Assembly: GCA_017881265.1 (NCBI GenBank)
Contig: JADGRA010000016.1
Coordinates: forward strand, 62,001 to 126,000
Reading direction: 5' to 3'
DNA from: Myxococcaceae bacterium
GTDB taxonomy: Bacteria; Myxococcota; Myxococcia; Myxococcales; Myxococcaceae
DNA: 64,000 nt
In this document: positions 1 to 64,000 of the stretch, one piece after another
Layout of the letters: each line of letters opens with the position of its first letter
Numbering within the stretch: the stretch's first letter is position 1
Position numbers and translations under genes: made by a program
Notes under the pieces: model-generated
Databases searched by the model: none
What the model saw: the letters and a program-made list of their open reading frames with translations, nothing else
Told to the model about the DNA's origin: nothing

Positions 1-299
1 CGGACCGCCGCCTCGGCCAGAAGCCGGGTGGCCTCCGCGTTGCCCCGCTGGTAGCCCTCCTCGGACGCCGCCTTGGTGACACCGGCGACATGGTGCACTA
101 CCTCCACTCCCGCGAGCGCCCGGTCGAGGCCTTCGCCCGTTGTGAGGTCGCCCTCGACCAGCTCGACGCCCAGCGCCCGGAGCGCCTCGCTGCGTGAGCT
201 GCGCCGGACCAGCGCCTTCACGGCGTCACCCCGCTGGACGAGATGTCGCGCGAGGGCGCCGCCCACGAAGCCACTTCCACCGGTCAACAGGACACGCAT
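1..299 (-). CDS. cerR: NAD(P)-dependent epimerase/dehydratase, ceramide-reductase candidate (partial, 5' part)
   Basis: Reading from the ATG at 299 the frame is open to the window edge, so about 99 N-terminal residues are present and the rest lies to the left. The protein opens MRVLLTGGSGFVGGALARHL, the classic GGxGFxG Rossmann motif of extended short-chain dehydrogenases. Later segments VEGDLT and VVHHVAG are the usual family landmarks. It starts 13 nt after the GNAT-fold gene and lies on the same strand as serine palmitoyltransferase. In the published Caulobacter ceramide pathway an epimerase-type enzyme (CerR) reduces the 3-keto group of the acylated sphingoid precursor. The family call is firm. 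The CerR role is inferred from gene order. A generic sugar epimerase remains possible. Confidence 0.75.
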   Translation of the reverse strand, partial: MRVLLTGGSGFVGGALARHLVQRGDAVKALVRRSSRSEALRALGVELVEGDLTTGEGLDRALAGVEVVHHVAGVTKAASEEGYQRGNAEATRLLAEAAV

Positions 300-312
300 C
301 CGGGCAGGCTGC

Positions 313-1494
313 TCAGGCAATGGGACGCCGGTAGATGCGGTACGTCTTGGAACGGACACCACCCATGGATTCGATGGCGCGGTTGACGAGGTGGTTGTCC
401 TCGAGCGTCCAGGATATCTCCCCGCCGCTGTAGCCCAGCCGGCGTGCGGTGGTGATGGTGTCCAGATACAGAATGGCGTCGAGCCCCTGGCGCCGAAACC
501 CCTGCTTGATGCCGAGGGTGATGAGCCGCAGGCGGCGAATGCGCCGCGCTGCCAAGGCCAGCTTGACCAGCCCGATGGGGAGACCGAAACGCGTCAGCCG
601 CCCCCCGGCGGCCTTTAGGGCGAAGTTGGCGTCCGGAATGGTCATCGAGAAGGCGACCGGCTCGCCCTTCACCTCGGCGATGAGGAGCAACTCCGGCACA
701 ACCAAGGGCTTCATGTCCTTGGCCATGTGGTCGAACTCGGCCTCCGTCATCGGAACGAAGCCCCAGTTGTCCTCCCAGGCCGCGTTGTAGATGTTCTTGA
801 CGCGCTGGACCTCCGCTGAGAAATCCGACATCCGGATGGGCCGCACCACCACGCCGTTGCGCTGGCGGATTGTCTCCGCGACCCGCACCACCTTCTGCGG
901 GGGCGGCTGGGACGAGGCCATGTCGAAGGCCCATAGGTCCTTTGCCTTGACGAATCCGCACGCCTCGTACAGCGCCGGGTAGTAGCGCGGGTTGTACGCC
1001 ATCATGACAGCCGGGGAGGCCTCGAAGCCCTCCACCAACACCGAGCACTCGTAGTTGGTGGAGAAGTTGAGCGGCCCCAACATCTCCGGAAACCCCTGCG
1101 CCTTCAGCCAGGTGGCCGCCGCGTCGAAGAGTCCCCGCGCGACCACCTGGTCGTCGAGGCTCTCGAACATCCCGAAGAAGCCGAGGTTGGTTCCATGGAA
1201 CTCGTTGTAGCGAGGGTCGACCACCCCGGCGATGCGCCCCACCACCTTGCCCTCGCGGCGGGCGAGAAACAGCTCTGCGGTGCCGAATTGGAACCAGGGG
1301 TTCTTCTTAGGGTCGAGAAAGTCTCGGCGTTCCATCTCTAGCGGTGGGACCCAGTTCGGGTCGTCCCGGTAGAGCTCGTAAGGGAAGCGGATGAAGGCCT
1401 CGCGGTCTGCCGCCGACTGGGCGGGTGTCACCGTGACATCGGCTTGGGCGCCGGCCTGCGTGCTCGCCTTGGGCTTTCGTGCGGAACCCGCCAT
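313..1494 (-). CDS. bcerS: GNAT-fold acyltransferase, bacterial ceramide synthase candidate
   Basis: A 393-aa cytosolic protein with no signal peptide. It has the family's N-terminal signature PYELYRDDPNWVPPL at about residues 38-52, followed by DPKKNPWF, and GNAT-like strands near FLARREGKVVGRIAGVV (about 97-113) and in the C-terminal third. This long GNAT-like family includes the bacterial ceramide synthase, which N-acylates 3-ketosphinganine. The gene begins 7 nt after the serine palmitoyltransferase stop with a GAGG ribosome site, and a ceramide-reductase-type gene follows. Order and spacing imply one operon. The family is widespread and mostly unnamed, so the specific function rests on the neighbours. 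Confidence 0.7.
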   Translation of the reverse strand: MAGSARKPKASTQAGAQADVTVTPAQSAADREAFIRFPYELYRDDPNWVPPLEMERRDFLDPKKNPWFQFGTAELFLARREGKVVGRIAGVVDPRYNEFHGTNLGFFGMFESLDDQVVARGLFDAAATWLKAQGFPEMLGPLNFSTNYECSVLVEGFEASPAVMMAYNPRYYPALYEACGFVKAKDLWAFDMASSQPPPQKVVRVAETIRQRNGVVVRPIRMSDFSAEVQRVKNIYNAAWEDNWGFVPMTEAEFDHMAKDMKPLVVPELLLIAEVKGEPVAFSMTIPDANFALKAAGGRLTRFGLPIGLVKLALAARRIRRLRLITLGIKQGFRRQGLDAILYLDTITTARRLGYSGGEISWTLEDNHLVNRAIESMGGVRSKTYRIYRRPIA

Positions 1495-1501
1495 GAGGGC
1501 C

Positions 1502-3037
1502 TCAGGCCTCCGGGTGCTGACCGTTCTTCAGGAAGAGATTGGCGCCCTTTTCCAGAAGCAGCCCGGGGATTTCCGACCGCATGCTCCACAGCCGGAGGGG
1601 CGCCGAGCCAAGACGCTTAAAGTCGTCTGGCTGCAGGTTGGCGGCGCGCCACGTGAGGGTTTCCACCGCGTCCGACAGCTTGCGAGCCATCTCGCGCGAG
1701 GAGAGGCGGGCGATGGCTTCCAGGGACAGCCCGCGGTCGGCGAGCAACCCGGCCGAGGCCGCCGCCCACCGCTGCGTGGCCTGGTTGGACATGACGAAGG
1801 TGCCCGGCCGTGCCACCTTGACCGGCACGAAGCTGCTGGGGCGCGTCTCCGGAATGACGCCCATCTTCCGTCCCACCTTCTCGAAGGCGTCGAGCACTCG
1901 GTCCAGCTGGGCGTCGGTGTGGGTGGCCATGTAGCTCGTGCGAATCAACGAGTGGCCGGGCTCGACGGCGGGAGGGATGACCGGGTTGGCGAACACGCCG
2001 GCCTCGAAGAGCGTCTTCCAGAAGCGGAAGCACTTCACCTGGTCGCCGATGAGGACGGGGACCACCGGCGTGACGGAGACGCCGGTGTCGTACCCCATCG
2101 CCCGGAGGCCGTTGTGCATCTTCTCAGCGATGTCCATCAGCCGCGAACGACGCTGGGGCTCGGCCTCGACAATCTCGAGCGCCTTCAGCGCGGCCGCCAC
2201 CGAGGCCGGCGTCATCGAGGCGCTGAAGATGATCGGCCGCGACTTGTGCTTGATGTAGTTGATGACTTCGAACGGCCCGGCGAGCACGCCGCCGAGAGAG
2301 GCGAAGCTCTTGGAGAACGTCCCCATCACGATGTCCGTGTTGGCTTCCAGCCCGAAGTACTCCGCCACGCCACGTCCCCGTTCGCCGAGAACGCCCATCG
2401 AGTGCGCGTCGTCAATCATCACCCGCGCCCGGTAGCGCTGGGCGAGCTCCACAATCTTCGGGATGTTGGCGAGGTCCCCCTCCATCGAGAAGACGCCGTC
2501 GGTGACGATGAGCTTGCCGGCATCGGGGTCGGCCGCCTCGAGCAGCTTCTGGAGGTGGTCGACGTCGTTGTGCCGGAACTTTCGCTCCTCGCCGAAGGAC
2601 AAGCGGATGCCGTCCACAAGGCTCGCGTGGTTGCCACGGTCGGAAAAGACGATGTCGTGTCGGCCGAGCAACGCGGACAGCGCGGCGAGGTTGGTCTGAA
2701 ACCCCGTCGACACCACCACCGCGGCCTCGCGGTTGAGGAACTTGGCAAAGCGGTTCTCGAGCTCCTCATGCAGCACCGTCGTCCCGTTCAGGAGACGGCT
2801 GCCGGAGCACGTGCTGCCAAAGCGCTTCACGGCATTCTGTGCCGCTTCCTTGACGCGGGGGTCGCCCGCCAGGCCGAGGTAGTTGTTGGACCCGGCCATA
2901 ACGACCCGGCGACCTTCGATGTCCACCTCGGTGCTGGCGTGGGACGCCTCGATGGGCCGGTAGTAGGGGTAGAGGCCGGCGGCCTTGGCGATGCGGTAGT
3001 CTTTCCAGGCACCGCACTTGTCGAAGACGTCGCTCAT
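1502..3037 (-). CDS. spt: Serine palmitoyltransferase (alpha-oxoamine synthase), first step of sphingolipid synthesis
   Basis: A PLP enzyme that condenses serine with a long acyl-thioester to give 3-ketosphinganine. Visible family landmarks, numbered from the chosen start, are SNNYLGLAGDP (50-60), GNHASLVDGI with the ring-stacking His138, MIDDAHSMGVLG with Asp210/His212, and the PLP-lysine motif GTFSKSFASLGG with Lys243. The ATG at 3037 is preferred because it follows an AGGAGG-like site. An in-frame start at 3070 would add 11 residues. The 511-aa product is about 110 residues longer than usual for the family, with a C-terminal extension after about residue 397. 8-amino-7-oxononanoate synthase or KBL are alternatives, but the adjacent GNAT and epimerase genes favour sphingolipid synthesis. 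Confidence 0.82.
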   Translation of the reverse strand: MSDVFDKCGAWKDYRIAKAAGLYPYYRPIEASHASTEVDIEGRRVVMAGSNNYLGLAGDPRVKEAAQNAVKRFGSTCSGSRLLNGTTVLHEELENRFAKFLNREAAVVVSTGFQTNLAALSALLGRHDIVFSDRGNHASLVDGIRLSFGEERKFRHNDVDHLQKLLEAADPDAGKLIVTDGVFSMEGDLANIPKIVELAQRYRARVMIDDAHSMGVLGERGRGVAEYFGLEANTDIVMGTFSKSFASLGGVLAGPFEVINYIKHKSRPIIFSASMTPASVAAALKALEIVEAEPQRRSRLMDIAEKMHNGLRAMGYDTGVSVTPVVPVLIGDQVKCFRFWKTLFEAGVFANPVIPPAVEPGHSLIRTSYMATHTDAQLDRVLDAFEKVGRKMGVIPETRPSSFVPVKVARPGTFVMSNQATQRWAAASAGLLADRGLSLEAIARLSSREMARKLSDAVETLTWRAANLQPDDFKRLGSAPLRLWSMRSEIPGLLLEKGANLFLKNGQHPEA

Positions 3038-3394
3038 ATGGGGGTTGCCCCCTCCTGGAGGGGCCGACACTCGCTCGACGCGGGCGCACGGGAGTGGCGT
3101 GGCTTCTACGGGGACGCTCAGCCGGAAGTCAAGGCGGCGTCCGAGGCAAAAACATATGAAACATCAGATATTTAGATGCGAATTCGGCAATGCGCAAGAA
3201 CTGGCGCACTCATACTCATGTGGGCAATAGATTGCGCATTGCTACGGAGAGTCGAGCGGGGCGTCGTCTCTGCGCGGGAGACGGGGCCTCGGCACAGGCG
3301 GCGTCACAAAGCCTGAAGCGCTCGGGAATTCAAGTGCTTTGGCCACCGGGCTGGCTTGTTGAAAGGCCAGGATCCGGGTGCTAGGGACTCGCGC
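3038..3394. promoter_or_regulatory. Divergent promoter region between ceramide and mutase operons
   Basis: A 357-bp gap between two divergent operons. The stretch around 3150-3180 is markedly AT-rich for this genome and could hold promoter elements for either direction. A pair of 9-bp inverted arms lies at 3189-3240 and is listed separately. I found no convincing sigma70 -35/-10 pair and no small gene in it. Confidence 0.5.
3189..3240. promoter_or_regulatory. Long-spaced inverted repeat, possible operator pair
   Basis: The arms AATGCGCAA (3189-3197) and TTGCGCATT (3232-3240) are perfect reverse complements. Each contains the palindromic core TGCGCA. Their centres are 43 bp apart, close to four helical turns. 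The location between divergent operons fits two same-face binding sites for a dimeric repressor. The regulator is unknown and no regulator gene is adjacent. Confidence 0.4.
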
Positions 3395-5206
3395 ATGCCC
3401 TCCCAGCGTCGTCGCCCCTCCCGTCGCGCTGCCAAGGACGCCCCGCGCCATGTCTCGGGTCGCACCGCCCGTGCCGGCGCCAAGGCGAAGTCGGCGCCCC
3501 CCCGGCCCGGCGGCGCGGCGAAGACGCGGCTGTATGACGCCACCGCGGTGCGCAAGCTCGCCCGCGAGGTCGCTCGCTGGGAGGCCTCAACGCTGGCCCC
3601 CGTCACCGCGAAAACCCCGCTGCGCCAGCCCGCGTTTGCCACGGACTCCGGCGTCGCCATCCCGCCGGTGCTCACGGCCGCAGACCGCCGGAGCGAGGTG
3701 CAGGAGCAGCTCGGGCTCCCCGGAGAATTCCCATTCACCCGCGGCGTGCAGCCCACCATGTACCGGGGCCGGCTGTGGACGATGCGCATGTTCGCGGGCT
3801 TCGGCTCGCCGGAGGACACCAACCGACGCTTCAAGTACCTGATGGCGCACGGGACGACCGGCCTCTCCACCGCTTTCGACATGCCGGCGTTGATGGGGTA
3901 CGACGCCGACCACCCCATGTCGCGGGGGGAAGTCGGCAAGGAAGGCGTTGCCGTTTCCTCGCTCCGCGACTTCGAGGTGCTGTTCGACGGGATTCCGCTC
4001 GATAAGGTCACCACGTCGATGACCATCAACGCCTCGGCCATCGCGGCGCTCTGCATGTACGTCGCCGTGGGCGAGCAGCAGGGCATTCCGATGGCCCAGC
4101 TCGGCGGGACCATTCAGAACGACATGCTCAAGGAGTACATCGCCCAGAAGGAGTGGATTGTTCCACCCCGGCCGGCGGTGCGCATCGTCGTCGACATGAT
4201 TGAGTATTGCAGCCAGCACATGCCCCGCTGGCACGCGGTATCCATCAGCGGCTACCACATCCGGGAGGCAGGGGCGACGGCGGTCCAGGAGCTCGCCTTC
4301 ACGCTGGCGGACGGCATTGGCTACGTCGAAGAGTGCGTCAAGCGCGGCCTCGCCGTGGACGACTTCGCTCCTCGTTTGTCGTTCTTCTGGGACGTCCACA
4401 ACGACTTCTTTGAGGAGGTTGCGAAGTTCCGTGCCGCCCGCCGCATCTGGGCCCGCGTGATGCGGGAGCGCTTCGGGGCCCGCGACCCGCGCAGTCTCCA
4501 GCTGCGCACCCACGCGCAGACGGCAGGTGTGAGCCTCACCGCCCAGCAGCCCTACAACAACGTCGTCCGCACCGCACTCCAGGCCCTGGCAGCCGTTCTC
4601 GGTGGCACGCAGTCGCTGCACACCAACTCGCTGGACGAGACCTATGCGCTTCCCACCGAAGACGCCGTGACGCTCGCCCTGCGGACCCAGCAAATCATCG
4701 CCCACGAATCCGGGGTCGACCGAGTGGTCGACCCGCTCGGAGGCAGCTACTATGTGGAGTACCTGACCGACGAGATGGAGCGCCGAGCTGTCGACTACAT
4801 CCGTCGCATCGACGAGATGGGCGGCATCATCCGCGCGGTGGAGGAGGGGTACCCGCAGAAGGAAATCGGTGAGAGTGCGTACCGCTTTCAGCGCGAGGTG
4901 GAAGAGGGCGAACGCCTCATCGTCGGCGTCAACGTTTTCCAGTCCGAGCAGCAGGCATCCGTGGAAATCCTGAAAATCGGCGACCAGGTGGCCGAGAGCC
5001 AAATCGCTCGCCTCCGCCAAGTGAAGGCCGAGCGCGATGCGCGCGCCGTGAAGCGGACGCTGGCGAAGGTGGAGGCCGCCGCTCGGGGGACAGAGAACCT
5101 CATGCCTCCCGTCCTTGAGGCGGTGAAGGCGTACGCGACCCTAGGAGAGATTAGCGACGTCTTTCGCAAGGTCTGGGGCCAGTACCGCGAGGGAGGCGCC
5201 TTCTAG
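3395..5206 (+). CDS. mcmA1: Methylmalonyl-CoA mutase, large (catalytic) subunit
   Basis: The adenosylcobalamin-dependent mutase interconverts methylmalonyl-CoA and succinyl-CoA. The 603-aa protein carries only the acyl-CoA-binding TIM-barrel part. The B12 domain is the next gene. Typical segments are [20 protein letters not shown] (about 112-131), [25 protein letters not shown] and [12 protein letters not shown]. Tyr123 in the TMY motif and Arg263 fall where MutB Tyr89 and Arg207 contact methylmalonyl-CoA, which favours this substrate over isobutyryl-CoA. The first 50 residues are a basic, Arg/Ala-rich tail of unknown role. The ATG at 3395 is preferred over an upstream TTG at 3356. MeaB lies downstream in the same run. 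Confidence 0.9.
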
Positions 5207-5218
5207 CGAACACCCGCC

Positions 5219-5623
5219 ATGGCCGACCATCCCCTCAGAATCCTAGTCGCGAAGCCCGGACTCGACGGGCATGACCGCGGCGCGAAGATCATCGCGCGCG
5301 CCCTTCGGGACGCGGGCATGGAAGTCATCTACACAGGACTGCACCAGACACCGGAGATGATTGCGAGCGCTGCAGTCCAGGAAGACGTGGACGCCGTCGG
5401 ACTGTCGATTATGTCCGGCGCTCACATGACATTGTTCCCCGCGGTCATCGACCTCCTCAGGGAAAAGGGCGCCGGGGACATCGGGGTCTTCGGCGGCGGC
5501 ATCATCCCCGACGACGACATTCCCCGACTGAAGAAGCTGGGAGTGGCAGAGATTTTCACCCCCGGAAGCTCGACCCAGGACATCGTTCAGTGGATTCGGG
5601 GACACATCCAGGCCCGCCCCTGA
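5219..5623 (+). CDS. mcmA2: Methylmalonyl-CoA mutase, small (B12-binding) subunit
   Basis: A 134-aa stand-alone cobalamin-binding domain. The base-off/His-on motif DxHxxG appears as DGHDRG at about residues 17-22. The other two B12 landmarks follow as GLSIMSGAH and GGGIIPDDD. It starts 12 nt after the large subunit gene. The catalytic and cobalamin domains on separate chains match the two-subunit mutases of several bacteria and archaea. Confidence 0.92.
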
Positions 5624-6567
5624 ACCTGGGCGCTCGGCTGCCTCCCCGCGTTGATGTCTACGAGGTGGGACCGCGCGATGGGCTCCAGAACGAGCTGCGC
5701 TCGGTGCCGCTCAAGGACAAGCTGCGGCTGGTGACAGCGCTGGTCGCTTCCGGCGAGCGGCGCATCGAAGTCACGTCGTTCGTCAGTCCGAAGTGGGTGC
5801 CGCAACTGGCTGATGCCGACGAGCTCCTCGCCCGGGTGGAACGGCCTCCCGGAGTCACCTTCTCAGCGCTGGTCCCCAACCTCAAGGGGCTGGAACGGGC
5901 CAAGACGGCACGCCTCGAGGAGGCGGCGGTCTTCGCCTCGGCCACCGAAACTCACTCGCAGAAGAACATCAACAAGTCCATCGCCGAGGCGCTTCACGTG
6001 GCCGGAGCGGTCACCAAGGGTGCCCTGGCCACCGGGATGCGGGTGCGCGGCTACCTCTCCGTCGTTTGGGGGTGCCCCTACGAGGGGACGACGTCGCTGG
6101 ACACCGTGGTGGACCTCGCCCGCCGGCTGCTGGATTTCGGCATCTACCAACTCAGCCTGGGGGACACCATCGGCGTGGGGATTCCTACCCAAACCGAGTC
6201 CATCCTCGAGGCCTTGCTGCGTCACATACCCGCCTCGAAGCTCGCCCTGCACTTGCATGACACCCGCGGGACGGCGCTCGCCAACGCCCTGGTGGGGATG
6301 ACGTACGGCGTGACGACCCTCGACGCGAGTGTCGGCGGTCTCGGAGGCTGTCCCTATGCCCCCGGCGCCGCGGGGAACCTCGCCACGGAGGACCTGGTTA
6401 ACCTCCTGCACGGGATGGGTGTGCAGACGGGGATCGACCTGTCGCGGCTGGTGGAGGCAGGGGAGGTGGCTCAGGAGTTGATTGGGCGAAAGCTCTCCGG
6501 AAAGTACCTGCAGGCCGCACTCGGAGAACGGGACCGCCTCATCGCCCGGAAGCGACAGGCGCACTAG
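5590..6567 (+). CDS. mvaB: Hydroxymethylglutaryl-CoA lyase
   Basis: Cleaves HMG-CoA to acetyl-CoA and acetoacetate, the last step of leucine/isovalerate degradation. The DRE-TIM barrel start [13 protein letters not shown] is clear at about residues 23-35, followed by [17 protein letters not shown]. The segment [15 protein letters not shown] contains the active-site cysteine loop of the family. The GTG at 5590 gives a 34-nt overlap with the B12-subunit gene, and no other ATG/GTG/TTG in frame precedes the conserved start. The overlap suggests coupled translation. Confidence 0.9.
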
Positions 6568-6735
6568 CTCCCCGCTGGGAGGGTTGCTGGCGCCAGCCGA
6601 AGTCATGGCCGGCAGCCCCGGGGCCAGCTCGCGCAAGCGGCGCCAAGCTCTTGAAGCAACGGCAGCCCACACCGGGTGGACGCCGCGCGGAGACTCAGTC
6701 TACCAGTGCTCCCCGACCCGGAGTAAGGGAGAGGT

Positions 6736-7512
6736 ATGGCCGAGTTCCGCGAGGAGCGCCGCGGCAGCACCGAGGTTTGGACCATCGACGGCGAGAAGCG
6801 GCGCAACGCCATCAGTCGTGCCGCGCTCGTGGAGTTCGAGCAGCGGGTGGAGCGAGTCAGCCGGGGCCATGCCACCCGAGCGGTCATCCTCACCGGGGCC
6901 GGCGAGCGCGCCTTTTGCGCTGGGGCAGACCTCAAGGAACGCGCCGGAATGTCGGAGGCGGACGTCCGCGCCTTCCTCGCCCAGCTGGGAAGAGCGCTGC
7001 GAGCCATGGAGCGCAGCGATTGCGTCTTCATCGCCGCCATCAATGGTGCCGCGCTGGGCGGGGGGACGGAGCTGGCCCTGGCGTGCGACTTCCGGGTGGC
7101 AGCCCCCACTGCAGAACTCGGGCTCACCGAAGTCCAGCTCGGCATCATCCCCGGCGGAGGAGGCACCCAGCGACTCCCCCGGCTGGTGGGGCCCGCCCGT
7201 GCGAAGGACCTCATTCTGACCGGCCGCCGCGTCAACGCCGCCGAGGCGCTCGCCATCGGGCTGGTGCAACGGCTTGCTCCAGAGGGCCGCCTGCTGGAGG
7301 TTGCACATGGGTTGGCCGAACAGGTGGGCGCCAATGCGCCACTGGCCGTTGCTGCCGCCAAGCACGCCATCGATGAAGGACTGGCTCTGACTCTGGACGA
7401 GGCGCTCGCACTCGAGCAGCGCCATTACGAGAAGGTGCTCGCCTCCGAAGACCGGCTGGAGGGGCTGGCGGCCTTTGCGGAAAAGCGTCCGCCCGGCTTC
7501 CGCGGGCGCTAG
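6736..7512 (+). CDS. Enoyl-CoA hydratase, 3-methylglutaconyl-CoA hydratase type
   Basis: A 258-aa crotonase-fold protein. The oxyanion-hole segments are [13 protein letters not shown] (about 57-69) and [17 protein letters not shown] (about 98-114). The latter carries one catalytic Glu, and [20 protein letters not shown] carries the second. Both glutamates are present, so it should hydrate or dehydrate enoyl-CoAs. Next to HMG-CoA lyase and an acyl-CoA carboxyltransferase, the likely substrate is 3-methylglutaconyl-CoA (LiuC/AUH role). A strong GGGAGAGG site precedes the ATG. Confidence 0.85.
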
Positions 7513-7692
7513 CCACGCTGGCGCACAGCCGCAGCGCCCGGGAGAGATGTTCTCGGCACCTACTTCGCCTCCTGTCTGCGCACAGAGCCACCTTGCGCTG
7601 GGGTGGAGGGTCATCCGAGCTCCCTGTCCAGCGACCTGGATGGTACGGAGGGCGGGTTTTGCGCGATTCGCGCTTCGGCTACGCTCTGTCGT

Positions 7693-8103
7693 GTGGTGGA
7701 GCTTCGACGACGCGTCCTCGTGATTGACGACCAGGCAGGATTTCGGGACTTCCTTCAGCGAATCCTCGAGGTCGACGGCTACCGCGTGGACGTGGCCGAC
7801 GACGGTGATTCTGGTTTGGATGCGCTTGGCCGCCTGACGCAGCCGTGCGTTGTGTTGGTGGACCTGCTGATGCCCCGGGTGAATGGCATCACCTTCATCA
7901 CCCGGCTCCGCGACCGTTTCGGTGCTTCGCGCTTTCCCGTCATCGTCATCTCTGCCCTGTTTGGCGCCGAGGACGTTGAGCCGCCGGACTTCCCCGGCGT
8001 ACGCGGAGTCATCGGCAAGCCGTTTGAGCCACGCGTCGTACGGGCTGCCGTTCGGCATGCTTGGGAAGCGCTGGAGCAGCCACTGCCCCAGACCGGCACC
8101 TGA
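7693..8103 (+). CDS. Single-domain response regulator (receiver)
   Basis: A CheY-like receiver without an output domain. The acidic pair sits in VLVIDDQ, the phospho-acceptor Asp in VLVDLLMP, the switch Ser in VISALFG, and the conserved Lys in GKPFEP. The start is uncertain. Tandem GTG codons at 7693 and 7696 give about 135 residues and place the first beta strand correctly, while a TTG/ATG further upstream would add an unconvincing leader. No histidine kinase is near. It sits inside an acyl-CoA catabolic run. Confidence 0.8.
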   Translation: MVELRRRVLVIDDQAGFRDFLQRILEVDGYRVDVADDGDSGLDALGRLTQPCVVLVDLLMPRVNGITFITRLRDRFGASRFPVIVISALFGAEDVEPPDFPGVRGVIGKPFEPRVVRAAVRHAWEALEQPLPQTGT

Positions 8104-8168
8104 CAACGCAGCGCGGCAAGAGGCCCCTGGGGGCGGACGGATATTTCTGGTAGAGCCCCCGGCCCACC

Positions 8169-9698
8169 ATGGGCTTCGACGACAGCGCACGCCAACGCCG
8201 TGCACGCATCCGGCAGGGTGGGGTACCGAAGTACCACGCGAAGAACGCAGAAAGCGGGAAGCTGTTCGCGCGGGAACGCCTCGCGCGTCTGCTCGACCCA
8301 GGTTCCTTCATCGAGGACGGTACGTTCGCGAACGGCCTGGACGCAGAGTTGCCTGCCGACGGCGTCATCACCGGACTGGGCACCGTCGCCGGCCGCCCGG
8401 TCGCGGTCATGGCCAATGACTCGACGGTGAAGGCCGGAAGCTGGGGGGCCCGGACGGTCGAGAAAATCCTCCGCATCCAGGAAACTGTGGCGCGGGTTCG
8501 TTGCCCGCTGCTCTATCTCGTGGATTCGGCTGGGGCGCGCATCACCGACCAGGTGGAGATGTTTCCAGGCCGGCGTGGCGCCGGGCGCATCTTCCGCAAC
8601 GAAGTCCTCCTCTCGGGTGAAGTGCCGCAGGTGTGTCTTTTGTTCGGTCCCTCGGCAGCAGGTGGCGCGTACATCCCGGCGTTTTGCGACCTTGTCGTCA
8701 TGGTCGACGGCAACGCCTCGATGTACCTGGGCAGCCCCCGAATGGCGGAGATGGTCATCGGCGAAAAGGTGACGTTGGAGGAAATGGGCGGCGCGAGGAT
8801 GCATTGCTCCGTGTCCGGCTGCGGAGACGTGCTGGTGAAGACGGAGGACGAGGCCATTGCCACCGGCCGGGCCTACCTCTCCTACCTCCCCGACAACTTT
8901 TCGGCCGCCCCGCCGCTGGTGGAAGCCAGAGAGCCAGACCGAAGTGGCCGCTTGTTCGACGACATCATCCCGGCTGACCAGAACAAGCCGTTCGACATGT
9001 TTGTGCTCATCCGGGAGGTCGTCGACGCCGGTTCCTTCTTCGAGGTGAAGAAACTCTTTGCCCAAGAACTCATCACCGGGTTCGCGCGCATCGCGGGCCG
9101 CCCGGTGGGAATCATCGCCAACCAGCCCAAGTACAAGGGTGGCGTGCTGTTCGTCGATTCCGCCGACAAGGCGGCGCGCTTTATCTGGCTTTGCGACGCG
9201 TTCAACGTGCCCTTGGTGTTCCTGGCGGACGTTCCGGGCTTCATGATTGGGACCAAGGTGGAACGGGCAGGCATCATCCGGGCTGGCGCAAAGATGATTT
9301 CCGCAGTCGCTGAGGCCACGGTTCCGCGCATCTCGGTCGTGGTCCGCAAGGCTTATGGAGCCGGCCTCTACGCCATGTCCGGTCCGGGCTTCGCGCCGGA
9401 CTGCACGCTGGCCCTCCCGCAGGCGATGATTGCGGTGATGGGGCCGGAGGCTGCGGTGAATGCCGTGTACTTCAACAAGATTCTCGAGAAGCCCGAGGCT
9501 GACCGAGCGGCCTTTGTCGAGCGGCTGCGCAGCGAGTACCGCGCAGACGTCGACCTCTCGAAGCTCGCCTCGGAGCTCGTGGTGGACGAAGTCGTGCCTG
9601 GGGAAGAGCTTCGGGAGCAGCTCGCGCGTCGCCTCGAGTTCTACTCGCGAAACTTCCGCCCGAGGGAAGCTCGCAAGCATGGGGTTTGGCCCGTCTGA
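8169..9698 (+). CDS. Acyl-CoA carboxylase, carboxyltransferase (beta) subunit
   Basis: A 509-aa biotin-dependent carboxyltransferase that moves CO2 from carboxybiotin to an acyl-CoA. Two crotonase-like halves are visible: an N half with LVDSAGARITDQ and GPSAAGGAYIPAFCD, and a C half with VFLADVPGFMIGTKVE and RKAYGAGLYAMSGPGF. The GGAYIPA form and the general pattern are nearer to methylcrotonyl-type subunits than to the classical propionyl-CoA enzyme, but I cannot fix the substrate. The biotin carboxylase/BCCP chain is not in the window. Methylcrotonyl-CoA would fit the flanking leucine-pathway genes, and propionyl-CoA would feed the mutase. Confidence 0.88.
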   Translation: MGFDDSARQRRARIRQGGVPKYHAKNAESGKLFARERLARLLDPGSFIEDGTFANGLDAELPADGVITGLGTVAGRPVAVMANDSTVKAGSWGARTVEKILRIQETVARVRCPLLYLVDSAGARITDQVEMFPGRRGAGRIFRNEVLLSGEVPQVCLLFGPSAAGGAYIPAFCDLVVMVDGNASMYLGSPRMAEMVIGEKVTLEEMGGARMHCSVSGCGDVLVKTEDEAIATGRAYLSYLPDNFSAAPPLVEAREPDRSGRLFDDIIPADQNKPFDMFVLIREVVDAGSFFEVKKLFAQELITGFARIAGRPVGIIANQPKYKGGVLFVDSADKAARFIWLCDAFNVPLVFLADVPGFMIGTKVERAGIIRAGAKMISAVAEATVPRISVVVRKAYGAGLYAMSGPGFAPDCTLALPQAMIAVMGPEAAVNAVYFNKILEKPEADRAAFVERLRSEYRADVDLSKLASELVVDEVVPGEELREQLARRLEFYSRNFRPREARKHGVWPV

Positions 9699-9758
9699 GG
9701 GCGAAGCGCGGCACGTCTTTTCGCCGGGCCGGGCGGTCGTTATAAGCACCCACAGAGC

Positions 9759-10907
9759 ATGAGCATGACCGCCGCCCTCCCCGACAGTCACCGAGCGTTG
9801 CAAGCCTCCCTTCGAGCCTTCTGCGAGGAGCGAGTGAAAGGACAGGCGCGCGCCTGGGACCATGCCGAGCGCCTTCCGATGGAGACCGTCCAAGCCCTGG
9901 GAGAGCTGGGCGTACTGGGCATGCAGATTCCGGAGGAATACGGGGGCGCCGGGCTCGACACGCTGGCCGTCGCCGTGGCGGTCGAGGAGCTCGCGCGCTA
10001 CGACGGGTCCCTCGCTCTCACCGTAGCCAGCCACAACGGCCTTGGGACCAGCCACCTGCGTCTGTTCGGTAATCCCGCACAGAAACAACGCTATCTGCCC
10101 CTTCTTGCAACCGGCGAATACCTCGGTGCGTGGGCGCTGACCGAACCGGGAAGCGGCTCGGACGCTGCGGCGATGAAGACGACGGCCGTCAAGCGTGGCG
10201 ACAGCTGGGTTCTCAACGGCAGCAAGATGTTCATCACCCAGGGCACCGTGGCGCAGGTGTTCGTCGTGCTCGCGGTCACCTCGCCGGAAAAGCGTCAGAA
10301 GGGCATCAGCGCATTTCTGCTCGAGAAGGGGACCCCTGGATTCAGCCAGCGAGCGATACACGGGAAGCTCGGAATGCGCTCGTCGGACACGGCCGAGCTG
10401 ATTCTCGAGAACGTCGCAATCCCGGAGAAGCACCTCATCGGCGAGCTGGGGATGGGTTTCATCAACACGCTGCAAATCCTCGACAAGGGGCGCATCACCA
10501 TCGCCGCGCTGGCGGTCGGGCTCCATCGCGGAGCGCTCGAGGAGTCCATTCGCTACGCCCGGGACCGGCAGGCCTTCGGAAAGTCCATCGCCACATTCCA
10601 GGCAATCCGATGGATGCTCGCCGACATGAAGACCGAGCTCGAAGCGGCGCGACAGCTGGTGCATCGGGCCGCGGTCCGTGCCGACAGCGGTCGCCCGTAC
10701 ACCCGGGAAGCCTCCATGGCGAAGCTCTTCGCCAGCGAGGCGGCGAACCGGGCCTGCAACCGCGCCGTACAGATTCACGGAGGCTACGGCTACACGCGCG
10801 AGTTTCCGGTGGAGCGCTATCTCCGCGATGCGAAACTCTGTGAAATCGGTGAGGGGACGAGCGAGATTCAACGCACCATCATTGCCCGTGAGTTGCTGAA
10901 GGCGTGA
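9759..10907 (+). CDS. Acyl-CoA dehydrogenase (short/branched-chain type)
   Basis: A 382-aa FAD enzyme that introduces the alpha-beta double bond in acyl-CoAs. Signatures are [13 protein letters not shown] (about 127-139), the [16 protein letters not shown] segment and the C-terminal [13 protein letters not shown]. The Glu of GEGTSE is at the catalytic position used by short-chain and 2-methyl-branched dehydrogenases. Isovaleryl-CoA dehydrogenase uses a Glu elsewhere and has a small residue there. The enzyme is therefore more likely SCAD/SBCAD/isobutyryl type. The stop overlaps the start of the next gene. Confidence 0.9.
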
Positions 10908-11776
10908 TGGCCGACGCGGACCGCTTGACGGAGCTGGGACTCAGCGTCACCGACACGGAGGCGGGCCCGGAAGCCGTGCTGCAGCTCGGCACCCCGCTGC
11001 TCAACCCGCTCGTGCGACGACCCATTGCCACCGGGGTGTTCGCCGTGGCCGAGGAACGGCTCATCCCGCTGGAACCGGCCGAGCTGGAGGGGTTGCCCCC
11101 GCTCTCGCTGGAGGGGGTCCGGAGCCGCTCAGAACTCGAACAGCAGCTCGCCGGTGCCTTTCACACACACCTAGTGACGTTGCAGAGGCGAAGCGCGGAG
11201 CTGCGTGCGCTCGGCTTTGCTCCACAGGTTGATCCGGAGACGCTCGAGCTTGCCGCCCGCGTCGATGACCCGCCCTTTCGCTTTCTGCTGGCCGGGGACA
11301 AGCGCGGGCAGCTGCGGGTGGCCGAGGTGAGCCGAGAGGGCGGGACGTCCGTCGCCGACGTGGGCTCGCCGTTCGACCTCTCCGACTTCCCCAACCGCGC
11401 GGGGCTCTTCGCCCACCTGCGGGCCCTCGTCGGTCCGCAGCCCCCAGCCGTCGCGGCAGAGAAGCCCACCGCACCGGTCGTGCACCCGGTGGACTACCGC
11501 GAGTTGCTTGAACACTTCGGAGAGGCGGCGTGGATTCCCGCCCCGGCCGCCATCGACGTGGTGGTGACCCTGCGCGCACGGGGAACGGCGTACCGTTTCG
11601 CCGCCACGCGCGTACGCGAACGGACGTTTCGGGCGCTGCTGGCAGGGCCCGGGGGGAAGGTTTGGGCGGACGAATTCGAACTCGACGCCTTCCCTGGGGT
11701 GGCAGCCGTTGTCGCGGTGGCCCTCGGCATTTCCGCCTCTGAGGTGGAGATGGTCGCTCCTTGGGAGGAAGGGTGA
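10907..11776 (+). CDS. Unknown protein translationally coupled to acyl-CoA dehydrogenase and meaB
   Basis: A protein of about 289 aa that I do not recognise. There is no signal peptide or membrane segment. It is acidic and Leu/Ala/Pro-rich. A Pro/Ala linker near residues 184-197 (PPAVAAEKPTAP) divides it into two parts. The C-terminal part, with VVVTLRARGTAYRFAATRV, looks like an alpha/beta fold. Its start (ATG 10907, or GTG 10904) overlaps the dehydrogenase stop and its TGA overlaps the meaB GTG. Tight coupling on both sides implies a role with the acyl-CoA dehydrogenase or the mutase system. Confidence 0.75.
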   Translation: MADADRLTELGLSVTDTEAGPEAVLQLGTPLLNPLVRRPIATGVFAVAEERLIPLEPAELEGLPPLSLEGVRSRSELEQQLAGAFHTHLVTLQRRSAELRALGFAPQVDPETLELAARVDDPPFRFLLAGDKRGQLRVAEVSREGGTSVADVGSPFDLSDFPNRAGLFAHLRALVGPQPPAVAAEKPTAPVVHPVDYRELLEHFGEAAWIPAPAAIDVVVTLRARGTAYRFAATRVRERTFRALLAGPGGKVWADEFELDAFPGVAAVVAVALGISASEVEMVAPWEEG

Positions 11777-12813
11777 CGACGCTCGCCGCACGCGTCCTGT
11801 CCGGGGAGGTGCGGGCCGCCTCCCGGCTCATGCGACACGTCGAAGACGGCGAGCCCTCTGCAGTGGCGGAACTCCAGACGCTCTTTCCGCACACAGGCCG
11901 GGCGTACGTCATCGGGGTCACCGGGAGTCCGGGGGCCGGGAAGTCGACGCTGACCGACCGCCTCCTCGCCGGTCTTCGCCGACAGGGCAGAACGCTGGGG
12001 GTCCTCTGCGTCGACCCGACCAGTCCGTTCACCGGGGGCGCGATTCTCGGCGACCGCATCCGGATGCAGGACCACGCGACGGACGACGGGGTCTTCATCC
12101 GCTCGCTGGCAACCCGCGGGGCACTCGGAGGACTGTCGCGAGCGACTGGCGACTGCATCCGCATCCTCGATGCAATGGGTCGCGATGTCGTGGTGGTGGA
12201 GACGGTGGGGGTCGGACAAGACGAGATCGACGTCGCGCAGATGGCGCACACCACGCTGGTGGTCACGGTCCCGGGGATGGGGGATGATATCCAGGCCATC
12301 AAGGCCGGCATCCTCGAGGTGGCGGATGTCTTCGTCGTGAACAAGGCAGACCTCGACGGTGCGGACCGAACGGTTCGCGAGCTGAGGCAAATGCTGGAAC
12401 TGCGCCACGCCGTGCGCGGTCAAGCCGGGGACCACGACGCACGGCACCGGCGAGCGCGGGCGCCGAGCGCCCCGCCTGACCAGAGGCCGCCCGAGCCGGC
12501 CGGTCCTCGGGAGTGGGAGCCGCCCATCCTGAAGACCGTAGCGACGCGTGACCAGGGAGTGCAGGAAGTGCTCGCCGCCGTTGAGCAGCACCGGCGCTTC
12601 CTCGACGAGACAGGTCAACGCTCGGTACGTGAACGAGCACGGGCGAAGATGCAATTCGTCGCTCTGCTCCGCGAGCGGCTGCTCCGGGAAGCGCTGGGGC
12701 GGCTGGAGCGGGAACGTGGGCGGCTGGAAGAAGTGGCGGCTGCCATTGTTGACCACGAGGCGGATCCCTACGCGCTGGCCGAGGCGCTTGCTCGGCAGCT
12801 CGCCGAGGAATGA
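11773..12813 (+). CDS. meaB: MeaB/ArgK-type GTPase, methylmalonyl-CoA mutase chaperone
   Basis: A G3E-family P-loop GTPase that gates cofactor loading and protects methylmalonyl-CoA mutase. The P-loop GSPGAGKST is near residues 46-54, the switch region is VDPTSPF, VETVGVGQDE is present, and the guanine-specificity motif is NKAD. The GTG at 11773 is chosen because it overlaps the previous TGA and follows GGGAGGAAG. A Pro/Arg-rich insert of about 30 residues after LRQMLELRH precedes WEPPILKTV. Its place with both mutase subunits supports the function. Confidence 0.9.
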   Translation: MTTLAARVLSGEVRAASRLMRHVEDGEPSAVAELQTLFPHTGRAYVIGVTGSPGAGKSTLTDRLLAGLRRQGRTLGVLCVDPTSPFTGGAILGDRIRMQDHATDDGVFIRSLATRGALGGLSRATGDCIRILDAMGRDVVVVETVGVGQDEIDVAQMAHTTLVVTVPGMGDDIQAIKAGILEVADVFVVNKADLDGADRTVRELRQMLELRHAVRGQAGDHDARHRRARAPSAPPDQRPPEPAGPREWEPPILKTVATRDQGVQEVLAAVEQHRRFLDETGQRSVRERARAKMQFVALLRERLLREALGRLERERGRLEEVAAAIVDHEADPYALAEALARQLAEE

Positions 12814-12819
12814 CACGGC

Positions 12820-13533
12820 ATGGAGGCTCCCGTCCGCGACCGAGTGGTCATCCTCCAGGAGCGCTTGGGCGTCGAAGAGTTGGAACCGAGCCTTGGGCTG
12901 GCGGCCCTGACGCACAAAAGCTACTGCAACGAGCACCGCGACGAACCGGTTGTTGACAATGAGCGCTTGGAGTTTCTCGGGGACGCCGTGGTGGACCTTC
13001 TGGTGAGCCACCGATTGATGGAACGGTTTCCTGGAGCAGATGAGGGCGAGCTCTCGAAGCTCCGTGCCCTCATCGTCAACGAAGATGCCTTGGCTCGGAT
13101 TGCGCGGGAGCTCCGGGTCGGGGAACTCCTCCGCATGGGACGCGGGGAGGAACTCACCGGTGGCCGTGACAAGAGTTCGGTCCTCGCGGATGCGCTGGAA
13201 GCGGTCATTGCCGCGGTCTACCTGACACAGGGCATTGCCGGAGCGATGGCCCTGGTCGACCGCCACTTTGCGGACGCGCTGGATGGCGTGGCAGAGGGCC
13301 GCAGTGGCGACGACTACAAGACACGCCTTCAGGAGTTGGTGCAGAGCCAGGGCCGGCTGCCCCCACGGTACCGCGTCGTCGCGGAGGACGGTCCCGACCA
13401 CGCCAAGACCTTCGAGGTGGAGGTGAGCGTGGGGGGCGAGGTCTTCGGCCGTGCCAGCGGTCGCAACAAGAAGGAGGCCGAGCAGGCAGCCGCCAGGAAA
13501 ACCCTGGAGATGGGGAGTTCCAAGTCCGAGTAG
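12820..13533 (+). CDS. rnc: Ribonuclease III
   Basis: A double-strand-specific endoribonuclease for rRNA and mRNA processing, 237 aa. The catalytic signature NERLEFLGDAVVDL (about 46-59) carries the metal-binding acidic residues. DALEAVIAAVYL holds the second acidic cluster. A C-terminal double-stranded-RNA-binding domain runs from about 158 (DYKTRLQELVQ) to GRNKKEAEQAAARKTLE. It starts 6 nt after meaB and precedes cyclophilins and era, echoing the common rnc-era link. Confidence 0.95.
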   Translation: MEAPVRDRVVILQERLGVEELEPSLGLAALTHKSYCNEHRDEPVVDNERLEFLGDAVVDLLVSHRLMERFPGADEGELSKLRALIVNEDALARIARELRVGELLRMGRGEELTGGRDKSSVLADALEAVIAAVYLTQGIAGAMALVDRHFADALDGVAEGRSGDDYKTRLQELVQSQGRLPPRYRVVAEDGPDHAKTFEVEVSVGGEVFGRASGRNKKEAEQAAARKTLEMGSSKSE

Positions 13534-13538
13534 GACCT

Positions 13539-13554
13539 GCCCCCCAAGGGGGGC
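13539..13554 (+). terminator. GC-rich hairpin after rnc
   Basis: GCCCCCC and GGGGGGC flank AA, giving a very GC-rich stem just after the rnc stop. There is no U-tract, so it could be a processing or attenuation structure rather than a true terminator. Confidence 0.3.
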
Positions 13555-13608
13555 CCCAAGGCGGAAAGGCCGAGCTTTCTGGGCCGTCCTGAGGCAAAAG
13601 GCGTCTTC

Positions 13609-14250
13609 ATGAACCGACTCGTCCTTTACAGCTTGACCCTTGCAGCAGCGCTGCCCGCCGTGGCCGCGGACGCGCCCGTCAAGGACCCCTGGATGCAGAA
13701 GGCCCTCGCCGGCCATGACCTGTGGGCCACGATGAAGACCACGGAGGGCAGCGTCGTCATCCACCTTTTCTCCAAGGAAGCTCCGAAGACCGTGGCCAAC
13801 TTCGTGGGTCTCGCTACCGGTGAGAAGTCCTGGAAGGACCCGCGAACCGGCCAGATGAGCACCGCACGGGCCTACGACGAAACCATCTTTCACCGCGTTA
13901 TCGCGGGATTCATGATTCAAGGTGGTGACCCGACCGGCACCGGGCGAGGCGACCCCGGCTACACCTTTGGTGACGAGACGTCGAACGGGAAAACGTTCGA
14001 CAAGGTCGGTCTGCTGGCCATGGCGAACCGCGGTCCCGGCACGAACGGCATGCAGTGGTTCATCACCGTCTCGAAGCCCGACTACCTCAACGGCAAGCAC
14101 ACCATCTTCGGCGAGGTCGTGAGCGGGTACGACGTCGTCGAGAAAATCTCAAAGGTGCCGTCCGGAGCCGACGGCCGCGATCGACCGAACACGTCCGTGG
14201 TGCTGAAGTCCCTTCAGATTTCAGACAAGGCACCGAAGGCCGGCAAGTAA
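13609..14250 (+). CDS. Exported cyclophilin-type peptidyl-prolyl isomerase
   Basis: 213 aa with a cleavable signal peptide (LVLYSLTLAAALPAVAADA). The mature protein is a cyclophilin, with TVANFVGLATGEK, IFHRVIAGFMIQGGDPTGTG and AMANRGPGTNGMQWFIT. The FHRVI..FMIQGGD segment holds the catalytic Arg. It likely assists proline isomerisation during periplasmic folding. A cytosolic paralogue follows 27 nt downstream. Confidence 0.92.
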   Translation: MNRLVLYSLTLAAALPAVAADAPVKDPWMQKALAGHDLWATMKTTEGSVVIHLFSKEAPKTVANFVGLATGEKSWKDPRTGQMSTARAYDETIFHRVIAGFMIQGGDPTGTGRGDPGYTFGDETSNGKTFDKVGLLAMANRGPGTNGMQWFITVSKPDYLNGKHTIFGEVVSGYDVVEKISKVPSGADGRDRPNTSVVLKSLQISDKAPKAGK

Positions 14251-14277
14251 CACCTTCTTCCAGACAGGGACGGCACC

Positions 14278-14829
14278 ATGGGAATGACAGAGGCAGTGCG
14301 GGCGGGGAAGGACCTTTACGCCCATTTCGACACCAGCGAAGGCAAGGTGGTGGTGAAGCTGTTTCCCAAGGATGCGCCTAAGACCGTGGAGAATTTCGTC
14401 GGTCTCGCCACTGGCGAGAAGGCCTGGACCCACCCGGGAACGCGCGAGAACAAGACCGCCACGCCGCTCTACGACGGCACCATCTTCCACCGATGCATCG
14501 CCGACTTCATGGTGCAGGGCGGGGACCCACTCGGGCGAGGCACTGGAGGCCCGGGGTACCAGTTCGAGGACGAGTTCCAGAGCCGCCGGCGGTTCGATCG
14601 TCCTGGCCTGCTGGCGATGGCGAACGCGGGTCCAAATACCAACGGCAGCCAGTTCTTCATCACAGTCGTTCCCACGCCCTGGCTCGACAACAAGCACACC
14701 ATCTTCGGCGAAGTCGTCACCGGGATGGACGTCGTGAAGCGGGTGGCCAACGAGATCCCCAAGGGACCCGGCGACCGTCCGCGGACCGACGTCAAAGTCC
14801 GGTTGGTGACCATCTCCGAAACTCCCTGA
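14278..14829 (+). CDS. Cytosolic cyclophilin-type peptidyl-prolyl isomerase
   Basis: 183 aa with no signal peptide. It has the cyclophilin core TVENFVGLATGEK, IFHRCIADFMVQGGDPLGRG and AMANAGPNTNGSQFFIT. It is a close paralogue of the preceding exported isomerase, and the tandem pair probably arose by duplication followed by loss or gain of the signal peptide. The start ATG lies 27 nt after the upstream stop, so the genes are probably co-transcribed. Confidence 0.93.
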   Translation: MGMTEAVRAGKDLYAHFDTSEGKVVVKLFPKDAPKTVENFVGLATGEKAWTHPGTRENKTATPLYDGTIFHRCIADFMVQGGDPLGRGTGGPGYQFEDEFQSRRRFDRPGLLAMANAGPNTNGSQFFITVVPTPWLDNKHTIFGEVVTGMDVVKRVANEIPKGPGDRPRTDVKVRLVTISETP

Positions 14830-14890
14830 CGTCGTTCGTCGCCCCCTTCGGGCAGCCAATTGCGGCTGCTCCGGACCACCTCGGCCGTCC

Positions 14891-15832
14891 ATGCCCTCCT
14901 TCCATTCCGGCGTCGTCGCCCTCGTTGGCCGCCCCAACGTTGGCAAGAGTACGCTGCTCAACCGCCTGGTCGGGGAGAAGGTGGCCATTGTCTCGCCCAA
15001 GCCGCAGACCACGCGGACACGCATCCTGGGTGTGGTCAACAGGCCAACTGGGCAGGTTGCGTTGGTGGACACCCCAGGCCTGCACGAGCCCAAAGGGACG
15101 CTCGGACAAGCGTTGCAGGCAGTGACCCTGGGAGCCCTTGAGGACGTGGACGCTGTCGTGCTGTTGGTCGAGCCCACCCTCGGCAAAGACGGCCAGACCC
15201 CCGAGTTGACAGCGGGCAATCGCGTCATCCTCGAGCGGTTCGCCACGCTCCGGACGCCGAAGTTCCTCGTCCTCAACAAGGTGGACGCCGTTGCCAAAGC
15301 GCCGCTTCTGCCTCTTGCAGGGCTGTACCGGGACGCGCTCGCCTTCGACGAAACGTTCTTCATCTCGGCTCGAACAGGCGAGGGCGTCGAGGAGTTCCTC
15401 GAGGCCGTTCTCGGCCGTTTGCCCGAGTCTGAGGCACTGTTCCCGGTCGACACCTTCACCGACCAGTCGGAGCGCGTCCTGGCAGCGGAGCTCATCCGCG
15501 AGCAAGTCTTGCACCATTGCCGCGAGGAAGTTCCTCACGCCAGCGCTATCCTGGTCGAGGTCTTCGACGAATCCGACCGGGCGCCGCGCCCCGGTTCTCA
15601 GGGACCACTGCAGGGGTTGGTGCGCATCGCGGCCAGCATCTACGTCGAGCGCGAGAGCCAGAAGGCGATTGTCATCGGGAAACGCGGGGCAATGCTGAAG
15701 GCCATCGGCACCGATGCGCGGGCGGCGCTGGAGCGGATGCTTGGTGCACACGTCTACCTCTCGCTCCGCGTCAAGGTCGAGCCGCGTTGGCGCGATTCCG
15801 AACGAGGGCTCCGCCGAGTGGGGTTGCGGTGA
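14891..15832 (+). CDS. era: GTPase Era
   Basis: An essential small-ribosomal-subunit assembly GTPase that binds 16S rRNA. The G1 motif GRPNVGKST is near residues 14-22, VDTPGLHEPKG is G3, and NKVD is G4. A C-terminal KH domain contains VIGKRGAMLKAIG. The length of 313 aa is normal. Its TGA overlaps the GTG of der (GTGA), so the two ribosome-assembly GTPases are translationally coupled. Confidence 0.96.
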   Translation: MPSFHSGVVALVGRPNVGKSTLLNRLVGEKVAIVSPKPQTTRTRILGVVNRPTGQVALVDTPGLHEPKGTLGQALQAVTLGALEDVDAVVLLVEPTLGKDGQTPELTAGNRVILERFATLRTPKFLVLNKVDAVAKAPLLPLAGLYRDALAFDETFFISARTGEGVEEFLEAVLGRLPESEALFPVDTFTDQSERVLAAELIREQVLHHCREEVPHASAILVEVFDESDRAPRPGSQGPLQGLVRIAASIYVERESQKAIVIGKRGAMLKAIGTDARAALERMLGAHVYLSLRVKVEPRWRDSERGLRRVGLR

Positions 15833-17193
15833 AGCCCCTTCTGGCCCTGGTGGGGAGGCCCAACGTCGGCAAGAGCACGCTCTTCAACCGATTGGTGGGG
15901 CGTCGGCTGGCGCTGGTGGAGGACCTGCCGGGTGTCACCAGGGACCGCCACTATGCCGACATCTCCTGGGCGGGTCGCGAGCTGAGCCTGGTCGACACAG
16001 GCGGCTTCGTTCCGGCCGGTTCGGACGACGTCCTCGAAGGCGTCCGGGCCCAGGCGGAGATTGCGGTGGAGACGTGCGACGTGGTGCTCTTCCTCGTCGA
16101 CGGTCGTACGGGGACCGTGGCCGCCGACTTGGAGCTCGCCGCGCTGCTACGCAAGAGCGGCAAGCCAGTCCTGGTCGTCGTCAACAAGCTCGATCACCCA
16201 CCGGCCGCGGACGCGGGAGCAGCCGAGTTCTACCAACTCGGCTTCCCCGAGGTATTCCCAGTCTCCGCTGAGCACGCCCTCGGAATCGACGCACTTCTCG
16301 ATGCGGTGCTGGTGCACCTTCCCCCGGTCACCGACGAACGTGCCCCGGACTCCGATGAAGTCGACGATGCAATCCGGGTGGCCATCATCGGACGCCCCAA
16401 CGTGGGGAAAAGCACGCTCGTCAATGCGCTCCTCGGCGAGGAGCGGCAGCTCGCCGGACCGGTGCCGGGAACGACCCGCGACCCGATCGACACAGAACTC
16501 GTTCATGCCGGTCGGCGAATCGTCCTGACGGACACGGCCGGCATCCGCAAGAAGCGTGCGATGGCCGAGCGCGTCGAGCGGGTGAGTATTCTCGGCGCTC
16601 TCCGCAGCGTCGACCGCAGCGACATCGCAGTGCTGGTGCTAGATGGCACGGAACCCGGCGTGGAGCAGGACGCAAGGCTTGCCGGCATGGTGGAGGAGAA
16701 GGGTAGGGCCCTTGTGGTCCTGGTGAACAAGTGGGACCTGGTAAGCAAGGATGGGCGCAAGCAGGAGGAATTCCGCGAAGTGCTGAAGTGGCAGCTGCGC
16801 TTCGTCGCGTATGCCCCCATCCTCTTTGGCTCCGCCCTTCAGGGTCGCCAGGTTGGCAAGGTGCTCGACGTCGCAGTGCAACTCTTCGACCAGTTTCGGT
16901 TCCGCTCCCCAACCCCGATGCTCAACCGACTCTTGCAGAAGGTCGTCGATGCACACCCTGCACCGTCGGATCGGGGGCGGCCGCTCCGCTTCTATTACAT
17001 CACGCAGGTCGCGGACTCGCCGCCGACCTTTGCACTCACGTGCAATCGCCCACGTTCCGTCACGCAGGCCTACCGCCGGTACCTGACAAACCAGTTACGG
17101 GAGGCACTGGCACTGCGGGTTCCACTCCATCTCGTCTTTCGAGAGCGCCCTGGGCACAGCAGTCCAGCCCCCCGGAAGAGACAGCGCACCTAG
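15829..17193 (+). CDS. der: GTPase Der (EngA)
   Basis: A double-GTPase ribosome assembly factor for the large subunit. The first G domain starts at LLALVGRPNVGKSTLFNRLV (residues 4-23), the second at IIGRPNVGKSTLVNALLG, and a KH-like C-terminal domain follows. The two P-loops in one chain are diagnostic. The GTG at 15829 gives 454 aa and overlaps the era stop. A longer in-frame extension inside era (from 15517) is not credible. Confidence 0.96.
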   Translation: MKPLLALVGRPNVGKSTLFNRLVGRRLALVEDLPGVTRDRHYADISWAGRELSLVDTGGFVPAGSDDVLEGVRAQAEIAVETCDVVLFLVDGRTGTVAADLELAALLRKSGKPVLVVVNKLDHPPAADAGAAEFYQLGFPEVFPVSAEHALGIDALLDAVLVHLPPVTDERAPDSDEVDDAIRVAIIGRPNVGKSTLVNALLGEERQLAGPVPGTTRDPIDTELVHAGRRIVLTDTAGIRKKRAMAERVERVSILGALRSVDRSDIAVLVLDGTEPGVEQDARLAGMVEEKGRALVVLVNKWDLVSKDGRKQEEFREVLKWQLRFVAYAPILFGSALQGRQVGKVLDVAVQLFDQFRFRSPTPMLNRLLQKVVDAHPAPSDRGRPLRFYYITQVADSPPTFALTCNRPRSVTQAYRRYLTNQLREALALRVPLHLVFRERPGHSSPAPRKRQRT

Positions 17194-17195
17194 AG

Positions 17196-17214
17196 GCGGG
17201 CGGGGGCCGCCCGC
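17196..17214 (+). terminator. GC hairpin after der
   Basis: GCGGGCG and CGCCCGC pair across a 5-nt loop immediately after the der stop. There is no clear U-run. It probably ends or attenuates the upstream transcript, since a promoter for the next genes lies at 17286. Confidence 0.4.
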
Positions 17215-17285
17215 GGACTGCTAGTTGTTCACAGGCTGCCGTCACTGACGTTTCGCACCATTCGTCGGAGTTACCTTCGCATCCG

Positions 17286-17315
17286 TTGACACTCCGAGGG
17301 AGCGGTCACTACAGT
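17286..17315 (+). promoter_or_regulatory. Sigma70-type promoter for the yfgM-like/bamB genes
   Basis: A perfect TTGACA at 17286-17291 and TACAGT at 17310-17315 are separated by 18 bp. The first gene begins 31 nt downstream with an AGGAG site. This is one of the best promoter-like matches I saw in the window. Confidence 0.6.
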
Positions 17316-17345
17316 CGCGCGCCCCTTTGGCCAGGAGAACGCCGG

Positions 17346-18119
17346 TTGTCCACCCACCGACTCACCCAGAAGGAGCTGCGCGCCCCGGACGCCTTTCAGC
17401 GTGTCGGGGGAGTGGCTCGCCGCTGGCTCGAGCAACGCAGGATTTTGGTCCTGGCAGCAGCGGTCCTCGTCGTCGTGGCAGCGCTAGCGGCTGGGGTCGT
17501 CTCCTCGCTTACCAACCGACGAGACCAGCAGGCCGCTCGCGGCCTCGGGCACGCCCTGAAGGCATTGGACCGTCCGGTAGGGGAAGCCCTCCCAGGGGAT
17601 GACCAGAAGCCCTACGCGACCCAAGCCGAGAAGGACCAGGCGCTGGTGGCGGCCCTCACGCCCTTTCGGAGCGAATTCTCGGGAACGCCGCCCGCGGCAA
17701 TCGCGGCGCTGCCCTTGGGCGATGCAGAACTTCGCGTTGCCCAGGCCGATGGGTCCCTGCCGCACTTCGCGGACTTCCTCGCCCGCACGCCGGCCAGCCA
17801 GATTCTCCGCGTCTCGGCACTAGAAGGCGAGGGCTACGGCTGGGAGGCCAAGGGGCAGCTCGATCGCGCGCTTGACGCGTTTGGTCGCATGGGTCGCGAA
17901 GACGCCGGCGGCTTCCTCGCCGGGATGGGGCTCTACCACCGCGCGCGCATCCTCTTGCTTCAGGGCAAGAAGGCGGAAGCGGCACAAGCGTTCCAGGACG
18001 TCGTCACCGTTAAGCCGGGAACTCCCGCCGCGACTCTCGCGCAGGACCGCCTGTCGCTGCTGGCAGCCGAAGGCGTTCGGCCTCAAGCACTCCTTCCGGT
18101 CAGGCCAGACGCCGGATGA
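17346..18119 (+). CDS. YfgM-like membrane-anchored TPR protein
   Basis: A 257-aa protein that begins at TTG 17346, 8 nt after AGGAG. The extension further upstream runs through der and the hairpin and is rejected. One membrane helix (ILVLAAAVLVVVAALAAGVV, about 37-56) follows a basic N-terminus, so the bulk is periplasmic. Alanine-rich helical repeats such as GWEAKGQLDRALDAFGRMG and GKKAEAAQAFQDVV resemble TPR units. YfgM-type proteins sit with bamB and der in many proteobacteria and assist periplasmic chaperones. The call rests on topology and context. Confidence 0.7.
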   Translation: MSTHRLTQKELRAPDAFQRVGGVARRWLEQRRILVLAAAVLVVVAALAAGVVSSLTNRRDQQAARGLGHALKALDRPVGEALPGDDQKPYATQAEKDQALVAALTPFRSEFSGTPPAAIAALPLGDAELRVAQADGSLPHFADFLARTPASQILRVSALEGEGYGWEAKGQLDRALDAFGRMGREDAGGFLAGMGLYHRARILLLQGKKAEAAQAFQDVVTVKPGTPAATLAQDRLSLLAAEGVRPQALLPVRPDAG

Positions 18120-19264
18120 GGCCTTCGCGAGCGCTCCTGCTTCTCGTCGCAGCTGCGGCCGCAGGCTGCGCGAGCGCTCGGCGTGGGTACGCAATCGATC
18201 CGTACCAGCGGTATGATACGGACGTCCTCGCCATCTACACCATCAGCTGGTGGCAGAAGCTCGTCGACGCTCCGACCCTCGAGTACGGGCCGCGGGAGCC
18301 GGCACGCCCGGGGGCAGACACCATCAACTCGCGCGTGGTGACTGGAACGCGAGACGGCATTCTAAGAAGCGTCGACAGCAAGGGGCGCGTCGTCTGGCGG
18401 TTTGTTGCCGGGCAACCCTTTACGGCTGGGCCCGAGGTCGTGGACGGGTTCGTTTTCGCTCCCGGCGGCGACGGCTTCCTCTACTGCTTCCGGGCAGACA
18501 CGGGGGAGCTCTTCTGGAAGTACGAGGCGGGGGAAGACCTGGTCACCGTTCCGGTGGTTGCCGATGGACGGGTTCTGGTCTCCTCACAGAACGACACGCT
18601 CTTTGCCGTCGAGGCGGCCACCGGAAAGTGGCTCTGGCAATACCGTCGGGACACCCCCGCTGGCTTCACCATCCGCGGCGCAGGTCGTCCCGCGGTGCGC
18701 GATGGGGTCGTCTACGTTGGGTTCTCGGATGGCCACTTTTCGGCGCTGCGCCTCGAGAGTGGCGCGGTGGTTTGGGACCGGACCCTCTCCGCGGGCGGGC
18801 AATTTGTCGACATCGACTCGCCGGCGGTTTTCGATCCCAAGGGGAACGTCATCGTCGCCAGCTACAAGGACGGTTTGTTTTCAATCGATCCGGGCAGCGG
18901 CGAAACACTCTGGCAGACGGCCATCACCGGCATGGTCGGGCTGGTGGCAAGGGGTGACGTCGTGTACGCCAGCGGCGACGCACGCGTCATCGGGGTCAAG
19001 GCATCAACGGGCAAAATCCTGTGGACGACGTCGCTCGGACAGCGCGCCGGCCTGCAACCGGCTTTGGCCGCCGGCTGGTTGCTCGTCCCAACGGGGAGGT
19101 CCCTGCTCTTTATCGATCCGACCTTGGGTGGCATCCGGCAAAGCTTCGACCCGGGGAGGGGCATCACTGCGACGCCCGACGTCCACGGAACCGATGTGTA
19201 CCTCCTGTCCAATCTGGGCTTCGTCTATGCGCTGGAAATGAACGTCGCAAGGAACTCGGGGTGA
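18116..19264 (+). CDS. bamB: Outer-membrane assembly lipoprotein BamB
   Basis: A lipoprotein of the BAM complex that helps insert beta-barrels into the outer membrane. The signal peptide ends in AAAGC, putting the lipid-modified Cys at residue 18. The rest is a PQQ-type beta-propeller with repeated blades such as VDSKGRVVWRF, FRADTGELFWKYEA, VEAATGKWLWQYR and IDPGSGETLWQTA. At 382 aa the length is typical. It overlaps the TPR gene by 4 nt, and der is just upstream, a conserved arrangement. Confidence 0.88.
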   Translation: MRPSRALLLLVAAAAAGCASARRGYAIDPYQRYDTDVLAIYTISWWQKLVDAPTLEYGPREPARPGADTINSRVVTGTRDGILRSVDSKGRVVWRFVAGQPFTAGPEVVDGFVFAPGGDGFLYCFRADTGELFWKYEAGEDLVTVPVVADGRVLVSSQNDTLFAVEAATGKWLWQYRRDTPAGFTIRGAGRPAVRDGVVYVGFSDGHFSALRLESGAVVWDRTLSAGGQFVDIDSPAVFDPKGNVIVASYKDGLFSIDPGSGETLWQTAITGMVGLVARGDVVYASGDARVIGVKASTGKILWTTSLGQRAGLQPALAAGWLLVPTGRSLLFIDPTLGGIRQSFDPGRGITATPDVHGTDVYLLSNLGFVYALEMNVARNSG

Positions 19265-19695
19265 CGCCCCCCGCCCGCCAGCTGCGGGTGGTCGCGGCGC
19301 TCATCAGCAGCGACGCCGGGCGGCGGGTGCTCGTGCAGCAACGGCCAGCCGGCAAGCACCTTGCCTTCTTGTGGGAGTTCCCTGGAGGCAAGGTGGAAGC
19401 TGGGGAATCGGATGAGGGCGCCTTAAGGCGCGAGGCCTTGGAAGAGCTCGGGGTCGAGGTGGAAGTCGGACTCGAGCGCTTTCACACGCAGCAGCCGTAC
19501 CCTGACTTCGTAGTGGACCTGCACGTATACGAGGCCCGGATTGTCTCCGGTGCGCCCCATGCGCTGGGAGGCCAGATGCTGAAGAGTGCCACGCTGGAGG
19601 AACTGCAGACGTTGGCATTCTGCGAGGCGGACCGGCCGCTGGTGCAGGCGCTGGCCCAGAGAGCGTCGGAGGGACCGGGCACACTCAAGGAGTGA
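19261..19695 (+). CDS. Nudix hydrolase, MutT (8-oxo-dGTPase) type
   Basis: 144 aa from the GTG at 19261, which overlaps the bamB TGA. The Nudix box GGKVEAGESDEGALRREALE continuing into ELGV has all the required residues (Gx5Ex7REUxEExGU). The sequence around it, LWEFPGGK, is characteristic of MutT-like enzymes that hydrolyse oxidised nucleotides. The longer frame from 19021 only reads through bamB. The neighbour downstream overlaps by 4 nt. Confidence 0.88.
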   Translation: MTPPARQLRVVAALISSDAGRRVLVQQRPAGKHLAFLWEFPGGKVEAGESDEGALRREALEELGVEVEVGLERFHTQQPYPDFVVDLHVYEARIVSGAPHALGGQMLKSATLEELQTLAFCEADRPLVQALAQRASEGPGTLKE

Positions 19696-20543
19696 TTGAA
19701 CGCTCCTTTCAACTCGTGCCCGGCATCGGCCCTTGGCGCGAGCGGGACCTCTGGTCGCGCGGCCTGCTCAACTGGGAGGCGTTTCGTGAATCCCCGCAGC
19801 TGAGCGAGCTGCCTCCGCGTCTGGCCGAGTCCCTGGGGGCGCGGATTGCCGAGGCGGAAGCGGCACTGAGCTTCCGAGACTTGCCGCACCTGGCGGCTCT
19901 GTTGCCGCCGCGAGAGCACTGGCGCCTCTACCCGGTCTTCCTGGCCGAAGCCGTCTTCCTAGACATCGAGACGGACGGCGCCGTGAACGGGCGGCCGACC
20001 GTGGTCAGCTTGTTCGACCGGCAGGGGCTACATGTCTTCGTCCAAGGGCGAAATCTCGAAACCCTCCCGGAAGTCCTCTCCCAATCTCGTCTTTGGGTCA
20101 CCTTCAACGGACGCTGCTTTGACGTGCCCGTCTTGCGGCGACACTTCCCGGAGCTTCCTGAGCCCGCGGTTCACCTCGACCTGCGCTTCCTGTGCCGGCG
20201 CGTAGGCCTTCGCGGTGGTCTGAAGGCAGTCGAGGAGCTGATTGGCATCCCACGCCCGCCACACCTCCGTGGCGTTGGCGGCTGGGACGCGGTGTTGCTC
20301 TGGCGCACCTGGGTGGCGACGGACGAGCTCGCCGCACTGCGATGTCTCGTCGAGTACAACCTGTACGACGCGTTCCAGCTCCGCGCGCTGGCGGATGCTG
20401 CATACAACCGCGCAGTCGAACAGCTGGCGTTCGACCAAGAACGTATTCGCGTCTGGGAGCGCGGCGACCTCCTCTACGACGTCAGTCGGCTGGTCCTTGC
20501 GATGGAACCCGCCGGCGGCGGTGCGCTGGCGGTGGGAACCTGA
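19692..20543 (+). CDS. YprB-type RNase H-fold exonuclease domain protein
   Basis: 283 aa, coupled to the Nudix gene by a 4-nt overlap. An RNase H-like/3'-5' exonuclease core is visible: VFLDIETDG (about 92-100) has the first DxE, WVTFNGRCFDVPVLRRHFP the second Asp, and LVEYNLYDAFQLRAL the third. The GIGPWRERDLW opening suggests a helix-hairpin-helix-like N-terminal piece. The YprB family is found in many bacteria with a little-studied function. Confidence 0.75.
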   Translation: MIERSFQLVPGIGPWRERDLWSRGLLNWEAFRESPQLSELPPRLAESLGARIAEAEAALSFRDLPHLAALLPPREHWRLYPVFLAEAVFLDIETDGAVNGRPTVVSLFDRQGLHVFVQGRNLETLPEVLSQSRLWVTFNGRCFDVPVLRRHFPELPEPAVHLDLRFLCRRVGLRGGLKAVEELIGIPRPPHLRGVGGWDAVLLWRTWVATDELAALRCLVEYNLYDAFQLRALADAAYNRAVEQLAFDQERIRVWERGDLLYDVSRLVLAMEPAGGGALAVGT

Positions 20544-20560
20544 ACGTAGAGATGTGCCTG

Positions 20561-21112
20561 TCAACTTCCGCGGCGGTGGCGCTTCGGGGGACCTCTCTTG
20601 ACGGGAACGTCCTTCTCGCGCTCCCCGTCGGTGTGGAACTCGAAGCGCTGCTCGTTCAATGCTGAACCCGTCCCGTCATCGAGCGTCGTTCCGGTCTGAG
20701 AGTCGAGCGCCACGCTGTAGCGGTGCCCTGGGCGGAGTGGAGCTAGCAGTTTGACGTGGTAGCGCAGTCCGCCAGGCACCTCCTGGGGGATGTCGTCTGA
20801 CGCAAGCGCCCGGTCAATCTCGTCAAGAATCCGGAGCCGGTAGTTGTGAAGCGGGAGATTGGCCGTGAAGTCGATTACCTGGGTCGCTGGTAGAAGTGGC
20901 ACAGCCGACGGGTCGAGGAGTACCTGGAGGAGCCCTCCATCGGGCTGCTGGACTTCAATCGCAAGCGTCAGAGTTACCACGGGTGGGCCACCGTCCAGGG
21001 GCGTCGCCAAAACGGCGGTTCCGGCATCCATTGAGGTGGGCCGGGGGCACCCCGAGCCGATGGCTAGAGACAGCCCGGTAGTTAGCCAACGGCAGCGCAC
21101 ATGTTTCTTCAT
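20561..21112 (-). CDS. Putative lipoprotein, unknown function
   Basis: 183 aa. The start has a short basic region and a hydrophobic stretch ending SLAIGSGCPRP, compatible with a lipoprotein signal and Cys22. The body is mostly beta and includes LHNYRLRILDEIDRALASDD and RPGHRYSVALDSQTG. The latter resembles Ig-like/Big domains that describe attributes of extracytoplasmic proteins. The C-terminus is basic. I do not recognise a family. It is divergent from the NAPE-PLD-like gene, whose start is 35 bp away. Confidence 0.6.
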   Translation of the reverse strand: MKKHVRCRWLTTGLSLAIGSGCPRPTSMDAGTAVLATPLDGGPPVVTLTLAIEVQQPDGGLLQVLLDPSAVPLLPATQVIDFTANLPLHNYRLRILDEIDRALASDDIPQEVPGGLRYHVKLLAPLRPGHRYSVALDSQTGTTLDDGTGSALNEQRFEFHTDGEREKDVPVKRGPPKRHRRGS

Positions 21113-21147
21113 GGAAGGACGAACGGTCGGGGATTACACAGGCTTGG

Positions 21148-22116
21148 GTGAACGCTCTGAAATACGTCAACACGGACGGGACGGGGCCGCAAACCAGCGG
21201 CAAGGTGCTTCGCTGGGCTGTCCTGGACAAGCTTGCTGGCCGTCGGCGCCGGGCGCCCAGCCGAGCGGCGGTGCCCAGCGTACCCCCCGACTTGGTCCTC
21301 CTCTCGTGCCCGCCCGGAGCAGGGGAGGGGGTACGGCTGACGTGGCTCGGGCACGCCAGCTGGCTCGTCCAGGTGGCCAGCACGTCGATGCTCATCGACC
21401 CTGTCCTGGGCGAGCGAATCTCCGGCGTGATTCGGCGCAACGTGGCTCCCGGCCTCCGTGTCGAGCAGCTTCCCCGAATCGACGCGTGTCTCGTGACACA
21501 CAACCACTACGACCATCTCGACTTGCCGACGCTGCAGCAAGTGGGCGCGCCCGTTTGGGCAGGCCAGGGGACGGGGCCGTTGCTGCGTAAGTCCGGCTTG
21601 GAGGCCCACGAGTTGGGTTGGTGGGAGACGGCACAGGTGGGTTCGGCGAAGGTGCATTTCGTCCCGAGCCAGCACTGGAGCCGCCGGGGCCTGTTCGACG
21701 TGAATGAGATGCTCTGGGGTGGCTTTGTGGTGGACGGCGACGGTACCCAGGTGCATCACGCTGGCGACACCGCATACTTCGATGGATTCGTGGAAATCGG
21801 GCGCCGTTTTCCGAACCTCGAAGGCACGATGCTTCCCATTGGAGCGTACGACCCACCGTGGTTCATGGAGACCCAACACATGAATCCGGAGCAGGCGGCC
21901 CGAGCGTTCTTGGACCTTGGCGCTGAGAACTTGCTGGCCATGCACTGGGGAACCTTCAAACTGACCGATGAGCCCCTCGGTGAGCCGCCCGCGCGACTGA
22001 AAGACGAATGGGCGCGGCTGGCACTTCCCCAGAGCAGGCTCCACATCCTTCCGGTCGGTGGAACGTGGACGGCCCAAAGCAAGGCGACACTGGCCCCGCG
22101 CAGGGTGCAGCCCTGA
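21148..22116 (+). CDS. NAPE-PLD-like metallo-beta-lactamase-fold hydrolase
   Basis: A 322-aa zinc hydrolase starting at GTG. The di-metal motif is THNHYDHLD (about 116-124). Further ligand segments are WLGHASWLV, FVPSQHWSRRG, HHAGDTAYFDG and AMHWGTFKL. The QHWSRR and HWGTF segments match N-acylphosphatidylethanolamine-hydrolysing phospholipase D and its bacterial relatives. Those enzymes release N-acylethanolamines from membrane lipid. The substrate here is unproven, and members of this wide family also act on other lipids or lactones. The next gene is a ceramidase-family membrane protein. Confidence 0.8.
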   Translation: MNALKYVNTDGTGPQTSGKVLRWAVLDKLAGRRRRAPSRAAVPSVPPDLVLLSCPPGAGEGVRLTWLGHASWLVQVASTSMLIDPVLGERISGVIRRNVAPGLRVEQLPRIDACLVTHNHYDHLDLPTLQQVGAPVWAGQGTGPLLRKSGLEAHELGWWETAQVGSAKVHFVPSQHWSRRGLFDVNEMLWGGFVVDGDGTQVHHAGDTAYFDGFVEIGRRFPNLEGTMLPIGAYDPPWFMETQHMNPEQAARAFLDLGAENLLAMHWGTFKLTDEPLGEPPARLKDEWARLALPQSRLHILPVGGTWTAQSKATLAPRRVQP

Positions 22117-22185
22117 CTAAGGCGAATCGCTGCATCCCCCCGTCGCTGACGGCCTAAGCTGCCGTCGCTTGGGCTTCGACGACAA

Positions 22186-22956
22186 ATGACGCCAGGCCTC
22201 ATTGGGTTCTGGGGAACACCCACCTCCACGGTCGATTGGTGCGAGGTGAACTACGCCGTTACGCCGTTCGTGTGCGAATTCTTCAACACACTCTCGAGTC
22301 TCGCCATGATTGCGGCTGGAGTGCTGGGCGCCTTTCTCCATCGACACGTGTTTGATCGCTGGACCCTCGCCGCCTTCGGGCTCCTCGGATTGGTGGGGGT
22401 CGGAAGCGTCGCATTTCACGGAACGCTGCGCTTCGAACTCCAAATGCTCGACGAGCTGCCAATGCTCTACTTGGTCGCCCTCGTCGCCTACTTACTCCTC
22501 GAGCCGCGATTGGGGCCGTGGTTGCCGACAGTTCTGCTCACGTACGCAGTCCTCGCTACCGTTTCCGAAGCCTTCACCCGCGGCCAAATCCAGTTTCTGG
22601 CGTTTCAGGTGAGCTTCGGCGCGCTGGAGATGTTCTGCATGTACCGCGTGTTCCTGCTCAGTCGATCTCCCGGCAACAAACCGGTTCGTCCGCTCTTCAA
22701 CCTCGGCGCCGGGATGTATTTTGCCGCCATTGCGCTTTGGTTCGTCGACCTGCGCTTCTGCGATGTTGTGAGTATTCGGCTACCGGCGCTCGGCATCCCG
22801 AACCCACAACTCCATGCGTGGTGGCACGTTTTGGTTTCCTGTGGGTTCTACTTGCTCCTGCTTGTGGTCGGCTACGACCGGTTGCGCCGTCGTCATGTCC
22901 AGCCAGTCATTCAAGCTTTGCGCGGCCGCATCCCTTCCGTCGAGCGGCCTGCGTGA
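22186..22956 (+). CDS. Alkaline ceramidase family (ACER/aPHC) membrane hydrolase
   Basis: A 256-aa polytopic membrane protein with about seven helices. It closely follows the eukaryotic alkaline ceramidase pattern. The N-terminal Ca2+-site residues Asp17, Trp18, Glu20, Asn22 and Glu31 are all present in GFWGTPTSTVDWCEVNY and the following CEFFN. Zn ligands His78 (SVAFHGTL), His210 and His214 (HAWWHVL) are present, as is QMLDELPMLY. ACER3 has the same spacing. It should split ceramide into fatty acid and sphingoid base. It lies 70 nt after the NAPE-PLD-like gene, probably on one transcript. Confidence 0.85.
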   Translation: MTPGLIGFWGTPTSTVDWCEVNYAVTPFVCEFFNTLSSLAMIAAGVLGAFLHRHVFDRWTLAAFGLLGLVGVGSVAFHGTLRFELQMLDELPMLYLVALVAYLLLEPRLGPWLPTVLLTYAVLATVSEAFTRGQIQFLAFQVSFGALEMFCMYRVFLLSRSPGNKPVRPLFNLGAGMYFAAIALWFVDLRFCDVVSIRLPALGIPNPQLHAWWHVLVSCGFYLLLLVVGYDRLRRRHVQPVIQALRGRIPSVERPA

Positions 22957-22978
22957 GCGGCCGCTTGGGCCGCGTCGC

Positions 22979-23137
22979 CTACTTCTCGGCTCCCGAGAAC
23001 AGTGCGTGGGCACGGAGTTCCTGGCCCGCGAGGCCGTCCCTCACGACGCGTGTGTAAAAGTCGTGAAGCGTCTCGGCACCGAACGACGGAGTTGCATCGG
23101 CGTCGTAGGTTCCTCTGGCCTGGTCCTGAACGAGCAT
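22979..23137 (-). CDS. Possible 52-aa small protein
   Basis: A short ORF divergent from the ArsR gene, reading MLVQDQARGTYDADATPSFG and ending in a basic AEK. It lies in the 224-bp gap between the ceramidase and ArsR genes and has coding-like composition. I know no family, and the ribosome site is weak. Confidence 0.35.
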   Translation of the reverse strand: MLVQDQARGTYDADATPSFGAETLHDFYTRVVRDGLAGQELRAHALFSGAEK

Positions 23138-23180
23138 TCGCTTGACGGTGATAGATATCCGTCGGTCTATATACAGCTGA

Positions 23181-23525
23181 ATGAATTCGTCAGTCTTCCA
23201 GACTTTGGCCGATCCGACCCGTCGCCGCATCGTCGAGCTGCTACAGGGCGGTGAGTTCCAAGTGAATGACATCGTCGACGCGGTCGACATCCGCCAACCG
23301 GGCGTCTCACGACATTTGCGCCTTCTTCACCAGGCGCGCTTTGTCCACGTTCGCCCTGACGGACAGAAGCGGCTGTACTCACTCCCCCCGGAGCCGTTCC
23401 GAGAACTCGACGCGTGGGTCGCGTCGTTCCGAGGCCTCTGGGAGGCGCGATTGGAGCGATTCGGCAAGGCGCTTGAGCGGAAGAAGCAGGATCTGGCTCG
23501 CAAGCCCAAAGAGAGGAGCTCCTGA
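23181..23525 (+). CDS. ArsR-family winged-helix transcriptional regulator
   Basis: 114 aa. The N-terminal winged helix reads LADPTRRRIVELLQGGEF (about 9-26), DIVDAVDIRQPGVSRHLRLL with the recognition helix, then FVHVRPDGQKRLYSL as the wing. There are no obvious Cys metal sites. The downstream SRPBCC gene follows within 5 nt. This is the common ArsR plus AHSA1 pairing, in which the regulator controls the pair. The start lies close to a TATATACA element with no clear ribosome site, so it may have a very short leader. Confidence 0.85.
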   Translation: MNSSVFQTLADPTRRRIVELLQGGEFQVNDIVDAVDIRQPGVSRHLRLLHQARFVHVRPDGQKRLYSLPPEPFRELDAWVASFRGLWEARLERFGKALERKKQDLARKPKERSS

Positions 23526-23529
23526 ACAG

Positions 23530-24048
23530 ATGACGACCCCGACGAAGACGCCCGCGACCGCAGGGCAACCGCCTGCCCAGAGAAGCACGTTCAGGATTGA
23601 ACGGGCCTACCAGGCGTCCCTCGATGTTGTTTGGGCACTCTGGACAACCAAGGAAGGCCTCGAGTGCTGGTGGGGACCCGATGGGTTCACCACCACAGTG
23701 CGAACGCTCGAGCTGCGGCCGGGTGGGCTGTGGGAGTACGCGATGACTGCGACCGCACCCGAACAGGTCGAGTTCATGAAGCGGGCGGGGATGCCGCTGT
23801 CGACGGTTACCCGCGCCACCTACACGGACGTCATGCCGCAGCGGCGCCTCTCGTATGACAACCTGGTCGACTTCATCCCCGGAGTTGCGCCCTACGCAGC
23901 TTCGGTCGCCGTGGAGTTTCATCCCACCGCGCAAGGGGTGCGAATGGTTCTCACGTTGGATGCCATGCACGACGAGCGATGGACTGAGATGGCTCGACGC
24001 GGCTGGGGAAGCCAGTTGGGCAGACTCGCGGCTGCGCTCGGCATATGA
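23530..24048 (+). CDS. SRPBCC (AHSA1-like) domain protein
   Basis: 172 aa with a START-like hydrophobic-cavity fold. The N-terminal IERAYQASLDVVWALWTTKEGLE.WWGPDG pattern is diagnostic of activator-of-Hsp90-type SRPBCC proteins. The Pro/Thr-rich first 20 residues look like a flexible leader. The ATG at 23530 is chosen because the frame upstream overlaps the ArsR gene. It is translationally adjacent to the ArsR regulator. Confidence 0.85.
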   Translation: MTTPTKTPATAGQPPAQRSTFRIERAYQASLDVVWALWTTKEGLECWWGPDGFTTTVRTLELRPGGLWEYAMTATAPEQVEFMKRAGMPLSTVTRATYTDVMPQRRLSYDNLVDFIPGVAPYAASVAVEFHPTAQGVRMVLTLDAMHDERWTEMARRGWGSQLGRLAAALGI

Positions 24049-24240
24049 CCCCCTCGGGCATGGCCGAACGTCTGATAATGTGCGTTATGTCAACTTGATG
24101 AAAGGGCCGGAGTTCACCGCAACTCCCTCAGCCTCCGGGCGCTTCATCCAGCTTTGCCTTCCACTTCAGCGCCTGGGCGCCGTGGCCCTTGCGCGGTTCT
24201 GACTTTTCCCACGCTTCGTAAGTCGCCACCAGCAGCGCCC

Positions 24241-24729
24241 GTGACAGCGGCATCACCCGAGAGACAGCTAGCCGGCTTCATCGCCAAGTTCGCACCCGAT
24301 GTTGCGAGCCTCATTCTGGCTGCGCGGAAGAGGATGCGAGAGCGGTTTCCGCGGGCCATTGAACTCGTGTACGACAACTACAACTTCTTCGTGATTGGGT
24401 ACGGACCCGGCGTCAGGCCGTCCGATGCAATTTTCTCGCTCGCGGCCCATGCGAAGGGCGTGAGCCTGTGCTTTCTGCAGGGAGCGGGCCTGCCGGATCC
24501 CAAGGGACTCCTCAGGGGCAGCGGAAACGTCGTGCGGAGCATTCGACTCGAGAGTGCTGCGACCCTGGACGACGCGGGTGTACGCCGACTCATGAAGAGT
24601 GCGGTCGAACTTGCAAAGGTGCCCTTCAATCCACGGGCCGAGCACCAACTGATCATCCGGTCCGTCTCCGTTAAACAACGACCTCGCCGAGCGGCCGCGG
24701 CGGGCAGGAAGAAGCAGCGGCTCCGTTGA
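24241..24729 (+). CDS. DUF1801-family protein
   Basis: About 162 aa from the GTG at 24241. An alternative TTG at 24154 would add 29 unconvincing residues. The family core is seen in DVASLILAARKRMRERFPRA and NFFVIGYGPGVRPSDAIFSL. The C-terminus is strongly basic (KQRPRRAAAAGRKKQRLR), which may bind nucleic acid. DUF1801 proteins have no established function. A 192-bp gap precedes it and contains an ATAA/TTAT-rich spot near 24073. Confidence 0.65.
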   Translation: MTAASPERQLAGFIAKFAPDVASLILAARKRMRERFPRAIELVYDNYNFFVIGYGPGVRPSDAIFSLAAHAKGVSLCFLQGAGLPDPKGLLRGSGNVVRSIRLESAATLDDAGVRRLMKSAVELAKVPFNPRAEHQLIIRSVSVKQRPRRAAAAGRKKQRLR

Positions 24730-24904
24730 CATGACGTGTGTAGCCGTCGAAGACCGGCATCAAGCCAAAGCACAAATGGTGCGGTCCTTTCGCTGGTCCT
24801 CCCCTGCCCTGGCGCTCAACGCCGTCGGGAACGAGAATCAGACCCGGCGGCGATCCTAGTTTGGACGAGCGAGCCTCACAGACCTCCGACTTCAGTGCCG
24901 GCTT

Positions 24905-26215
24905 CTAGGCCAAAGCGGCCGGGATGACCTTGCCCACAGTAATCTGTGAGGCAATGGTTGCCTGGTCCACACCGGCCGCGAGTGCAAGGGTCTTTCCAAC
25001 CGAGCTGAGCGTGTCGGTGTACGGGACGTCGCCACCCGTGTCGTTAACTGCGCCGCTGGCTGAGTCGAAGCCCGTCGCTCGATAGTCGTTCTTGTTGTTG
25101 TTCAGCGTCACGCCCCCAATGACGGCGCTCTTGAATGGCTTGCCGATGAACACCGAGCAGTGGTGATTGGCGTTGTGATTGCGCCCGTCGGCGTTGCCGC
25201 TGTGGTTGGCGACAGAAAGCGTTCGGCCAAAGACGTTCTGGAGCGCGATTGTGACCTGGTCCTGCAGTCCGTAGGTCGTCAGGCGGGAGACAAAGTCGCT
25301 GATCCCTGCCACGCTGGCGACGGTTCCTTGGGTTTCGTTCGCTAGCCCGACGTCTCCATGGTTGTCGCCACCGAAGCTGAAGGTGGCGACCGCCACCGGG
25401 CTCACGTTCATCTTGAACAGCACCACCGCTGCGATGTTGAGGTCCGTTCGCGTCGTTCCCGAAATGGACGCGAGGTCACTGAGCAACTGCTGAGACAGCG
25501 AGCGCACTTGCGCTTGAGAGAGCGCGTATTGATCCAGAATGGCTTTCTGCGCTTGGTTCGCGCTCTGCTTGTAGAGTGCGTTGAGTTTGTTGAGTTCGTT
25601 ATCGCGGATTTTTTGAAGGGCTCCGAGCGGACCGGTTGGCTGAGCGAGCACCGCCTGCAGTGCTTGCGGGTTGAGAATCGGCATCACGCTCCCGCTGTAC
25701 GTGATGAGGTTGTTGCTGAGCACAACCGGCTGATTCTGGATGGTACCCAGGCAGGGCCCCGTGGATTTCGCGACGAGGGAAACTAGCATCTCCTGGCGTT
25801 GGATCTGCCCCATCAAGCGGTTCACCTTCGCCGCATCCCCATGGTTGTTCGTATACGTCCCGTGATGGAGGAAGGTGGTTCGAGCGAGTATGGATGGGGG
25901 TAGCTGGCTCCACGGCTTCGCGGCTTGGTAGGTCTGGCCACCCACCGACACCGAACTCGGTGCCATGGTCGGGTCAGCCGGATGGTAGATGCCTGGATCG
26001 ATGTAGCAGCCCGGAACATTGGCGTTGAGTGGGTCGCCGCTTCCAGAGGTCAAAAAGTAGATGAACTGCGGGTTTGCGCAGGTGCTCGCTTGGGCACGCG
26101 CACTGCCGGGTCGCGCCAGCAGTCCAATTGGAAGTCCGGTGGCGAGTGCACGGAGCCCGAGCCAGCCGGTCCCGAAGAGCGCTGAGAGCAAGAATTGTCG
26201 TCTGTTGGCGTTCAT
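24905..26215 (-). CDS. Tat-exported DUF1501-type protein
   Basis: 436 aa from the ATG at 26215 (a longer start at 26239 is possible). The twin-arginine signal is ANRRQFLLSALFG with a hydrophobic stretch to ARAQA. The C-terminal landmark GNADGRNHNANHHCSVFIG resembles the metal-rich C-terminal segment of DUF1501 (alkaline-phosphatase-superfamily-like) proteins. A helical middle contains a Gln/Ala-rich stretch. It follows the haem-motif lipoprotein gene by 13 nt, the common DUF1501/DUF1552-DUF1588/1592 pairing in Myxococcota and Planctomycetes. Function is unknown. Confidence 0.7.
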   Translation of the reverse strand: MNANRRQFLLSALFGTGWLGLRALATGLPIGLLARPGSARAQASTCANPQFIYFLTSGSGDPLNANVPGCYIDPGIYHPADPTMAPSSVSVGGQTYQAAKPWSQLPPSILARTTFLHHGTYTNNHGDAAKVNRLMGQIQRQEMLVSLVAKSTGPCLGTIQNQPVVLSNNLITYSGSVMPILNPQALQAVLAQPTGPLGALQKIRDNELNKLNALYKQSANQAQKAILDQYALSQAQVRSLSQQLLSDLASISGTTRTDLNIAAVVLFKMNVSPVAVATFSFGGDNHGDVGLANETQGTVASVAGISDFVSRLTTYGLQDQVTIALQNVFGRTLSVANHSGNADGRNHNANHHCSVFIGKPFKSAVIGGVTLNNNKNDYRATGFDSASGAVNDTGGDVPYTDTLSSVGKTLALAAGVDQATIASQITVGKVIPAALA

Positions 26216-26228
26216 TGGGTAGGCGTTC

Positions 26229-28325
26229 CTATTGGCCAATCATCACGCTGGAAGGAGAAATGCAGGCCAGTGTGAAGGTGGCCTTGAGCGCGTCGCTGGC
26301 CGAGACCCCAGCATCCTGCGCGAGGTTGAAGTTTTCGGTCAGAATGCTCGCGGTCTGCGCCGCCCTGGGGTCAGAGGACGGTAAGCCGACCACCGTCGTC
26401 ACGAAGTCCGCGATTGCCGGGCCGGGACTCTTGCTGCTGTACCGGCTTGGCGTTGGTGTGGCGTCGACCACCTCGTTGGCAACGAGCCCGCACACGACCT
26501 CCACGCTCGCGCGATAGAAAAGATTCGGGTCCGTCGATAACGACGGAAGCGCGTAGGCCCGGTAGTAGGTATCGACGGGCATCATCACCGCACGAGCACT
26601 GATTGCCGTCTGCTGGGCCGTTGGCTGCACGGTCGTCGCCCCGCAAATGTCGGTGATGCCGAGCCGGTTCGAAAGGGAGGCGCAGAACTGGTCCCGGCGC
26701 GCGATGCTCATCACGACGCCTTGCGTTTCCGTGGTCTTGGTCGAAGCCGCAAAGGTGACCAATGGCGAGGAGAACAACTCCCTCACCAGCGTCTTGAAGT
26801 CGAAGTTGCTCGCCTGAAAGGCGGCTGCAATGCGAAGGACCTCGGGGTCGTCCTCCACCGCTGCCGTGGAATTGGCCCACGAGTGCAGCTTGAGGACCCA
26901 AGCCAAAGCAAAGCGCGGATGGTTGGCCAGAATGTTGGCGATGTCGCCGACGCCCTTCCCGGTCGCAGTGACCCCGGCAATGCCGAACCCTGCTGGCTGT
27001 GTGATCTGCGTTGGGTCGGTCTGGTTGTGGTACGTCAACGTGTAGGACTGGCGGAAGAACTGTTTGTAAGGGTCGAGTTGCGAATGGCAGCCCGTGCAGG
27101 CCGGATTGGATGCGTGGTCAGCCTCGGTCGCAGTCACCGGGAACATGACCTGGCTGTTCTCGCCGTTGATGCTGAGGCCAATCGCGACGATGAGCGCCTG
27201 GTTCGCACTCACCCGCATCTCGTTGGTGAAGTTCGTCCCCCAGTTCGCGTCGAATGCCGGCGTTCCAAAAAAGCCAATTCGTTGGGTGGTGAGGTTCAGG
27301 CTGTTCGCAGCTCGAATCGCCGGCAAGTCGTAGAAGACGGGCGAGGCGTAACCCACCCCGCCGTCCGCCAGCGTCGGAGACGCTTGGATTGTCACCATGC
27401 GCCAATCGGTCCAGTCGCTGTCCAGGTACTCCGGCGTTAAGCGTTGGAAGTTGCTCGAGTCCGATGGACAGGGCTGCCAGACGAGCTTTCCGAAGTAGAA
27501 GTCGAACAGCGACAGAAACATGTTCGTTCCGAAGTACGTCTGGACCGTGTTGGTACAGTCCGTCGGCTGGGTTCCGGGATATCGCCAGCTCATGGACGTA
27601 CCGCCGTCGGGTAGGCCCTGAACGTTGGCCAGGCTCTGCGCTAGAGTCGCCGTCGATGAGGAGTCGATGCTGAAGGACGTCGGGACTCGTGGGTTGGAAA
27701 AGATGTGGTTGGTCGTCTTGCCAGTGTCGGACACTTGGGAGTCATCGGTGTACGAGAGGTAGCTCATCAACGCTGACGTGAGCATGTAGCGGTTGGTCGT
27801 GACCGCCTGATTCAGCGGCAGGCCCTGCTGGACAAGCCCCCAAACGGTGAGCGGGAAGCTGTCCATGACGTTCCGAACGAGACGACTTGAATAGGCCTCG
27901 TTGACCTGCGCGTTCAGCGCGATGTTCGCCTGTAAGGTGGGAAGGTCCACGTGGTTCTGCTGGAAGGCGTTTCGGAAGAAGTCCAGCATCCGAAGACGGA
28001 ATCCTGGATCTGCCATCCACCCGTCGATAAGCGTCTTGAGGTTTGAGGGATCCGCGACCACCGACGCAATCTCTGAATCAGTGGCGGGCATGCCGACGAG
28101 CAGATTCTTGACCTTGCTGACATACGTCGCTGGAGGCAGCGCCTCGAACGTCGAAGCTGAACCTTGCAGACCAGCGTCCTGCGCACCTGCGTCGCTCGGC
28201 GCCGTCACGAGGCCGCCGCCGCCCTGGTCCCGTCCCGGGACGCTGCCAAGGCAGCCCTGGCCTACGGCCATCGAAACCAGCGCGACCGCCAGCGCGCCGG
28301 ATACCTCCGGAAATTTGGACCTCAT
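26229..28325 (-). CDS. DUF1588/DUF1592-type lipoprotein with a c-type haem motif
   Basis: 698 aa from the ATG at 28325. Signal and lipobox are AVALVSMAVGQGC with Cys25. A single CxxCH haem motif is in NPACTGCHSQLDPYK (Cys410, Cys413, His414). The order DUF1592-like helical part, then CxxCH with LDPY, then a C-terminal DUF1585-like part is typical of the large family. I see no other cysteine pairs that suggest additional haems. It is transcribed ahead of the Tat protein. It may be an extracytoplasmic electron-transfer or hydrolase component, and the role is unproven. Confidence 0.72.
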   Translation of the reverse strand: MRSKFPEVSGALAVALVSMAVGQGCLGSVPGRDQGGGGLVTAPSDAGAQDAGLQGSASTFEALPPATYVSKVKNLLVGMPATDSEIASVVADPSNLKTLIDGWMADPGFRLRMLDFFRNAFQQNHVDLPTLQANIALNAQVNEAYSSRLVRNVMDSFPLTVWGLVQQGLPLNQAVTTNRYMLTSALMSYLSYTDDSQVSDTGKTTNHIFSNPRVPTSFSIDSSSTATLAQSLANVQGLPDGGTSMSWRYPGTQPTDCTNTVQTYFGTNMFLSLFDFYFGKLVWQPCPSDSSNFQRLTPEYLDSDWTDWRMVTIQASPTLADGGVGYASPVFYDLPAIRAANSLNLTTQRIGFFGTPAFDANWGTNFTNEMRVSANQALIVAIGLSINGENSQVMFPVTATEADHASNPACTGCHSQLDPYKQFFRQSYTLTYHNQTDPTQITQPAGFGIAGVTATGKGVGDIANILANHPRFALAWVLKLHSWANSTAAVEDDPEVLRIAAAFQASNFDFKTLVRELFSSPLVTFAASTKTTETQGVVMSIARRDQFCASLSNRLGITDICGATTVQPTAQQTAISARAVMMPVDTYYRAYALPSLSTDPNLFYRASVEVVCGLVANEVVDATPTPSRYSSKSPGPAIADFVTTVVGLPSSDPRAAQTASILTENFNLAQDAGVSASDALKATFTLACISPSSVMIGQ

Positions 28326-28612
28326 CGAGTCTGTCTCCAGTTCGTCCGCGCTGGTCAGGTTGGGCGACGCATTTGCGCGGGCGTCACGCTCGGCAGACAT
28401 TTTTTCGCGAAGGTGAGCTCGTGATGCAATCTCGCTCGTGTGATTTTTCGCGGTGCGGTGGAGAGTCCCCACCATGTGAGGGGGTGAGACCACCCCGCAA
28501 TGTGTCGGTGTGAAACGTGCTGGAAGTGACGGACCACGGTGGTTCCGCCTCGTCAGCGACGAGAAATACTCGCGGCTCCTGGGGAGGAGCGGTGGGTGCG
28601 AACGCACCCGCG
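28326..28612. other. Gap upstream of the DUF1588 gene
   Basis: 287 bp without a credible gene. It contains three hairpins: 28481-28496 (GGGGTG/CACCCC), 28575-28590 (GCTCCT/AGGAGC) and 28594-28609 (GGGTGCG/CGCACCC). The last two lie downstream of the frameshifted DUF3052 gene and could terminate it. Confidence 0.5.
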
Positions 28613-29019
28613 TCAGCGGCGATGCGTCAGCCGAACCACCAGCCGAAGCCCCGACCACACCTCGTCGATCGCACACGCCTTGTTGTCAACCAGCCCTAAC
28701 ACGGCCGCGCGAACTCGTTCTCGGTCATGTCCGTGGCCACGCCTGACGACTGCTTCGGCCACGCAACCCACAAGGCGGTTGTCGGCGCCATCTGCCGCCC
28801 TATTCCGCCCAACCGGTTCACGAACTGGGTACGGCGCGTGAGGAACCAGACGATGACGTCGGGCCCTGTGCTAACGAGAACTTCGAAAGCAGCGTCACGC
28901 CCTCTGGAAGCTCGCCCAGTGTCGTCGCGAAGTCTTTTCGGAGGTTCCAGCAGCGCGACAACATGCCCGGTCCTATTCCCGAGCTTCTTGGGAAGCGGCG
29001 TGCCGGAGTAACCGGCCAT
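28613..29019 (-). pseudogene. DUF3052-family gene with a frameshift
   Basis: From ATG 29019 the frame reads MAGYSGTPLPKKLG, the standard DUF3052 start, then VIVWFLTRRTQF and LWVAWPKQSSGVATDMTEN. It stops after FARPC at about 28696. In the +1-shifted frame the family's C-terminus continues as RAAVLGLVDNKACAIDEVWS and runs to a stop at 28613. A single missing base between the GAG (Glu) codon and the following TTC explains both. The total of 407 nt is one short of a whole number of codons. It could be a genuine pseudogene, a programmed shift or a base-call error. Confidence 0.75.
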
Positions 29020-29114
29020 CGCTGCGCTCAGCCGGGACGGTTGCCCAGCGGACCCTTTTCTAGCGCCCACGACTTCAACCGGCGGGCGACGCAACGGGGA
29101 AGGGCCCCGCCGCT

Positions 29115-30824
29115 TCACCTGTAGGCCCACTCCCACGTCTTCTCGTTCGGTTCGACGACTATCTGCTTGGTCCAGTTCGACGGTCCCCTCACCTCAAGTT
29201 GATGTTTTCCCGGGGGCAGTTGGTACTCGGCCTTTCCGTCCTGCTTGCTTCGACGCTCTCCGTCGATGAAGACATCGCCGGCGGGGTGAACGGTCAGAAC
29301 CAACGTTCCGGGCGTCGCTAGCGTCGGTGCCTTTGGTAGGGGCGCCAGCTGTCGACCAGCGGGCGCGGCTGAGCCTGTCTTCGGTGGATGTCGTCGAACG
29401 GTAGGAGGCTTGCTCTGCGCGACGGGTGCCTTCGGCTCAGGGCTCGGCGGCGCAGGCTCCGGTGGAGCCGCTGGTGGAGTCACTGGGAATTGGGGGAGTT
29501 GCGTAACCACTGGCGGCGTCGGAAGAGGGACGGCAGGGCTTGCCGGCTTGGCCTTCGTGACCAGCAATGCACCGAAGGCGCCAGCAAGGAGGAGAGCGCA
29601 CGTGAGAGCGATTCCAACCAACAGGCCGCGCCTCTTCGCTCGTCTTGGGTGCTCCGATGGTTGGGTGGCCGGCTCCTCAGCAATATCCCTGAGAACAATG
29701 GGAGTGCGTGCCGTCGGAGCGTCCCAGGCAACTTCGGGCCCAGTACGCCGAGACGTGTTCTCGAGGACAGCGGGCGGCGCCGCGCTGCCCGAGACGAGTT
29801 GGGCAGCCATCGCGCCCCCGGTTGACGGAAACGATGGCCCACCGCCGTCTGGGACCAGCGGAGCGGGGTTCTGGCGAAATTCCGTGCTTTCGGTCTGCGA
29901 TGACTCAATTGGAAAGACCTGATGCATCCATGCGCTGACGTCCGTTTCCTCGCGTCCCGGGGCTGCGGCAGAGAGGTACCTCGCGAGAGCGCGTTCCAGT
30001 TCCTGCGCCGTTTGGAACCGGGCTCCCCGTTCGCGCTCCAGGCATCGCATGACGATGCCACTCAGGTTCGAATCGACCGTCGGGTTTAGTTGCGCGGGTG
30101 GGACGACCGCGCGCTCCTGGACAGCGTTGAGAACGGCGACATCGCTGTCAGCGTCGAAGAGTCGGACTCCGCTCAACAGCTCCCACAGCGTTATGCCCAG
30201 CGCGAAGATGTCGGTGCGCGAGTCCACCGGCTGGCCGCGCGACTGCTCCGGGGACATATAGGCGAACTTCCCTTTGAGCATGCCGACGGTGCTGGCCCGG
30301 GTGCCGGCCTTCGCAATTCCAAAATCTGTCAGTTTCACGGCACCGTCGTACGACAGGAGGATGTTCTGCGGCGTCACGTCTCGGTGGACAAGGCCAAGCG
30401 GTTGCCCGTGTTCCGTCAGCCGATGGGCGAAGCTCAGCCCCCGAGCGACTTCAGCGACAATCTCAGCAGCGAGCGCTGGCGTGAGTGCGATGCTCAGCTC
30501 GAGTGCGCGTTGGTGGGCTTGGGCCAACGACTTGCCACGGACGTACTCCATGGCGATGTAGAAGGTGTTTTCGTGGCGGTCGAAGTCGAAGATTTGAACG
30601 ATGTTCGAGTGGTTGAGCTTGCTGACGAGCCGGGCCTCGCTGACGAACATCTCTACGAAGGCAGGGTCCTCGGCGAAGGTTGGGCGGATTCGCTTGATGA
30701 TGACCTGCTTCTCGAAGCCCTCCGGGCCAAACGAGCTGGCGAGAAAGATCTCCGCCATGCCCCCTTCAGCGAGCTTGCGCTGGATGACGTATTTGCCAAC
30801 GCGGGTTCCAGCCGGGAGCGACAC
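29115..30824 (-). CDS. Hanks-type Ser/Thr protein kinase with a PEGA-like C-terminus
   Basis: 569 aa from the GTG at 30824, preceded by AAGGTAGG. The kinase domain is at about 11-285: VGKYVIQRKLAEGGMAE, VIIKRIRP with the ATP-binding Lys, HRDVTPQN (catalytic loop) and LTDFGIAKAG. A membrane helix (LLVGIALTCALLLAGAFGAL) lies near 395-415. Outside, a Pro-rich stretch leads to a PEGA-like beta domain: LVLTVHPAGDVFIDGERR and YQLPPGKHQLEVRG. The HRDVTPQN form and PEGA tail are common in Myxococcota. The ligand is unknown. Confidence 0.9.
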   Translation of the reverse strand: MSLPAGTRVGKYVIQRKLAEGGMAEIFLASSFGPEGFEKQVIIKRIRPTFAEDPAFVEMFVSEARLVSKLNHSNIVQIFDFDRHENTFYIAMEYVRGKSLAQAHQRALELSIALTPALAAEIVAEVARGLSFAHRLTEHGQPLGLVHRDVTPQNILLSYDGAVKLTDFGIAKAGTRASTVGMLKGKFAYMSPEQSRGQPVDSRTDIFALGITLWELLSGVRLFDADSDVAVLNAVQERAVVPPAQLNPTVDSNLSGIVMRCLERERGARFQTAQELERALARYLSAAAPGREETDVSAWMHQVFPIESSQTESTEFRQNPAPLVPDGGGPSFPSTGGAMAAQLVSGSAAPPAVLENTSRRTGPEVAWDAPTARTPIVLRDIAEEPATQPSEHPRRAKRRGLLVGIALTCALLLAGAFGALLVTKAKPASPAVPLPTPPVVTQLPQFPVTPPAAPPEPAPPSPEPKAPVAQSKPPTVRRHPPKTGSAAPAGRQLAPLPKAPTLATPGTLVLTVHPAGDVFIDGERRSKQDGKAEYQLPPGKHQLEVRGPSNWTKQIVVEPNEKTWEWAYR

Positions 30825-31035
30825 GAGGACCTACCTTCTGCCAATTTCTTCTAGCATCGTATCCTTACTCCTCGGGTGAGCGAGGGCGTTCTAACGCTGA
30901 CACGCCTTAGCCGCGAGACTGGCAAGTCATGCTGCTGCTCGCGCGGTCTCGTCACAGGCTTCCAGAGCGCAACTCGACTGGTGTGGGCGCTGTGCTGCAC
31001 GCTGCGGCCCCGCCACGCTCCGAGTCAGCCGAAGA

Positions 31036-33666
31036 CTAGTGCTGTGGCTTCTTGGGTGGTGGCGGGGCGTGGCCCTCTCCCGCGGGATGGCCCTGCGGGG
31101 CGGGCGGACCGGTATGGCTCTGTCCACCAGCCGGAGCCGTATGAGTTTGGGTCCCGGGCGGACCGGCATGCGGTTGTGTCCCGGGCGGGCCGACATGGGT
31201 CTGGGTCCCGGGCGGACCGGCATGCGGTTGTGTCCCGGGCGGGCCGACATGGGTCTGGGTCCCGGGCGGACCGGCATGCGGTTGTGTCCCGGGCGGACCG
31301 GCATGGGTCTGCGTCCCGGGCGGACCGGCTTGAGTCGGAGCCCCGGGCGGACCGGCATGAGTCTGCGTTTCGGGCGGACCGGCTTGAGTCGGAGCCCCGG
31401 GCGGACCGGCATGAGTCTGCGTTCCGGGTGGACCGGAATGGGGCTGGGTCCCGGGTGGACCGGAATGGGTTTGCGTCCCGGGGGGACCGGCCGTCGCCGG
31501 CGGCGGATGGCCGGGCTGGGCGGAGCCCGGGACCGGGTGGGCCGGCGCTGCGGCTGGGAACGCGCCATGGCCTGGCGAGTTCAGCGAGGTCGGGTGGGCA
31601 ACCGGTCCCGAGGGCCGTCCAATAGGACCGGGGGCCGACACCGGCTTCCAACCGGCCTTGCTGTCGTGCTGCTGCCAGGTGCCATTGGGAGTCTGGCGCA
31701 GGACGTGGCCGCTCTTGTCAGCGACCAAGTTCATTGACCTTGCGGTCGGCCCGGCCGGTCGACCCAGCGCGAGCGGCTGGACGGGCCTCTGCACAACGGC
31801 GTGCGCGACCGCCGGTCGCTGGTAGAGGCTGCCCGCCGGTCGTGCCCAGGCGCCCGCGTAAGCCGGCCGACCGCCATAGTAGGGCCCGCCAGGCCGGTAG
31901 TACGCCGTTCGGTACCCGGGGCTGTACCAGCCAGCTGCGTAGTAGGGGGGAGGTGGCCGGTACCCTCCGGGTCCGTACCAAGCGCCGCCGTACGCGGGAC
32001 GCCACGGTGGCCGGTAGTACGCGCCCCCCCAAGTTGCGCCGTAGGACAAAAACACCGCACTCGGCCCAGCCCCGTAACTCCAGCCCGTGTACGGATTGTA
32101 AGCGACGTTGAAGCCCCAAGTGACCGGCCGCGGGTAATAGACCGCGCTTGAAACCCATGGACGATAGACGTACCCGGTGCCGTAGACGACCGTGCCGTTC
32201 CACGCATAGCAGCCGAGGTAGCCCGGGGTGTACCCCGTGTACACGACCTCCGGCGTGGCCTGATAAATCGTGACGTAACGGACGTTGTAGACGGGACTCG
32301 CAGGCGGAATCGTCTGGACCTGTTCCGGAACAGCAGTGGCAACGCTCCACGGTCCCTCAGGTCCGGGCGCCGTGTACCAGACCGCGTTGACGACGGCGTA
32401 GTAGGCCCCTCCAATCTTCAACACCGAAGCGGGACTATTTGCCGCATACGAAACGTCTGGCGCCCCGCCGGTGACGGGTTGGAAATTCGGTTGCCCGTCG
32501 TAGGTAATGGTTGGCGGCGGGGCATCCCGCCTGATCTCGGCAGTCTGGGGGATTTCTACGTCCGCGACAGCCTGCTTGGCTTGTGGGGTTCCCGAGACAA
32601 AGGCCAGCACGTTGCCAGCGGGAGACCCGGCTGGAATGTTCGCGAAGTCGGCAGGAAGGTGGTTGGACGCGACGAATGCCCAGGGTCCCTCAAAGGATTT
32701 CGCGGTGTACCACCGGCCCCCGAGGACGATGAACAGTGCTTGACTGTTGAGATCCCTGAAGATGCTCTCGTCGGCGTTGGTCACCTGCAGCAGTTGCGTC
32801 CCACCGACCGGTGCGAAATTCGGGACTCCCTTGGTCACGATGAGTTCGGTTGGTTCGATGGCCACGACAATTCGAGGAGGCGCCGTATCCGCGGGCGCAG
32901 GAGCGCTCTGGTCCTTCTTGTCCCCCTTCGTTACAACTTCCGCTACTGCGCCGGGAGGAGCTGGGATGACCTGCCAAGGGCCACCGAGAATATCCGGTGT
33001 CTGGAACCAGATCGCACCGTTGGTCAGGTAGTAAAGCTTGGTCTTGCCGTCATAGAAGATTGGGAAGGGAGTGTTGACGACCGCGTCAATGCCTGACTTC
33101 TCGATTGGACGCCGGATGGGCTGACCGTCGAGCAGGACTAAGACGGTGGGTTCGGTAGCGAAGAGAATCTTCGGCGGCTCGGTCTGCAAGTCGTCCGCAG
33201 TCGCCCCGGACTCCTGACCGTCGGCCAGCGCCGAAGTCACACTGTCGAGCGAGAGGGAGACGCTGGGCAGCTGCTTCTCCATGAGCTGGGTAAGGGTCTG
33301 TTGCACCTCCGGCGACGTGTCCGGAATCGCAATGCGAGTGACTTTTCCGGAAAGCACTTGAATCAACCGCTGGTCACGGTCCGTGCTGACGTTTGCGCTG
33401 AACCACATTGCGCCAAAGACGGGTTCCGTCTTGCCTTTGGGCGTGAGTGCGAAGGCCGAACGGCCAGCGAGGGTCTGTCCTTGAAACGCATCAGCCTGAG
33501 GCTCATAGACGACGAGGACCCCAACGTCCGAATCGACTTCGCGGGGCCAGTCCGCACTAGGGGCCGGCTGACCCGCCTGGGTCGACTGAGCGACTGCCAA
33601 GCCTCCGATGGCAAGTTGTGCAACGACGGCTAGGCGTATGAAACAGCCGGGGTATTCGATAGCCAT
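31036..33666 (-). CDS. Large secreted protein with three GPW modules and a His-rich tandem-repeat tail
   Basis: 876 aa from ATG 33666 with a signal peptide ending near AVAQS (about 27). Three similar modules of about 70 residues end in WFQTPDILGGPW (220-231), RWYTAKSFEGPW (318-329) and VWYTAPGPEGPW (429-440). A Tyr/Gly/Pro-rich stretch at about 500-610 follows. The tail, from about residue 730, carries copies of GPPGTQTHA-like 9-mers, each usually with one His. The start is chosen at the ATG whose following residues form the signal peptide. Related myxobacterial proteins are sometimes named carbohydrate-binding family V/XII. I cannot confirm a function. It is likely a surface or matrix protein. 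Confidence 0.75.
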   Translation of the reverse strand: MAIEYPGCFIRLAVVAQLAIGGLAVAQSTQAGQPAPSADWPREVDSDVGVLVVYEPQADAFQGQTLAGRSAFALTPKGKTEPVFGAMWFSANVSTDRDQRLIQVLSGKVTRIAIPDTSPEVQQTLTQLMEKQLPSVSLSLDSVTSALADGQESGATADDLQTEPPKILFATEPTVLVLLDGQPIRRPIEKSGIDAVVNTPFPIFYDGKTKLYYLTNGAIWFQTPDILGGPWQVIPAPPGAVAEVVTKGDKKDQSAPAPADTAPPRIVVAIEPTELIVTKGVPNFAPVGGTQLLQVTNADESIFRDLNSQALFIVLGGRWYTAKSFEGPWAFVASNHLPADFANIPAGSPAGNVLAFVSGTPQAKQAVADVEIPQTAEIRRDAPPPTITYDGQPNFQPVTGGAPDVSYAANSPASVLKIGGAYYAVVNAVWYTAPGPEGPWSVATAVPEQVQTIPPASPVYNVRYVTIYQATPEVVYTGYTPGYLGCYAWNGTVVYGTGYVYRPWVSSAVYYPRPVTWGFNVAYNPYTGWSYGAGPSAVFLSYGATWGGAYYRPPWRPAYGGAWYGPGGYRPPPPYYAAGWYSPGYRTAYYRPGGPYYGGRPAYAGAWARPAGSLYQRPAVAHAVVQRPVQPLALGRPAGPTARSMNLVADKSGHVLRQTPNGTWQQHDSKAGWKPVSAPGPIGRPSGPVAHPTSLNSPGHGAFPAAAPAHPVPGSAQPGHPPPATAGPPGTQTHSGPPGTQPHSGPPGTQTHAGPPGAPTQAGPPETQTHAGPPGAPTQAGPPGTQTHAGPPGTQPHAGPPGTQTHVGPPGTQPHAGPPGTQTHVGPPGTQPHAGPPGTQTHTAPAGGQSHTGPPAPQGHPAGEGHAPPPPKKPQH
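31151..31474 (+). repeat. 27-bp tandem repeat, 12 full copies
   Basis: Twelve contiguous 27-bp units, each beginning GTCCCGGGCGGACCGG or a close variant, plus partial or degenerate units on both sides. On the coding (minus) strand each unit gives a 9-residue GPPG(T/A)(Q/P)THA-like peptide. The unit length keeps the reading frame. Arrays of this kind can vary in copy number between strains. Confidence 0.9.
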
Positions 33667-33797
33667 GATCCAACCCACTCCTCGCGGGCGGCAGCTGCGT
33701 TCGCGATGTTTCCTCAGCGTAAAGCGCCGAGCACGCCGGAAGCGTCGAACCAGCGGGGTGCGGTCCTCGGTGCTTTGAAACAGAGAGTCATCCGACC

Positions 33798-34733
33798 CTA
33801 AGGCATCACCGTCATCCCGGCTTGAAGACCCTTGCCGGAGACGATGGAGCAAATGGCGACCTTTTCCTTGACGCTGTCGACACGGATGGCGCCGGCCTCG
33901 GTCATAGTGACGTCCAATGTCTCGCCCGTCGCCGGGTCGCGCAGCACCTCGGCGGTCCCGACCTTGAAGACCTGCCCCACCGCCACGCCCTCGCGCGAAC
34001 CTCGGTTGATGTAGACCTGATTGCCTTTGACGAGGATGACGTTGCCTTCCCAGTGCAACGAGGGAAGTCTGGAGGAGATGAAGGCGACCGCTTCATCAAT
34101 GGCCTTCTCCATTGCTGTACCGACGTTCGTCTTTTTGAACGTGCTCATGTCGGCCCCAGCGCCATAGTACCCGTCGTGGAAGCCGACCGTCATGCCCCCG
34201 CTACTGGCGGAGCCCACCACCTTTTTTGAAGCAACCACCTGCCCGGTCGTCGAGTCCACGACGTAGACCACTGTGTTGATTTCGGCATTGTCCCCTCCCC
34301 CGCCCACCCGGATGCCCCCGAACCCGGGAGTCGGCACCGAGACACCGCCGCTCGAGCCACCGGTCGTTTGGAAATTCGTGATTTCACCTTTAACCAGAAG
34401 TTGAGCTGGGGTCATGTGTCCCACGGCAGGCGTCTTTGAGCCGCCAGCGACGCGGCCGCTGGCACCAAAGTCCTGCTCCTGCATCGCCGCCTGACGCATG
34501 TCGGCTTCGCCAATCACGATGAAGTGTCCGGACTGCTGCAACGAGTCCGTCAGCATCGCGCCCCAAGTGTCCGCGAGCGGAAATTGGCCCGACCACTTCG
34601 AGTGATTCTCGAACTTGATGACGGCGATGGTGAACCGCAGACCGCCAGTGGCGGCTGCGGCGGGCGTTTGGGCGTCCGCGACGCCAGCGAGAAGCAAGCG
34701 GAAGGCAAGGACGGCGATGGGAAGGGTTTTCAT
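33798..34733 (-). CDS. CsgG/HfaB-family exported protein
   Basis: 311 aa. The signal peptide ends near GVADAQTPA with no lipobox cysteine. The core has IAVIKFENHSKW, IVIGEADMRQA (about 72-82) and VVYVVDSTTGQVVASKKV, as in CsgG/HfaB-type outer-membrane secretion proteins. The C-terminal VYINRGSREGVAVGQVFKV resembles the FlgT-C-like region. CsgG itself is a lipoprotein, so this is an unlipidated relative. It lies 131 bp upstream of the large secreted protein, on the same strand. Confidence 0.8.
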   Translation of the reverse strand: MKTLPIAVLAFRLLLAGVADAQTPAAAATGGLRFTIAVIKFENHSKWSGQFPLADTWGAMLTDSLQQSGHFIVIGEADMRQAAMQEQDFGASGRVAGGSKTPAVGHMTPAQLLVKGEITNFQTTGGSSGGVSVPTPGFGGIRVGGGGDNAEINTVVYVVDSTTGQVVASKKVVGSASSGGMTVGFHDGYYGAGADMSTFKKTNVGTAMEKAIDEAVAFISSRLPSLHWEGNVILVKGNQVYINRGSREGVAVGQVFKVGTAEVLRDPATGETLDVTMTEAGAIRVDSVKEKVAICSIVSGKGLQAGMTVMP

Positions 34734-35008
34734 GGCTCGCGTGTATGGTTAGTTCGAGTTCGAGGTGAGCCGGCAATCCGCTTGGTGGCGACCTCCGGAC
34801 TGGGACCTGCGTCGTCGTCAGGAATTGCGGTGCATCCAGCACCCCCGCACCTGAACGGGCAGGACATGAGCTGCTCGACCAGATTGCACCCTGCCCCCTC
34901 TTGAGGCCTGAGCTCAGACACTTCGAATGCCCAGGAAGCTTCTCTTAGGGGTTTCTTCCCGTCAACTGCTCGAGTCGACCGGCACTGTGAGCCCGAGAGC
35001 CGGGTCCC
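34734..35008. other. Gap upstream of the CsgG-like gene
   Basis: 275 bp between the HD-domain gene end and the CsgG-like start. It holds a nested inverted repeat, GCACTG (34982-34987) with CAGTGC (35013-35018), that overlaps the HD gene stop and may act as its terminator. No small gene was supported. Confidence 0.4.
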
Positions 35009-35590
35009 CTAGCAGTGCTCGCTGTACGCCTCGATTTTCTGTCGGAGGCGGTGTTCCAGGGGAGGGCTGGAGCCGGTCAGCTCGCGGAGAATGAGCCTCG
35101 CCTCCTCCCGGTAGGCGCGTCGTTTGTCCGGCGTCCAGTCCGGCGGCGGCCGCTCGAGGTTCGTGATCCGGTCCGCCAGTTTGACCAGCCTCACCGCTGC
35201 AGGTTGCGCTTTCAGGCGGACCAAGCTGTCGGCCATGGCAGCCGCCTTGGGAAGCCGGTGGTCTTTGCTCAGTGCCTCGACGCCGGCGGCGACAGCAACG
35301 CCGAACTCGGCTTTGAGTCGACTGCGCACCTCTGAGCGGGCCTCCGGTCGACAGTCTTCCACCGTGTCGTGAAGCAGTGCGCAGGCCACCGCCAGGTTGC
35401 GCTCGGGCCGCGGATCGCCCTCCGTCGCCGCGATTACTTCCATGGCCACCTTCGTCACGTGAACAACGTAGGGGAATCCTGAGCCGGGCACTGTCTGATC
35501 GCCATGAGCCCAAGCTGCAAAGTCCAGGGCACGCTTGAACAGGTCCTGGTCAAAGCCCAGGGTCGATCGCTCTGGCGGAGCAGTAATCAT
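35009..35590 (-). CDS. HD-domain phosphohydrolase (RelA/SpoT-hydrolase-like)
   Basis: 193 aa. The HD-fold metal motifs are in VVHVTKVA, CALLHDTVED (about 73-82) and LVKLADRITNLERPP (about 134-148). These match the (p)ppGpp hydrolase-like HD_4 family. No synthetase, TGS or ACT domain is attached, so it would be a small alarmone-hydrolase-like protein, or it could act on another phosphate ester. The ATG at 35590 is inside the TGA of the preceding small ORF (ATGA), a sign of translational coupling. Confidence 0.82.
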   Translation of the reverse strand: MITAPPERSTLGFDQDLFKRALDFAAWAHGDQTVPGSGFPYVVHVTKVAMEVIAATEGDPRPERNLAVACALLHDTVEDCRPEARSEVRSRLKAEFGVAVAAGVEALSKDHRLPKAAAMADSLVRLKAQPAAVRLVKLADRITNLERPPPDWTPDKRRAYREEARLILRELTGSSPPLEHRLRQKIEAYSEHC

Positions 35591-35850
35591 GGGACGCCCA
35601 CCGGGAGGTACCTGTACCGCTGACCATCAGGCGTCACGCTGTAGACGTGGTCCTGGATGCCTGCGTCACGCTGTCCACCTGAAGAGGCCGATGGCTGCTC
35701 GAGGTGCGGACGAGCCACCGCCTCAGCAGCGTCCCGAGACCCGGCTTGGCCGACGTCGTAGAAGTTTCCCGCGAAGGTGTCTAGGCCGAGGACCTTCCAG
35801 GAAGGAGTGCTCGTGTCGTCTTGCCCAGGCAGCAGAACGACGGGCGTCAC
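35587..35850 (-). CDS. Small unknown protein coupled to the HD hydrolase
   Basis: 87 aa, MTPVVLLPGQDDTSTPSW and later HVYSVTPDGQRYRYLPVGVP. I know no family. Its stop overlaps the HD gene start in the ATGA arrangement, which is the main evidence that it is a real gene. It has no membrane segment. Confidence 0.5.
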   Translation of the reverse strand: MTPVVLLPGQDDTSTPSWKVLGLDTFAGNFYDVGQAGSRDAAEAVARPHLEQPSASSGGQRDAGIQDHVYSVTPDGQRYRYLPVGVP

Positions 35851-36004
35851 GGTGTCGATCTCCGTGCAAATGGAGGTTGACGAGAGGAGCCTCGATAGCT
35901 GTCTTCAGAGCGGTACCCTTCGCGCATCAGCGTCGTCTCCCCGCGTTCTGTCCCTGCCAAGGACCAGGCCATGGACCGCTCACGACCGAGCAGCGGACCT
36001 TCCG

Positions 36005-37450
36005 TTATGCGTAGTTGAAGAGGGCCATGAAGCCGAAATCCATGTGCAGCTGCTGGTGACAGTGGAAAAGCGTCGGTCCGGGATTGTCGGCAACGAAGTC
36101 GACTTCAAGCTCCTGAAAGCCTCCGAGCATCACGACATCCTTCATCACACCGGCGGTTGGCCTTCCAGAAACGCGCGTCAGCTCAAAGCTGTGACGGTGC
36201 AAATGGAGCGGGTGGACGTCGTCGCTTGCGTTGCGGAATTTCAGGCGGTACCGACGACCAAGGTGGACTCTGAACGTCGGCGCCATTGATTCCATGGAAA
36301 ACGCCTGGCCATTGATGGTCCACTGGTTGAATCCGCTCAAGACGGCGTTTCGTTTCACGATGGTCATCTCGATGGTCTCGTCCGGCACTGACGCCCTTTC
36401 GCCGTGACTTCCAAAGAGCGTGTAGTCCCAGCGGGACACTTTGGGCTTCGACCAGCGCGGCGTTCCGACTCGATTGGCGTATTCGACGACGATGCCCATC
36501 CCATGCTGGCGGTCGTCATCCGCCAAATCCCCCATCACCCAGACGCCGGGGTTCTTCATCTCGACGATGGCCGAGACCCGCTCCGCCGTTCCCAGCCAAA
36601 GCAACGGAACGTGGGCGGGATTGGGGACTGGGTTCCCGTCGAGCGCTACGACCTTGAAGGTGTGTCCGGGCAACGCCAGGCTACGGATCTCCGTGGCGCT
36701 GGCGTTGAGAACGTGAAACAGAACCCGTTCCCCCTGTTTGACGCGAACCGGCTCGCCGTGTCCCAGCATCTGGCCGTTGACGCTGAAGAGTTCATAGCCA
36801 ACCTCGAACCCCTTCGTCTTTGTGCGGGCTTGCTCGTCGGCAGCCGTTCCTATCTGTTTGAGCGCCTTCTCGGGAATGCCCACCAGCATGTCCATGGCCA
36901 TGTCGCCGCCACGGCTGAAGGTCGGGGCAAACTCTTTCAGAACCAGGAAAACCTCGCGGTCGAATGCGCCAGGGTCATGCTTCGGCTCGACGTACACCGG
37001 CCCGACCTGGCCTGTGTAGGTGCCGCGATTGAGGTCGGCGCCGGCCACCACATGTGTGTGGTAAAAACGGAAGCCAGAAGGCCTTGGCACAAAGCTAACT
37101 TGCTGCATCCCGTGAGCAGGGACGAACGGCGAGCCCTCCTCCGACGCACCGTCGACATTGCTCGGAAGCCACTGCCCGTGCCAGTGCACAAGTTCTGGGG
37201 TGTCCGTGTCGTTCTGGATGTCGACGACGACGCGTTGTCCTTCTCTTAGACGCAAGAGGGGGCCGGGGAACTGTCCGTTGTAGAGCGTCGTCGAGACGAT
37301 GTGCTCGGGCGCGAGTTCGACCAGGCCGGTGCCGATGTGCAGGGTGAAATCCGCCTTTGCCTGACTAGGCTGGTCTGCAGCCCAGCGGGTCCGCGGCCGT
37401 AATCCAGCCACCCCTGCCAGCTGCAGGAATGAACGACGACTCAGGCTCAT
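36005..37450 (-). CDS. Tat-exported multicopper oxidase
   Basis: 481 aa from the ATG at 37450. It has a twin-arginine signal, SRRSFLQLAG. All copper motifs are visible: HWHGQW, FYHTH, HPLHLHRHSFEL and HCHQQLHMDFGFM. The last two contribute the type-1/trinuclear ligands. Methionine in the final motif (HMDFGFM) suggests a type-1 Met axial ligand. Likely substrates are phenols or cuprous ion. The longer in-frame start at 38086 reads through the DoxX gene and is rejected. It overlaps the DoxX stop by 4 nt. Confidence 0.9.
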   Translation of the reverse strand: MSLSRRSFLQLAGVAGLRPRTRWAADQPSQAKADFTLHIGTGLVELAPEHIVSTTLYNGQFPGPLLRLREGQRVVVDIQNDTDTPELVHWHGQWLPSNVDGASEEGSPFVPAHGMQQVSFVPRPSGFRFYHTHVVAGADLNRGTYTGQVGPVYVEPKHDPGAFDREVFLVLKEFAPTFSRGGDMAMDMLVGIPEKALKQIGTAADEQARTKTKGFEVGYELFSVNGQMLGHGEPVRVKQGERVLFHVLNASATEIRSLALPGHTFKVVALDGNPVPNPAHVPLLWLGTAERVSAIVEMKNPGVWVMGDLADDDRQHGMGIVVEYANRVGTPRWSKPKVSRWDYTLFGSHGERASVPDETIEMTIVKRNAVLSGFNQWTINGQAFSMESMAPTFRVHLGRRYRLKFRNASDDVHPLHLHRHSFELTRVSGRPTAGVMKDVVMLGGFQELEVDFVADNPGPTLFHCHQQLHMDFGFMALFNYA

Positions 37451-37809
37451 GTGAAGGTGTGGGCCCAAGCGATGAGGACTGCTTGGAGAGGCAGCCTGGC
37501 CCACAGCAGCCACGCCGGCGGCGGTTTGCGACCGAAGCCGATGCGGTTCACAGCCATGTTCACGTTGGCCGGGAAGACAGCGACGAAGAGCGCAATCAGG
37601 CCCCACGCAGCCCACGGCCGCGTCTGGAGCACGAGGAGCCCCAAGCCGCCGAGTATCTCGCAGACACCGCTCACCGCCACCAGGGTGGCTGGTGCCGGGA
37701 ATGAGCGGGGCACCGTCCGGGCGTACGCCTTCGGGGCCACGAAGTGCATCACGCCACCGGCAACCATCAGGACCGCCAGAAGGACGCACCAAACCGTCAT
37801 GAGGCGCAA
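37447..37809 (-). CDS. DoxX-like membrane protein
   Basis: 120 aa with four hydrophobic segments (VWCVLLAVLMVAGGVMHFV, LVAVSGVCEILGGLGLLVL, WGLIALFVAVFPANVNMAV and a C-terminal helix). The FVAPKAYARTVP and EILGGLG patterns fit the DoxX/SURF4-type family. It is translated first and overlaps the multicopper oxidase start (ATGA), so the two are a coupled pair. The function of such DoxX proteins is usually unclear, often linked to redox or oxygen. Confidence 0.82.
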   Translation of the reverse strand: MRLMTVWCVLLAVLMVAGGVMHFVAPKAYARTVPRSFPAPATLVAVSGVCEILGGLGLLVLQTRPWAAWGLIALFVAVFPANVNMAVNRIGFGRKPPPAWLLWARLPLQAVLIAWAHTFT

Positions 37810-37871
37810 GCTTAGCCTGCCCTCGCCATCGAATTGGAGACCTTGACTCGCGTGGCTGTCCTGCGCATGCC

Positions 37872-39791
37872 ATGGGCTCGATGACCCTGCTCCGCGCCGC
37901 CGGCTTCTCGCTCTCCTTTGGAAGTCGTGTCCTTTTTGAAGACCTGACGATGGTGGTGGAGGAAAGCGAGCGAGTTGGACTGGTCGGAGTCAATGGATCC
38001 GGCAAGTCCACCCTGTTGAGGCTGCTGGCCGGCGAGACGACACCGGACACCGGCGAGCGACAGCTCCGACGGGGGACGCGAATCACCTATCTCCCTCAGG
38101 AGCCGACCTTTCCGGCTGGCGCGACCGTCGCCGGCGAGCTTTCCGTCGCCCAGGCCCCCCTTCGACAGGCTCTGACCGAGCACCAGGACCTGGCCGAGCG
38201 CCTGGGCCAGTTGGCGGGGCCAGCTCTGGACCGTGCCGTGACCGAGCTGGCCCGTCTGTCGGAGCGAATTGAGCACCTCGGTGGCTGGGACACCGAGCAC
38301 CTAGCAAGGACCCTGCTCGACCGTCTTGGAGTGAAGGACTGGGACCGCCCCATTGCCGAGCTCTCTGGTGGCTTGCAGAAACGAGTTGCCATCGCCCGCG
38401 CGCTCCTGGCTCGTCCGGACCTCTTGCTGCTCGACGAACCAACCAACCACCTCGATGCGGACACCGTGGAATGGCTGGAGGAGGCGCTCGACGAACTCGA
38501 AGGGGCCTTGGTCCTGGTCACGCACGACCGTTACTTCCTCGACGACCTGGTCGACCGCATCATCGAGATTCAGCCTGGGTCGGGAGTGATTTCCTACCCG
38601 GGAAATTATGAGGCCTACCTCGAGCAGAAGCTCGTCGCCCAAGCGGATGCGGAGTTTTCGGGCCACAAGCGCGACCGATGGATTGCCCAAGAGGTCGCCT
38701 GGCTCCGCCGTGGTCCCGAGGCGCGCCGAACAAAGAGCAAGGCGCGCATTGAACGCGCCAGAAAGCTGATGGCGGAGCGCGGCTTCATCCGTCCGCGTGT
38801 TCCGGAGCTTCAGACAGTGGCTTCTCCGCGCCTCGGTCACACCGTGCTCGAGGCACGCCATGCCTCTTTCGCCTATGGCCCGCGGGAGGTCCTCCGGGAT
38901 GTTGACGTCATCGTCCAGGGGGGCGAGCGCATCGGGATTGTTGGGCCGAATGGGGCGGGCAAGACCACGCTGGTCCGTTTGCTCCTCGGCGAAGTTCCGC
39001 CCTCCAAGGGCGAGGTGGTCCGTGGCAAGAACACCAAGGTGGCCTACTACGACCAAGCACGAACGAAGCTCGACCCTGAGCAAACGGTCTATGACGCGGC
39101 GTGGGGAGAAGACTTCGTCGATCTCGGGGGCCGCCAGGTTCCACTTCGAGATTATCTCGACGACTTGCTGTTTCCGGTTCCGATGCAGCGCATGCAGGTG
39201 AAAGCGCTTTCAGGGGGCGAGCGCAACCGTCTGCTCCTCGCGCGAATCTTCCTGGTGGGAGCCAACGTGCTCGTTCTCGACGAACCCACCAACGATTTGG
39301 ACCTTGTTACTTTGAACGTGCTCGAGCGCCTGCTCCTCGGCTTCATGGGCGCCGTGCTTCTGGTGACCCACGACCGTTACTTCCTGGACAAGGTGGCGAC
39401 GCGAATCCTGGCAGTCGAGGGTGACGGCTCCGTCGTCGGCTATCCCGGAAACTTCAGTCTCTATCGGCGACTCAAGGCGCAGTCCGCGCCTGCCGCGCGC
39501 GAAGTGGCAATTCCGAAGCTTGCAAGCCCTGATGCGAGAGGTCCAGCGACCGCTGCGAAGGGAAGCAAACTCGGCTACCTCGATCAGCGCGAACTGGCCG
39601 GCATCGAGGCTGCCATCCAAGCGGCTGAGGCACGGCGGGCGGCGTCGGAGGCCGCGCTCGTCGATCCCGCCATCTACTCGGACGCCCATGCGGCAGAGGG
39701 TGCACGCAAGGACCTGGCGGAGGCGGCGGCTGAGGTGGACCGCTTGTACGCCCGCTGGGGCGAGCTTCTTTCGCTGACCGCCTCGACCTAA
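37872..39791 (+). CDS. ABC-F ATPase (Uup/EttA type)
   Basis: 639 aa with two ATPase domains and no membrane spans. The first P-loop is VNGSGKST (about 51-58) with LSGGLQKRVAIARAL. The second is GPNGAGKTT with LSGGERNRLLLARIF. DEPTNHLD and DEPTNDLD are Walker B/H-loop motifs. A C-terminal helical tail with Arg/Glu-rich repeats follows the second domain, as in Uup-like members that act on ribosome-bound nucleic acid. The start could be the second ATG at 37881. Confidence 0.93.
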   Translation: MGSMTLLRAAGFSLSFGSRVLFEDLTMVVEESERVGLVGVNGSGKSTLLRLLAGETTPDTGERQLRRGTRITYLPQEPTFPAGATVAGELSVAQAPLRQALTEHQDLAERLGQLAGPALDRAVTELARLSERIEHLGGWDTEHLARTLLDRLGVKDWDRPIAELSGGLQKRVAIARALLARPDLLLLDEPTNHLDADTVEWLEEALDELEGALVLVTHDRYFLDDLVDRIIEIQPGSGVISYPGNYEAYLEQKLVAQADAEFSGHKRDRWIAQEVAWLRRGPEARRTKSKARIERARKLMAERGFIRPRVPELQTVASPRLGHTVLEARHASFAYGPREVLRDVDVIVQGGERIGIVGPNGAGKTTLVRLLLGEVPPSKGEVVRGKNTKVAYYDQARTKLDPEQTVYDAAWGEDFVDLGGRQVPLRDYLDDLLFPVPMQRMQVKALSGGERNRLLLARIFLVGANVLVLDEPTNDLDLVTLNVLERLLLGFMGAVLLVTHDRYFLDKVATRILAVEGDGSVVGYPGNFSLYRRLKAQSAPAAREVAIPKLASPDARGPATAAKGSKLGYLDQRELAGIEAAIQAAEARRAASEAALVDPAIYSDAHAAEGARKDLAEAAAEVDRLYARWGELLSLTAST

Positions 39792-39813
39792 CGAACCATT
39801 CATCCCGCCGCGG

Positions 39814-40773
39814 GTGGCCTCCACCCGTGCAGCTTGCCGTCCCGGAGAGGAGCGCCCACGCATCGACGCAACAACTTCAACGGTGCGCCGCGCCCACGGA
39901 ACCCAGGGGACTGCCCTCGCGCTGCTGTACGTCTGCCTTTGGGCGTCTGCCTTCGTGCCGAGTCGCATTCTGGCTGGCCTTGGACAGCCCCTCTGGGTCC
40001 TCGCGGTTCGCTTCGTGGCTGCGGGCCTCATCCAGCTGGGCTTTGCAATGGCGCTCGCGCGCCCGTGGCCACGGTCTCGAGCCTCGTGGGCGTCCCTCGC
40101 TGCCTACGGGTTGCTCGCCAATGCAGGGTACCTCGGCCTCACGTACGAGGCGCTTCGCCACCTGTCGGCGGGAATGGGGGCCATCATCGCAAGTACCAAC
40201 CCACTGGTTCTCGCGCTGGTGGCCCCGGCGCTGCTCGGGGAGGCGCTCACACTGCGCAAACTCTTCGGGCTGGTGAGCGGCTTCTGCGGTGTCTTGATGT
40301 CGATGGCGTCCCGCGCTGGCTCCCAGGCCGCCAGGCCGGCGGATGTGGGCATTGCTTTCGGCGGGGTGCTCGCCCTGGTTGCCTCCACCGTGGTGTTCAA
40401 GCGGCTGAAAATCCGAGAGGACCTGGTCACCGCCAACGCCATCCAACTCGGAGCGTCCGCGGTGGCCCTTCTGCCCCTGGCCTGGGCCATCGAGGGGCAG
40501 CCGCATCTCCCCGTGACGGCTGCGCTTTTCGGAAGCTTTGCCTACCTCGTGTTGCTGCTCAGTATCGGGGCATCCTTTCTCTGGTTCTGGCTGCTGCGCA
40601 ACGGAGAGGCCAGCCGAGTCAGCGCCTTCTATTTCCTGACCCCCATCTTTGGCCTCGGCTTGGCGGCGCTCCTTCTGCACGAACGAGTGACCTGGGCGGA
40701 TGCCATTGGCCTCGGCGCAGTCGCCTTGGGGATTACCCTGGTGCAAGGCCGGCCAAGAGAAGCGCGGCGCTGA
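39814..40773 (+). CDS. EamA/DMT-family transporter
   Basis: 319 aa with about ten predicted helices, beginning LALLYVCLWASAFVPSR after a hydrophilic leader. The GTG start at 39814 is uncertain. A GTG at 39883 with a shorter leader is possible. Two EamA repeats are visible, each opening with LLYV/ALVA-type helices, and the C-terminal segment is FGLGLAALLLHERVTWADAIG. The substrate is unknown. Confidence 0.8.
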   Translation: MASTRAACRPGEERPRIDATTSTVRRAHGTQGTALALLYVCLWASAFVPSRILAGLGQPLWVLAVRFVAAGLIQLGFAMALARPWPRSRASWASLAAYGLLANAGYLGLTYEALRHLSAGMGAIIASTNPLVLALVAPALLGEALTLRKLFGLVSGFCGVLMSMASRAGSQAARPADVGIAFGGVLALVASTVVFKRLKIREDLVTANAIQLGASAVALLPLAWAIEGQPHLPVTAALFGSFAYLVLLLSIGASFLWFWLLRNGEASRVSAFYFLTPIFGLGLAALLLHERVTWADAIGLGAVALGITLVQGRPREARR

Positions 40774-40910
40774 ACATCGGAACACTCAGTTGGGACGGGT
40801 GCGCCTGAATCCGAACGTGCAGGTGCCGCGCGTCAACGAATGCAACCGTTTCCATTGCTTGCGACTTTGCCGTGCGGTTCGAGGGCCGCAGCGCAACGCT
40901 CGCTCTGCCT

Positions 40911-41687
40911 TCAACGACCACTGGTGAGGGTGGCCACCCCGCCCGGCGTGCCCGCTGCGAGTGCGGCGCTCAAGAGGACACCCGTACGTTGGTGTGCTCG
41001 CGCCGCTTGCAGCAGTGCGGCCAGAGTGCGGGCAGCATCAGCGCTGGAGAGGCCTTCGGCCCGGATGTTCGAGATGCAATTGCGCTCTGCGTCCCGACGA
41101 CCCACCGCCGGAGCCCAAGTGACGTAAGCACCGAGGGAATCGGCTGCACTGAGCCCAGGCCGTTCCCCGATGAGGACTGCCACGGCGTTCGCACCGAGGA
41201 GTGCCCCCACCTCGTCTCCGACCGCCACCCTTCCCTGCCGGACCAGCACCACCGGGCCCAGCCGCCAGTTTGCCGCTGGGAGCAGGTCCCGAAGCGCGCC
41301 CAGTAGTGCCGCGGCGTGGCGCCGGCTTGCGGTCGCCGACAGCCCATCGGCCACCACGAGGGCGAGGTCGAGGGGCGGACCACGCCGGGACTCGAGGGCG
41401 GCTCGGCTCGACGGTGACAGCCGTCGCCCGAGGTCCGGCCGGCGGAGGTACGTTGCTCGGTCTGCTGCCGCCGATTCGCACGTCAGCGTCTCAAACCCGA
41501 AGGCGCGCAACTCCGCTGAAATCGCGTCGGGTTCGAACTCCGCCTGGACAGCATCTCGCGCCAGAGCGAGCGACTCCTGAAGCGCCAAATGCTGGATGGT
41601 TGGCAGCGAGACTCCAGTTCGACCGAGGCCAACCCTCGCCGGCGTGTAGCGTCGCAGCGCGGCCCAGCTGTCCTTGAGCAGCGTCAC
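40911..41687 (-). CDS. eutC: Ethanolamine ammonia-lyase, small subunit
   Basis: 258 aa. Family landmarks are VVLVRQGRVAVGDEVG, LLGANAVAVLIGERPGLSAA and DAERNCISNIRAEGLS. It forms the active enzyme with EutB and binds adenosylcobalamin at the subunit interface. The GTG start overlaps the eutB TGA. It is on the strand opposite the ceramide operon neighbours. Confidence 0.93.
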   Translation of the reverse strand: MTLLKDSWAALRRYTPARVGLGRTGVSLPTIQHLALQESLALARDAVQAEFEPDAISAELRAFGFETLTCESAAADRATYLRRPDLGRRLSPSSRAALESRRGPPLDLALVVADGLSATASRRHAAALLGALRDLLPAANWRLGPVVLVRQGRVAVGDEVGALLGANAVAVLIGERPGLSAADSLGAYVTWAPAVGRRDAERNCISNIRAEGLSSADAARTLAALLQAARAHQRTGVLLSAALAAGTPGGVATLTSGR

Positions 41688-43066
41688 ACGCTACCGAGCA
41701 AGGGCCGGAATGCCGCGGGAAGCTCGACTTGTTGAAGCTGACCCGCCGCGTCGACGAGGCCGATGCGTTCGAGCCAGCTCTCAAACTCGGGGGCTGGGCG
41801 CTTCCCCAGCACCTTGCGGACGTAAAGAGCATCGTGAAAGGACGTGCTTTGGTAATTGAGCATTACGTCGTCCGAGCCAGGCACTCCCATGATGTAGTTG
41901 CACCCAGCAACGCCGAGTAGCGTGAGCAATGCGTCCACGTCGTCCTGGTCCGCGTCGGCGTGGACGGTGTAGCAAACGTCACAGCCCATCGGCAGTCCGA
42001 GCAGCTTTCCGCAGAAGTGGTCTTCCAGGCCTGCGCGCGTAATCTGCTTTCCGTCCGCCAAGTATTCGGGCCCGATGAAGCCGACCACCGTGTTGACCAA
42101 GAGCGGAGAGAACGTGCGCGCAACACCGTAGGCCCTCGCCTCCAGGGTCTGCTGGTCGACCCCGGAATGGGCATCGGCAGAGAGCGCGCTCCCCTGTCCC
42201 GTCTCGAAGTACATGACGTGGTCCCCGATCGTCCCGCGACGCAAGGCAAGCGCGGCCTCCCGGGCCTCCGCCAGCATGCTCAGTGTCACGCCGAAGCTCC
42301 GGTTGGTCCCTTCCGTCCCCCCGATGGATTGAAAAACGAGGTCCACCGGGGCCCCGCGCTTCATGGCCGCCAATGCCGTCGTCACGTGACCGAGAACGCA
42401 GGCCTGTGTTGGGATGTCCAGGTGTCGACGAACTCGGTCCAAAAGCGACGTCAGCTCGACGAAGCGTTCGACGCTTTCGGTGACGGGGTTGATGCCGATG
42501 ACGGCGTCGCCGGCGCCTAGGAACAGCCCATCGAGGACGGCGGCCGCGACGCCCTGCAAGTCGTCGGTCGGGTGGTTGGGCTGGAGTCGCGTCGACATGT
42601 GCCCACGCAACCCAAGCGTGTTACGGAAGCGCGTCACCACCTCGCATTTCGCCGCCACCAGCACCAAGTCCTGGAGGCGCATCAGCTTGGACACGGCCGC
42701 CACCATTTCAGGGGTCAGCCCTCGAGCCAGGCCCGAAAGGCGGGCCGAGTCAGCCTCGTCGGAGAGCAGCCAATCGCGGAACTCGCCCACCGTCATGTGC
42801 CCGACGGGTGCGAAGGCGCGACCATCGTGTCCATCGAGGAGGAGTCGGGTGACGTCATCGCTCTCGTAGGGGACGACCGCTTCGGCGAGAAAGGCCCTCA
42901 GTGGCACATCGGCGAGGGCGCGCTGGGCAGCCACCCGTTCGACAGCGTCCTTCGCTGCCACGCCTGCGAGGGCATCTCCGGACCGAAAGGGGCTCGCCCG
43001 GGCGAGCAGTGTCTTTAAGTCCTCGAAGAGGTAGCGGGAAGTCCCGACGTTCTGGTGATGGGCCAT
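41684..43066 (-). CDS. eutB: Ethanolamine ammonia-lyase, large subunit
   Basis: 460 aa, the normal length. The landmarks are LQPNHPTDDLQGV, IGINPVTESVERF, VFQSIGGTEGTNRSFG and YFETGQGSALSADAHSG. The enzyme deaminates ethanolamine to acetaldehyde and ammonia with adenosylcobalamin. There are no microcompartment shell genes, EutA reactivase or regulator next to it, so this is a non-compartmented EAL, as in many soil bacteria. CBS-domain and cyclase genes follow divergently. Confidence 0.95.
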   Translation of the reverse strand: MAHHQNVGTSRYLFEDLKTLLARASPFRSGDALAGVAAKDAVERVAAQRALADVPLRAFLAEAVVPYESDDVTRLLLDGHDGRAFAPVGHMTVGEFRDWLLSDEADSARLSGLARGLTPEMVAAVSKLMRLQDLVLVAAKCEVVTRFRNTLGLRGHMSTRLQPNHPTDDLQGVAAAVLDGLFLGAGDAVIGINPVTESVERFVELTSLLDRVRRHLDIPTQACVLGHVTTALAAMKRGAPVDLVFQSIGGTEGTNRSFGVTLSMLAEAREAALALRRGTIGDHVMYFETGQGSALSADAHSGVDQQTLEARAYGVARTFSPLLVNTVVGFIGPEYLADGKQITRAGLEDHFCGKLLGLPMGCDVCYTVHADADQDDVDALLTLLGVAGCNYIMGVPGSDDVMLNYQSTSFHDALYVRKVLGKRPAPEFESWLERIGLVDAAGQLQQVELPAAFRPLLGSV

Positions 43067-43234
43067 GGACGCCGTCAGAGAGCTTACTTCACTGCCCGCA
43101 CTTCAATCCCAACGGAATGGCCCCTGCGCTGCCCCGCGTCAGGCAGGGACGGCCCATTCGGCGTATGTCTCAACCGAGACCGGTCACGGCGCTATCCGCG
43201 GCTCTGCTGGCTGGCCCCGAGGAGGCAAGGGCAC
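43067..43234. promoter_or_regulatory. Divergent gap between eutB and the CBS gene
   Basis: 168 bp between divergent starts. It must carry promoters for both directions, but I found no clear -35/-10 pair. A GGAGG site precedes the CBS start. Confidence 0.35.
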
Positions 43235-43654
43235 ATGGCTAGCATCGAGAAGTACGTGGTTCGAAATCTTATTGGACTCGACGCCGCGGCGCCGTGCAGT
43301 CAAGCCGCCAGTCTAATGGCAAAGCATCGAATCGGCGCCGTGGCGGTTCAGCAGAACAGCCGCGTCGTCGGACTGGTCACCGAGAGGGACCTCACGACGC
43401 GCGTCATGGCCCGAGGGCTGGGAAGTGACACTCCCATCGCCGAAGCGATGCGGCGAGACCTTCCCCACATCCTGGACTCCATCACCGAGGTGGAGTGCGC
43501 AACGCGCATGAAGGAGCACGAGACTCGCCATCTTCTTGTTGAGGAGAATGGCCAGCCTGTCGGAATCATCTCCATGCGCGACGTCATGCAGATGATGCTC
43601 GAGGACAAGCAATTCCTCATTGAACAGATGCAGGGCTACATCCAGGGGTATTAG
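43235..43654 (+). CDS. CBS-domain pair protein
   Basis: 139 aa from the ATG at 43235, preceded by GGAGGCAAGG. Two CBS motifs are visible: SLMAKHRIGAVAVQ..RVVGLVTERDL and CATRMKEHETRHLLVEENG..GIISMRDV. Stand-alone CBS pairs bind adenosine nucleotides and act as sensors. The long in-frame extension from 43055 is unlikely. The KynB-like cyclase gene follows after 11 nt, likely an operon. Confidence 0.88.
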   Translation: MASIEKYVVRNLIGLDAAAPCSQAASLMAKHRIGAVAVQQNSRVVGLVTERDLTTRVMARGLGSDTPIAEAMRRDLPHILDSITEVECATRMKEHETRHLLVEENGQPVGIISMRDVMQMMLEDKQFLIEQMQGYIQGY

Positions 43655-43665
43655 ATGGGCAGCGC

Positions 43666-44322
43666 ATGACTGTTGTTGATTTGAGTCATCCCATCCGCGA
43701 TGGGATGCCGGCCTACCCCGGTGTTCCGCCGCCACGGTTCGGGGCGTTGCGGACCCACGCCGACGTCGGGACTTACGCAGCCGGCACGAGTTTCCACATT
43801 GGAACCTACGCGCTCGGTGGCAACACAGGGACGTACGTTGATGCGCCATTCCATCGGTTTCCCACCGGGGCCGACTTGGCCTCGGTTCCGCTCGAGCGAC
43901 TGGTGAACATTCCTGGGGTCATCGTCGACGCTCCGGCCGACGGTCCGATTGCGCCGGGGACCGTCAACATCCGCGCTTGCAGCAGCCGCGCCGTGCTGTT
44001 TCGCACCGGTTGGGCAGAGCGCTGGGGCACGGAGGCGTACTTCCGCTCAGGGCCCTTTTTGACCGCGGCGACTTGCCAAGCGCTCGTCGAAGCGCGGGTC
44101 GTCCTGGTGGGCATTGATTGCGCCAACGTCGATGACATGACCGACGCTCACCGCCCCGCTCATACGCTGCTGCTCGGTGCAGGTATCCCCGTCGTGGAGC
44201 ACCTGCGTGGTCTCGAACTACTGCCGCCCTCGGGCTTTCGATTTACAGCGGCACCCCCGGCGCTGGTGGGAGGGACGTCTTTCCCGGTTCGCGCTTTCGC
44301 CGTCGTCGCAGCCGAATCCTAG
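43666..44322 (+). CDS. Cyclase-family (KynB-like) metallohydrolase
   Basis: 218 aa. The opening VVDLSHPIRDGMPAYPG and the metal-ligand segment GTYVDAPFHRFP identify the cyclase (arylformamidase-like) family. The segment RAVLFRTGW and VGIDCANVDD are also typical. A formylkynurenine formamidase role is possible, but no other tryptophan-degradation gene is near. It converges with and overlaps the DUF5612 gene by 4 nt. Confidence 0.85.
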   Translation: MTVVDLSHPIRDGMPAYPGVPPPRFGALRTHADVGTYAAGTSFHIGTYALGGNTGTYVDAPFHRFPTGADLASVPLERLVNIPGVIVDAPADGPIAPGTVNIRACSSRAVLFRTGWAERWGTEAYFRSGPFLTAATCQALVEARVVLVGIDCANVDDMTDAHRPAHTLLLGAGIPVVEHLRGLELLPPSGFRFTAAPPALVGGTSFPVRAFAVVAAES

Positions 44323-44984
44323 AAGACGCGCCGCTTCAGCCGCTCGAGGGTGAACTTGGCTGTATCCGCGACCGCCATCACCGCCATCACGCCCGCTTGA
44401 ACTGGGTCGCTGACCACCAGGTCGGCGGCATCCGGCACGCTGCCAGCCATATTCAAGCTGATGACGAGTAGCCCCCGCGCCCGCACCTCGCGGACCGCCT
44501 CTTCAATCTCGCCACCCATCAACGAGCCAGCCAGCACCAGCGCGCTTGCCCTGGGCAGGCGCGCCACGGCGCGCACCGCCTCGGCCAATGCCTTCTCCCC
44601 CACCAGGGGGATGGTATCCACCGAGATGTGCTCACCCCGGATGTTGTGCCGGTCCGCCTCGGAAATGGCCCCGAGCGCGACCTGCCCGACCTGGGCACCT
44701 CCCCCCATGATGATGAGGCGCTTGCCGTAGATGGTCCCAAGCGTCGGAACGGTGGCAACCGCTCGAACCACCGGGAGTCCCTCCAGGTCCCTCTTCAGGA
44801 CAGACACGGCTTCCAGCGGTAACGCCACCTCGAAGGATACGCGCGCCCCCGCCGCGGACTGCTCCACAATCTCGACCGAAGTGATGTCCCCCTGGTGCCG
44901 GGCGACCACCCCGGAGAGCTGGTGCAGGACGCCCGGGCCGGCCACGGTCTCGACGACGAGTCCGACGGTTTGGTTTTCCGACAT
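44319..44984 (-). CDS. ACT domain plus DUF5612 protein
   Basis: 221 aa from the ATG at 44984. The first part, VGLVVETVAGPGVLHQLSGV, is an ACT-like regulatory fold. The second, from about 100, has IIMGGGAQVGQVALGAISEADRHNI and VVSDPVQAGVMAVM, matching the DUF5612 pattern best known from archaea. The function is unknown. The frame further upstream to 45278 is rejected because no credible start or domain is there. Confidence 0.7.
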   Translation of the reverse strand: MSENQTVGLVVETVAGPGVLHQLSGVVARHQGDITSVEIVEQSAAGARVSFEVALPLEAVSVLKRDLEGLPVVRAVATVPTLGTIYGKRLIIMGGGAQVGQVALGAISEADRHNIRGEHISVDTIPLVGEKALAEAVRAVARLPRASALVLAGSLMGGEIEEAVREVRARGLLVISLNMAGSVPDAADLVVSDPVQAGVMAVMAVADTAKFTLERLKRRVF

Positions 44985-45131
44985 GGCACCCACTCTGCTC
45001 CTGGTGCGCATCGGGAGACAACGCCGGGCCGGTCCCGCCAGGCCGAAGTACTTCGTGCTTGAACCCGATGGGCTTTTATCGCAAGACCGTCGCCTCGTCT
45101 GACCCACCTTCGCTGAGCGAAAGCCCACCCC

Positions 45132-47261
45132 ATGCGAATTCTCCTTACCGTCGCCGTCCTTGTCGCTGGCGCTGGCAATGCCCGCGCAGACGAGGGTATG
45201 TGGACGTTCGACAACTTTCCAAGCGCCAAAGTGAAAGAGCGCTATGGGTTCAGCCCTGACAAGGCCTGGCTGGACCACGTGCAGAAGTCAGCCGTGCGCC
45301 TGGCTGGCGGCTGCTCGGCGAGCTTCGTCTCGGCCACTGGGCTGGTCATGACGAATCACCACTGCGCTCACCGCTGCATCGAGGAGCTCTCCAGCGCGAA
45401 GAAGAACTTCATTGCCGACGGGTTCTACGCCCGCTCCCCTGCTGAGGAGCTGACGTGCCCGACGATGGAAGTGAATCAGCTGCTGGAAATCACCGACGTC
45501 ACCGAGCGCATCCAGAACGCGACGGCCGGAAAGAGTGGCGCGGACTTCGCCAAGGCCGAGCGAAAAGCGATGAGCGAAATCGAGAAGGCCTGCGCGAGTA
45601 GCAAGAAAGTCCGCTGCGACGTGGTGACCCTCTACGCCGGAGGCAAGTACGACCTCTACCGCTATCGGCGGTTTCAAGACGTTCGTCTGGTTTTCGCCCC
45701 AGAGTTCGACATCGCCTTCTTTGGTGGTGACCCGGACAACTTCGAGTTTCCTCGCTACGACCTCGACGTCTCGTTCGTGCGCGTCTACGACGACGGGAAG
45801 CCGCTGAAGCTCGACGACTGGCTCCGCTGGAGTCCAGCGGGAGCAAAGGCAGACGAGCTGGTCTTCGTCGCCGGGAACCCCGGCGGCACCGACCGCTTGT
45901 TCACCGTTTCGCAGCTGGACTTCGTTCGGGACGTGTCGCAGCCGTGGTCGTTGATTTACTATTCCGAGTTGCGCGGCGTGCTCGAGGAGTTCGCCACGAA
46001 GGGTCCCGAGCAGCAGCGAACGAGCCAGAGCCTGATTTTCGGAGTCGAGAACAGCCTCAAGGCCTGGAAGGGTCGAGAGGCCACGCTCGTGCAGCCCGGT
46101 TTCATGGAAGGCCGACGCACCGCGGAAGCGGCCTTCCGCGCCAAGCTGGCTGCGGACCCCAAGCTGCAGGACACGCCAGGCGCCTTTGACGCCATCACCA
46201 AGGGGGAGGCAGCCTACCGGGGGTTCTACGTCAGGGCCATCCTGCTCGAAGGGACCCCCTCCGCGTCTCGCGTGGTCCCGGCTCCCTTTGGCTTCCGTGG
46301 AGACCTCTTCGCCAATGCGCGGATTCTCGTTCGGTTAGCCGCTGAGGCTTCCAAGCCGAACGGCGAGCGGCTCAGGGAGTTCACCGATGCTCGGCTGCCC
46401 GCAATCGAAGCCCGGCTCGCAAGCACGGCGCCGATTCATTCGGACCTGGAAGTCGAACTCCTCACCTTCTCGCTCACCAAGCTGCGTGAATCACTCGGTG
46501 CGGATGACGCCTTGGTCAAGAAAGTGCTGGGCCAAAGGTCACCCCGCCAGGTGGCGACTGCGGCAGTTCGAGGGACGAAGCTGGGCGACCCGAAGGTGCG
46601 CCTGGCCCTCAAGGCGGGCGGCACGGCAGCGCTCGCCGCCAGCACGGACCCGATGATTGGGCTCGCAACCCTGGTCGACCCCGACGCGCGAGCGATTCGA
46701 GCCAAGTACGAGCAAGAGGTCGATGCCGTCGTGGTGCGCGAGTCCGCGAAGCTGGCGCGTGCTCGCTTCGCTCTGGTCGGCACGGGTACGTACCCCGACG
46801 CGACCTTCAGCCCGCGCCTGTCCTTTGGAACCATCAAGGGATGGACGGAGCCCGACGGCCTGGGCGGTACGCGCACCGTCCCCGCGTTTACCTACTTTTC
46901 CGGCGCCTTCGAACGCGCAACAGGTGTCTTTCCCTTTGAGTTGCCGAAGTCCTGGCTCGCGGCTCGGTCCCGGCTGGACCTCCAGACGCCGTTCGACCAG
47001 GCCTCGGACAACGACATCATCGGCGGCAATTCCGGCTCGCCCCTCCTCAACCAGAAGGCAGAGGTGGTCGGCCTCATCTTCGATGGCAACATCCCGTCGC
47101 TCGGAGGCGACTATTACTTCGACGACGCGACCAACCGCGCGGTCAGCGTCCATTCGAGTGCCCTCCTCCAGGCGCTGGACCGAATCTACGGGGCCAAGCG
47201 CGTTCTGGAGGAGATTGCTCCGGCCGGTGCGCCGGGGTCATCCAGCGTCGGGGCCCACTAA
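45132..47261 (+). CDS. S46-family dipeptidyl peptidase (DPP7/DPP11-like), exported
   Basis: 709 aa with a signal peptide (LLTVAVLVAGAGNARA). It has a chymotrypsin-like S46 catalytic triad: His in LVMTNHHCAHRC (about 72-83), Asp in FPRYDLDVSFVR (about 213-224), and Ser in DNDIIGGNSGSPLLN (about 628-642). Such periplasmic enzymes release N-terminal dipeptides from oligopeptides. The length and GGNSGSPL motif are normal for the family. No partner genes are adjacent. Confidence 0.93.
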   Translation: MRILLTVAVLVAGAGNARADEGMWTFDNFPSAKVKERYGFSPDKAWLDHVQKSAVRLAGGCSASFVSATGLVMTNHHCAHRCIEELSSAKKNFIADGFYARSPAEELTCPTMEVNQLLEITDVTERIQNATAGKSGADFAKAERKAMSEIEKACASSKKVRCDVVTLYAGGKYDLYRYRRFQDVRLVFAPEFDIAFFGGDPDNFEFPRYDLDVSFVRVYDDGKPLKLDDWLRWSPAGAKADELVFVAGNPGGTDRLFTVSQLDFVRDVSQPWSLIYYSELRGVLEEFATKGPEQQRTSQSLIFGVENSLKAWKGREATLVQPGFMEGRRTAEAAFRAKLAADPKLQDTPGAFDAITKGEAAYRGFYVRAILLEGTPSASRVVPAPFGFRGDLFANARILVRLAAEASKPNGERLREFTDARLPAIEARLASTAPIHSDLEVELLTFSLTKLRESLGADDALVKKVLGQRSPRQVATAAVRGTKLGDPKVRLALKAGGTAALAASTDPMIGLATLVDPDARAIRAKYEQEVDAVVVRESAKLARARFALVGTGTYPDATFSPRLSFGTIKGWTEPDGLGGTRTVPAFTYFSGAFERATGVFPFELPKSWLAARSRLDLQTPFDQASDNDIIGGNSGSPLLNQKAEVVGLIFDGNIPSLGGDYYFDDATNRAVSVHSSALLQALDRIYGAKRVLEEIAPAGAPGSSSVGAH

Positions 47262-47307
47262 CGCGCGCCCGTGCTTTACCTCGACCTCACGAGCGGCGAC
47301 AGCCGCC

Positions 47308-48909
47308 TCACTCCCACTCAATGGTGGCTGGGGGCTTGCTAGAGATGTCGTAGACCACACGGTTGATGCCACGGACCTCGTTGGTGATGCGGGAGGACAT
47401 TCGCCCCAGCAGCTCGTGCGGTAGGCGTGCCCAGTCCGCGGTCATGCCGTCGAGGGAGTTGACGGCACGGATGACACAGGTGGATTCATAGGTGCGCTCG
47501 TCCCCCATCACCCCGACGCTCTGGATGGGGAGAAGGACCGCGAAGGCCTGCCACACCCTGTCGTAGACGCCCGCCGCCCGCACTTCCTCCTGGACGATGA
47601 GGTCAGCCCGGCGGACGAGCTCCAGCCGCTGCTCGGTGATTGGGCCCAGCACGCGGACGGCGAGCCCGGGCCCGGGGAATGGGTGGCGGCGAACCATGGG
47701 TTCGGGAAGCCCGAGCTCCCGCCCAAGCTCGCGCACCTCATCCTTGAAGAGCTCTCGGAGGGGCTCGACCAGCTTCAGCTTCATGACCTCGGGAAGCCCC
47801 CCGACGTTGTGGTGGCTCTTGATGGTTGCCGATGGGCCCTTGGTAGAAACGGACTCGATGACGTCCGGATAGAGGGTCCCTTGGGCGAGGAAGTCCGCGT
47901 CCTTCACCTCGTGCGCCGCTTCCTCGAAGACGGAGATGAATTCGCGGCCGATGATTTTCCGCTTCTTTTCGGGGTCGGTGACGCCGGCCAACGCCTCGAG
48001 GAAGCGTTTTCGCGCATCCACCGTGCGAAGCGGAACATGGAAAGAGCCCTGAAACAGTGCCTCGACCTGTTCGCGTTCGCCCTCGCGGAGAAGCCCATTG
48101 TCTACGAAGATGCAGGTGAGCCGCTCGCCGACGGCACGGTGGATGAGGAGGGCCGCCACCGAGCTGTCGACTCCCCCCGAGAGGCCACAGATGACTTTTC
48201 CCGCCGGCCCCACCTTGTCCCGGATGAGGCTGACGGCTTCCTCGGCGAAGCCCTTCATCGTCCAGGTGCCGGACAGCTTGCACACGCCAAAGAGGAAGGC
48301 GCGGAGGATGTCCTTGCCGCGCGGCGTATGCACCACCTCGGGGTGGAACTGAAGGCCGTACAGGGCCCGCTCGCTATGGGCCGCCGCCGCGAAGGGCGCG
48401 TTCGCGGTGCGGGCGATGGGCACAAAGCCGGGTGGGAGGGCTTCGACCCGGTCCCCGTGGCTCATCCACACGTCCAGCTTCTCTCCGGCCGTGAATGGCG
48501 CCAGGGGGCCGCGTGAAGCAAGGACCTCCACTTGGGCTGGACCGAACTCCCGGTGCGCGGCGGCATCCACCCTGCCACCCAGAAGCTTCGCCATGAGCTG
48601 AAGCCCGTAGCAGATGCCGAGCACAGGCACGCCCAGGTCGAAGACGCCGGAGTCGCAGACGGGGCTTCCGGTCGCCTCGACGGACATCGGGCCGCCGGAA
48701 AGCACAATCCCCCGGGGAGCGAATGCGCGCACCTGGGCCAGGGTCAGGTCCGGGCGGTGGATTTCACAGTAGACCCCGAGCTCTCGAATCCGGCGGGCGA
48801 TGAGCTGGGTGTACTGACTGCCAAAGTCGAGGATGAGGACCTTCTCGTCGTGGATGTGGCCAGACGTGTGGCCACCCTCCCCTCGCGCCGTCGCTTCTTG
48901 CCTTGCCAT
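47308..48909 (-). CDS. guaA: GMP synthase (glutamine-hydrolysing)
   Basis: 533 aa. The N-terminal class-I amidotransferase has the catalytic Cys in [12 protein letters not shown] and the His in [11 protein letters not shown]. The ATP-pyrophosphatase P-loop is [14 protein letters not shown]. The dimerisation domain ends in IEWE. It converts XMP to GMP. The start follows AAAGGAAG. guaB lies 4 kb away on the same strand and is not adjacent. Confidence 0.96.
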
Positions 48910-49047
48910 CTTCCTTTCTTAATACGACGGGTCTGACTTCGCGTGCATCCCCCCGTCCAGCCACCGGCTTTTCGCGAGAAACCCGGCTGGCCGAGGTCTT
49001 GTTCGAGGCGGCACGGGGCCCCTTCCCGGTTTAACCCGCCCCCGCTG

Positions 49048-50448
49048 CTAGCTCGGCGCCTTTACGACGGTGACCGTGCAGTCCGCCTCGGCCACGACTT
49101 GGGAGGAGACACTTCCCAGGTACCGACGGAGGGGCGAGCTTCCACGGGCGCCGATGACTATCTGGTCGACCTTGTTGCTGGTCGCAAACTCGATGATGGC
49201 CCTGGCTGGGTCCGCGCTCTCCAGCACGTGGTAGGTGACACGCCCGGGGGCGATGTCCAACGGTCGTGCCCAGTGTTTGAGTTCCACCAGGCGCGTCACC
49301 CTTAGGTTCCGGCCCTCTGCATCCACCGTCGGAGGCGCCGCCACGGCCAGCCTCGAGGTGCGCAGCACCGTCACGCAGGCGAGCCGGGCTCCGGGTTCAG
49401 ACTCGAAGACTCGGCGGGCAGCGACGCGGAGCCCCCGGTCCAGGCCGGCGGACCCCTGGGCGACGTCGATGGCCACCAGGACGATGGGGGCCTTCGCGAG
49501 GCGGCCGACCACTGAGTTGGCGAGTTCACCTTCGGTGGCGAGTGTCTTCATCCAGCGTCGCATCACCTTCACGATGCCATCTCGGCGCAGCCTCCTCGAG
49601 CGTTCGGTCAGCGCCACCTGGTCAGAGTGCTGGAGGTCGAACACCACCTGGGCAGCCGTCTGGTACCGCTGCGCCGGATCGACCTCCAGGCACCGCAGGA
49701 TGACCTCCTGCAGCCAGGGTGGACAGTCCGGATTGCGGGCCCGTGGCGGGACGGGGTCTCGGTAGAGGCGCCGTCGCAGACCGCGCACCGAGCCTGGATT
49801 TCCGAAGGGCCGGGCATCGGTGAGCAGGTGGTACAGCATCACCCCGAGCGCGAAGAGGTCGCTGCGAGGGTCGCTCCGCGTCCGCCGGATTTGCTCCGGG
49901 GACATGTAGGGCGCCGTCCCCATCGGGATGCGGAACTGCTCTGCCAGTAGGTCCGGAAGATGGTCGTGACGGGCAAGGCCGTAATCGATGAGGACCACCT
50001 CGCCGGTGGACCGAAACATGATGTTGCTCGGCTTGACGTCCAGGTGAATCACGTGCTGCCCGTGGAGGTCATGCAGCGCGGCAGCCACACGCGCTCCGAT
50101 GGAGGCCACCTCCTCGGCCGGCAACGGGGCCCGGTCGAAGCGCGGGCGGAGGGACTCCCCAGGAACGAGTTCCATGACGAGGTAGGGTTGCTTCGAGAAG
50201 TCACCCGAGGCCACCAGTCGCGGGACGTGAATCCCGGAGAGCGTCGGCAGAATCATCTGCTCGACCTCGAAGCCGACAATCGCGGCTGGGTCGTCCTCCT
50301 GGTGAAGGGAGGGCACCTTCATCACCAACGGCGGACCGCCGTCCGCGGGCACGACGCGCCAGAGCGACGCCATGCTGCCCTGGTGCAGGCGCTCCTCGAG
50401 CCGAAACCCGTCGATGCTCATTCCTGCCTGAAGCCGCGACTGCTCCAT
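49048..50448 (-). CDS. Ser/Thr protein kinase fused to a UspA domain
   Basis: 466 aa. The kinase domain covers about 10-275: VMKVPS has the Lys, HLDVKPSN is the catalytic loop, and LIDYGLAR replaces the usual DFG with DYG. A C-terminal universal-stress domain begins at about 325 (IVLVAIDVAQ) and ends with GARGSSPLRRYLGSVSSQVV, which has the ATP-binding G-2x-G-8x-GS spacing. This fusion suggests a stress-sensing kinase whose nucleotide-binding tail may tune it. The metallophosphoesterase gene lies just 8 nt upstream on the same strand. Confidence 0.9.
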   Translation of the reverse strand: MEQSRLQAGMSIDGFRLEERLHQGSMASLWRVVPADGGPPLVMKVPSLHQEDDPAAIVGFEVEQMILPTLSGIHVPRLVASGDFSKQPYLVMELVPGESLRPRFDRAPLPAEEVASIGARVAAALHDLHGQHVIHLDVKPSNIMFRSTGEVVLIDYGLARHDHLPDLLAEQFRIPMGTAPYMSPEQIRRTRSDPRSDLFALGVMLYHLLTDARPFGNPGSVRGLRRRLYRDPVPPRARNPDCPPWLQEVILRCLEVDPAQRYQTAAQVVFDLQHSDQVALTERSRRLRRDGIVKVMRRWMKTLATEGELANSVVGRLAKAPIVLVAIDVAQGSAGLDRGLRVAARRVFESEPGARLACVTVLRTSRLAVAAPPTVDAEGRNLRVTRLVELKHWARPLDIAPGRVTYHVLESADPARAIIEFATSNKVDQIVIGARGSSPLRRYLGSVSSQVVAEADCTVTVVKAPS

Positions 50449-50456
50449 GTCCTTTG

Positions 50457-51200
50457 TCAGACCCCAGCCTCGAGGCGCCGCCCGAGCGCTTCGGGGAGGC
50501 CGGCCGCTCGCACCTTCCGCGCAGCCTCCGCGGTGTCATAGGGCACGCGAAAGAAGGTGAGCACGTCGCCCTGGTCGTCGAAGGTTGCGTAGCTCGCCGC
50601 GGGGAGGCCGTCCCGCGGCTGCCCAACCGAGCCAGCGATGACCAGCCAGCGGCGCCGACTTCCCAACGGAATCCCCGTTCCGGCCACTGGGTCAAAGTGT
50701 GACACGGTTCCGGCGGGCGACAGGTGGTACAGCGCGGGACGGTGGACATGGCCACAGAAGGTCTGTCGGCAGCGAGTCGCAGCCAGGCTGCGCCCGACGT
50801 CCTGGCCGCTGGTGAGGTACTCCCATCCCGCCGGGTCCCAGGCATTGGCATGGACGTAGAGGCAACTTCCCTGCTCCACCGTCATCGGCAGGGCGCCCAG
50901 AAACGCAAGCTGGGAAGCAGCCAGCTGCGATCGCGTCCATTTGACGGCCTGGCTGGCTTCCGCGGTCATGGAGGCGCTCGGGCCAAGCGCCACGGCTTGG
51001 TCGTGGTTGCCCAGGACCGCCACCGAGCCCTGTGCCACCGAGTGCATGACCCACTCCACGACGGGCGCAGGGTCGGCTCCGTAGCCGACGAGGTCGCCGA
51101 GGAAGGCATACCGGTCGACCCGTTGCTCCCGTGCGTGTTCCAGGCAGGCCCGGAACGCTTCCAGATTGGCGTGGACGTCAGCGAGCAGGGCCATCCGCAT
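50457..51200 (-). CDS. Calcineurin-like metallophosphoesterase
   Basis: 247 aa from the ATG at 51200. The di-metal motifs are ADVHANLEAF, FLGDLVGYGAD, LGNHDQAV and CGHVHRPAL. This is the YfcE/YmdB-like class of small phosphodiesterases. The further in-frame start at 51404 is not supported. It is 8 nt upstream of the kinase-UspA gene on the same strand, suggesting an operon in which the enzyme is translated first. Confidence 0.88.
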   Translation of the reverse strand: MRMALLADVHANLEAFRACLEHAREQRVDRYAFLGDLVGYGADPAPVVEWVMHSVAQGSVAVLGNHDQAVALGPSASMTAEASQAVKWTRSQLAASQLAFLGALPMTVEQGSCLYVHANAWDPAGWEYLTSGQDVGRSLAATRCRQTFCGHVHRPALYHLSPAGTVSHFDPVAGTGIPLGSRRRWLVIAGSVGQPRDGLPAASYATFDDQGDVLTFFRVPYDTAEAARKVRAAGLPEALGRRLEAGV

Positions 51201-51277
51201 GGGGACCCCAAGAGTCGTTGACTTCCGGACGACGTGGCAATGCACAACGGACGGAAGCGCCGCCCAGGACGTGGAGG

Positions 51278-51292
51278 CTCCAATGGTTGGAG
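51278..51292. promoter_or_regulatory. Perfect inverted repeat in the divergent gap
   Basis: CTCCAA and TTGGAG flank TGG between the phosphoesterase and the CBS-protein genes, upstream of both. It could be a small operator or a hairpin. No regulator is assigned. Confidence 0.3.
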
Positions 51293-51433
51293 TCGGACCA
51301 GAAGCCTCAGGAATTGCGGCCCTTTCGGCCGGGACCGCAGGAAATGCGTCCGCGCGCCAGCTTCTGCGCTTGGCCCCGGGCTGGAACGGGCCTTGCTCGG
51401 TCATTGTCGGTGGACCAACAAAGGAGGCTCCCC

Positions 51434-51979
51434 ATGGACGCCCTCGCTGGCGGCGAGCGCCTGACGAAGCCCAAGCGGCCTGCAGGCGATGAAAACGGCC
51501 TGCTGGACCCGGAAACAGCGGTGTCGTGGATTATGAATCAAGAAGTGGTCTCGGTGCGCCCCGACTTGTCGCTCAGGTCACTCGAGTCGCTTCTCATCTC
51601 CCAGGACCTCAGCCGCGTCCCGGTCATCGACGAGACCGGAATGCTGCTGGGCGTCGTCTCGAAGACCGACCTCGTCGCTCACCACCTCGACCAGGGCGAT
51701 TCGGTGGATGAGGCCCCGGTCCGAAGGCCCGAGCGCCAGAGCTCACAGTCCACCAACCCCCCCATTTTCCAATCGCAGGTGGAGAATCCGGACACCGTCG
51801 CCGAGGTGATGTGTCAGACGGTGCTCACCGTGACCCCGGAGACCACAATCGCCCGCGCGGCCGAGGTCATGGCGGTGCACCGGGTGCACGGCCTCCCGGT
51901 GGTTGGCCCGAACCGGGCGGTCATCGGGTGGATTTCAACCCTCGACATCCTCTCCTGGGTTTCGGGACTGACGTACTGA
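51434..51979 (+). CDS. Two-CBS-domain protein
   Basis: 181 aa from the ATG at 51434, which is preceded by AAGGAGG. The first CBS is around DLSRVPVIDETGMLLGVVSK and the second at MAVHRVHGLPVVGPNRAV and GWISTLDILSWVSG. A Gln/Ser/Pro linker of about 30 residues joins them. The nucleotide ligand is unknown. It is divergent from the metallophosphoesterase/kinase pair, with 233 bp between them. Confidence 0.9.
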   Translation: MDALAGGERLTKPKRPAGDENGLLDPETAVSWIMNQEVVSVRPDLSLRSLESLLISQDLSRVPVIDETGMLLGVVSKTDLVAHHLDQGDSVDEAPVRRPERQSSQSTNPPIFQSQVENPDTVAEVMCQTVLTVTPETTIARAAEVMAVHRVHGLPVVGPNRAVIGWISTLDILSWVSGLTY

Positions 51980-52068
51980 CCGAGGTCCCGGCGGCCGCCC
52001 GCGGGACGCAGCGGGTGCGCCAGTTTTGGCTGGCCGCGAAGAGTCTGCGGAGCGCCGGGGGTGCGCCC

Positions 52069-52551
52069 TTAGGGCAACCCGATGCCGGAGCCATCCTTCT
52101 TCTTCGTGACGGGAAGCCCCTCCGCGGTGCGGCGGAAGCGTTCCTGGACCTCGGTGGACACCTCGCGCGCCGCCCAGGGATAGAGCCCACCGTCCTCGCT
52201 CTCGGCGTGGTCACCCAGCCGCCGGAGGAAGGATTCCACCGCGTCGGCCCGCATCAAGTGCAGGTCCAGGTCGACGCCAAACTCCGTGAGGACTTTGCGA
52301 AAGAAGTGGTGGTCCTCCTCGATGGCCTTGGCTTCGACGGGGTGTCCCCGGCGGTACGGCGGAAGTAGCTCCGCTTCCTCGGCGTTGATGTGCGCCAGCA
52401 GGGCGCTCTCGAAGGTCGCCCACATGGGCCGCAGCTTCGACCGGTCGTCCTTCTTCGCTTCGGCGACGAGGTCCTCGAAGAGCTTGACCATCTTCTTGTG
52501 ATGGCCTCGTAGCGGGTGCGACGGCGGCGGGTGACCTCTCTTGGCGGACAT
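52069..52551 (-). CDS. Hemerythrin-like (HHE) domain protein
   Basis: 160 aa. The HHE ligand pattern is visible: HPLRGHHKKMVKLF, FESALLAHINAEEAELLPPY and EEDHHFFRKVLTEF. A di-iron, oxygen- or nitric-oxide-binding four-helix bundle is likely. The C-terminus ends in a basic KKKDGSG tail. It lies 29 nt downstream of the TraR/DksA-type gene's end on the same strand, but the order does not define an operon. Confidence 0.85.
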   Translation of the reverse strand: MSAKRGHPPPSHPLRGHHKKMVKLFEDLVAEAKKDDRSKLRPMWATFESALLAHINAEEAELLPPYRRGHPVEAKAIEEDHHFFRKVLTEFGVDLDLHLMRADAVESFLRRLGDHAESEDGGLYPWAAREVSTEVQERFRRTAEGLPVTKKKDGSGIGLP

Positions 52552-52580
52552 GTGGACTCCTCTGCTGTCAGGTGTGGGCC

Positions 52581-52916
52581 TCAGGAAACGGGCGGCGGGC
52601 CCCGGGCGGCGGACGAGGCCGCCGGGTCACAGTCATTGCACAACGCCGCCTCTGGCTCGGCAAGCAAACGCTGCGTGCCCAGCGCGCGGCCGCACCGCTC
52701 GCAGATGCCATACGCCCGCTGGACCAGGCGCAGCAGGGCGCGGTCCACATTTCGAAGCTCCTCGGTGGTGAGCTCGAGGCCCCGCCAGTCCCCGGCCGCC
52801 TCGGACTTGTTCGCCCAGGCGGAGCGCAAGCGGAGTGCCGAGCTGGCGATGGACTCCACCAGGCGCTCTCTGCGTGCGAGCAGGCGAATGCGAATCACGC
52901 GCTCGAACCGTGTCAT
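52581..52916 (-). CDS. TraR/DksA-type zinc-finger protein
   Basis: About 111 aa from the ATG at 52916. A GTG at 52985 would add 23 residues. The four-cysteine zinc finger is CERCGRALGTQRLLAEPEA and then LCNDC. The N-terminal helical part carries basic and acidic residues. Members bind RNA polymerase secondary channels or act with (p)ppGpp. An HD hydrolase of the alarmone type lies 18 kb away. Both are common, so no link is claimed. Confidence 0.85.
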   Translation of the reverse strand: MTRFERVIRIRLLARRERLVESIASSALRLRSAWANKSEAAGDWRGLELTTEELRNVDRALLRLVQRAYGICERCGRALGTQRLLAEPEAALCNDCDPAASSAARGPPPVS

Positions 52917-53114
52917 CGTCTCAGTCCCAGGTGCACCTTCCTCAGCAAGGGCCGGACCAAGCCCCTTCCGGGCGGGGCCCGACACGTTCGTGCTACCTCC
53001 GATGTCGCAAGCTTTGCGCGGAGGGCCCCCACGGAACGCTGGGGGCTACGCGCCGCGCCGAACGTTCACTGCTCGAAAGGCCGCCGCAGTGGAGCCGACC
53101 GCCCGCCCTGGGGG

Positions 53115-54581
<1,467 letters not shown>

Positions 54582-54657
54582 CTATACGCGGCCGGACTGC
54601 CAAAAGCGAGCCACGGCCGGCCCGGGAACCCGTCCGGACCGATATAAGTTATTGGTT

Positions 54658-55395
54658 TTACAGAGTGTTTCGTTTGCGCAGCCGGTCCTGCGCCAGGCGG
54701 CGGCGGTCCACGCTGCCGCGGCGCTCGCCCTGCGCGAGCCGCGCTTCCGGCTCCTCGGTGGGCGGGCGGCGATTGTCCCGCCAGCGGCGCCAGCCGACCC
54801 ATCCACAGACGGTGACGACGATGATGATGGCGGTCGCAATCTGAAAGCGCTTGAGAATCTCGATGATGTGCTGCAACTGACGCCCAAAGCGAAAGCCCAG
54901 GAAGACGAAGGCCGGAGCCGAGGCCAGCGCCGCCAGCCCGTCGAAGCAGATGAAGCGCGCGTAGGGCATCCCGGCCGAACCGGCCGTGAAGAAGGCGACC
55001 GCGCGCACCCCGGGCATGAAGCGCGCAGCCAAGATGATTCGCTCGCCGTAGCGAGCAAACAGCGCCTCCACCTTGGCCCGTCGTTCCGGGGTCAAGAGGC
55101 GGCGAAGCAGCGGTCCAGGCTCACTGCGAGCCCGGTTGCCGAGCCGCCGGCCGGCCGCGTAGATGAGCGAGTCCCCGCAGAGGATGCCCAAGAACCCAGT
55201 GGCCACCATCAGCGGCAGGTCGGCCGAACCGTGAAAGACGAGAAAGCCCCCGGTGATGAGGGAAACGTCCTCCGGGAAGGGGATGCCGAGGCCGCAGGCA
55301 ACCAGGACACCGAAGATGGTGCCGTAGGCCACCCAGCCCTTGGTGCCCATTAGCAGCGCTGTGGTGAGGTGTTCCACCCGAGAACCCGATGGCAT
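54658..55395 (-). CDS. DedA/SNARE-associated family membrane protein
   Basis: 245 aa with five to six hydrophobic stretches (for example TIFGVLVACGLGIPFPEDVS and ATAIIIVVTVCGWVGW). The FPEDVSLITGG, GDSLIYAAGRRLGNR and RFMPGVRAV motifs are characteristic. DedA proteins are thought to move lipids or maintain the proton gradient. The start is ambiguous: ATG 55395, GTG 55377 or ATG 55350 are all possible. Confidence 0.86.
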   Translation of the reverse strand: MPSGSRVEHLTTALLMGTKGWVAYGTIFGVLVACGLGIPFPEDVSLITGGFLVFHGSADLPLMVATGFLGILCGDSLIYAAGRRLGNRARSEPGPLLRRLLTPERRAKVEALFARYGERIILAARFMPGVRAVAFFTAGSAGMPYARFICFDGLAALASAPAFVFLGFRFGRQLQHIIEILKRFQIATAIIIVVTVCGWVGWRRWRDNRRPPTEEPEARLAQGERRGSVDRRRLAQDRLRKRNTL

Positions 55396-55431
55396 GCAAG
55401 CCAGCGGAGCTGCGACTCTACCACGCTGCCG

Positions 55432-55902
55432 TCACACCCTGGGGAGGGACCCACGGGGCAGCAGTGTCCGGAGGGCTTCCCGGTTGTCCGCCAGGCGGGC
55501 CGAAAACTGCCCGACGATTGCCATCAGCAGCTTGAGGCACGCCTGGGGCTTCTGGCCAAGGAGCCTCTGGAATTCCGAGTTCCTCAGTTCCACCGCGCTG
55601 ACCAAGGTCAGGGCGACAGCGCTGCACATGCGCTGCCCCTGTTGCAGAAGCGCCAACTCCCCCAGGGAGTCGCCTGGCCCGAGCTCTCCTATCGGAATCT
55701 CCTCCCCGTTTTTGCCTTTCACGGAGATGGCCACCTTCCCTTGGCCGATGATGAAGAGCGACTCGGCCACCATGTTCTCCACGAAGAGGGGGGCCCCGCG
55801 CGGGAACGTCCGGTCGGAGGCGATGCCGGCAAGGATTTGCAGGCCGGTCTCGGTGAAACCCTTGAGGAGGGTGCACGCCTTGAGCGCATCGAGAACCGTC
55901 AT
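55432..55902 (-). CDS. Cyclic-nucleotide-binding-domain protein (no DNA-binding domain)
   Basis: 156 aa. A single cNMP-binding beta-roll with PRGAPLFVENM, LGPGDSLGELALLQQGQRMCSA (the phosphate-binding cassette, with GELAL and an Arg) and a C-terminal helix. No helix-turn-helix or effector follows, so it is probably a small sensor protein. It lies 52 bp downstream of the gamma carbonic anhydrase on the same strand. Confidence 0.85.
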   Translation of the reverse strand: MTVLDALKACTLLKGFTETGLQILAGIASDRTFPRGAPLFVENMVAESLFIIGQGKVAISVKGKNGEEIPIGELGPGDSLGELALLQQGQRMCSAVALTLVSAVELRNSEFQRLLGQKPQACLKLLMAIVGQFSARLADNREALRTLLPRGSLPRV

Positions 55903-55954
55903 CGGGCTGCCCTCTTACCACTCCCCTGGCGCCCGTTGGATCCCGGGTCGTGCG

Positions 55955-56464
55955 TCACCCGCGATGCGCACGGGCGTTCAGCACGTACCCGGCAGCGCTG
56001 GCCAGCAACCCCTCTCGTTCCTGCGAAGTCAGGGCACGCTTCATTTTTCCAGGAGTGCCCATCACCATTGAGCCGGCGGCGACCACCGTGCCGGGCGTGA
56101 GCAGCGTCCCGGCGGCGATGAAGCTGTCGTCCCCGATGACGACATCATCGAGAACGATGGCACCGATTCCCACCAACACCCGATTGCCGACGGTGCAGCC
56201 ATGGACGACGGCATGGTGCCCCACCGTCACGTCGTCACCCACAGTGCACGGGAAACGGTCCTGGTGGACGTGCAGCATCGTCAGGTCCTGGATGTTGGTC
56301 CGCCGCCCAATCCGGATGCGATTGACGTCGCCGCGCAGCACGGTGTTGTACCAGATGGAAGAGTCCTCACCGATTTCAACGTCGCCGATGACCTGCGCAC
56401 CGTCGGCGACGAACACCGATGGATGCAGCCGCGGGCTGACTCCCTGGAAACTCCGGATAGCCAT
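55955..56464 (-). CDS. Gamma-carbonic-anhydrase-family hexapeptide protein
   Basis: 169 aa with left-handed beta-helix repeats: IWYNTVLRGDVNRIRIGRRT and VGHHAVVHGCTVGNRVLVG. His residues in LHVH and VGHHAVVH fall where the zinc ligands of gamma carbonic anhydrase lie. Many homologues, such as YrdA, have no measurable activity. It lies 33 nt after miaB on the same strand. Confidence 0.85.
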   Translation of the reverse strand: MAIRSFQGVSPRLHPSVFVADGAQVIGDVEIGEDSSIWYNTVLRGDVNRIRIGRRTNIQDLTMLHVHQDRFPCTVGDDVTVGHHAVVHGCTVGNRVLVGIGAIVLDDVVIGDDSFIAAGTLLTPGTVVAAGSMVMGTPGKMKRALTSQEREGLLASAAGYVLNARAHRG

Positions 56465-56497
56465 GGTCGACTCCCCGAGGCGGCGCGGCTCCCTAGA

Positions 56498-57913
56498 CTA
56501 GGCGGCGATGGAGATGGGGGGAATGGGCGGCAGGTCGACCACGTCGGCCTGGAGGCCCGCGAGCGAGCTCGGAGAGCTGCCCGTCACCTGGACGAGGACG
56601 CGGGAGCCCGCCGGGGCATCGCCCTCGAAATTCACACTTCGGTTTTCTGGGGTGCGACCGAACCGCCGCAACGGGTTTGACCGGGAGGGGCCTTCCACCA
56701 GGACCTCGATGCGCTTTCTGACCTCCGCCGCGAGGGTCTCCTCGGTGATGCGCCGCTGCAACTGCTGGAGCCGCTCCAGCCGCTCGACCTTCACGCCGTG
56801 AGGCACCTCGCCCCACTCGGCCTCCTTGAGGCCCGCCACGGTCCGGGGCCGGGGGCTGAAGCAGAAGGAGAATTGGTTCTCGAAGCGCACCGCCCTGGTG
56901 AGGTCCAGGGTCGCCCGGAAATCCTCCTCCGTCTCCCCCGGGAAGCCGACGATGATGTCCGTGGTGATGGCGATGCCAGGCCGCGCGGCTCGCAGCGCTG
57001 CAAGCTTGGAGAGGTACATCTCGATGGTGTAGTCGCGACGCATCCGCTTCAGCACCGCCTCGCTGCCGCTCTGGACGGGGAGGTGGAAATGGGGCGCGAT
57101 GCGCGGCTCGATGCGAAATGCCTCGACCAGCTCCTCCGACAGGTCATGCGGGTGGCTGGTGGTGAAACGGACCCGCACCACCCCGGGCACCTGGGCCACG
57201 CGAAGAAGCAATTCGGCGAAGGAGACGCCCCCACGGTAGCTGTTGACGTTCTGGCCGATGAGAGTGACCTCGCGTACGCCTACCTCCACCAGGCCGGCGA
57301 CCTCCTGGAGGATGTCGGGGAAGGCTCGACTCACCTCCCGGCCGCGGGTGTGAGGCACCACGCAGAAGCTACAGACGTTGTCGCAGCCCTTCATCGCGGT
57401 GACGAACTCGCTTACCTTGCCTGCCGACGAATTCGGGTCGGCACGCGGGAAGACGTACTCCTCGGACTCCAGCCAGGCAGTCTCTACGACGCGGGCACGG
57501 TCCATCTCCACACGACGAAGGATGTCCGGGAGTCGCGCGATGGCATCTGGGCCGAAGACGAAGTCGAGGTAGGGAACCCGGGCCAAGAGCTTGGCCTTCT
57601 CCTGCTGGGCGACACAGCCCCCCACCCCGAGCAACGCTCCCCGTCTTAGCTTCACGGCGCGGTACCGGCCGAGGGCGGAGAGCATCTTGTCCTCCGCCTT
57701 CTCCCGGATGGCACAGGTATTCAGGATGATGAGGTCGGCATCCTCGGCACTGGTCGTTGGCCGGTAGCCGACCCGGGCGAGCGATTCCCCCATCCGGAGG
57801 GAGTCGTTCACGTTCATCTGGCAGCCGAACGTGTGGAGGAAAAATCTCTTCCCCTCCGAGGATTGGGCCGGAGAGGAGGAAGCCGAACGGTTCCGGTGAG
57901 ATGGGTCCATCAT
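56498..57913 (-). CDS. miaB: tRNA-2-methylthio-N6-dimethylallyladenosine synthase (MiaB)
   Basis: 471 aa. The radical-SAM cysteine triad is in MKGCDNVCSFCVVPHTRG, and the N-terminal UPF0004 part starts GCQMNVNDSLRMGE with three further cysteines. A C-terminal TRAM domain is at about 405-460 with the sulphur-transfer-linked RNA-binding fold. The ATG is ambiguous: 57913 or 57910. The M13 peptidase gene lies divergently. Confidence 0.94.
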   Translation of the reverse strand: MMDPSHRNRSASSSPAQSSEGKRFFLHTFGCQMNVNDSLRMGESLARVGYRPTTSAEDADLIILNTCAIREKAEDKMLSALGRYRAVKLRRGALLGVGGCVAQQEKAKLLARVPYLDFVFGPDAIARLPDILRRVEMDRARVVETAWLESEEYVFPRADPNSSAGKVSEFVTAMKGCDNVCSFCVVPHTRGREVSRAFPDILQEVAGLVEVGVREVTLIGQNVNSYRGGVSFAELLLRVAQVPGVVRVRFTTSHPHDLSEELVEAFRIEPRIAPHFHLPVQSGSEAVLKRMRRDYTIEMYLSKLAALRAARPGIAITTDIIVGFPGETEEDFRATLDLTRAVRFENQFSFCFSPRPRTVAGLKEAEWGEVPHGVKVERLERLQQLQRRITEETLAAEVRKRIEVLVEGPSRSNPLRRFGRTPENRSVNFEGDAPAGSRVLVQVTGSSPSSLAGLQADVVDLPPIPPISIAA

Positions 57914-58103
57914 CGCGTGCCGACTGGTGGCAGGTCATAGCGTGCGAACGGGCGCCGAGGCTAGTGACTCGAGGCCTGGCGGGCCCGTTCCCCGGGGCGG
58001 CACGCCCGCCGTGGCAACGGCCAGGCGGCGATTCGGTCGGAGGATGGAAGTTGCCGAAGCGGCGACGGCGTGGGAAGGGCTCCGCCGTACCCTGGAGGCC
58101 CAC

Positions 58104-60149
58104 ATGTCCCGGCGTCTTCTCTTCACTCTGTGCGCGCTTTGTGCGTGCGCTGGTGCTGCCCCGCCCCCCGCGCAGGTCGCCGTGTCGAAGCCGGACGCCC
58201 TCACGACAGCGCAGCACGGTGTCGTGGTGAGCGACATGGACACAACACAGCAGCCGTGCACCGACTTCTACGCCTACGCCAACGGCGCCTGGCGAGCGGC
58301 CAACCCCATTCCAGCGTCGATGCAGCGGTGGAGCCGTCGGTGGCAGGCGGGCGAGAGCAACAAGGAGAGACTCCGGGACATCCTCGACGAAATCGCCAAA
58401 CGCACGGACTGGCCCAAGGGCAGCATCGAGCAGCTGGTCGGCGACTACTACGCGGCCTGCATGGACGAGGCACGCATCGAGCAACTCGGCATTGCACCGT
58501 TGCTGCCGCTGCTGGGCCAAGTCGACGGCATCCAGTCCCCGGCGGACCTGCAGCGGGTCCTTCGACTGCTGCAGGCGATCGCCATTCCTGTGCCGTTCGC
58601 GCTCGGTGCGCGGCCCGACCAGCACCAGCCCACCCGCACCATTGTCGACGTGGCCGCGGGGGGTCTGGGCATGCCCGACCGGGACTACTACCTCAAGACC
58701 GAGGCCCGCTTCGTCGAGGCGCGCGCTCAGTACATTGCCCACCTGGGGCGCATGTTTGCACTGGCTGGCGCCAGGGACTCGACGGAGCGAGTGTTCGCCT
58801 TCGAGAAGCGCCTGGCCGAAGCATCTCTCGACAACGTCGCTCTGCGCGACCCGAAGAAGCTCGACCACCTGATGAGCTTCTCCGAGTTGCAGCAGCTCGC
58901 GCCGCACTTCGACTGGTCGAGCTACTATGTTGACGCGCACCTGCCGCGAGGCCCGCTCAACGTGGAGGAGCCGAAGTTTCTCCAGGCGATGGACCGCGAG
59001 CTCGCGGAGACCGCGCTCGCGGACTGGCGCAGCTACCTCCGGTGGCAGCTGCTGGCCTCCGCCGCACCGTCGCTCTCCAAACCCTTTGTCGAGGAATCGT
59101 TCGCCTTCAACCAAAAGTACCTCGGTGGCGTTTCCGAAATGAAACCGCGCTGGAAGCGCTGCGTCGAGAGCACGGATCAGCTGCTGGGGGAGGCGCTGGG
59201 GCGCAAGTACGTCGAGCGCTACTTCCCCCCGGCTGCGAAGGCACGGGTGCAGGAGCAGGTCCGCAACGAGGTGGCGGCGATGCGAGACCTGATTGAGGGC
59301 CTTGCCTGGATGGGACCAGAGACGAAGAAGAAGGCCCTGGAGAAGCTGAACACGTTCAACACCAAGGTCGGGTACCCCGACCGGTGGAAGGACTATTCCC
59401 ACGTGGAGATTCGTCGCGACGTCTACTGGGTGGATGTGGCGGCTGCGCGCCAATTCAACGTCGATGACGAGCGAGCGACGGCCGGCAAACTCACGGACCG
59501 GGGCCGCTGGGACATGACGCCGCCCACCTCCAACGCATACTACAACCCGCTGCTCAACGAGATTGTCTTCCCGGCTGGCATTCTTCAACCGCCAGCGTTC
59601 GACCTGGACGCCACCGACGCCGTCAACTACGGCGCCATCGGTGTCGTCATCGGGCACGAAATCAGCCACGGCTTCGACGACCAGGGAGCACAGTACGACG
59701 CCGAGGGACGCCTGCAGAACTGGTGGACTCCGGAGGACCTGGCGGCTTTCGAGGCGCGTGGACAGTGCGTGGTCCGCCAATTCGAAGGCTACTTCATCGA
59801 GCCGGGCCTACATCACAACGGCAAGTTGGTCCTCGGCGAGTCGATTGGCGACCTGGCCGGCGCGCGCGTTGCCTACGTCGCGTTCCAGAAGGCGCTACAC
59901 CTCCACCCGGAGGGCATACGCGATGGGCTAACGCCCAATCGGCAATTCTTCGTGGCCTGGGGGCAGTTCCGCGGCGACGCGATTCGACTCGAGACACAGC
60001 GCCTCATGGTGCAAGGCGACCCTCACCCGATTGGAAAATTCCGCGTCATCGGGCCGCTCTCCAACCTCGCCGAATTCCAAGAGGCCTTCGGCTGCAAAGC
60101 GGGCACCGCCATGGTCCGACCGGCCGACGTGCGCTGCGAAGTCTGGTAG
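58104..60149 (+). CDS. M13 (neprilysin-like) metallopeptidase, exported
   Basis: 681 aa from the ATG at 58104 (GGAGG upstream). Signal and lipobox-like start is RLLFTLCALCACAGAA. The zinc motif HExxH appears as VIGHEISHGFDDQG at about 516-529. The third ligand Glu and the catalytic Asp are in GESIGDLAGARVA. The N-terminal M13 domain opens with DTTQQPCTDFYAYANGAW. Length and motifs are complete. The protein probably degrades peptides in the periplasm or on the surface. The long frame further upstream is rejected. Confidence 0.93.
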   Translation: MSRRLLFTLCALCACAGAAPPPAQVAVSKPDALTTAQHGVVVSDMDTTQQPCTDFYAYANGAWRAANPIPASMQRWSRRWQAGESNKERLRDILDEIAKRTDWPKGSIEQLVGDYYAACMDEARIEQLGIAPLLPLLGQVDGIQSPADLQRVLRLLQAIAIPVPFALGARPDQHQPTRTIVDVAAGGLGMPDRDYYLKTEARFVEARAQYIAHLGRMFALAGARDSTERVFAFEKRLAEASLDNVALRDPKKLDHLMSFSELQQLAPHFDWSSYYVDAHLPRGPLNVEEPKFLQAMDRELAETALADWRSYLRWQLLASAAPSLSKPFVEESFAFNQKYLGGVSEMKPRWKRCVESTDQLLGEALGRKYVERYFPPAAKARVQEQVRNEVAAMRDLIEGLAWMGPETKKKALEKLNTFNTKVGYPDRWKDYSHVEIRRDVYWVDVAAARQFNVDDERATAGKLTDRGRWDMTPPTSNAYYNPLLNEIVFPAGILQPPAFDLDATDAVNYGAIGVVIGHEISHGFDDQGAQYDAEGRLQNWWTPEDLAAFEARGQCVVRQFEGYFIEPGLHHNGKLVLGESIGDLAGARVAYVAFQKALHLHPEGIRDGLTPNRQFFVAWGQFRGDAIRLETQRLMVQGDPHPIGKFRVIGPLSNLAEFQEAFGCKAGTAMVRPADVRCEVW

Positions 60150-60261
60150 CGAACGTAACCCCTGACCAGCCGCATCGCCGAGCAGTGGACACGACGGGAC
60201 AGAGGGCCTGGGGCTCCCCGGGCGCGTGCAGTTGCGTCCCGGAGGCCCTCAGACGCCTGCG

Positions 60262-60291
60262 CGCCCGAGAGGTGTCTCCACCCCTCGGGCG
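60262..60291. terminator. Bidirectional hairpin between the M13 and LPKTG genes
   Basis: CGCCCGAGAGGTG (60262-60274) and CACCCCTCGGGCG (60279-60291) pair over 13 bp with one mismatch and a 4-nt TCTC loop. It is centred in a convergent gap, so it can serve both the M13 peptidase gene and the sortase substrate. Confidence 0.6.
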
Positions 60292-60322
60292 TGTTGATGA
60301 GAGACAGACGCGGCGCTTCGGT

Positions 60323-61090
60323 TCAGTGCGCGATGCGGGACCGACGACGCAGCGTCAGGCCGACGCCGACGAGCACTAGTGCACCACCGACGAGGCCGAA
60401 CAGAGGCAGCGGACTGCCCGTCTTGGGCAGCTTCGCCGGCTTCGGCGCGGGGGCGGCTGCCACCACAGGTGCGGGTTGAGCGGGTGCCGGTTCAGCGGCC
60501 GGAGGCGCCGGTGGAGCCTTTGGAGCCGTCACCTTCGCGGTGGCTGAAGTCAAGGTAGAAATCTGCGGCGGGTAATTCGTGATGATGGTCGCCGTGAGCT
60601 GGTCCCCCGCCTTGAGGTCGCTAAGGGGAATCTCCTTGCCGTTCTGGATGATTTTCACGTCGCGGCCCTGCTCGTCCTTGCTCGAGTACTTGATGAGCTG
60701 GCCCTTCTGATTCTTGACGAGGATGGAGCCCATCGACGACTCCATTACGGTCCCCTTCACCACGCGCGTGACATTCACCGGCTGGACGGTCTTGCTTTCG
60801 GTAATCACGGCGGTGATTTTGTCGCCAGGCTTGAGGTCAGCAATCGGGACGTTCTTGCCGCCCATCTGGAAGGTGAACCCCTCAGGAATGTTGTGCTGCC
60901 GGGTCACGCCGTCTGACTCCTTGGTGTAAAGCGTGTTTCCAGAAACCCAGACGACGACGCCACTCTTCACAGTGGTTGTCGTCGTCGTGGTCGCCGGCGG
61001 CGCTGTGGCCGCAGGTGGTGTCTGAGCTATCGCCACCTGGGCAAGGAACACCGCTCCAACGGCGAAAGCAGCTGCATTTCTCTTGAACAT
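60323..61090 (-). CDS. Exported LPKTG-anchored protein, sortase substrate
   Basis: 255 aa. A signal peptide (FAVGAVFLAQVAIAQTPP) leads a Pro/Thr-rich start. The body holds two similar segments, VPIADLKPGDKITAVI (about 81-96) and IPLSDLKAGDQLTATI (about 154-169). A Pro/Ala-rich stretch (about 186-220) precedes the C-terminal sorting signal LPKTG (221-225), followed by a hydrophobic helix (LFGLVGGALVLVGVGLTL) and RRRSRIAH. This is the textbook three-part sortase signal. The gene is 17 nt after the sortase gene on the same strand. The body is unrecognised. Confidence 0.9.
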   Translation of the reverse strand: MFKRNAAAFAVGAVFLAQVAIAQTPPAATAPPATTTTTTTVKSGVVVWVSGNTLYTKESDGVTRQHNIPEGFTFQMGGKNVPIADLKPGDKITAVITESKTVQPVNVTRVVKGTVMESSMGSILVKNQKGQLIKYSSKDEQGRDVKIIQNGKEIPLSDLKAGDQLTATIITNYPPQISTLTSATAKVTAPKAPPAPPAAEPAPAQPAPVVAAAPAPKPAKLPKTGSPLPLFGLVGGALVLVGVGLTLRRRSRIAH

Positions 61091-61107
61091 AGTTGTCTCT
61101 CCCTTTT

Positions 61108-61896
61108 TTACTTAGAAGGCGGTCGAGCCTCGTGCATCGATTGTGCCGACGGGTCGGCCAGAACCGCCCGTACGATGTACCGCTGGGGCGCTGAGCCCGC
61201 GAAATAGAAGGGAAAACAAGTCACTAGGGTGAGCGCCGGCACTGCTGTGGATTCGAGCACTTGTACATCTTGCGGCGAGACGATGCGCAGTCCTTCTATC
61301 CGAAATCTTTGCGCCCTGTCGAGCGTCACCAATTCAACGGAATCGCCCAACTTCACCTGTTCCAAGGCCCGAAAGAAGCCGTCGCGATGGCCGGCGATGC
61401 CCACATTGCCCGGCTCGCCCGGGCGCGCCGTCCCCTCAATCCAGCCGACGGCGCGGTCGAGCGTCCACTCGTCGGTTCCGGCGAGCACCGGCACCTCAAG
61501 GCCGATGCGGGGGATTCGCAGCACGGCAAGCGGCGGAGGGGCCTCCTGCACCAGCGCTTGGGCATACGCCTGAATGCGCTCCTTGGCCCATCGGCTCTGG
61601 TCGACCGCCTGGACGTTGACGCGTGGCAGCGCCGTCGCGGCAGAAGCCGGCGAGGGCTGTGGTGTCTCGAGGGCAAGGCGGAACCGGCGCAGGTCGCGCT
61701 GCTCGAGGGCCGTGCCCACCAGCCTGCCCAACCCCCAGACAGCGAAGAGGAGGAGTCCAACTGCCCAGGCCAGGAACTCGGCCCGCCGGAGCCAGGGTGA
61801 GCGTCTCCCGGTGCCGGCATGGGCATCGACGGACGCGTCTGTCGCAGATGGGGGCTCGGCGGTCGGCAAGGCGCGAGATGATGCTACGCGGCCCAT
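61108..61896 (-). CDS. Sortase (class-D/SrtA-like transpeptidase)
   Basis: 262 aa from the ATG at 61896. An N-terminal membrane anchor (EFLAWAVGLLLFAVWGLGRL, about 40-59) faces the catalytic domain outward. Catalytic residues are His170 (NVGIAGHRDGFFR), Cys227 (ALTLVTCFPF) and Arg239 (APQRYIV). The TLVTC motif is diagnostic. It should cleave between T and G of LPXTG and join the Thr to an amine. The adjacent gene encodes an LPKTG protein. A longer frame to 62241 has no credible extra domain. Confidence 0.88.
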   Translation of the reverse strand: MGRVASSRALPTAEPPSATDASVDAHAGTGRRSPWLRRAEFLAWAVGLLLFAVWGLGRLVGTALEQRDLRRFRLALETPQPSPASAATALPRVNVQAVDQSRWAKERIQAYAQALVQEAPPPLAVLRIPRIGLEVPVLAGTDEWTLDRAVGWIEGTARPGEPGNVGIAGHRDGFFRALEQVKLGDSVELVTLDRAQRFRIEGLRIVSPQDVQVLESTAVPALTLVTCFPFYFAGSAPQRYIVRAVLADPSAQSMHEARPPSK

Positions 61897-62308
61897 GGCT
61901 CCACCAGGGAGGAAACCCACGGAGGCCCCAGACGCAAGGCCGGTCCGCGACTGCCGCGGCGATCCGTTCCCCCTCCTCGTGGTGGTGTCGTCCTGCGGGA
62001 ACGGGGATTCCTCGACACCGGACCACACGCATGCAGACGCTGCGCCGGTGGCCCCGACAGCAATTGAGGCGCACGACATGCGGCGTGGGCTCGCGACGGC
62101 GCAAGACGGACCTCCTCCCCGGGGGGGCCGAGCACACGTCGCCTCCGAAAAGCAGAGTATTTCCAGCGCATTGAATCGCCTTGTGGGTATCCCCTCGAGG
62201 TTAGGGTCGTGGCGGCGCGCTGGAACATTTATCGCGTGCACGTCGCCCGAGAATCAGGTCAAGGTCCGGGCCATTCCCCAGGCCATCGCCTCAAACCAGG
62301 GAGGCTCC
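61897..62308. promoter_or_regulatory. Divergent gap between the sortase and the barrel-protein genes
   Basis: 412 bp between divergent genes. ORFs cross it on both strands, but none has a credible start or domain. An AT-richer patch near 62150-62235 may hold promoters. A GGGAGGC ribosome site lies at 62299-62305. Nothing else recognisable was found. Confidence 0.4.
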
Positions 62309-62851
62309 ATGCCCCGCCGATTGTCCCCGCTGTTCCTCGCAGCGCTTCTGCTCTTCCCGGTGGCAGCAAGGGCGTCCGACTGGGGCGTCCGCCTCAGCTA
62401 CCTCGTGCCGATGTACGTCAACACCGGGGAGCCGAAGCCCAGCAACCCAGTACTCGGCACCACATACCAGTACAACGCGGGCGAGGTGTGGCTGTCCAAC
62501 CTGGACCTCATCCTCAGCTGGTACCCCATCAGCTTCATCTCCCTCGACGTCGAGGCCCAGTTCAATCTGTCCCCGACCAACATCGACTACCCCAACACCG
62601 GCATCTACGTCGGACCGGGCATTACCCTCGACCTTCCCCTGTTCCTCTTCGCGCGCTTGTCGTTTCCGGTGCAGGTCACACCGGGCTCGGCAGTTTGGTA
62701 TCTCCGTGCAGCAGGCGGCTTCAAGCTCGAGCTCTTCATCGTCAGTCTCTACCTCGAGGGGGTCTTCGACTTCCCCCTGGCCAGTAAGGCCAATTCGGCC
62801 TTCGGGAGCCAAGCCATCAGCCTTGACGCCGGTCTTTGGGTCAAGTTCTGA
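62309..62851 (+). CDS. Small outer-membrane beta-barrel candidate
   Basis: 180 aa from ATG 62309, after GGGAGG. Signal peptide: PLFLAALLLFPVAARA. The mature protein alternates hydrophobic and polar residues, has many aromatic girdle residues (WLSNLDLILSWYPISFISL) and ends in Phe (VKF*), as expected for an outer-membrane barrel. No family was recognised. It lies between the divergent sortase genes and the lipoprotein. Confidence 0.65.
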   Translation: MPRRLSPLFLAALLLFPVAARASDWGVRLSYLVPMYVNTGEPKPSNPVLGTTYQYNAGEVWLSNLDLILSWYPISFISLDVEAQFNLSPTNIDYPNTGIYVGPGITLDLPLFLFARLSFPVQVTPGSAVWYLRAAGGFKLELFIVSLYLEGVFDFPLASKANSAFGSQAISLDAGLWVKF

Positions 62852-62966
62852 ACGGCTCCGGGCGCAGGTGCGTGTAACCGCACTGATGTCGGAAGCCTCC
62901 GCTGGACGCTTGGTTTGCGAACAGATATCCATTCCGGCGGAAGTTCCATGGAAAGGTTGGAGCGAC

Positions 62967-63287
62967 ATGAAACGTCTGGTGGCAATCAGTGCCGGGCTCA
63001 TCGTCCTGTTCGGCAGCGGGTGCGGCGTCAACGAAGCGTACGTGAAGCAGCAGACCGACCCGATTAACGATCGGTTGTCGAAGGTCGAGTCGCAGCTCGC
63101 CGACCTCCAGAAGCAGAGCAGCGCGCAGACCGCTGACATCCAGGCACTCAAGAGTGCGGTCGCCGACAACAAGGCCGCCGCAGCGCAAGCCGAGGCTGCT
63201 GCAGCCAAGGCACAGGCCGCTGCGGCGCAGGCCGAGGCCGCCGCGTCCAAGTCGACGAAGGCCTTCACACTGCACCAGAAGAAGTAG
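62967..63287 (+). CDS. Braun-type (Lpp-like) lipoprotein with C-terminal Lys
   Basis: 106 aa from ATG 62967. The signal ends GSGC with Cys19 (the position before it is Gly, so the lipobox is slightly atypical). The mature chain is an Ala-rich heptad coiled coil (RLSKVESQLADLQKQSS and QAEAAAAKAQAAAAQAEAAA). It ends HQKK. A terminal Lys is what E. coli Lpp uses for covalent linkage to peptidoglycan. It is somewhat longer than Lpp and not from the Pfam Lpp type that I can verify. The neighbouring gene is an L,D-transpeptidase. Confidence 0.75.
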   Translation: MKRLVAISAGLIVLFGSGCGVNEAYVKQQTDPINDRLSKVESQLADLQKQSSAQTADIQALKSAVADNKAAAAQAEAAAAKAQAAAAQAEAAASKSTKAFTLHQKK

Positions 63288-63313
63288 CTCCCGCCCCCAG
63301 CCACTCCGGGAGG

Positions 63314-64000
63314 TCAGCGCGTGATGTCGACTGGCGTCCCGGTCGGGTGCTGGACAGCCGTCTCCAGCTTCACGACGTCCACGCGCTCCATCAGCGCCCG
63401 TTCGGCGAGCAGGCGCCTGGCGAGGGAAGTGGTGTCCGCGTGGAAGTCCTCGTCTGCGTGGACCTCCACGTAGACGCGGCCGTTGTAGAGCGCCACCTTG
63501 ACCGGCTCGCGGACGATGGTGACTTCCGTCCCGACGTGGACCAGTCGGTAAAGCTGAGGAATGTCCTCCGGGTACAGGCGGAGGCAGCCGTGGCTGGCGC
63601 GGCGGCCGACGCCATAGGGCTTGTCCGTGCCGTGGATGAGGATGAAGGGCCCGGACAGGTGGAGGGCGTGGGTGCCCAGCGGGTTGTCGGGGCCCGGCGG
63701 GACCTGGGCCGGCAATTCAGGCTTCTCTTTGCGGATGGAAGCCGGTACGCGCCAGACGGGGTTGCGCTCGCGTGCCACGACCTGGAAGTGGCCCAGCGGC
63801 GTCTCGGTGCCTTCCGAGCCAACTCCGATGGGGAACGTGACGACCCAGTTTCCGCCGTCCTTTCGTGCCTGCGAGAAGTAATACAGACGCATCTCCGAGA
63901 GGTTGACCACCACCGTCCCGGCCGCCGCCGCCCGCGGGAGAACCCACGCCGTTGGCACGGCGACGGTCGCCCCGGGGCCTGGAACGAAGGGGTCGAGCGT
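63314..64000 (-). CDS. L,D-transpeptidase (ErfK/YbiS-type), partial
   Basis: The frame is open to the right edge, so the N-terminus (which in the family often carries LysM or a signal) is missing. The YkuD active site HGTDKPYGVGRRASHGCLRL has the catalytic His and Cys in SHGCLRL. The segment VVNLSEMRLYYFSQ and TPLGHFQVVARE are typical of the ErfK/YbiS/YcfS group that links Lpp to diaminopimelate. It lies tail-to-tail with the Lpp-like gene, 26 bp apart. The visible part holds 229 codons including the stop. Confidence 0.9.
   Translation of the reverse strand, partial: TLDPFVPGPGATVAVPTAWVLPRAAAAGTVVVNLSEMRLYYFSQARKDGGNWVVTFPIGVGSEGTETPLGHFQVVARERNPVWRVPASIRKEKPELPAQVPPGPDNPLGTHALHLSGPFILIHGTDKPYGVGRRASHGCLRLYPEDIPQLYRLVHVGTEVTIVREPVKVALYNGRVYVEVHADEDFHADTTSLARRLLAERALMERVDVVKLETAVQHPTGTPVDITR

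Follow-up and report, generated by a model that had tools for sequence, protein, structure and literature searches.

Can a diderm bacterium run a sortase dedicated to one substrate of its own, and if so, where in the envelope would that substrate be fixed? The question is raised by two genes on the minus strand of the window, i.e., the whole 64,000-nucleotide stretch of DNA analysed here. Reading both open reading frames bore out their placement in an earlier sequence-only reading: the sortase gene (61108..61896, 262 aa) lies upstream, and a gene for a secreted protein of 255 aa with a C-terminal LPKTGS signal (60323..61090) follows 17 nt downstream on the same strand. The gap between the sortase stop and the substrate start (61091..61107) contains GGGAGAG ahead of the substrate ATG, and GGTGGAG precedes the sortase ATG; by eye, both are plausible ribosome-binding sites. 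A promoter and terminator scan of the gap revealed no site of either type. The host genome (a soil bacterium of the Myxococcaceae, 4.4 Mb, 95.7% complete) encodes LptD (E = 4e-7, above the cut-off) and is thus that of a diderm; the sortase is the only one in the whole 4.4 Mb.

The enzyme and its LPKTGS substrate

The upstream protein belongs to the sortase superfamily according to Pfam PF04203 (E = 4e-29, 101.3 bits, cut-off 26.6), and it was also matched to solved sortases by sequence and by fold. Structure predictions, which had been suggested for both proteins in the sequence-only reading, gave a sortase fold for this one (AlphaFold2, pLDDT 83.7), with C. perfringens SrtD (4d70) as the best Foldseek match (E = 6.7e-14). 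A lone N-terminal membrane helix is located within helix 34-77, and the catalytic domain comprises residues 122-247. The three catalytic residues named earlier, His170 (codon 61387..61389), Cys227 (in TLVTC, codon 61216..61218) and Arg239 (codon 61180..61182), all on the minus strand, proved to be invariant in 79 homologues.

The downstream protein combines a signal peptide, an LPXTG motif, a hydrophobic helix and a basic tail, as an LPXTG-anchored protein does. All of its features are encoded on the minus strand. The signal peptide (residues 1-22, 61025..61090) is followed by Q23; in a 44-row substrate alignment, A22 is retained in 42 rows and Q23 in all 44. At the other end, the LPKTG motif (residues 221-225, 60416..60430), in which P and T are invariant, is followed by S226 (43 of 44 rows), a hydrophobic helix (residues 230-247) and a tail (residues 248-255; helix and tail together 60326..60403) with RRR at residues 248-250. 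The tail sequence is LPKTGSPLPLFGLVGGALVLVGVGLTLRRRSRIAH. The three-part signal described from the sequence was recovered by PF00746 Gram_pos_anchor (22.1 bits, cut-off 20), by TIGR01167 (21.1 bits, cut-off 15.9) and in the structural model, where the helix covers residues 230-254. Among the 332 reading frames of at least 100 aa in the window, the substrate alone ends in all three parts of the signal; with shuffled tails, the chance rate was 0.001 per window. A family-specific signal model found the substrate site at E = 5e-15 and, in the host genome, no further signal with E < 0.07.

The body of the substrate had been called unrecognised, which holds for Pfam; it is nevertheless a conserved tandem OB-like domain common to 43 other substrates. 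The AlphaFold2 model (44-row alignment, overall pLDDT 81.8, pTM 0.47) consists of two OB-like beta-barrel repeats (residues 38-190, 60521..60979, pLDDT 86-95 in this part) and the C-terminal helix, with a Pro/Ala-rich spacer (about residues 191-220, 60431..60520; 31 residues, 12 Pro) ahead of the motif. Assignment of the body to a known fold family was rejected: Foldseek returned nothing at E < 0.001, and VIA-align gave Z values of 5.5 or less scattered over unrelated OB domains, with CusF and the Mpa OB domain as weak structural kin at Z 5.5. Profile searches of Pfam, NCBIfam and the PDB yielded sub-threshold matches only (CusF, DUF1344, LysM_OapA, ribosomal protein L6). Since the fold matches are weak, we refer to the body simply as OB-like.

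Relatives of the substrate occur in two other Myxococcaceae (53% and 45% identity) and in Acidobacteriota. Single-domain versions (A6) align with the tandem family at E = 4e-27 (hhalign) and the gammaproteobacterial type, more weakly, at E = 5e-20, both values being inflated by the common spacer and tail included in the alignments. The Sulfotelmatobacter loci combine the same tail with a different body; in six loci of Candidatus Sulfotelmatobacter (L051, L055, L064, L076, L100 and L104), the substrate gene (LPxT[AG]S) is divergent from the sortase gene and the body gives a weak DUF2911 match. In the sequences compared, the body of the substrate varies more than its tail and the sortase, which form the constant portion of the module.

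Occurrence and linkage of the pair in other genomes

Another question is whether the pair is confined to this genome. When named genomes were scanned with the window sortase, 80 loci were retained, mostly from Acidobacteriota of several classes and also from Gemmatimonadales, one Rhodospirillaceae MAG, Myxococcota and Gammaproteobacteria (Lysobacterales, Chromatiales, Oceanospirillales and others). A gene ending in LPxT[AG][STG] and a helix was located near the sortase in 70 of the 80 loci, including L095, whose reading frame crosses a stretch of N. The motif across 71 linked substrates is LP[KST]T[AG]S, with S at position 6 in 61 of them and T or G in the others. The substrate gene may stand before or after the sortase gene or be divergent from it, and in the two closest relatives (L026 and L027) it precedes the sortase, the reverse of the order in the window. 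Thus, the linkage outlives rearrangement, which speaks for a functional pair. Comparison of the neighbourhoods revealed no conserved third gene (outer-membrane exporter, accessory pilin or second sortase) beside it. The exception is a NarL-type response regulator family, which in 12 loci (L035, L047, L050, L053, L056, L060, L062, L066, L074, L081, L086 and L091) is encoded no more than 5 kb from the pair; a PAS histidine kinase family lies near it in 8, and the class D sortase of B. anthracis is likewise under a two-component system (PMC3297441).

Co-occurrence was assessed in 297 Acidobacteriota genomes, drawn evenly. The sorting signal was found in 42 of the 59 sortase-positive genomes and in none of the 238 sortase-negative ones (Fisher p = 1.1e-37), and for 47 of the 60 signals a sortase was located no more than 3 kb away. 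Sortase neighbours served as the training set of the signal model, but most of the 297 genomes did not contribute to it. The module is present in about a seventh of the sampled Acidobacteriota genomes, including the cultured Edaphobacter and Granulicella; the cultured carriers include Edaphobacter aggregans DSM 19364 and E. modestus DSM 18101 (loci L046 and L071). In the 41 genomes behind the loci, which were chosen for having a window-type sortase, 56 signals stand against 59 sortases (some of the surplus sortases match less strongly and may belong to another class), with equal numbers in 30 of the 41. The near-equality suggests one sortase per substrate. A few genomes have several signals for a single sortase, among them an acidobacterial one (G428) with one sortase and four unlinked signals, an apparent one-to-many exception.

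A survey of Myxococcota, also proposed in the sequence-only reading, detected a sortase in 5 of 195 genomes. Three of these are of the window type, and the full-length signal was found in those three genomes only; the remaining two have class GN sortases with TIGR03788 targets. Other Myxococcaceae gave six weak signal-model matches (E = 7e-5 to 7e-4), which were discounted, as they have no LPxT part. The signal is rare in Gammaproteobacteria, with 2 cases among 369 genomes. The patchy presence in Myxococcota would fit lateral acquisition from Acidobacteriota, or else repeated losses. Judged by sequence, the window pair is a member of a dedicated sortase-substrate family centred on Acidobacteriota and not an isolated oddity. 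The earlier view of the locus, a diderm sortase encoded beside an LPXTG substrate of its own, is supported, and strengthened by the conservation across loci; we regard the pairing as almost certain.

Relation to known sortases and sorting systems

The sequence-only reading also noted that sortases are mainly known in Gram-positives, and this part can be refined: diderm sortases as such are already known and modelled as class GN, the marine proteobacterial type (TIGR03784/TIGR03788). The window enzyme is of a different, class-D-like type. In the NCBIfam ranking, class D is highest, yet full membership was rejected, since the scores stay below the cut-offs (109.9 bits against 165 for NF033746 and 122.9 against 140 for NF058671 SrtD). 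Membership in class GN was rejected on score (86.8 against a cut-off of 158.25), target type and tree position. Both are diderm sortases paired with a neighbouring substrate, but the class GN target is a large VIT/vWA protein, whereas the window substrate is small and OB-like and has no TIGR03788 match in NCBIfam. Two other Myxococcota families (L028 5196-7969 in G183 and L029 7875-10426 in G182) carry class GN sortases with VIT/vWA targets, TIGR03784 and TIGR03788 both being above the cut-off; these genuine class GN enzymes score 195.5 (G183) and 159.8 (G182) on TIGR03784.

In the tree of reference sortases, the long branches of which give it moderate weight only, the 37 diderm sortases lie together on one side of a branch (support 93/92), the Bacillus-type class D enzymes form a separate group (99/97), so that the window enzyme is not inside Firmicutes class D, and class GN forms a separate branch (100/98). 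The window sortase groups with two Myxococcaceae enzymes (100/86 and 98/86), and in the larger tree the next branch out from this trio is a Vicinamibacterales (Acidobacteriota) enzyme (93/88).

The closest solved relative by family profile is B. anthracis SrtD (2ln7, E = 5e-33), called SrtC in older literature, with which the window sortase has TCYPFxxxGxAPxRYI in common. In B. anthracis, the gene of the substrate BasI lies in the sortase operon (PMC3208642), and the enzyme is reported to cleave LPNTA between Thr and Ala, with the m-Dpm amine as the acceptor (PMC3297441). The known class D motifs are LPNTAS and LPQTGS, and the C. perfringens LPQTGS substrate gene is likewise in a sortase operon (PMC4498605); the LPKTGS of the window and the S that usually follows LPxT[AG] in the linked substrates agree with these motifs. 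The B. anthracis system (BasI/BasH, LPNTA) differs in that the host here is a diderm, the substrate body is another one, the enzymes fall into separate tree groups, and a sporulation context was not seen in the window. C. perfringens SrtD shares the LPxTGS motif and the fold, but its host is a monoderm, it is without the TCYPF...APxRYI end, and a long tree branch separates it from the diderm group. A plasmid search gave no match for the window substrate; the matches of the window sortase were class D, GN, F and other enzymes, all below 60% identity. On a Priestia megaterium plasmid (L152 924-2166), a Firmicutes class D sortase adjoins a small protein ending in LPETAS and a helix, so the one-to-one habit may predate the diderm group.

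Two further kinds of diderm system resemble the pair in their outcome or layout. L,D-transpeptidases anchor Lpp, OMPs and LimB to diderm peptidoglycan (PMC8263019). The end product would be of the same kind, a protein covalently bound to meso-DAP peptidoglycan, but the enzyme is unrelated and links the mature protein by one of its terminal residues (N-terminal Gly or Ala in OMPs), whereas the link proposed here would pass through a new C-terminal Thr created by cleavage. The myxosortase/MYXO-CTERM, exosortase/PEP-CTERM and rhombosortase/GlyGly-CTERM systems of diderms likewise combine a motif, a helix and a basic tail with a membrane enzyme (PMC11980579, PMC1569441); these enzymes, however, are unrelated multi-helix membrane proteins with other motifs and usually many substrates each.

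According to a recent review, it is monoderms that anchor proteins to peptidoglycan by sortase (PMC10501053); for diderms, L,D-transpeptidases are the only enzymes mentioned in a paper on proteins bound covalently to the wall (PMC8263019). We found no description of class-D-like dedicated pairs in Acidobacteriota, Gammaproteobacteria or Myxococcota in the literature searched, which covered subscription journals thinly, and the family appears to be undescribed. That literature also held no biochemistry on any family member.

Proposed attachment and its alternatives

What the sequences show is the pairing with its catalytic residues and complete signal, together with its co-occurrence and linkage in several phyla; from them we infer the following route. 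The substrate would be exported by Sec and stay in the inner membrane, retained there by the C-terminal helix. The neighbouring membrane-bound sortase would then cut between Thr224 and Gly225 and form a thioester with Cys227. The amine that resolves the thioester would most likely be the side-chain amine of meso-diaminopimelate (meso-DAP), the diamino acid that diderm peptidoglycan usually contains, in lipid II or in peptidoglycan. This acceptor is favoured because the class D relative in B. anthracis uses the m-Dpm amine; the window sortase is below the class D cut-offs, and the analogy may therefore fail to carry over. The OB-like barrels would end up in the periplasm, fixed to the thin wall on a Pro/Ala-rich stalk, where they might serve, for example, in bracing the envelope. 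The probable function of the module is covalent attachment of a small envelope protein to the cell wall, and the explanation as a whole (dedicated module, transfer to a meso-DAP amine, wall-anchored periplasmic protein) is the one to which we incline, with modest confidence.

It counts against the wall anchor that a wall-linked periplasmic protein would not be on the surface: by itself, such an anchor displays nothing outside a diderm cell. The substrate might instead be joined to an amine of the outer envelope other than peptidoglycan, in a lipid or lipopolysaccharide, and so reach the outer membrane or the surface; for other C-terminal sorting enzymes of diderms, the substrates are believed to remain membrane-anchored at the cell surface (PMC11980579). 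Since neither an outer-membrane exporter nor any other third gene is conserved nearby, and since m-Dpm is the acceptor of the nearest characterised relative, we consider such a destination unlikely. If true, it would constitute a sortase-driven route of outer-membrane or surface anchoring in Acidobacteriota and Myxococcota. It is also unlikely that the sortase links substrate molecules to one another, through a lysine in their tandem barrels, to form a pilus-like homopolymer. A single sortase with a single tandem-domain substrate does recall minimal pilus loci; Foldseek lists class C sortases among the structural relatives, and a plasmid-borne Firmicutes class D sortase adjoins a SpaA-type pilin gene. 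Nevertheless, the pair has neither the conserved acceptor lysine nor the accessory pilin genes of class C pilins: the 44-row substrate alignment contains no invariant body lysine, the best reaching 77%, neither an accessory pilin gene nor a second sortase gene is conserved, and the window sortase scores higher with the class D and GN models than with that of class C.

The sortase could also act mainly as a protease, with water resolving the thioester and the body freed into the periplasm. Hydrolysis is compatible with the sequence, and plain release would need just these two genes; however, the conserved His, Cys and Arg and the TCYPF...RYI end match transpeptidases with known amine acceptors, and release could be achieved with no dedicated enzyme by omitting the C-terminal helix, which makes a mainly proteolytic role rather improbable. 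That the pair arose by chance or by faulty binning of a draft genome is very improbable indeed. Sortases of any kind are scarce in the Myxococcota sampled, and the next tree branch out is acidobacterial, which speaks for such an origin; against this stand the chance tail rate given above and the homologous pair in two other Myxococcaceae genomes, whose enzymes group with that of the window.

With one enzyme and one substrate, accessible to simple deletions, the module makes the attachment point of a diderm sortase directly testable, and it offers compact sortases with their own LPKTGS or LPKTAS substrates.

Three further genes of the window lie close to the pair. A 178-aa secreted protein (62316-62851, plus strand), encoded divergently from the sortase and matched by no model of Pfam or NCBIfam, has the look, by eye, of a small outer-membrane barrel. 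A small Ala-rich coiled-coil lipoprotein (62967-63284, plus strand), for which no Pfam or NCBIfam model exceeded its threshold, ends in HQKK with a C-terminal Lys and faces a YkuD L,D-transpeptidase (63314-63958, minus strand). These two genes look like a Braun-lipoprotein/Ldt pair outside Gammaproteobacteria.
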